DNA of 14,873 bases from an uncultured Eubacterium sp. (GTDB taxonomy: Bacteria > Bacillota_A > Clostridia > Lachnospirales > Lachnospiraceae), in assembly GCA_948468465.1 (NCBI GenBank), contig CAOKJJ010000130.1, positions 1-14,873 of the forward strand, in the 5' to 3' direction. The notes beneath the pieces were generated by a model. That model had not been told where the DNA came from. It worked only from the letters and a program-made list of their open reading frames with translations, and ran no database searches. Numbering within the stretch: the first letter of the stretch is position 1; every line of letters starts with the position of its first letter. Positions 1 through 14,873 of the stretch are shown piece by piece. Position numbers and translations under genes: made by a program.

Positions 1-108
1 TTTGCAGATATGGGCTGCATGACCTTTCCCGGAAAACTTTTCATTTGCCTTATACACGCCGCATATTTTGCAGTAATGCCCATGCGGGAGTTTTTTCTTT
101 TTTGCCAT
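1..108 (-). CDS. Small CxxC zinc-binding-like protein, N-terminal part only
   Basis: This open frame runs off the left edge of the window; 36 codons are visible. The readable protein begins with a lysine-rich stretch, then a HYCKICG segment (CxxC), then a KANEKFSGKGHAAHICK segment ending in His-x-x-Cys, which looks like two halves of a zinc knuckle. This wording matches a small Lachnospiraceae family I recognise by its sequence but whose function is unknown to me. The chosen ATG has a GGAGG 11 bases upstream. An in-frame ATG at 126 is an alternative but has a poorly placed ribosome site. It follows the 214-residue gene upstream by about 50 bases on the same strand, so the two are probably co-transcribed. 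The C-terminus is not in the window. Confidence 0.7.
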   Translation of the reverse strand, partial: MAKKKKLPHGHYCKICGVYKANEKFSGKGHAAHICK

Positions 109-160
109 CTGCCATTCATCCTCCATTGTCCTCTGCATCTGTCCATGCATGATTCCAGAA

Positions 161-805
161 TCATTCCAGCCATTCCGGCGGCAGCATGAACTTCCCTCCG
201 CTGTCTCCAATATTTTCAATCCCTAAATATTCCGCAACCGGGCTGGCCAGAAGTTCATCTTCGGTATAAGAATCCAGCATCATAAAATCAAAATCCCAAA
301 AATATGTATTCTCGTAATAATGCAGATCCTCAATCCGCTCCAGTTCCTCCCGCCAGCTTAACCTGACCAGAGCTTCCCCGTCATCCGAATATTCCCGTTC
401 ATCAGGGTATGCCCCGCGCAGGGTTTCCACCACATAATCCCTCTGGCAGGAAAGCGGCTCCTGTGTCCGGATTCCAAGCCTGTCTGCAGTTTCAAGCCTC
501 AACTTTATCAAAGAATACATGACGTACTCCATGACAAGCTCCGGCACAAACTCATATTCCGATTCCAGCAGCGCTTTCAGTCTGAGAAAAACCTTCCCCA
601 TTTTTGCAGCCGGATAATTCTCTGGAAAAAACTCCCGTACCGCACTGCAGAAATCGAAATCATCTTCCTGCGCTTCTTTTCCCCTGCCCGTTTCATAATT
701 CACAATCTCATTTCTGACAAGATCCAGTATATTCCGGTTCAAATACCATGCAATAAGGGCATCTGCCTTTTTATCATCTGTATATTTATGTGGCAGCTTC
801 AGCAT
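161..805 (-). CDS. Unknown 214-residue acidic protein
   Basis: I do not recognise a family. The predicted protein is acidic and mostly alpha-helical in character, with no signal peptide, membrane segment or obvious catalytic motif. The C-terminal third is rich in aromatic and acidic residues (a HYYENTYFWDFDF stretch). A TTG six bases further upstream could extend it by two residues, but GGAGG at 814-818 lies 8 bases before the ATG at 805 and only 2 bases before the TTG, so the ATG is preferred. It heads a minus-strand unit with the CxxC protein at the window edge. It is divergent from mobC, with the oriT-like repeats between them. It could be cargo of the element or flanking chromosome; the sequence does not decide. 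Confidence 0.72.
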   Translation of the reverse strand: MLKLPHKYTDDKKADALIAWYLNRNILDLVRNEIVNYETGRGKEAQEDDFDFCSAVREFFPENYPAAKMGKVFLRLKALLESEYEFVPELVMEYVMYSLIKLRLETADRLGIRTQEPLSCQRDYVVETLRGAYPDEREYSDDGEALVRLSWREELERIEDLHYYENTYFWDFDFMMLDSYTEDELLASPVAEYLGIENIGDSGGKFMLPPEWLE

Positions 806-942
806 TTCCAAATCCTCCGTGCAGACTTTTTATATACAGTTTACCACAGTTTCTCTTACAGCACCACATTAAAAAAGCTGGCTGGATTTTATTTTTTCTT
901 CCAGAAAGGTTCCACGCTGCCTGTCCATTCGGCTTTATATCA

Positions 943-1131
943 GAGGTTATTTTTCCCGCAAAAGTTATCCCGCTTTGCGGGATAACCTCAAAGGGCAAGT
1001 TTCGCCGCGTGGCACAGAAACCCGCTGGCGCGGATTTCTGCTTACGGGCAAAACTTGATGGGGATTCCGCTCCCCATACCCTCGGCTGCATATTCTGGCG
1101 AATATGCAGGATCTGGCTCCTGTTAAAACAG
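943..1131. other. oriT: Candidate origin of transfer (oriT): cluster of inverted repeats
   Basis: Directly upstream of mobC lie several inverted repeats in under 200 bases. A perfect 10-bp repeat with a 3-base loop (GTTATCCCGC, arms 964-973 and 977-986) can alternatively pair GAGGTTAT at 943-950 with 982-989. An 11-bp repeat with one mismatch has loop TGGC (arms 1015-1025 and 1030-1040). A 7-bp perfect repeat (ATGGGGA) spans 1058-1077. A 10-bp perfect repeat, again with loop TGGC, spans 1086-1109. A long-range CAAGTTT/AAACTTG pair (996-1002 and 1051-1057) encloses the second hairpin, and a 5-bp repeat (CTGTT/AACAG) sits at 1120-1131. Such arrays next to mobC are the usual form of an oriT where the relaxosome assembles. 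The nick site cannot be named from sequence alone. Confidence 0.6.
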
Positions 1132-1182
1132 TTGCAGCGCACTGAAAAACCGGTGCGGGAAAAGAAAGGAAGGCATTCATTT

Positions 1183-1617
1183 ATGGCAAGGCCAAAAAAA
1201 GAAAAAGAACTAAAACGGAACCACCGTGTCACGCTCCGCTTTACGGATGTGGAATATGAAGTTATTGCAGAAAACGCAAAAGACGCAAAGATCCCTCTTG
1301 CAGAGTATACACGCTTGCAGGCTCTGAATAAAAAAGTAACTGTAAAATATGAAATCGTGGCAGACGTGCCAGAACTTAAAAAACTGATTGCAGAGTTTGG
1401 AAAAACCGGAAGCAACCTGAACCAGATCGCCCGCCATCTGAACCAGGGCGGCCCGCAGTCTGCGGAAATGCTGAAATCCATCCGGCAGTGCATGGCAGAA
1501 ATTTACACGATGAAATATGAAGTCGTAAAAATGGCAGGCAGCTTTGCCGCCGATGCGCAGCATACAGGCAGTTCCAAAGGGCACCCTCATGGCGGCACTG
1601 AAACACATAACAGTTAA
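1183..1617 (+). CDS. mobC: MobC-family relaxosome accessory protein
   Basis: MobC proteins bind oriT and help the relaxase open and nick DNA for plasmid mobilization. The 144-residue product has an N-terminal lysine-rich tail, a ribbon-helix-helix-like segment (about 15-48, beginning RVTLRF), and the characteristic MobC signature GSNLNQIARHLNQGG at 76-90. The open frame extends upstream to 790, but AAGGAAGG ends 9 bases before the ATG at 1183 and the upstream codons overlap the hairpin array, so this start is firm. The last codons overlap the start of a relaxase remnant at 1589, the normal arrangement for mobC and relaxase. It is one of the few plus-strand genes here. The relaxase it should serve is missing, so it can act only with a relaxase supplied in trans, if at all. 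Confidence 0.88.
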   Translation: MARPKKEKELKRNHRVTLRFTDVEYEVIAENAKDAKIPLAEYTRLQALNKKVTVKYEIVADVPELKKLIAEFGKTGSNLNQIARHLNQGGPQSAEMLKSIRQCMAEIYTMKYEVVKMAGSFAADAQHTGSSKGHPHGGTETHNS

Positions 1618-1645
1618 TACGATACGCTCCCTGCCAGTCTTATAA
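1589..1645 (+). pseudogene. Relaxase gene remnant (first codons only)
   Basis: Inside the 3' end of mobC, an ATG preceded by AAAGG with 8-base spacing starts a new frame. Its first residues, MAALKHIT, resemble the N-terminus of VirD2-like relaxases of Clostridia, which often start MAxLKHI. The frame ends at a TAA after 18 codons. The expected catalytic tyrosine and histidine triad motifs are absent, and I see no relaxase downstream on either strand. The simplest reading is that a deletion or replacement removed the relaxase body, joining its start to the unrelated 3' sequence that precedes the Rpn gene. The identity rests on eight residues plus gene order, so it is moderate. Confidence 0.55.
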
Positions 1646-1720
1646 AATATTGCTTCCTGTGTATTATGATGTTTCATGTCCATTCCGGCTGTTACAGAAA
1701 GCAGCTGATTATGCGAAGCC

Positions 1721-1757
1721 AGCCGCCACAAACCTGCATAAAAGGTTTATGACGGCT
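1721..1757 (-). other. 14-pair hairpin between mobC remnant and rpn
   Basis: Arms 1721-1734 and 1744-1757 pair over 14 positions. Read as minus-strand RNA all 14 positions pair, two of them as G-U wobbles; read on the plus strand the same two positions are C-A mismatches. This suggests the structure matters on the minus strand, in the 3' region of the rpn-like transcript. No T-run follows on that strand, so it may be a processed 3' end or stability element rather than a plain terminator. Confidence 0.4.
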
Positions 1758-1807
1758 GTTTCCTTACGTAACATTTTACTTTGCTGCAAGTTCTTTTTTC
1801 TGCTGTT

Positions 1808-2725
1808 TTATACGGTCTGAAACCTGGCAAGCTGCTCCACTTCTGCAACACTGAGCCCGGAACCAATGGCAACTTCCTCAACTGTCAGCTTTCCAATTTT
1901 CAGCAGCCTTACTGCAGTCCCCTTTGCAGCTTCTTTTTTAGCTTCATCCCTTAACCTCCTGGCTTCTGTTTCGATCAATGCGCCTCTCATGATATCACCT
2001 ACGCCTTTCTGCACATTTTCATACTTCTGCGCAATTTCTTTTATAACATCACCCGTTAAATCAATAATCGTCCGCTTGTCAAATGCCCCGACCACTCCCC
2101 GGCGTTCCAGTCCGTCAAGCCTTTCCAGGATACTCTGGTACTCTGATTTTAACTCTTCCAGTTTCTGCCCGCTGCTGTTATACTCCGGAAAGCTTTTCTC
2201 ATATGAAAAAATATAAAATGGAATCAGAAGCAGCAGGCGTTTTTCAAATATATCATCCAGTGTATAATTCTGTACTTTCATAACCGGCACATCATACCGG
2301 ACTGTCCCTCCCGGTGTAATGATGACATATTTCATTTTGTCCGGCGTATTTTTGTATGTCCTAAGATACAGCACTGCCGTATTTGGAAATGTCACCGTCA
2401 GCGTTTCTTCCGTAACTTCCCCTTCATCCAGCGCTATCTGCGCATCGTATTCAAAAAGCCGGACTGTGATCCTGCCATCCGGCAGGCTGCTTTCACATTC
2501 AAGATGGTACTTTTTTATTATCCTTCCAGTGATCCTGAAATTAGTGTCTGTTATCCGCTCTTTATCAGCTGCATCCTGCTGGTCTATAAAATGTTCGTTG
2601 GGAAGGAATTCAATCTTTTCATCCCCGGTATATTCTTCCCCAAAAATCTCGTTGATCACTGGAATGATCAGCTTCCTGCAGTCATTTAGTATTGTCCGGA
2701 ATGCACCGTCATATATATTGCCCAT
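1808..2725 (-). CDS. Rpn-type PD-(D/E)XK nuclease / putative transposase
   Basis: The 305-residue product resembles Rpn (recombination-promoting nuclease, PDDEXK_2-like) proteins. It opens with MGNIYDGAFRTILND, and a candidate catalytic core follows: D60 (in ITDTNF) and E76/E78 in HLECES. A charged helical region follows (about 185-275), then a short C-terminal helix-turn-helix-like segment (277-301, KIGKLTVEEVA and GLSVAEVEQLAR) common at the end of this family. Family members nick or cut DNA and promote RecA-independent recombination. A longer frame to 2782 exists, but only the ATG at 2725 has an upstream purine-rich site (GGGG, 8 bases away). It stands alone between mobC and the replication module. 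Length is normal and no break is seen. Activity is inferred from family only. Confidence 0.72.
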   Translation of the reverse strand: MGNIYDGAFRTILNDCRKLIIPVINEIFGEEYTGDEKIEFLPNEHFIDQQDAADKERITDTNFRITGRIIKKYHLECESSLPDGRITVRLFEYDAQIALDEGEVTEETLTVTFPNTAVLYLRTYKNTPDKMKYVIITPGGTVRYDVPVMKVQNYTLDDIFEKRLLLLIPFYIFSYEKSFPEYNSSGQKLEELKSEYQSILERLDGLERRGVVGAFDKRTIIDLTGDVIKEIAQKYENVQKGVGDIMRGALIETEARRLRDEAKKEAAKGTAVRLLKIGKLTVEEVAIGSGLSVAEVEQLARFQTV

Positions 2726-2913
2726 ATTAATTACCCCGCCTGCTTTCGCTTGCTTTCTGATTTTATAATACCATCTTTTCATTTCAAATTCAATCAGCTA
2801 TACACAATGCCATATACTATTTTCTGTTACTGATATAAGATTTTCTGGATACAAACATATATTGATAAAGGCGCCAGACTGCAGCACTGCATAAGATAAA
2901 TTAAATGGAAAAG

Positions 2914-2935
2914 CCCTGTTTTCAATGAAACAGGG
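2914..2935. terminator. Hairpin CCCTGTTT/AAACAGGG, possible terminator
   Basis: Perfect 8-bp inverted repeat with a six-base loop, flanked by AAAAG on the left and GAGGCTTT on the right. A secondary AAAGCC/GGCTTT pairing encloses it. No strong T-run follows on either strand, so termination is only possible. A similar AAACAGG stem recurs in the hairpin at 12272-12296. Confidence 0.4.
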
Positions 2936-3021
2936 TGAGGCTTTACATTACTGTTCATTTTTATAACATCTCATATACACTAAACTGCGGTTAACCCCAT
3001 CCCCCTGTCCTCTTCCCATAA

Positions 3022-3161
3022 AATAACACTTTTCTGCTTCCCGGAAGTATACAGCAGATGGATTTTTGTGTCAATGGCAGGGGCTCCGCCAGCTCCTCCG
3101 TCGCTCCATTGACACAAAAATCCATCTGCTGTTTATAGCGCCTAAGCAGAAAAGCCTTATT
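3022..3161. repeat. 140-bp nested palindrome
   Basis: The inner arms, 3051-3077 and 3106-3132, are perfect 27-bp inverted copies around a 28-base loop (3078-3105). Outside an 11-by-11-base internal loop, outer arms 3022-3039 and 3144-3161 match over 16 of 18 positions, the inner 11 perfectly. The loop and its edge carry three GCTCC motifs on the plus strand, read as GGAGC on the minus strand. No T-run follows either arm, so it is not an ordinary terminator. No reverse transcriptase or transposase lies beside it. It sits downstream of the repA/xre/sigma genes. Function unknown; a structured RNA, a palindromic miniature element or a single-strand origin-like site are all possible. Confidence 0.85.
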
Positions 3162-3314
3162 GTGAACGCAGGGTTCATTCCGCTTATTTTTTATTCCACA
3201 GGCTTTCCGTTTCTATTACCCGCAGCTTTTCCTGTCTGCGCCGGGTTGAGGCCATCCCCATCCCTGTTTTTAGGCCATTCCCGCATGGTTCCAGTATAAA
3301 AGATTACCACACAT

Positions 3315-3359
3315 TTTCCACAGCATGCCGTCTGTACCGCCAGTCTGTCCACAGCACGC
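3315..3359. repeat. Two 14-base direct repeats, 31 bases apart
   Basis: TTTCCACAGCATGC at 3315-3328 and TGTCCACAGCACGC at 3346-3359 match at 12 of 14 positions. The first sits inside TTTTCCACA (3314-3322), which fits a relaxed DnaA-box consensus. They lie just downstream of the second sigma-like gene. Whether they are protein-binding sites or chance is unknown. Confidence 0.35.
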
Positions 3360-3394
3360 CCGCATAAAACAGCGCGGATATGGATACAAACAGG

Positions 3395-3850
3395 CTAAAA
3401 GCAGCCGCTTATAATCCCCCTGCTTTCCATTTCTACGCGGAGCCGCCTGAGAATCCTGTCCCGGCGTTTCCGTATGCTTTTCCGGCTGCACCCGTATGAC
3501 CGCGCGGCATCCGTGACTGTCATTTCCTCAAAAAAGAGCATCCACAGCAGCCGTATGTCCTGTTCCGGCAGGCAGCCTACGCTTTCACGGAGTTTTTCCA
3601 TGCAGGCTGCTCTTATTGCATTTTCTTCCGGCGTGTTTTCCCAGTACCCGCCGGGGATGGCCGGGTGGATATTTTCGCCCAGCGTTTCAAGGCTGCAGAC
3701 GCCGTGCGCCCGTTTTTTCTCCATCTGGTACCTCTCCCTGCGCCCTGCCCGGTGCCATTCCAGGTAAACTTCCCTTGTCACTTCCACGAATGTCCCGCTG
3801 TCTGCCCGCAGCATGTATTTTTCCCGTTCGGAGGGCTTTTTTCCACGCAT
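3395..3850 (-). CDS. Sigma-70 region-4-like protein (second of pair)
   Basis: The 151-residue product carries a C-terminal helix-turn-helix of sigma-70 region-4 type (about 85-138: LPEQDIRLLWMLFFEEMTV then DAARSYGCSRKSIRKRR). Its N-terminal half (MRGKKPSEREK, then TREVYLEWHRAGRRERYQ) is a pattern I associate with putative sigma factors on Clostridia conjugative and integrative elements. Region 2, needed for -10 recognition, is not evident, so it may be an accessory or regulatory protein rather than a complete sigma factor. The frame extends to 3910, but GGAGGAATTAAA immediately precedes the ATG at 3850, fixing the start. It follows the first sigma-like gene by 13 bases, so the two are co-transcribed. 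It probably controls element genes; no target is shown. Confidence 0.72.
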   Translation of the reverse strand: MRGKKPSEREKYMLRADSGTFVEVTREVYLEWHRAGRRERYQMEKKRAHGVCSLETLGENIHPAIPGGYWENTPEENAIRAACMEKLRESVGCLPEQDIRLLWMLFFEEMTVTDAARSYGCSRKSIRKRRDRILRRLRVEMESRGIISGCF

Positions 3851-3863
3851 TTTAATTCCTCCC

Positions 3864-4481
3864 TCATGCTGTCCCGTTTCCGGCGTGCATCCTGGCGAGC
3901 GATTTTGCAAGGATTCTGGAAACAGCCGAAACCGTAATGCCGAGTTCTTCCGCTATCTGCCGTTCTGTTTTCTGCTCCAGGTAAAACAGTACAGTTGCCC
4001 GCCGCTGCCTTTCTGTCAGCACAGATAAAAGACCTTCCACAGTTTCCGCCCGGATAATGCCGTCCAGCGCACTTTCCGCACCAGATCCGGAGTACAGTCC
4101 TCCCCATTCCTCTGATGCGGCGCTGTACGACACACTCCATCCCTGTTCCCTGGAAGCGAGGTTGCGGAACAGGCGGTCCTCGCCCTCAAGCACAAGGCGC
4201 AGGTACCACGCCTCCCCGTCAAACATCCTGCCGCCGATGCTGCACGGGCTGCTGCCGGAATCATAGCAGTACCCGCTGCATGCATGGATGCGGAACACGG
4301 TTGCACCCCTGCCCGCATGGTAAACAGCGTAGCCGTTCCTGTAGGCCGCTATCCCGGCGCTTTCCCCTATTTTCCTTTCCGCGATCAGCTTTCCGGATGA
4401 CCGTAGTTCCCGCGCTGTCGGCGTTTTCTGTCCTGACGGTGCAGTTTCCGCCATGTTTTTCAGTTCCCTTAATGTCAGCAT
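3864..4481 (-). CDS. Sigma-70 region-4-like element protein (first of pair)
   Basis: This 205-residue protein has an N-terminal domain (about 1-110, including TARELRSSGKLIAE, NGYAVYHAGRGATVFR and LVLEGEDRL) of the kind found on many Lachnospiraceae plasmids and integrative elements. A short variable linker leads to a C-terminal sigma-70 region-4 helix-turn-helix (149-198: LTERQRRATVLFYLEQKTER, then QIAEELGITVSAVSRILAK). The ATG at 4481 has AAAGG eight bases upstream; the longer frame to 4514 lacks a site. The neighbouring downstream gene encodes a second region-4-like protein, and XRE and repA genes lie upstream on the same strand, so it belongs to the replication/regulation module. Its role as a transcription regulator is inferred from the domain. 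Confidence 0.72.
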   Translation of the reverse strand: MLTLRELKNMAETAPSGQKTPTARELRSSGKLIAERKIGESAGIAAYRNGYAVYHAGRGATVFRIHACSGYCYDSGSSPCSIGGRMFDGEAWYLRLVLEGEDRLFRNLASREQGWSVSYSAASEEWGGLYSGSGAESALDGIIRAETVEGLLSVLTERQRRATVLFYLEQKTERQIAEELGITVSAVSRILAKSLARMHAGNGTA

Positions 4482-4773
4482 GCCAGCCGCCTTTCCACGG
4501 GCGGCCGGAAACATGCTGCATACACAGGCCAGAAAAGGCAGCGGAAAACAGCTTCCGGCGCACCCGTTTTTTTTACGGGGTCCGAAGCCCTCCCTGCTGC
4601 CTTTTCCATGCCGCAGCCCGCCTTTATGCGGTTATGGGATGCGGCATACATGGAACGGCGGCGGATTTTCCGCACTGTCCTGTCCCATGCTGCCAGTCTA
4701 CCTTATCCGCGCAGTATTTTCCCTGGCAGATGTGGTGGAATTACCCACCATACATGTTGGATTTAATCTGTTT
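4482..4773. other. 292-base gap without a supported gene
   Basis: GC-rich spacer between the XRE gene and the first sigma-like gene. Minus-strand frames here are short or proline/arginine-rich and lack ribosome sites. A loose stem-loop (GCTTC and CCCGT arms around a T-tract near 4550-4590) and a small GGTGG/CCACC hairpin near 4733-4750 are visible. It may hold a promoter for the sigma-like pair; no convincing -35/-10 pair was found. Confidence 0.45.
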
Positions 4774-5136
4774 TTACCCCTGGCGGTTCTTTTCCAGGGC
4801 ATCCGCCAGAGCGTTCACAGTCTGCGCCACAACTGCCTGCTCCCCTTTTTCCATGCGGCTCATGCGACTTAAAATGCTTTTTATGTGCCTGTCCCCGCTG
4901 TCCGGCTTTTCCTCCCGGCAGAGCAGGCTGCCCGCATCTGCGCCGAGCGCCTGTGCCAGTTTCCGGAATGTCTCCACGTACATTTCCGTCAGCCCTCCCT
5001 CAATCCGGCTGACCGTATTCGGGCTGATGCCCGCTTTTTCCGCAAGCGTTTCCTGTGACATCCCCGCCGAAAGCCGCAGTTCCCTTATGCGGCTGCCGAG
5101 GCGGATCAGCTCCTGTGATTCTGCACGGTTCCCCAA
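4774..5136 (-). CDS. XRE-family helix-turn-helix regulator
   Basis: The 120-residue product has a complete Cro/C1-type helix-turn-helix at about 10-72 (IRELRLSAGMSQETLAEKAG, then ISPNTVSRIEGG and LAQALGADAGSLL). A C-terminal charged tail (about 75-120) may serve dimerization. It starts with TTG at 5136: GGAGG lies 7 bases upstream and no ATG is placed as well. A TTG start may lower its translation. It follows repA by 48 bases on the same strand and probably shares its message, so a role in controlling repA copy number or element genes is likely but inferred. No signal peptide or membrane segment is seen. Confidence 0.85.
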   Translation of the reverse strand: MGNRAESQELIRLGSRIRELRLSAGMSQETLAEKAGISPNTVSRIEGGLTEMYVETFRKLAQALGADAGSLLCREEKPDSGDRHIKSILSRMSRMEKGEQAVVAQTVNALADALEKNRQG

Positions 5137-5184
5137 AATCTCCCCTCCCTCCGGTTCCGGCCTGCCGGCGGTATCCTGCCATGG

Positions 5185-6969
5185 TCAGCAGCAGCCATAA
5201 AGGCCATAAAGATCGTGGTTCACTTCCGCACGGTAGTAGCTGCTGATTGTAAGTGACGAATTATAAAGCGCCGTCAGAAGATATGCTTTGATATTGCGGA
5301 TTTTCCCCGTGTGCTTCTGCATGCAGCCTATCACGTACTCAATATGCGAATGCGCCAGCTTCATAAAGCGGCCCTTTACAACGGATGCCGGCTTTTCCAT
5401 CCCGGCAATCCGGACTGTCCCCCTGTCTGAAACAAGCATTGTATCCGCCATCAGTTCCACAAGCTCATCCACGCTTTCCATATCCTGGGGCCTGAAACAC
5501 TGGTAATCAATGTTTTCCCTGATGCATTCACGGTAAACATCTATTTTTTCTCCGCATCCATCAGTCCCATCCATCCCGCTGTCTGGATGTATGCCGCCCT
5601 GTACATACTGGCTGGATGTACAGGATTGATAAGATTGATATGATTGATAAGACTGACATACAGCAGAGAAATCAGTTTCTTTTTTTTCAGTCTTACTGTA
5701 CTCAGTATCATTACGCTTTGAATCCCGCTGTTTTGGCGTTTCGGTTTCCACAATTACAGAATCCTGCCTTTCATAGATCCGTATCTCCGGCTCCTGGCAG
5801 GACGGTTCGAAAGCGGCCTCAAACTTCTGACAGGACGGCCAGGAAGCGACCTCCGGCTCCCGGTTGCATTCCGTGCCGCTGCTGTGCGGCTCTGTTTTCT
5901 GGCTCCACAAAAGTTCCCGCACCATGGCTTCCACTGTTTTGTCAGCAAAAACCTGTTCCTGGCCGTCGGTTTCTGGTCTGCTGCTGTCAGAATAAGGGTT
6001 CTGCAGCCCCTTCCATGCAGCAGGTTCCGGCTGTATCCCGCCATTACAGCATCCGTGCCCTTTTTCCGGCACATGTATTTCCGGTGAAAAACAGATGTCC
6101 CGGCCTGAATTTTGATTTTCAGCTATGGAATTTACAGCCGGACGGCTGTTATCCACAATATCCACGTTATCCACAATGTCCGCATCACTTTCAATACCCA
6201 AAACGGTTCGGGCTGCATTTCCGCACAACGGCATCCCATACTCTGGTATTTCTGCACCGGAAGACGCATCCGCTTCCAAATCCCACCAGTTCTCCTCATA
6301 CATGCTGTTTTCTTCTCTGCTGCATGCGCCGGCATCTGTTTCCGCGTATCTTTCATTCTCCGGTATGATTTCCCCGTACATCTGCCAGTTTGTATCCTGG
6401 CCTTCCTGTATTTCAGGTATAACGGCTGCGGCATCTGTATTTTCTGCATCCGCATTTACTTTCGGCATTTCCCCGGCAAAGTCAGCCCGTCCCTCCAGCT
6501 CTGCCGCTTTTTTCCCGGATAAGTCCGGGCTCCGCGGAATGTCTGCTGCCTGCGTCTGTATCCGGCATGTGCCACCCGATCCGTTTTCACTGCCGCCGTT
6601 TCCTCTTACCATAAAATTTTTTACATAAATCCGGTTTGGCCTGCCAAGCCCGATCCGCTTTTTCTCGATCAGCCCGATGCCGTCTGCAGTGTCCAGTTCT
6701 TTCATCAGGCGCACTGCTTTCTGTGACTGGCAGCCCATGACCCCCATCACGTCCTCCACTGTAAAAATTATGTATGCGCGGCCCTGGCTGTCGAACCACT
6801 GGTTGCGGATGCTCAGTCCCAGGCGGTCAAGCATCATGCCGTACAGCACCTTTGCCTCACAGGAAAGCGCCTGGAAATGGCTTTCCGTAAACAGTGCCTT
6901 GGGTATCCGGTAAAAAGTGTACTGTTCTGTTTCCGCTGCCGTAAAATAATCAAACTGAATATCTGCCAT
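5185..6969 (-). CDS. repA: Replication initiator protein A (RepA_N type, DUF6017 C-terminus)
   Basis: The 594-residue protein begins with a RepA_N DNA-binding domain (about 1-121: FDYFTAAETEQYTFYRIPKA, LSCEAKVLYGMMLDRL, GRAYIIFTVEDVM, then IGLIEKKRIGLGRPNRIYVKNF). A long low-complexity acidic linker (about 125-470) follows. The conserved C-terminal DUF6017-type domain (about 480-594) includes IRNIKAYLLTALYNSS and YYRAEVNHDLYG. RepA_N proteins initiate theta replication of Firmicutes plasmids and commonly bind an origin inside their own gene. The linker DNA here contains short tandem repeats and two DnaA boxes (see separate entries). The frame reaches 7011, but GAGAGGG with 7-base spacing marks the ATG at 6969. 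A hairpin-rich leader lies upstream; the xre gene follows. No frameshift is seen. Confidence 0.92.
   Translation of the reverse strand: MADIQFDYFTAAETEQYTFYRIPKALFTESHFQALSCEAKVLYGMMLDRLGLSIRNQWFDSQGRAYIIFTVEDVMGVMGCQSQKAVRLMKELDTADGIGLIEKKRIGLGRPNRIYVKNFMVRGNGGSENGSGGTCRIQTQAADIPRSPDLSGKKAAELEGRADFAGEMPKVNADAENTDAAAVIPEIQEGQDTNWQMYGEIIPENERYAETDAGACSREENSMYEENWWDLEADASSGAEIPEYGMPLCGNAARTVLGIESDADIVDNVDIVDNSRPAVNSIAENQNSGRDICFSPEIHVPEKGHGCCNGGIQPEPAAWKGLQNPYSDSSRPETDGQEQVFADKTVEAMVRELLWSQKTEPHSSGTECNREPEVASWPSCQKFEAAFEPSCQEPEIRIYERQDSVIVETETPKQRDSKRNDTEYSKTEKKETDFSAVCQSYQSYQSYQSCTSSQYVQGGIHPDSGMDGTDGCGEKIDVYRECIRENIDYQCFRPQDMESVDELVELMADTMLVSDRGTVRIAGMEKPASVVKGRFMKLAHSHIEYVIGCMQKHTGKIRNIKAYLLTALYNSSLTISSYYRAEVNHDLYGLYGCC
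5598..5659. repeat. Inverted repeat plus four 9-bp tandem repeats inside repA
   Basis: A perfect 9-bp inverted repeat (CCTGTACAT 5598-5606, ATGTACAGG 5616-5624) runs directly into four 9-base units: GATTGATAA, GATTGATAT, GATTGATAA, GACTGACAT (5624-5659). In the protein they give a YQS repeat. A T-rich stretch follows at about 5670-5700. The layout resembles an iteron origin of the RepA_N type, where the initiator binds within its own gene. Origin function is inferred. Confidence 0.6.
6148..6183 (+). other. Two consensus DnaA boxes in a 9-bp repeat array inside repA
   Basis: TTATCCACA, the consensus DnaA box, occurs perfectly at 6149-6157 and 6167-6175 in the same orientation, 18 bases apart. 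The array has period 9: TATCCAC at 6150, 6159 and 6168, then TGTCCGC at 6177. It encodes a repeated DIVDNV peptide in the RepA linker. Two exact boxes inside a replication gene support an origin role. Confidence 0.6.
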
Positions 6970-6982
6970 GATAAATCCCTCT

Positions 6983-7026
6983 CTTTCTGATATATAAAAC
7001 AGAAAGCGCATCCTGCCGGCTTTCTG
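6983..7026 (-). promoter_or_regulatory. Possible attenuator with alternative pairings before repA
   Basis: On the minus-strand RNA, CAGAAAGC (7026-7019) can pair with GCTTTCTG (7007-7000), giving a hairpin followed by TTTTATATAT. The same CTTTCTG can instead pair with a second CAGAAAG (6989-6983), which abuts the GAGAGGG ribosome site of repA. The two pairings exclude each other, so the region could switch repA expression by termination or translation. This is a prediction from sequence alone. Confidence 0.5.
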
Positions 7027-7037
7027 CTGCCATAAAC

Positions 7038-7074
7038 AGAAAAAAGCAGGGGACGGCGTTCCTCTGCTTTTTCT
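7038..7074 (-). terminator. Terminator-like hairpin 2 in repA leader
   Basis: Stem AAAAAGCAG (7041-7049) with CTGCTTTTT (7064-7072), with partial further pairing inside. On the minus strand it is followed by TTTTTTCTGTTT. It closely resembles the hairpin at 7106-7138: both share ATAAACA, then a purine tract, then GCAGGGGAC. Confidence 0.7.
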
Positions 7075-7105
7075 GGTTTTCCCATATTCTTTTTTCTATA
7101 AACAA

Positions 7106-7138
7106 AAAGAAGCAGGGGACAGTCCGCTCTGCTTCTTT
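7106..7138 (-). terminator. Terminator-like hairpin 1 in repA leader
   Basis: Perfect 10-bp stem AAAGAAGCAG (7106-7115) with CTGCTTCTTT (7129-7138), and an inner GGAC/GTCC pair. On the minus strand a T-run and GTTT follow. It is the first of three hairpins met by a polymerase approaching repA, and could also stop plus-strand transcription. Confidence 0.75.
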
Positions 7139-7324
7139 CCTTTATTTCCTACATAATTACATTTTCAAATAACATTTCCGGATTCCGCCCTCCGCAGACA
7201 CCCCGCCGGAAGAAAATACCCGTTCCTTCACTTTTCAACCTGCCAGCCCGTAATGCCGCAGGGTATGCCCGGTAATGCCCCCAGGCTGAAACTTTTCATT
7301 TTAATATTTTTGAAATTGTACTGC

Positions 7325-7507
7325 TTATCGTCTGCCTGCCGTAACTCCCGTTATTTCCGACACGCAGCCTGCGGCCAGAACAAACAGCAGCAGAAACAGT
7401 TTTGCCATGCGGAATACTAACTTTAATGCCTCCAATGCTGCCCGTGAGATCCATTTTGATATAGTAAACAATATCATCACGGCCTTTCTTAAAAAGATAC
7501 AAGCCAT
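7325..7507 (-). CDS. Small hydrophobic membrane protein
   Basis: This 60-residue product (MACIFLRKAVMILF...) has an amphipathic, hydrophobic N-terminal half and a membrane-spanning segment at about 33-50 (FRMAKLFLLLFVLAAGCV), then a short polar tail. GGAGGG lies 7 bases before the ATG at 7507. An overlapping frame with ATG at 7514 has the same GGAGGG directly touching its start and is less likely. It precedes repA on the same strand, separated by the three leader hairpins. I do not know its function. A copy-control, entry-exclusion or type I toxin-like role could be imagined, but nothing in the sequence distinguishes them. Confidence 0.6.
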   Translation of the reverse strand: MACIFLRKAVMILFTISKWISRAALEALKLVFRMAKLFLLLFVLAAGCVSEITGVTAGRR

Positions 7508-7552
7508 ATACCATCCCTCCATTCAGGCTGCCAGCCGATCCTGTCAATAGCA

Positions 7553-7594
7553 GGGGCTGCCTGATATAAACCCTTATTCAGGGCTTACAGCCCC
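7553..7594. other. Hairpin over the 3' end of the 112-residue gene
   Basis: GGGGCTG (7553-7559) pairs with CAGCCCC (7588-7594), enclosing a smaller CCC/GGG stem at 7571-7583. It covers the stop codon of the gene ending at 7578. There is no T-run on the minus strand, so termination is doubtful. Confidence 0.35.
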
Positions 7595-7916
7595 ATGGCT
7601 GCAATACACAGGCTGCCGAATGCTGAACATACCCGTATGCCTTTTCATGCTTATCTGAACCTATTTCCGTGTGCGGGCCGTTGACCTCCAACATCCCTTC
7701 CAGTACAAATCCATGCTGTATAAACTGCCATGCTGCAAAATATGCACCTATGCAGCAGACTTCCATATCTAAAAGATTATCCGATATTTCACAGGCTTCA
7801 ATGGAATGCGTCTGGAACAGGACTTCATAGCAGCCTGCCCCGTCATTCCATTTTCTGATGATAACCCCGTCCATCAGAATTTTTTTCAAATCCTTAAGAT
7901 ACAATTTACCTTCCAT
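7578..7916 (-). CDS. Unknown 112-residue protein
   Basis: I do not recognise this protein. It starts MEGKLYLKDLKKILMDG with GGAGG four bases before the ATG, a slightly short spacing. The first 75 residues have an ordinary mixed composition with a hydrophobic patch (CCIGAYFAAWQFIQHG). The last 35 residues are less regular, so a recent frameshift or altered C-terminus is possible. It lies downstream of the SymE-like gene, about 60 bases away on the same strand, and upstream of the small membrane protein gene, and may share their transcript. Confidence 0.6.
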   Translation of the reverse strand: MEGKLYLKDLKKILMDGVIIRKWNDGAGCYEVLFQTHSIEACEISDNLLDMEVCCIGAYFAAWQFIQHGFVLEGMLEVNGPHTEIGSDKHEKAYGYVQHSAACVLQPWGCKP

Positions 7917-7977
7917 GCTTCCTCCGGCAACATCCCTGTATATTGTTTAAAACCGTATCCAGACACGCTGTTAATTT

Positions 7978-8460
7978 TCAGGCTGCCGGATATATGCAGA
8001 TGGCATTTTCCTGATACTCCACCTGAAGCCGTTTTCCAACAAAGAACCCTGCTTTTTCCAGCCATTTCCCTTCCATGCTGATTTTAGGACGCTCCGGATA
8101 ATAAAGTGACCCGCCATGCCACGCAGTCTGTTTCACATGTATGGAAGATGCAACTTTTATCTGTTTATTCTTTACATCTTCCATATCCCGGCTGCCTTCC
8201 ATCCCTGCCAGGTATGTATCTGCAGGCTCATGCACCGCCAGCGGCTGCCCCTCATCCACAGCATGGCTTATAAAAATATATCTGTCCCTGTAACTCACCT
8301 GCAGCTTATCCCCGATATGAAATCCGATCTGCTCCAGCCATTTTCCCTCCATGCTGATTTTAGGACGGTCGGCGTGTGAGCATGAATGTAATACTTTTAT
8401 TGATTTAATCTTCTTTCCGGACTGGCTCTGTTCCAGATTAGCAGTTTTCTTTCCTTGCAT
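7978..8460 (-). CDS. Twin-domain SymE-like protein
   Basis: SymE proteins are small toxins or nucleic-acid-binding proteins with an AbrB-like fold, normally one domain of roughly 50-110 residues. This 160-residue protein contains two copies: about 17-67 and 98-158, each with the core RPKISMEGKWLE, then GF, then G, then LQV-Y and an I-I end strand. They are joined by an acidic linker (68-97). AbrB-fold proteins work as dimers, so the chain may be a covalent pseudo-dimer. The DNA of the two cores is nearly identical over about 30 bases (near 8058-8091 and 8336-8370), pointing to a fairly recent duplication. GGAGG lies 6 bases before the ATG. A promoter and hairpin lie just upstream. Toxicity is inferred, not shown. 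Confidence 0.8.
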   Translation of the reverse strand: MQGKKTANLEQSQSGKKIKSIKVLHSCSHADRPKISMEGKWLEQIGFHIGDKLQVSYRDRYIFISHAVDEGQPLAVHEPADTYLAGMEGSRDMEDVKNKQIKVASSIHVKQTAWHGGSLYYPERPKISMEGKWLEKAGFFVGKRLQVEYQENAICIYPAA

Positions 8461-8471
8461 TCAATACCTCC

Positions 8472-8978
8472 TCATGATAAAATTAAAACAGGACTAAATT
8501 CAGCGTCCCCCTTGCTGTTGGGTTCTTTCTGATTTAGTCCTATTATATCAGAGCCATAATGCATACACTGGATTACATAATGGAGCGGTATTTCCCCGTC
8601 TTTCCATTTATCTGCACTATAAGCACTTGCCGTTTTGCATTCCAGCCCCGCGTCTTCTCCAACAACAAGCCGGTCAACATCTGCGATCATAAATGGATGC
8701 TCCACACTGCGGTACATATAATTGGAACGTCTTACCTTTACCCCCGCAGCTTCCATAAATCTTTTTGCTACATAATCTTCCAGATCATGCCCCTGCCGTA
8801 CTGCCTCACTGTCCTGTTCTGTAATTTCACCGCTTGTTTTTTCCTGAAACACTTTCATCGGACTGCTGAACGGATTCATTCCGCAGACTGCCGCTGCATC
8901 AGAACCGCCTATCCCTGTTTTCCTCAGATGCAGCCATTCAGCTGTATCCATATCTGCTGTTGCAGTTTTTTCACACAT
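8472..8978 (-). CDS. YqaJ-like viral recombinase/exonuclease, C-terminally truncated
   Basis: YqaJ-family phage exonucleases (PD-(D/E)XK fold, lambda-exo-like) work with a RecT-type annealing protein in recombination. The 168-residue product keeps the GIGGSDAAAVCGMNPF motif (22-37), E67, the DVDR aspartates (100, 102), E113-C-K115 and the VIQCMHY glutamine (137). Family members are usually near 200-330 residues. Here homology stops at about residue 141, and the last 27 residues are encoded by a hairpin/promoter region belonging to the next gene. GGAGG precedes the ATG at 8978 by 9 bases; the longer frame to 9005 lacks a site. No recT is in the window. It is probably a decaying gene, though the catalytic residues remain. 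Confidence 0.75.
   Translation of the reverse strand: MCEKTATADMDTAEWLHLRKTGIGGSDAAAVCGMNPFSSPMKVFQEKTSGEITEQDSEAVRQGHDLEDYVAKRFMEAAGVKVRRSNYMYRSVEHPFMIADVDRLVVGEDAGLECKTASAYSADKWKDGEIPLHYVIQCMHYGSDIIGLNQKEPNSKGDAEFSPVLILS
8490..8541 (-). terminator. Long hairpin at the YqaJ-symE boundary
   Basis: Arms 8490-8503 and 8529-8541 (AGGACTAAATTCAG against CTGATTTAGTCCT, one extra base) enclose a 25-base loop with a small CCC/GGG stem. On the minus strand GTTTTAATTTT follows, so it can end readthrough from the upstream gene. It lies only about 30 bases before the SymE-like start codon, leaving room for control of that gene. Confidence 0.6.
8542..8550 (-). promoter_or_regulatory. Extended -10 promoter for SymE-like gene
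   Basis: TGATATAAT on the minus strand is a perfect extended -10 box (TGnTATAAT). No good -35 is present, as allowed for extended -10 promoters. The predicted start, near 8535, falls in the 5' arm of the following hairpin. Confidence 0.5.
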
Positions 8979-9013
8979 ATCCCTTTTCCTCCTGTAAAAT
9001 GCCAAATTACAAA

Positions 9014-9041
9014 GGCAGAACCCCTTTATACGAGTCCTGCC
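9014..9041 (-). terminator. Hairpin downstream of the DUF932 gene
   Basis: GGCAGAAC (9014-9021) pairs with GTCCTGCC (9034-9041), with one G-U pair on the minus-strand RNA, and TTTGTAATTT follows. It lies about 90 bases after the DUF932 stop and before the YqaJ-like gene. Moderate terminator. Confidence 0.5.
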
Positions 9042-9133
9042 CTGTCTAATTTATATTTACTGCCATATACTTCCTCTGAAACCGCCCGTAAAGATACTTT
9101 TCATGAACGTATTTTCACCACAGATACCCAGTC

Positions 9134-10066
9134 TTATGCAGACATTGCCATCTGATACGCCTTATCAATCAAAGGATTCCCTTCCACTGTTTTCAGGAAC
9201 AGGTTTTCCCTGTAATTTTTTGTTTTGCGTATAGGTTCTGCATGCGTGGCGAAATCAGAAACTGCATTGACAAAGCGGTATCCGTTCCGGCCAGTCTCCT
9301 TTAAATCCGGCGCATCAAAATATCTTGCTTTCATATCATTCAGCAGAATAAGGTTATTTTTCTTCTGTGCCGCACTCATATCCTCCGTGACTGGGAAAAA
9401 CTCTGAAAAATATTCCATCACTTTCCTGTCCGTCAGATGCTTATGCGCCAGTTCGTCCACACCTTTCCCCATTTCCGCCATATACCTTTCTGCAAACTGC
9501 AGTGTCATCCTTGCATCATCAATCCTGTCCATAATATTTGACGTGTGCTTCGTCATCCATGTACGCTTTGCATTACGGAAAGCCAGGTTCAGCGTATTCT
9601 GGCATACTACACGTACCGGTGTCATTGCCGCCTTAATGGAACAGCTCCCGTCATGTGAGTTCATAATGACAAAATACGGCATGATCTCATCCCCGGCAAT
9701 AATAAACCTCTGCGGCAGACGCGCCAGGATAAACGTGCGTCTTCCCCCTTGTAAAGCCCCGGCTGTCTCATATGTAACGCCACCGCCGAGCAGTTCATCT
9801 GTAAAGGCAAATGCTTCCTCATTCTGCACGACCTGATAACGGTCACTGACTACGCCGAACACACTCTGGTCAGTATCCCGTACATTTGCCCTGTACCCCG
9901 GTACCAGAATCCCGCCGTCCGTATATACATTCTGCTGAACTACTTTCCAGTCCAGACCTGCAAGCCGTATGGCTTCCTTTGAATCCGGTACATCCTGTAC
10001 GAACGTGCCAATTCCATGCCACGGCTTTTCCCTTACAGAAAACATGGTTTCTACATTTGCTGCCAT
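9134..10066 (-). CDS. DUF932 phage/plasmid-like protein
   Basis: The 310-residue product matches the DUF932 family (phage/plasmid-like TIGR03299). It has an N-terminal MFSVREKPWHGIG with VQDVPDSKEAIRLAGLDW, a central FGVVSDRYQVVQNEEAF and a PYFVIMNSHDGSCSIKAA motif, then TPVRVVCQNTLNLA, and a helical C-terminal half. The family is widespread on phages and mobile elements; its biochemical role is not settled. The frame extends to 10102, but GGAGG lies 9 bases before the ATG at 10066. Its start comes two bases after the stop of a 30-codon gene, suggesting translational coupling. The unit is driven from the palindromic motif at 10242-10262. Length is normal for the family and it appears intact. 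Confidence 0.88.
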   Translation of the reverse strand: MAANVETMFSVREKPWHGIGTFVQDVPDSKEAIRLAGLDWKVVQQNVYTDGGILVPGYRANVRDTDQSVFGVVSDRYQVVQNEEAFAFTDELLGGGVTYETAGALQGGRRTFILARLPQRFIIAGDEIMPYFVIMNSHDGSCSIKAAMTPVRVVCQNTLNLAFRNAKRTWMTKHTSNIMDRIDDARMTLQFAERYMAEMGKGVDELAHKHLTDRKVMEYFSEFFPVTEDMSAAQKKNNLILLNDMKARYFDAPDLKETGRNGYRFVNAVSDFATHAEPIRKTKNYRENLFLKTVEGNPLIDKAYQMAMSA

Positions 10067-10068
10067 GC

Positions 10069-10161
10069 TCACTTCCCTCCTTCCAGTTTTCCTGCTGCCC
10101 ATACAACCAGTCTGGCTGCTGCTTTACCTGCTAGTTTCAAAATCTGGATTGCTGTTTTCAT
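10069..10161 (-). CDS. 30-residue cationic amphipathic peptide
   Basis: ATG at 10161 follows AAAGGAGG by about 10 bases, an excellent ribosome site for so short a gene. The peptide starts MKTAIQILKLAGKAAARLVV and continues with WAAGKLEGGK; it is alanine/leucine/lysine-rich and looks able to form an amphipathic helix. Its stop lies two bases before the DUF932 start, so it may act as a leader peptide or as a small membrane-active product. A second tiny gene at 12089-12151 has the same upstream layout. It is too short for a family call. Confidence 0.65.
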   Translation of the reverse strand: MKTAIQILKLAGKAAARLVVWAAGKLEGGK

Positions 10162-10241
10162 GATAGATTATCCTCCTTTTTATTTTGCATTGAATCTGAC
10201 ACTATTTTTGCATCAGATCATGCTCTGTTGTATTGATTACA

Positions 10242-10262
10242 GGAAAATAATATATCAATGAA
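10242..10262 (-). promoter_or_regulatory. AT-rich palindromic promoter/operator motif, copy A
   Basis: On the minus strand this reads TTCATTGATATATTATTTTC. The core AATGATATATTATT in copy B (ATTGATATATTATT here) is almost its own reverse complement. Copy B at 12204-12223 differs at only one or two positions. TGATATATT could act as an extended -10. Both copies lie before a micropeptide gene, about 80 bases (A) and about 50 bases (B) upstream. Confidence 0.55.
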
Positions 10263-10291
10263 TTTTTGTGCTTTCATATTTTTATTCCAAC

Positions 10292-10320
10292 AAAAAAAGA
10301 CTGCCATTATTTTGACAGTC
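10292..10320 (-). terminator. Terminator of the small-protein operon
   Basis: On the minus strand GACTGTC (10320-10314) pairs with GGCAGTC (10305-10299), followed by seven T. It lies about 50 bases after the last zinc-ribbon gene, closing that transcription unit. Confidence 0.75.
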
Positions 10321-10371
10321 CCACTTTTGTTACTCTTAATAAAACCAAATTAATATTCTTAGTCTTAAACT

Positions 10372-10611
10372 CTATCTGTAAATCATACGTTCATCTATCA
10401 TTCTACAGCATTTTTTACATCTGAAATGTCTAAACATTTTTCTCTTCAAAATTTCCATTATTCCTAATCTTTTCTGGCAATATGGACATCTTCTTATGAT
10501 AAATTCTGGTAATGCCACAACCTTTCCAGAACTTATAACTTTTTTCACTCCTAATACCTGTCCCATCATAAATATAGAATGCTTCTGTCCTTCTATATTT
10601 TCCCAATTCAT
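10372..10611 (-). CDS. Small zinc-ribbon protein, 79 residues
   Basis: The C-terminal half carries two CxxC pairs (C42/C45 in RCPYCQ and C65/C68 in RCKKCC), a classic four-cysteine zinc ribbon. The N-terminal part is a short hydrophobic/polar lead without known motif. The ATG at 10611 overlaps the stop of the preceding gene as TAATG, implying translational coupling; there is no separate strong ribosome site. An ATG at 10626 in the same frame would add five residues. Zinc ribbons bind nucleic acid or protein; no specific partner is evident. It is the last gene of the AT-rich operon and a terminator follows. Confidence 0.65.
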   Translation of the reverse strand: MNWENIEGQKHSIFMMGQVLGVKKVISSGKVVALPEFIIRRCPYCQKRLGIMEILKRKMFRHFRCKKCCRMIDERMIYR

Positions 10612-10748
10612 TAGTTTTTTACCCATGAATGGGGTTTATCCCCACTCTTTCTTGGACATCTTCCTGGATCAGGTCTCCCCGCAGAAGCACTTCGGGCTGT
10701 TTTCTTTCCACAGCATGTACATATCCAATTTTGACTTTTATATGCCAT
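10611..10748 (-). CDS. 45-residue Cys-rich small protein
   Basis: The protein reads MAYKSQNWICTCCGKKT and ends GRCPRKSGDKPHSWVKN. Cysteines 10, 13 and 31 (also C12) and H40 could bind one zinc. I recognise the W-I-C-x-x-C-G plus PGRC plus PHSW pattern from small uncharacterised proteins of Lachnospiraceae elements. GGAGG lies 8 bases before the ATG at 10748; the longer frame to 10799 has no better site. Its stop overlaps the start of the next zinc-ribbon gene. Function unknown. Confidence 0.7.
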   Translation of the reverse strand: MAYKSQNWICTCCGKKTARSASAGRPDPGRCPRKSGDKPHSWVKN

Positions 10749-10816
10749 TATATTTTCCTCCATTCTGTTCTCATTCAGATTTCTTTCTAATCCTTGCACA
10801 AATTATTACTGCCTGA

Positions 10817-10987
10817 TTACTTATAGCTGGTATACGCTTTATCTTTGCTCACATCCCAATACACACGTTTTTTGCAGTTAGGGCAAACTTGATTACCACT
10901 TGATTTTCCCAACATATTTGTATCACTTCTTTTTGTTTTCAAAAGCTTACCACATGGACAAACTATATCAACCATTACAGATGCCAT
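10817..10987 (-). CDS. 56-residue zinc-ribbon protein
   Basis: Cysteines 10, 12, 35 and 38 (CPCG and CPNC) form a likely zinc ribbon separated by a short lysine-rich loop; the C-terminus is RVYWDVSKDKAYTSYK. GGAGG stands 7 bases before the ATG at 10987, which is preferred over the ATG at 11005. It is the first of three consecutive Cys-rich genes on one strand. The family is uncharacterised to my knowledge; a nucleic-acid or protein-binding role is a guess. Confidence 0.7.
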   Translation of the reverse strand: MASVMVDIVCPCGKLLKTKRSDTNMLGKSSGNQVCPNCKKRVYWDVSKDKAYTSYK

Positions 10988-11054
10988 AATTCCACCTCCT
11001 CTCATTCATTTACATCAAATTTCTCAATTTTCTTTATACTTTTGATGTTCATTC

Positions 11055-11327
11055 CTATAGCCAGACACATATACAAATCGTTATCGCAATTATCACAGCG
11101 CAAAATAAAATCGTTTTTCGAACACATGCACTGGTCTTGTCCTCATATTCCCAAGCTCTTTTCTGATTCTGGTCAACTTCACCAGATAAATACTGATGGG
11201 ATACTCTTTTTAAAATTTTTTTTGAATCCTGAAACCTGTCATATCCTAATCTCGTTGTTTCATATGTATCTTTCACATTATCCAGAATCTTTACAACCTT
11301 ATCCATTGAATTATCTGTATCACTCAT
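11055..11327 (-). CDS. 90-residue protein with C-terminal membrane anchor
   Basis: The first 68 residues are charged and helical (MSDTDNSMDKVVKILDNVKD...), and residues 71-90 form a hydrophobic helix (TILFCAVIIAITICICVWL) that reaches the very C-terminus, so it looks tail-anchored with the soluble part in the cytoplasm. Its ATG directly follows the stop of the preceding gene (TAAATG) with GGGG seven bases before it. The layout parallels the gene before it (short helical head, C-terminal membrane helix ending in VW), so the two may be paralogues or partners. No known domain recognised. Confidence 0.65.
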   Translation of the reverse strand: MSDTDNSMDKVVKILDNVKDTYETTRLGYDRFQDSKKILKRVSHQYLSGEVDQNQKRAWEYEDKTSACVRKTILFCAVIIAITICICVWL

Positions 11328-11528
11328 TTATATTCCCCAAACATGCATAACTATTACCACTATACATATTGCAAAAACAGCTATTTTGATAACTTTGCAT
11401 ATCTTTCTGGTCTTTTCATACTGCAGCCTTGCTTCTTCATAATATTTTTCTCCCGAAAAGATACTTACGATTCCATCAAAGTTGTCTGCCACTTTTTCAA
11501 TATATTTCCTTACTTCATTATGATTCAT
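11328..11528 (-). CDS. 66-residue protein with C-terminal membrane anchor
   Basis: A helical charged head (MNHNEVRKYIEKVADNFDG...) is followed by a membrane helix at about 46-64 (VIKIAVFAICIVVIVMHVW). GAGGA lies about 10 bases before the ATG at 11528; a TTG-started frame from 11558 lacks a ribosome site and overlaps the previous gene. Its stop abuts the start of the 90-residue membrane protein, so the two are made from one message and may work together. Function unknown. Confidence 0.62.
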   Translation of the reverse strand: MNHNEVRKYIEKVADNFDGIVSIFSGEKYYEEARLQYEKTRKICKVIKIAVFAICIVVIVMHVWGI

Positions 11529-11541
11529 TTTTATTCTGTCC

Positions 11542-11745
11542 TCATAATTTGGATTCAAACTGATTGCAAGTTGCTAATGCAATCATAGGAATCCCTTTGA
11601 CCAGACACTTGTTTTTTGCCGCCGAATCAGTTATATACCACATTCCTTTTCCAACCGCAGGCTCTATTACCGCATTTACAGGATCATACCATTGCCTGCA
11701 AAATGCACATTTTGGCGTCTTATCATTGAATAGCATTTTACCCAT
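11542..11745 (-). CDS. 67-residue Cys-rich protein
   Basis: Cysteines 13, 16, 47 and 60 are spaced like a zinc-binding fold (CAFCRQWYDP ... KCLVKG ... ATC). The CxxC-x-WYDP segment is a pattern I have seen in small uncharacterised Clostridia proteins, often with CLKKG later in the chain as here. GGAGG precedes the ATG by 8 bases. It follows the Mor-like regulator gene by about 40 bases and ends shortly before the first membrane-anchored gene. No enzymatic motif is visible. Confidence 0.7.
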   Translation of the reverse strand: MGKMLFNDKTPKCAFCRQWYDPVNAVIEPAVGKGMWYITDSAAKNKCLVKGIPMIALATCNQFESKL

Positions 11746-11784
11746 TCCTTAAACCTCCTTTTTTCATTCGCCTTTTCTCTCTAT

Positions 11785-12033
11785 TTATTGCCTGTTTATT
11801 TTTATAATCTGCCTTATCCGCCTATCAGAATAACCAAATTTCTGTGCCAGTTCCCTTACATTTTTACCGTTATAATGAACTCCTATATATGTACAGATAT
11901 ATTCCTGGCTATATAGCTGCTTTGGAAAAATAACCTGCTGCCCTTTGAAAAGTTTGTGTATCTTAACTGCCGTATCCACATCAATAGACTCCGCGATTTC
12001 TTTATAAATATTTGATAAGCTATCTGCTTCCAT
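11785..12033 (-). CDS. Mor-like transcription regulator
   Basis: The 82-residue product resembles the Mor transcription activator family of phage Mu. It has an N-terminal helical part (LSNIYKEIAESIDVDTAVKI, then LFKGQQVIFPKQL) and a C-terminal helix-turn-helix (about 57-77: NVRELAQKFGYSDRRIRQII). Mor proteins activate phage middle promoters as dimers; here it is probably a local regulator. The ribosome site is weak (only AGG close to the ATG), so expression may depend on coupling or be low. It follows a 20-codon micropeptide gene and precedes the Cys-rich gene, all under the palindromic motif at 12204-12223. It might act on that motif; this is inference. Confidence 0.68.
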   Translation of the reverse strand: MEADSLSNIYKEIAESIDVDTAVKIHKLFKGQQVIFPKQLYSQEYICTYIGVHYNGKNVRELAQKFGYSDRRIRQIIKINRQ

Positions 12034-12088
12034 AAGCCTACATCACCCTTTCAAACACTGTCTATCGAAAACAATCATTCTTTGTCGA

Positions 12089-12151
12089 TTATGCTAATTC
12101 TATTCTTATTGCATTGAAAACATAACTAATAAATTTCATTGAAATTTTCAT
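12089..12151 (-). CDS. 20-residue micropeptide
   Basis: ATG at 12151 follows GAGGAGG with about 10-base spacing. The product, MKISMKFISYVFNAIRIELA, is short, basic and hydrophobic. The ATATCATGAAAA context and position after the palindromic motif mirror the 30-residue gene at 10069-10161. It may be a leader peptide or a small membrane-active product. Length alone would not support a gene; the ribosome site and the parallel layout do. Confidence 0.5.
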   Translation of the reverse strand: MKISMKFISYVFNAIRIELA

Positions 12152-12203
12152 GATATTTTTCCCTCCTCGCAATCATTTTTCATATCAATACTTATTTGTA
12201 CCT

Positions 12204-12223
12204 GGAAATAATATATCATTGAA
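12204..12223 (-). promoter_or_regulatory. AT-rich palindromic promoter/operator motif, copy B
   Basis: On the minus strand this reads TTCAATGATATATTATTTCC, nearly identical to copy A at 10242-10262. The core AATGATATATTATT is self-complementary except at one pair. It lies just after the terminator at 12272-12296 and about 50 bases before the micropeptide gene, so it probably drives the whole AT-rich operon. Confidence 0.55.
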
Positions 12224-12271
12224 AAAAAAAGAACTATATTTTTATCTCCCAGATAAATGGATAAATGACGA

Positions 12272-12296
12272 AAACAGGACCGCAGCAGCCCTGTTT
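12272..12296 (-). terminator. Terminator after the membrane-protein unit
   Basis: AAACAGG (12272-12278) pairs with CCTGTTT (12290-12296); on the minus strand TTTT follows the stem. It lies about 60 bases after the stop of the 113-residue membrane protein gene and before the next promoter motif. Confidence 0.6.
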
Positions 12297-12356
12297 CAAT
12301 CATAATCTTTTTATTTAGATTTCATCATTTTTGAATTTAAACCAAACAAACCACTA

Positions 12357-12698
12357 TTATCCCATCCATCTCCAAAATTTGATAAACCATTTTACATGCT
12401 TTAATTTCCTGTCCCATTTCTTCTTATTCTTTTCTTCTTCAACATCAGGATCAATCCCACTTTTAATATTGGAGATTCCTTGCCCTACAGCCCCTAAAAA
12501 TGTAAGTATTAATAAAACATCTATAATTGTAAAGATAGTCTTATGGCTTTCATAATAAAATGAAATTACCCATATTGTAGGAAAAACAGCCAATCCGATT
12601 GAATACATCTCCCTTAAATTCGGATTAATCGATGATAATACCGACCCAATTCCTCCAATTACAAAAACTGCTGCATACACATAAATAAATTTATCCAC
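12357..12698 (-). CDS. 113-residue membrane protein
   Basis: Three hydrophobic segments are visible: about 5-25, 32-50 and 54-77. A strongly charged tail follows (EEEKNKKKWDRKLKHVKW) and the chain ends in an aromatic stretch, WFIKFWRWMG. It starts with GTG at 12698, as there is no in-frame ATG before residue 31 and a stop lies just upstream; the ribosome site is weak, so coupling to the 47-codon gene 18 bases upstream is likely. I do not recognise a family. The three genes upstream to downstream (43, 47 and 113 residues) form one AT-rich unit. Confidence 0.6.
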   Translation of the reverse strand: MDKFIYVYAAVFVIGGIGSVLSSINPNLREMYSIGLAVFPTIWVISFYYESHKTIFTIIDVLLILTFLGAVGQGISNIKSGIDPDVEEEKNKKKWDRKLKHVKWFIKFWRWMG

Positions 12699-12716
12699 AT
12701 ATTCTGCAAGAAAGTA

Positions 12717-12860
12717 CTAAATTATTGCAGCTGCCGAATACACCAATCCTTTGATGAACCTATACTTGCGCTTTTTATGCTTCTCTTTTTTCATTTTATT
12801 ATCCCAATAATCCTCAATGATTCCTATTATGAAAAATCCTATAATAATCTTTACCAACAT
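12717..12860 (-). CDS. 47-residue membrane peptide
   Basis: The peptide has an N-terminal hydrophobic helix (MLVKIIIGFFIIGIIEDYW), a lysine/arginine-rich middle (MKKEKHKKRKYRF), and a second weakly hydrophobic end (GLVYSAAAII). AAAGGTG lies about 8 bases before the ATG. Its start overlaps the end of the 43-residue gene in another frame, and the 113-residue gene follows after 18 bases. The arrangement suggests coupled translation. Function unknown. Confidence 0.6.
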   Translation of the reverse strand: MLVKIIIGFFIIGIIEDYWDNKMKKEKHKKRKYRFIKGLVYSAAAII

Positions 12861-12982
12861 TTCACTTTCACCTTTATATCTAATCTAAATAATTTACTGA
12901 AACTTTGTAATTCATTTTCAGTGATACAATATAAACGATATCCAATGAAATATCTATGTAATTTTTCATTAAGATTTTCCAT
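12851..12982 (-). CDS. 43-residue small protein
   Basis: A short frame, MENLNEKLHRYFIGYRLYCI to a basic end (VKVKCW), with ordinary codon use for this AT-rich region. The ribosome site is weak (GAGA about 7 bases upstream). It overlaps the following 47-codon gene by ten bases, the usual sign of translational coupling, which is the main support for its reality. It heads the unit and faces away from the excisionase-like gene. No family recognised. Confidence 0.5.
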   Translation of the reverse strand: MENLNEKLHRYFIGYRLYCITENELQSFSKLFRLDIKVKVKCW

Positions 12983-13053
12983 ACACCATTCTCAAAATCC
13001 TGCTTCAATTATTATATATCCAACAAAAAACACCTATTTAATACAATATAAAC
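12924..13053. repeat. Two exact 13-base copies of ATACAATATAAAC
   Basis: The sequence occurs at 12924-12936 (inside the 43-codon gene) and at 13041-13053 (before the excisionase-like gene). Both lie within the divergent control region. They could be binding sites for the excisionase or a regulator, although the local AT-richness raises the chance of coincidence. Confidence 0.4.
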
Positions 13054-13093
13054 CAATTTAGACCACTTTTTTATGAAAAGGAGAATACTTGAA

Positions 13094-13279
13094 ATGTTTC
13101 AATACGAACCTGATTTGCTCACACGCAAACAATGCCAAAATCTTCTACATGTCAGCAAATCAAAAATGCTGAGCTTAATTCACGACGGTTCCATTCCCGC
13201 AAGAAAAATTGACGGGCGGTTCCGGATCGAAAAGACAGATCTGATTGACTTCATAGAAAGCTACAGTTACTGGTATTAA
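13094..13279 (+). CDS. xis: Excisionase-like helix-turn-helix DNA-binding protein
   Basis: The 61-residue product (MFQYEPDLLTRKQCQNLLHV...) has the MerR/excisionase-type winged helix: LTRKQCQNLLHVSKSKMLSL, then GSIPARKIDGRFRIEKTDLI and DFIES. Such proteins bend DNA near the attachment site and turn the integrase reaction toward excision. The frame starts earlier at 13073, but AAAAGGAG overlaps that ATG and sits 10 bases before the ATG at 13094, so the shorter form is preferred. It is convergent with the integrase gene, a common arrangement of integrative elements of this type, and a shared hairpin separates the two ends. Role is inferred from family and position. Confidence 0.8.
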   Translation: MFQYEPDLLTRKQCQNLLHVSKSKMLSLIHDGSIPARKIDGRFRIEKTDLIDFIESYSYWY

Positions 13280-13288
13280 GCATAGAAG

Positions 13289-13323
13289 ACCTGTAGGACA
13301 GACTATGCTGCTATCCTACGGGC
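13289..13323. terminator. Bidirectional hairpin between xis-like and int genes
   Basis: GTAGGA (within CCTGTAGGA) pairs with TCCTAC (within TCCTACGGG) around a 15-base loop. It is placed between two convergent genes, and CTCTTTC follows on the plus strand. A weak to moderate terminator for either direction. Confidence 0.5.
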
Positions 13324-13344
13324 CTCTTTCAAAATTGCTGTATA

Positions 13345-14526
13345 TTATTCATTCCTTTTCAGCACCTCATCCATAATCTGATTCATTGTCACTACGCCCC
13401 GCTCCACCGAATCGTCAAAGGAATGTCCATATATATCCGTTGTAGTCGATACCTGCTTATGCCCTCCTAATTTAGCAACGTCCACTGCACTCATTTTTGT
13501 CATGAGCATACTGAGATTTGTATGCCGAAGGTCATGATAACGGATATGCTTAAAACCATTCTTTTCAAGAAATATTTTATACTCATTGCTCAAAGAATTC
13601 GGATTCCAGGGTTTTCCGTTATCATGGCAGAATACAAACTCCCTATCTGTATCATATTCCCTCTGCAGCAATTCCCGCATTTCCTCCTGACGGTGCTTTA
13701 CCCGCTCCAGACAATCATACAGCCAGTCCGGTATCCCTACTGTCCTGATTTCTTTATTTTTCGTTGATTTCCGCTCTACCACAGTGCCCTTTGCTGTCGT
13801 CCGTACCTGACATATCTTTATTTCCCGGCTCTCTAAATCCACATTTTCCCATTCCAGAGCACAGGTTTCCTCACGTCTGCAGCCACACCAAAATGCCAGG
13901 TTTACAGCAATCTCAAGATCATAACGTCCGCTCAGCCGCAAAGCAACCAGCAGATCTCTCGCCTCCTCCGGCGAATATATTTCATGGTTAAATTCTTCTA
14001 CCGGATAAGGTTTTATAGCATCTACCGGATTCTTATAGATACCATATATTTCTTCCTCTGACATCATATAATCAAATAGTGTATGCAGATGTGTCCGGTG
14101 CTTATTGACCGTTTTTGCGCTTAACCCTTTCTCCGTCTTCAAATATGCCATATATTGCCGGATCACAGATGTGTTCAGCTTATCTGTCCTGACATCACCA
14201 AAATATTCCAGCATGTGCCTCTGCAGATTGCGGGTGGATGTCTGCGTAGTCTCCACATTCTGCACATCACCGATATTTGTATTCCAATTATGAAATAATT
14301 CTTTCAGTGTAACCTTATTCGGCTTCTGCAGAATTTTCTTATCCCTCTGGCTTTCATGATTTCTCAAGAACTTCCGCGCTTCGGTCAGATTACCCTCAAT
14401 CACTTTCTTGCTTTTTATAATTCTGCCCCGGTCATCCCTGCCATAATACAAATCCACCCTGAATTTTTTTGGATTCTCCTTGCATTGGTAAATATTTGCT
14501 TCCACTTTTTCCCATGTCACTGCCAT
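13345..14526 (-). CDS. int: Tyrosine recombinase (integrase) of Tn916/phage type
   Basis: The 393-residue protein has an N-terminal arm-binding domain (about 1-60), a SAM-like core-binding domain (about 72-160: VTLKELFHNW ... LSAKTVNKHRTHLHTLFDYM) and a catalytic domain (about 183-385). Catalytic residues are visible: R217 in GCRREE, K256 in STKNKE, H331 and R334 in HDLRH, H356 in LGGHKQVS, and nucleophile Y366 in TDIYGH. It integrates and excises the element at a short core site, here presumably the 3' end of tRNA-Arg, next to which the gene begins. GAGGGAG lies 7 bases before the ATG. An extended -10 promoter and three repeats lie upstream. The sequence is complete with no missing catalytic residue. 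Confidence 0.95.
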   Translation of the reverse strand: MAVTWEKVEANIYQCKENPKKFRVDLYYGRDDRGRIIKSKKVIEGNLTEARKFLRNHESQRDKKILQKPNKVTLKELFHNWNTNIGDVQNVETTQTSTRNLQRHMLEYFGDVRTDKLNTSVIRQYMAYLKTEKGLSAKTVNKHRTHLHTLFDYMMSEEEIYGIYKNPVDAIKPYPVEEFNHEIYSPEEARDLLVALRLSGRYDLEIAVNLAFWCGCRREETCALEWENVDLESREIKICQVRTTAKGTVVERKSTKNKEIRTVGIPDWLYDCLERVKHRQEEMRELLQREYDTDREFVFCHDNGKPWNPNSLSNEYKIFLEKNGFKHIRYHDLRHTNLSMLMTKMSAVDVAKLGGHKQVSTTTDIYGHSFDDSVERGVVTMNQIMDEVLKRNE

Positions 14527-14567
14527 TATATTTCTCCCTCATCTTTCCAGCGGAAATATATTTTTCG

Positions 14568-14603
14568 TGTGCTTTCAAAAGTTTGTGCTTTTTTGTGTGC
14601 TTT
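14568..14603. repeat. Three TGTGCTTT direct repeats, possible integrase arm sites
   Basis: TGTGCTTT starts at 14568, 14584 and 14596, all on the plus strand, between the integrase start and its -10 box. The integrase has an N-terminal arm-binding domain, so these are candidate arm-type sites, or sites for integrase autoregulation. Spacing is 16 then 12 bases. Confidence 0.5.
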
Positions 14604-14606
14604 TCC

Positions 14607-14615
14607 ATTATAACA
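14607..14615 (-). promoter_or_regulatory. Extended -10 promoter of int
   Basis: TGTTATAAT on the minus strand is a perfect extended -10. No strong -35 is seen; the upstream region is the T-tract of the tRNA terminator. The predicted start lies just before the TGTGCTTT repeats, so integrase binding there could repress it. Confidence 0.55.
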
Positions 14616-14621
14616 CAGAAA

Positions 14622-14656
14622 AAATCCCTTGAAAACCTTATGTTTTCAAGGGATTT
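14622..14656 (-). terminator. Strong terminator downstream of tRNA-Arg
   Basis: Perfect 15-bp stem (14622-14636 with 14642-14656) and a five-base loop, with TTTTTTC following on the minus strand. It starts six bases after the tRNA 3' end, so it ends the tRNA transcript and insulates the integrase. Confidence 0.9.
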
Positions 14657-14661
14657 CCCGA

Positions 14662-14735
14662 CGTGCGTGAGAGGATTCGAACCCCCGACACCTTGGTCCG
14701 TAGCCAAGTGCTCTATCCAGCTGAGCTACACACAC
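14662..14735 (-). tRNA. tRNA-Arg(ACG)
   Basis: A 74-nucleotide cloverleaf is readable on the minus strand: acceptor GTGTGTG with CACGCAC (one G-U pair), D-stem GCTC/GAGC, anticodon stem CTTGG/CCAAG with loop CTACGGA (anticodon ACG), T-arm GGGGGTTCGAATCCTC, and discriminator G. CCA is not encoded. Its 3' end faces the integrase gene, making it the likely attachment site of the element. Confidence 0.95.
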
Positions 14736-14775
14736 ATATTACAATATATTTGTTACTGTCTTACCGACAAGAAAT

Positions 14776-14804
14776 ATAATATCACATTAATTCCTGCAAG
14801 TCAA
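14776..14804 (-). promoter_or_regulatory. Promoter of tRNA-Arg
   Basis: TTGACT (-35, 14804-14799) and TATTAT (-10, 14781-14776) are separated by 17 bases on the minus strand. Transcription would begin about 34 bases before the mature tRNA. No other gene uses it, so the 14736-14873 stretch belongs to the tRNA control region and chromosome. Confidence 0.75.
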
Positions 14805-14873
14805 CACTTATTTCTCCATTTTTCAGAATAAACGCATGAATGGATATTCCCTAATTGCCATCTAATTATTTGG

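Follow-up and report, generated by a model that had tools for sequence, protein, structure and literature searches.

The nested palindrome at positions 3022 to 3161 of the window (the whole stretch of 14,873 nt that was analysed) is a member of a family of nested hairpins in Clostridia, whose copies have probably spread with mobile DNA, either carried along by it or as components of it. In kind it may be a mobile palindromic module like ERIC and NEMIS, with the folded form selected, perhaps as single-stranded DNA. We infer selection on the folded form because half of the tip triloops in the family are of the DNA-stable type C-GNA-G, and selection would then act on the fold, perhaps that of a single DNA strand as it arises during transfer, during replication or when a cruciform extrudes. 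A protein of the carrier or of the host might recognise the tip and assist in the movement or retention of the carriers, and in the window the palindrome would mark where the conserved part of an integrative element meets its cargo. Should the folded strand be the working form, the family would offer a direct test of single-stranded DNA hairpins in gene transfer among gut anaerobes. Loci and genomes are given below by handles beginning with L and G, respectively.

The window palindrome and its surroundings

An inverted-repeat scan of the window confirmed what the earlier note had read from the letters, i.e. inner arms that pair perfectly (27/27) around a 28-nt loop; the sole other perfect local inverted repeat of at least 12 bp that the scan listed has 15 bp. 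In a repeat search, the full arms (3022-3077 and 3106-3161) were 82% complementary and 28 nt apart. The claim of outer arms matching at 16 of 18 positions across a symmetric internal loop also stood, with the pairs counted by eye and a consensus fold of three copies placing 11 nt per side between the inner and outer stems. Three GGAGC motifs on the minus strand of the loop region could be read from the sequence as claimed, and the position downstream of sigma-like genes was correct. The features are collected in Table 1.

Table 1. Features of the palindrome in window coordinates; the strand of the covariance model is the window minus strand.
Feature	Position	Strand	Basis
Whole nested palindrome	3022..3161	minus	Folds, repeat search, inverted-repeat scan
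Outer stem, 5' arm	3144..3161	minus	16/18 paired with 3022-3039; consensus fold
Symmetric 11-nt internal loop, 5' side	3133..3143	minus	Consensus fold
Inner stem, 5' arm, ending in the conserved TGTCAATGG	3106..3132	minus	Inverted-repeat scan, family alignment
Tip hairpin 1, weak in the window copy (AGC...GCT)	3091..3105	minus	Three-way junction of consensus fold
Tip hairpin 2, GGC-GGA-GCC, a C-GNA-G triloop	3082..3090	minus	Sequence, consensus fold, tip count
Inner stem, 3' arm, starting with the conserved CCATTGACA	3051..3077	minus	Inverted-repeat scan, family alignment
Promoter-like TTGACA-N17-TATACT over 3' arm and start of internal loop	3046..3074	minus	Best promoter-like site of 2700-3500 (11/12)
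Outer stem, 3' arm	3022..3039	minus	Sequence, consensus fold
Island conserved with E. plexicaudatum ASF492, 85.7% identical	3004..3197		Neighbouring sigma-gene region ~73%

Folding of positions 3000-3180 gave -81.8 kcal/mol for the plus strand (z -10.5) and -84.1 kcal/mol for the minus strand (z -8.6), each against 200 dinucleotide shuffles, none of which was as stable as the real sequence on either strand. An ordinary terminator or a chance palindrome is hardly credible in the light of these folds. The palindrome does sit 3' of a gene, but no Rho-independent terminator (a GC-rich stem followed by a T-run) was found at 3022-3161, in agreement with the earlier note, and the two such sites in 2700-3500 lie elsewhere; moreover, the conserved family with compensatory changes described below refutes this reading unless the alignment is wrong. 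In an Rfam scan of the window the only match at gathering score was the tRNA, with none on the palindrome.

The window itself looks like the end or a part of an integrative element. It contains a tRNA-Arg(acg) gene at 14660-14736 and, by Pfam, a tyrosine integrase at 13345-14526, together with a small HTH_17 protein, a RepA_N-DUF6017 protein, two sigma-region-4 proteins and proteins of the NikA/MobC, SymE, YqaJ and DUF932 types. No transposase or reverse transcriptase was found among the 20 window proteins scanned with Pfam, as had been claimed for the immediate neighbourhood of the palindrome. The SymE-type protein (7978-8460) gave two matched stretches, and it looks internally duplicated because a 92% direct repeat of 38 nt is present at 8057 and 8333.

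With an alignment of the nearest sigma-like protein we recovered 69 loci, some of which end early downstream, and the same palindrome was present downstream of the sigma-like gene in three of them. One (L001) is from a Eubacteriaceae isolate whose catalogue we take to be that of the mouse gut, and the other two (L008 and L026) are both from a single genome, E. plexicaudatum ASF492. We therefore rejected the palindrome as a conserved partner of the sigma gene. The window is 89.3% identical to L001 over 4.2 kb, with homology from 3023, the outer edge of the palindrome; against L008, identity is higher in the island around the palindrome than in the sigma-gene region. The far (left) side of the window gave no alignment with L001 or L008. 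The boundary between core and cargo of the integrative element appears to fall at 3004-3197 and leftward. Another E. plexicaudatum locus, L069, was considered as an empty site and rejected: its inner hairpin is gone, and the pattern, that of an uneven internal deletion, seems to be how the hairpin was lost.

Homology that begins at the outer edge of the palindrome, with the far side unaligned in both relatives, is also what an attC-like recombination site might leave if cargo were exchanged beside the hairpin, and tyrosine recombinases lie ~220, 48 and 64 nt away in L008, L177 and L183, respectively. Nonetheless, we regard such a site as very unlikely. The recombinase in L177 appears to belong to DNA that an IS3-type carrier entered, and no shared recombination core was found in an unsystematic search. 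Cargo junctions lie at many places in integrative elements.

Spread of the family and conservation of pairing

Relatives, multiple copies and compensatory changes were what the earlier note had proposed to look for, and a unique palindrome without conserved stem pairing was what it had named as speaking against it; relatives with conserved pairing were found. A covariance model, R1, built from three sequences and, like its successor, calibrated briefly, was searched against 397 genomes from the bacterial family to which G002, the E. plexicaudatum genome, belongs (presumably Lachnospiraceae); it matched in 9 of them, and its matches included full-length divergent members. A second model, R2, built from 11 members, matched in all 10 carrier genomes that were chosen. 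Two large searches with R2, in which filters were strict, few candidates were scored per genome and matches were read in part, gave matches in 58 of these 397 genomes and in 30 of 341 from the class, three of which were also in the first sample. The class search gave 12 loci, of which the 10 new ones were examined. Non-members among the model matches were L111 (G260), a simple repeat, and L035, an unrelated hairpin, and L241 and L250 carry the tip only in weak form. An identical hairpin is present in L227, L228 and L235 (G035, G350 and G145, respectively); the family is wider than the model matches because R2 did not list these places.

Members have in common the tip, i.e. TGTCAAKGG and CCMTTGACA around small hairpins. 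A 5' flank near CTTGAYTACC and an outer stem beyond the internal loop are frequent, and the other stem sequence is largely free; in relatives the 5' side of the internal loop comes after the CTT, with GAYTACC frequent there. When the loci of 16 relatives were scanned with Rfam at E up to 1, nothing on the hairpins reached gathering score, the only matches there being to three microRNA models at scores well short of it (E 0.005-0.025).

Changes on both sides were observed for 21 of 31 pairs in an alignment of 11 members. In this alignment, 89.3% of cells were paired, versus a shuffle mean of 71.5% and 35-49% when the partner was slid by 1-3 columns, and none of 500 shuffles was as high on any of five covariation measures. 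Because the members of the alignment, A5, had been found with a structure-aware model, so that the test leans to structure, it was redone with a pattern for the 5' half only. This pattern matched 14 times in the 397 genomes, versus 3 times for its reversed form. With every match counted, 10 of the 14 had a 3' arm whose complementarity exceeded that of all 200 shuffles of the match's own downstream letters. The 10 positives include non-independent cases, namely the identical L227, L228 and L235 and the single subfamily of L229, L234 and L238, and some of the 10 were already model matches. As to the four without a 3' arm, two are mutually identical and L237 pairs at 15 of 23 positions, with a shuffled maximum of 16. 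In IMG/VR viral contigs, none of 47 matches to the same 5'-half pattern had a 3' arm that surpassed all 100 shuffles. In this family, pairing is under selection and is kept by double changes.

Copies in mobile DNA and as dispersed chromosomal repeats

Comparison of the loci showed that copies ride in several kinds of mobile DNA and also occur as dispersed chromosomal repeats. Several copies each were found in G056, G311, G197 and G383, mostly between ordinary genes, and many genomes show one place only. Four of 55 copies lay inside an ORF of at least 120 aa, with ORFs called by a simple script. The orientation of the genes around the copies was mixed (21, 16, 9 and 5 among the 51 of 55 with genes on both sides), and in multi-copy genomes the strand assignment is uncertain, both strands scoring alike. 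Orientation by replication was considered and rejected, as GC skew on the model strand was positive for 28 and negative for 27 of the 55 copies. The copies L154 to L159 in G197 share longer flanks with further small hairpins, and the repeat unit there is thus larger than the palindrome.

The ends of a carrier bounded by direct repeats could be delimited for two copies only. In L091 the hairpin lies within a 256-bp element with the direct repeat CTCTTC at its flanks, and the element interrupts a transposase gene of IS30 type. The parts of the gene on either side correspond to positions 67-200 and 212-267 of the NCBI IS30 model, each piece below cut-off. The stretch that is split there is uninterrupted in relatives. 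The IS30-type gene was not intact apart from the insert, because another stop lies further upstream, and an IS30 DNA search in the genus of G045 returned nothing informative. In L089, from another genome, the element is of 257 bp with CCACT direct repeats at its flanks, and the ends of the two elements are similar (TGCA...TGCA). A primase-helicase with an AEP-TOTE domain (L089, 4018-6963) adjoins the 257-bp element. Direct repeats were recognised neither at the window copy, which is a palindrome without a delimited carrier, nor consistently at the multi-copy palindromes, and the analysis turned up no transposase that acts on the palindrome. In transposon-type miniature elements the ends are usually the best conserved part; in the palindrome family it is the tip that is conserved, and the outer ends differ from carrier to carrier.

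Other copies go with IS3-type genes. Two contigs of G269 have 619 bp in common at 99.8% identity, with different flanks beyond, and this unit consists of the end of an IS3 transposase gene, the hairpin just behind its stop and a short tail. This IS3 gene matched above the model cut-off in L251, and in L090 the hairpin follows 14 nt after an IS3 transposase gene that is split into two ORFs. The hairpin of L177 was considered as part of an IS91-type element and this was rejected, since it goes with an IS3-type element there. Furthermore, eight copies from six genomes (G001, G020, G258, G269, G280 and G373) are 92-100% identical over 90 nt, and their flanks are conserved too. A sigma-region-4 gene and a tyrosine recombinase lie near the hairpin of L173, and in L093 a gene for a conjugative coupling protein has the hairpin at its 3' end, and a relaxase gene lies farther on. 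At an intergenic site with two copies in G056, the orthologous site of the sister genome G404 is without both copies and ~850 bp, a difference that is not a clean excision.

Searches of sequence collections for further carriers were mostly silent. The window palindrome gave nothing informative by blastn versus plasmids and phages, nor did two other palindrome copies versus plasmids, and neither a 19-mer nor the sigma protein gave anything informative versus viral contigs. One match was observed for the L173 query, 71% of which was matched at 81.6% in MT835476.1 (58500-58657; L321), an unannotated 113.9-kb record labelled as phage, from human faeces. In G260, a group II intron D1-D4 match (L084, 1168-1343) lies just upstream of a copy. 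In L131, two matches to the TwoAYGGAY RNA in opposite orientation, 1093-1252 (minus) and 2605-2760 (plus), flank a palindrome copy.

Folded DNA, RNA and likeness to known systems

For the promoter and tip counts, 63 copies were passed to an anchor script, from which L153 had been left out; four with a score below 9 were dropped (L111, L169, one of L181, and L156), leaving 59 copies with 51 distinct tips. C-GNA-G accounted for 31 of 61 tip triloops with stems of at least 3, and all four letters occurred at N. The longer motif GCGNAGC was present in 28 of the 51 distinct tips (on average 1.0 and at most 4 in shuffles), and its complement, which would put the loop on the other strand, in 8 of 51. 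Among other perfect hairpins of the same loci, counted with stems of at least 6, C-GNA-G was found in 5 of 783, and in 0 of 18 terminator-like ones. According to PMC4686876, DNA mini-hairpins with GNA or GNNA loops are extraordinarily stable when they have two or more G-C pairs, and GCGAAGC melts at up to 78 degrees. As a rule, RNA of identical sequence is not known to share such stability. Because C-GNA-G tips are abundant and exceptionally stable in DNA, we lean to a folded DNA strand as the possible working form; shared descent of the GNA loops weakens the count.

The compensatory changes would also be expected of a structured RNA, made as part of the transcript of the upstream gene, that shields, cleaves or regulates the message, as reported for ERIC and NEMIS in PMC2229807. 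Consistent with an RNA, the copies in L090, L252 and the window lie just 3' of genes on the same strand, the upstream gene being sigma-like in the window and an IS3 transposase in two other genomes. We nevertheless consider this reading somewhat unlikely, given the mixed orientation of genes around the 51 copies and the absence of any Rfam family at gathering score from the hairpins of the window and of the 16 relatives' loci. The tips point the same way. C-GNRA-G and C-TTCG-G, the usual stable RNA loops, were found in 5 and 0 of the 51 distinct tips, respectively, versus 28 for GCGNAGC.

In the promoter-like site of the window the -35 box lies at the tip and the -10 box begins at the end of the inner stem, where the 11-nt internal loop follows; L001 and L008 have TTGACA-N17-TACACT. 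This arrangement would suit a single-strand origin or promoter, in which the strand folds after transfer or rolling-circle replication and RNA polymerase reads the TTGACA of the stem and the pre-opened internal loop to make a primer or early transcript. Such a role has precedents, as far as the published descriptions cover them, in sso1 of ICEBs1 (PMC4595007), also a folded single strand on an integrative element, whose structure counts as heavily as its sequence, and in Frpo/ssi (PMC11541004), where a stem carries -35 and -10 elements in a conjugative element. For the palindrome family, however, this reading is quite improbable. With a hand-typed -10 matrix, scores of at least 2 bits were reached at 33 of 58 ends on the model strand versus 26 of 59 opposite ends (shuffled flanks 21%), and because both ends are A+T-rich there is no clear promoter direction in the family, in contrast to sso1. 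Unlike Frpo/ssi, the family is not tied to leading regions, many copies being chromosomal among ordinary genes, and its -10 is not clearly conserved, so that a conserved promoter of the whole family was rejected. The hairpin promoters of the N4 virion RNA polymerase are likewise small DNA hairpins with GNA loops, much smaller and confined to one phage.

A bolder form of the folded-DNA reading, which we put forward tentatively and hold to be rather unlikely, would have one cis-acting DNA hairpin module, read as a folded single strand through its tip and GNA mini-hairpins, adopted by unrelated mobile elements of Clostridia (IS3-type, miniature, and integrative or conjugative) for a shared job such as the start of second-strand synthesis or early transcription.

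The three readings offered in the earlier note found support in part. A non-autonomous palindromic element is the best supported, by the short elements bounded by direct repeats, the IS3 transposase genes and the compensatory changes. For the single-strand origin, the TTGACA-N17-TATACT of the window fits a folded strand, but the family has no clearly conserved -10. A sponge RNA for a GGA-binding (CsrA-type) regulator was unsupported, as relatives are without the GGAGC repeats and instead keep TGTCAAKGG and the tip hairpins, often with GCGNAGC.

ERIC/IRU sequences are short, non-coding, mostly intergenic, long imperfect palindromes, present in many copies and non-autonomous, according to the descriptions in PMC2229807 and PMC2267715. 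The 127-bp enterobacterial ERIC resembles the palindrome family in size, place, hairpin and copy number, and differs in being found in enterobacteria and related genomes and in its 7-bp terminal repeats, whereas the palindrome family has Clostridia hosts, free arm sequence and a kept tip, and its copies ride behind IS3 genes and in carriers bounded by direct repeats. Correia/NEMIS elements are described in the relevant part of PMC2229807 as palindromic, of ~107 or 155 bp, with target-site duplications and a hairpin in transcripts; they have 24-bp terminal repeats, whereas the palindrome family is without common outer ends. By analogy, the family may work like ERIC and NEMIS; we file it under neither, the likeness being one of published descriptions and direct repeats at the ends being seen for two carriers only. 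As for MITE features, the 256- and 257-bp elements, with similar ends around the hairpin, would fit a short non-coding element with inverted ends, the window copy being outside any delimited carrier, and several dispersed intergenic copies per genome are present in the four multi-copy genomes.

Palindromic dispersed repeats are known from enterobacteria, Neisseria and pneumococci, as set out in the portion of PMC2229807 that deals with them, and clostridial repeat families named Clop-1, Clot-1 and Clot-2 appear in part of PMC2267715. No description of a palindromic dispersed repeat of gut Clostridia was found among the papers listed in literature searches. The present family is unusual because the tip rather than the ends is kept, compensatory selection is clear, the carriers are of several kinds and the loops hint at folded DNA.
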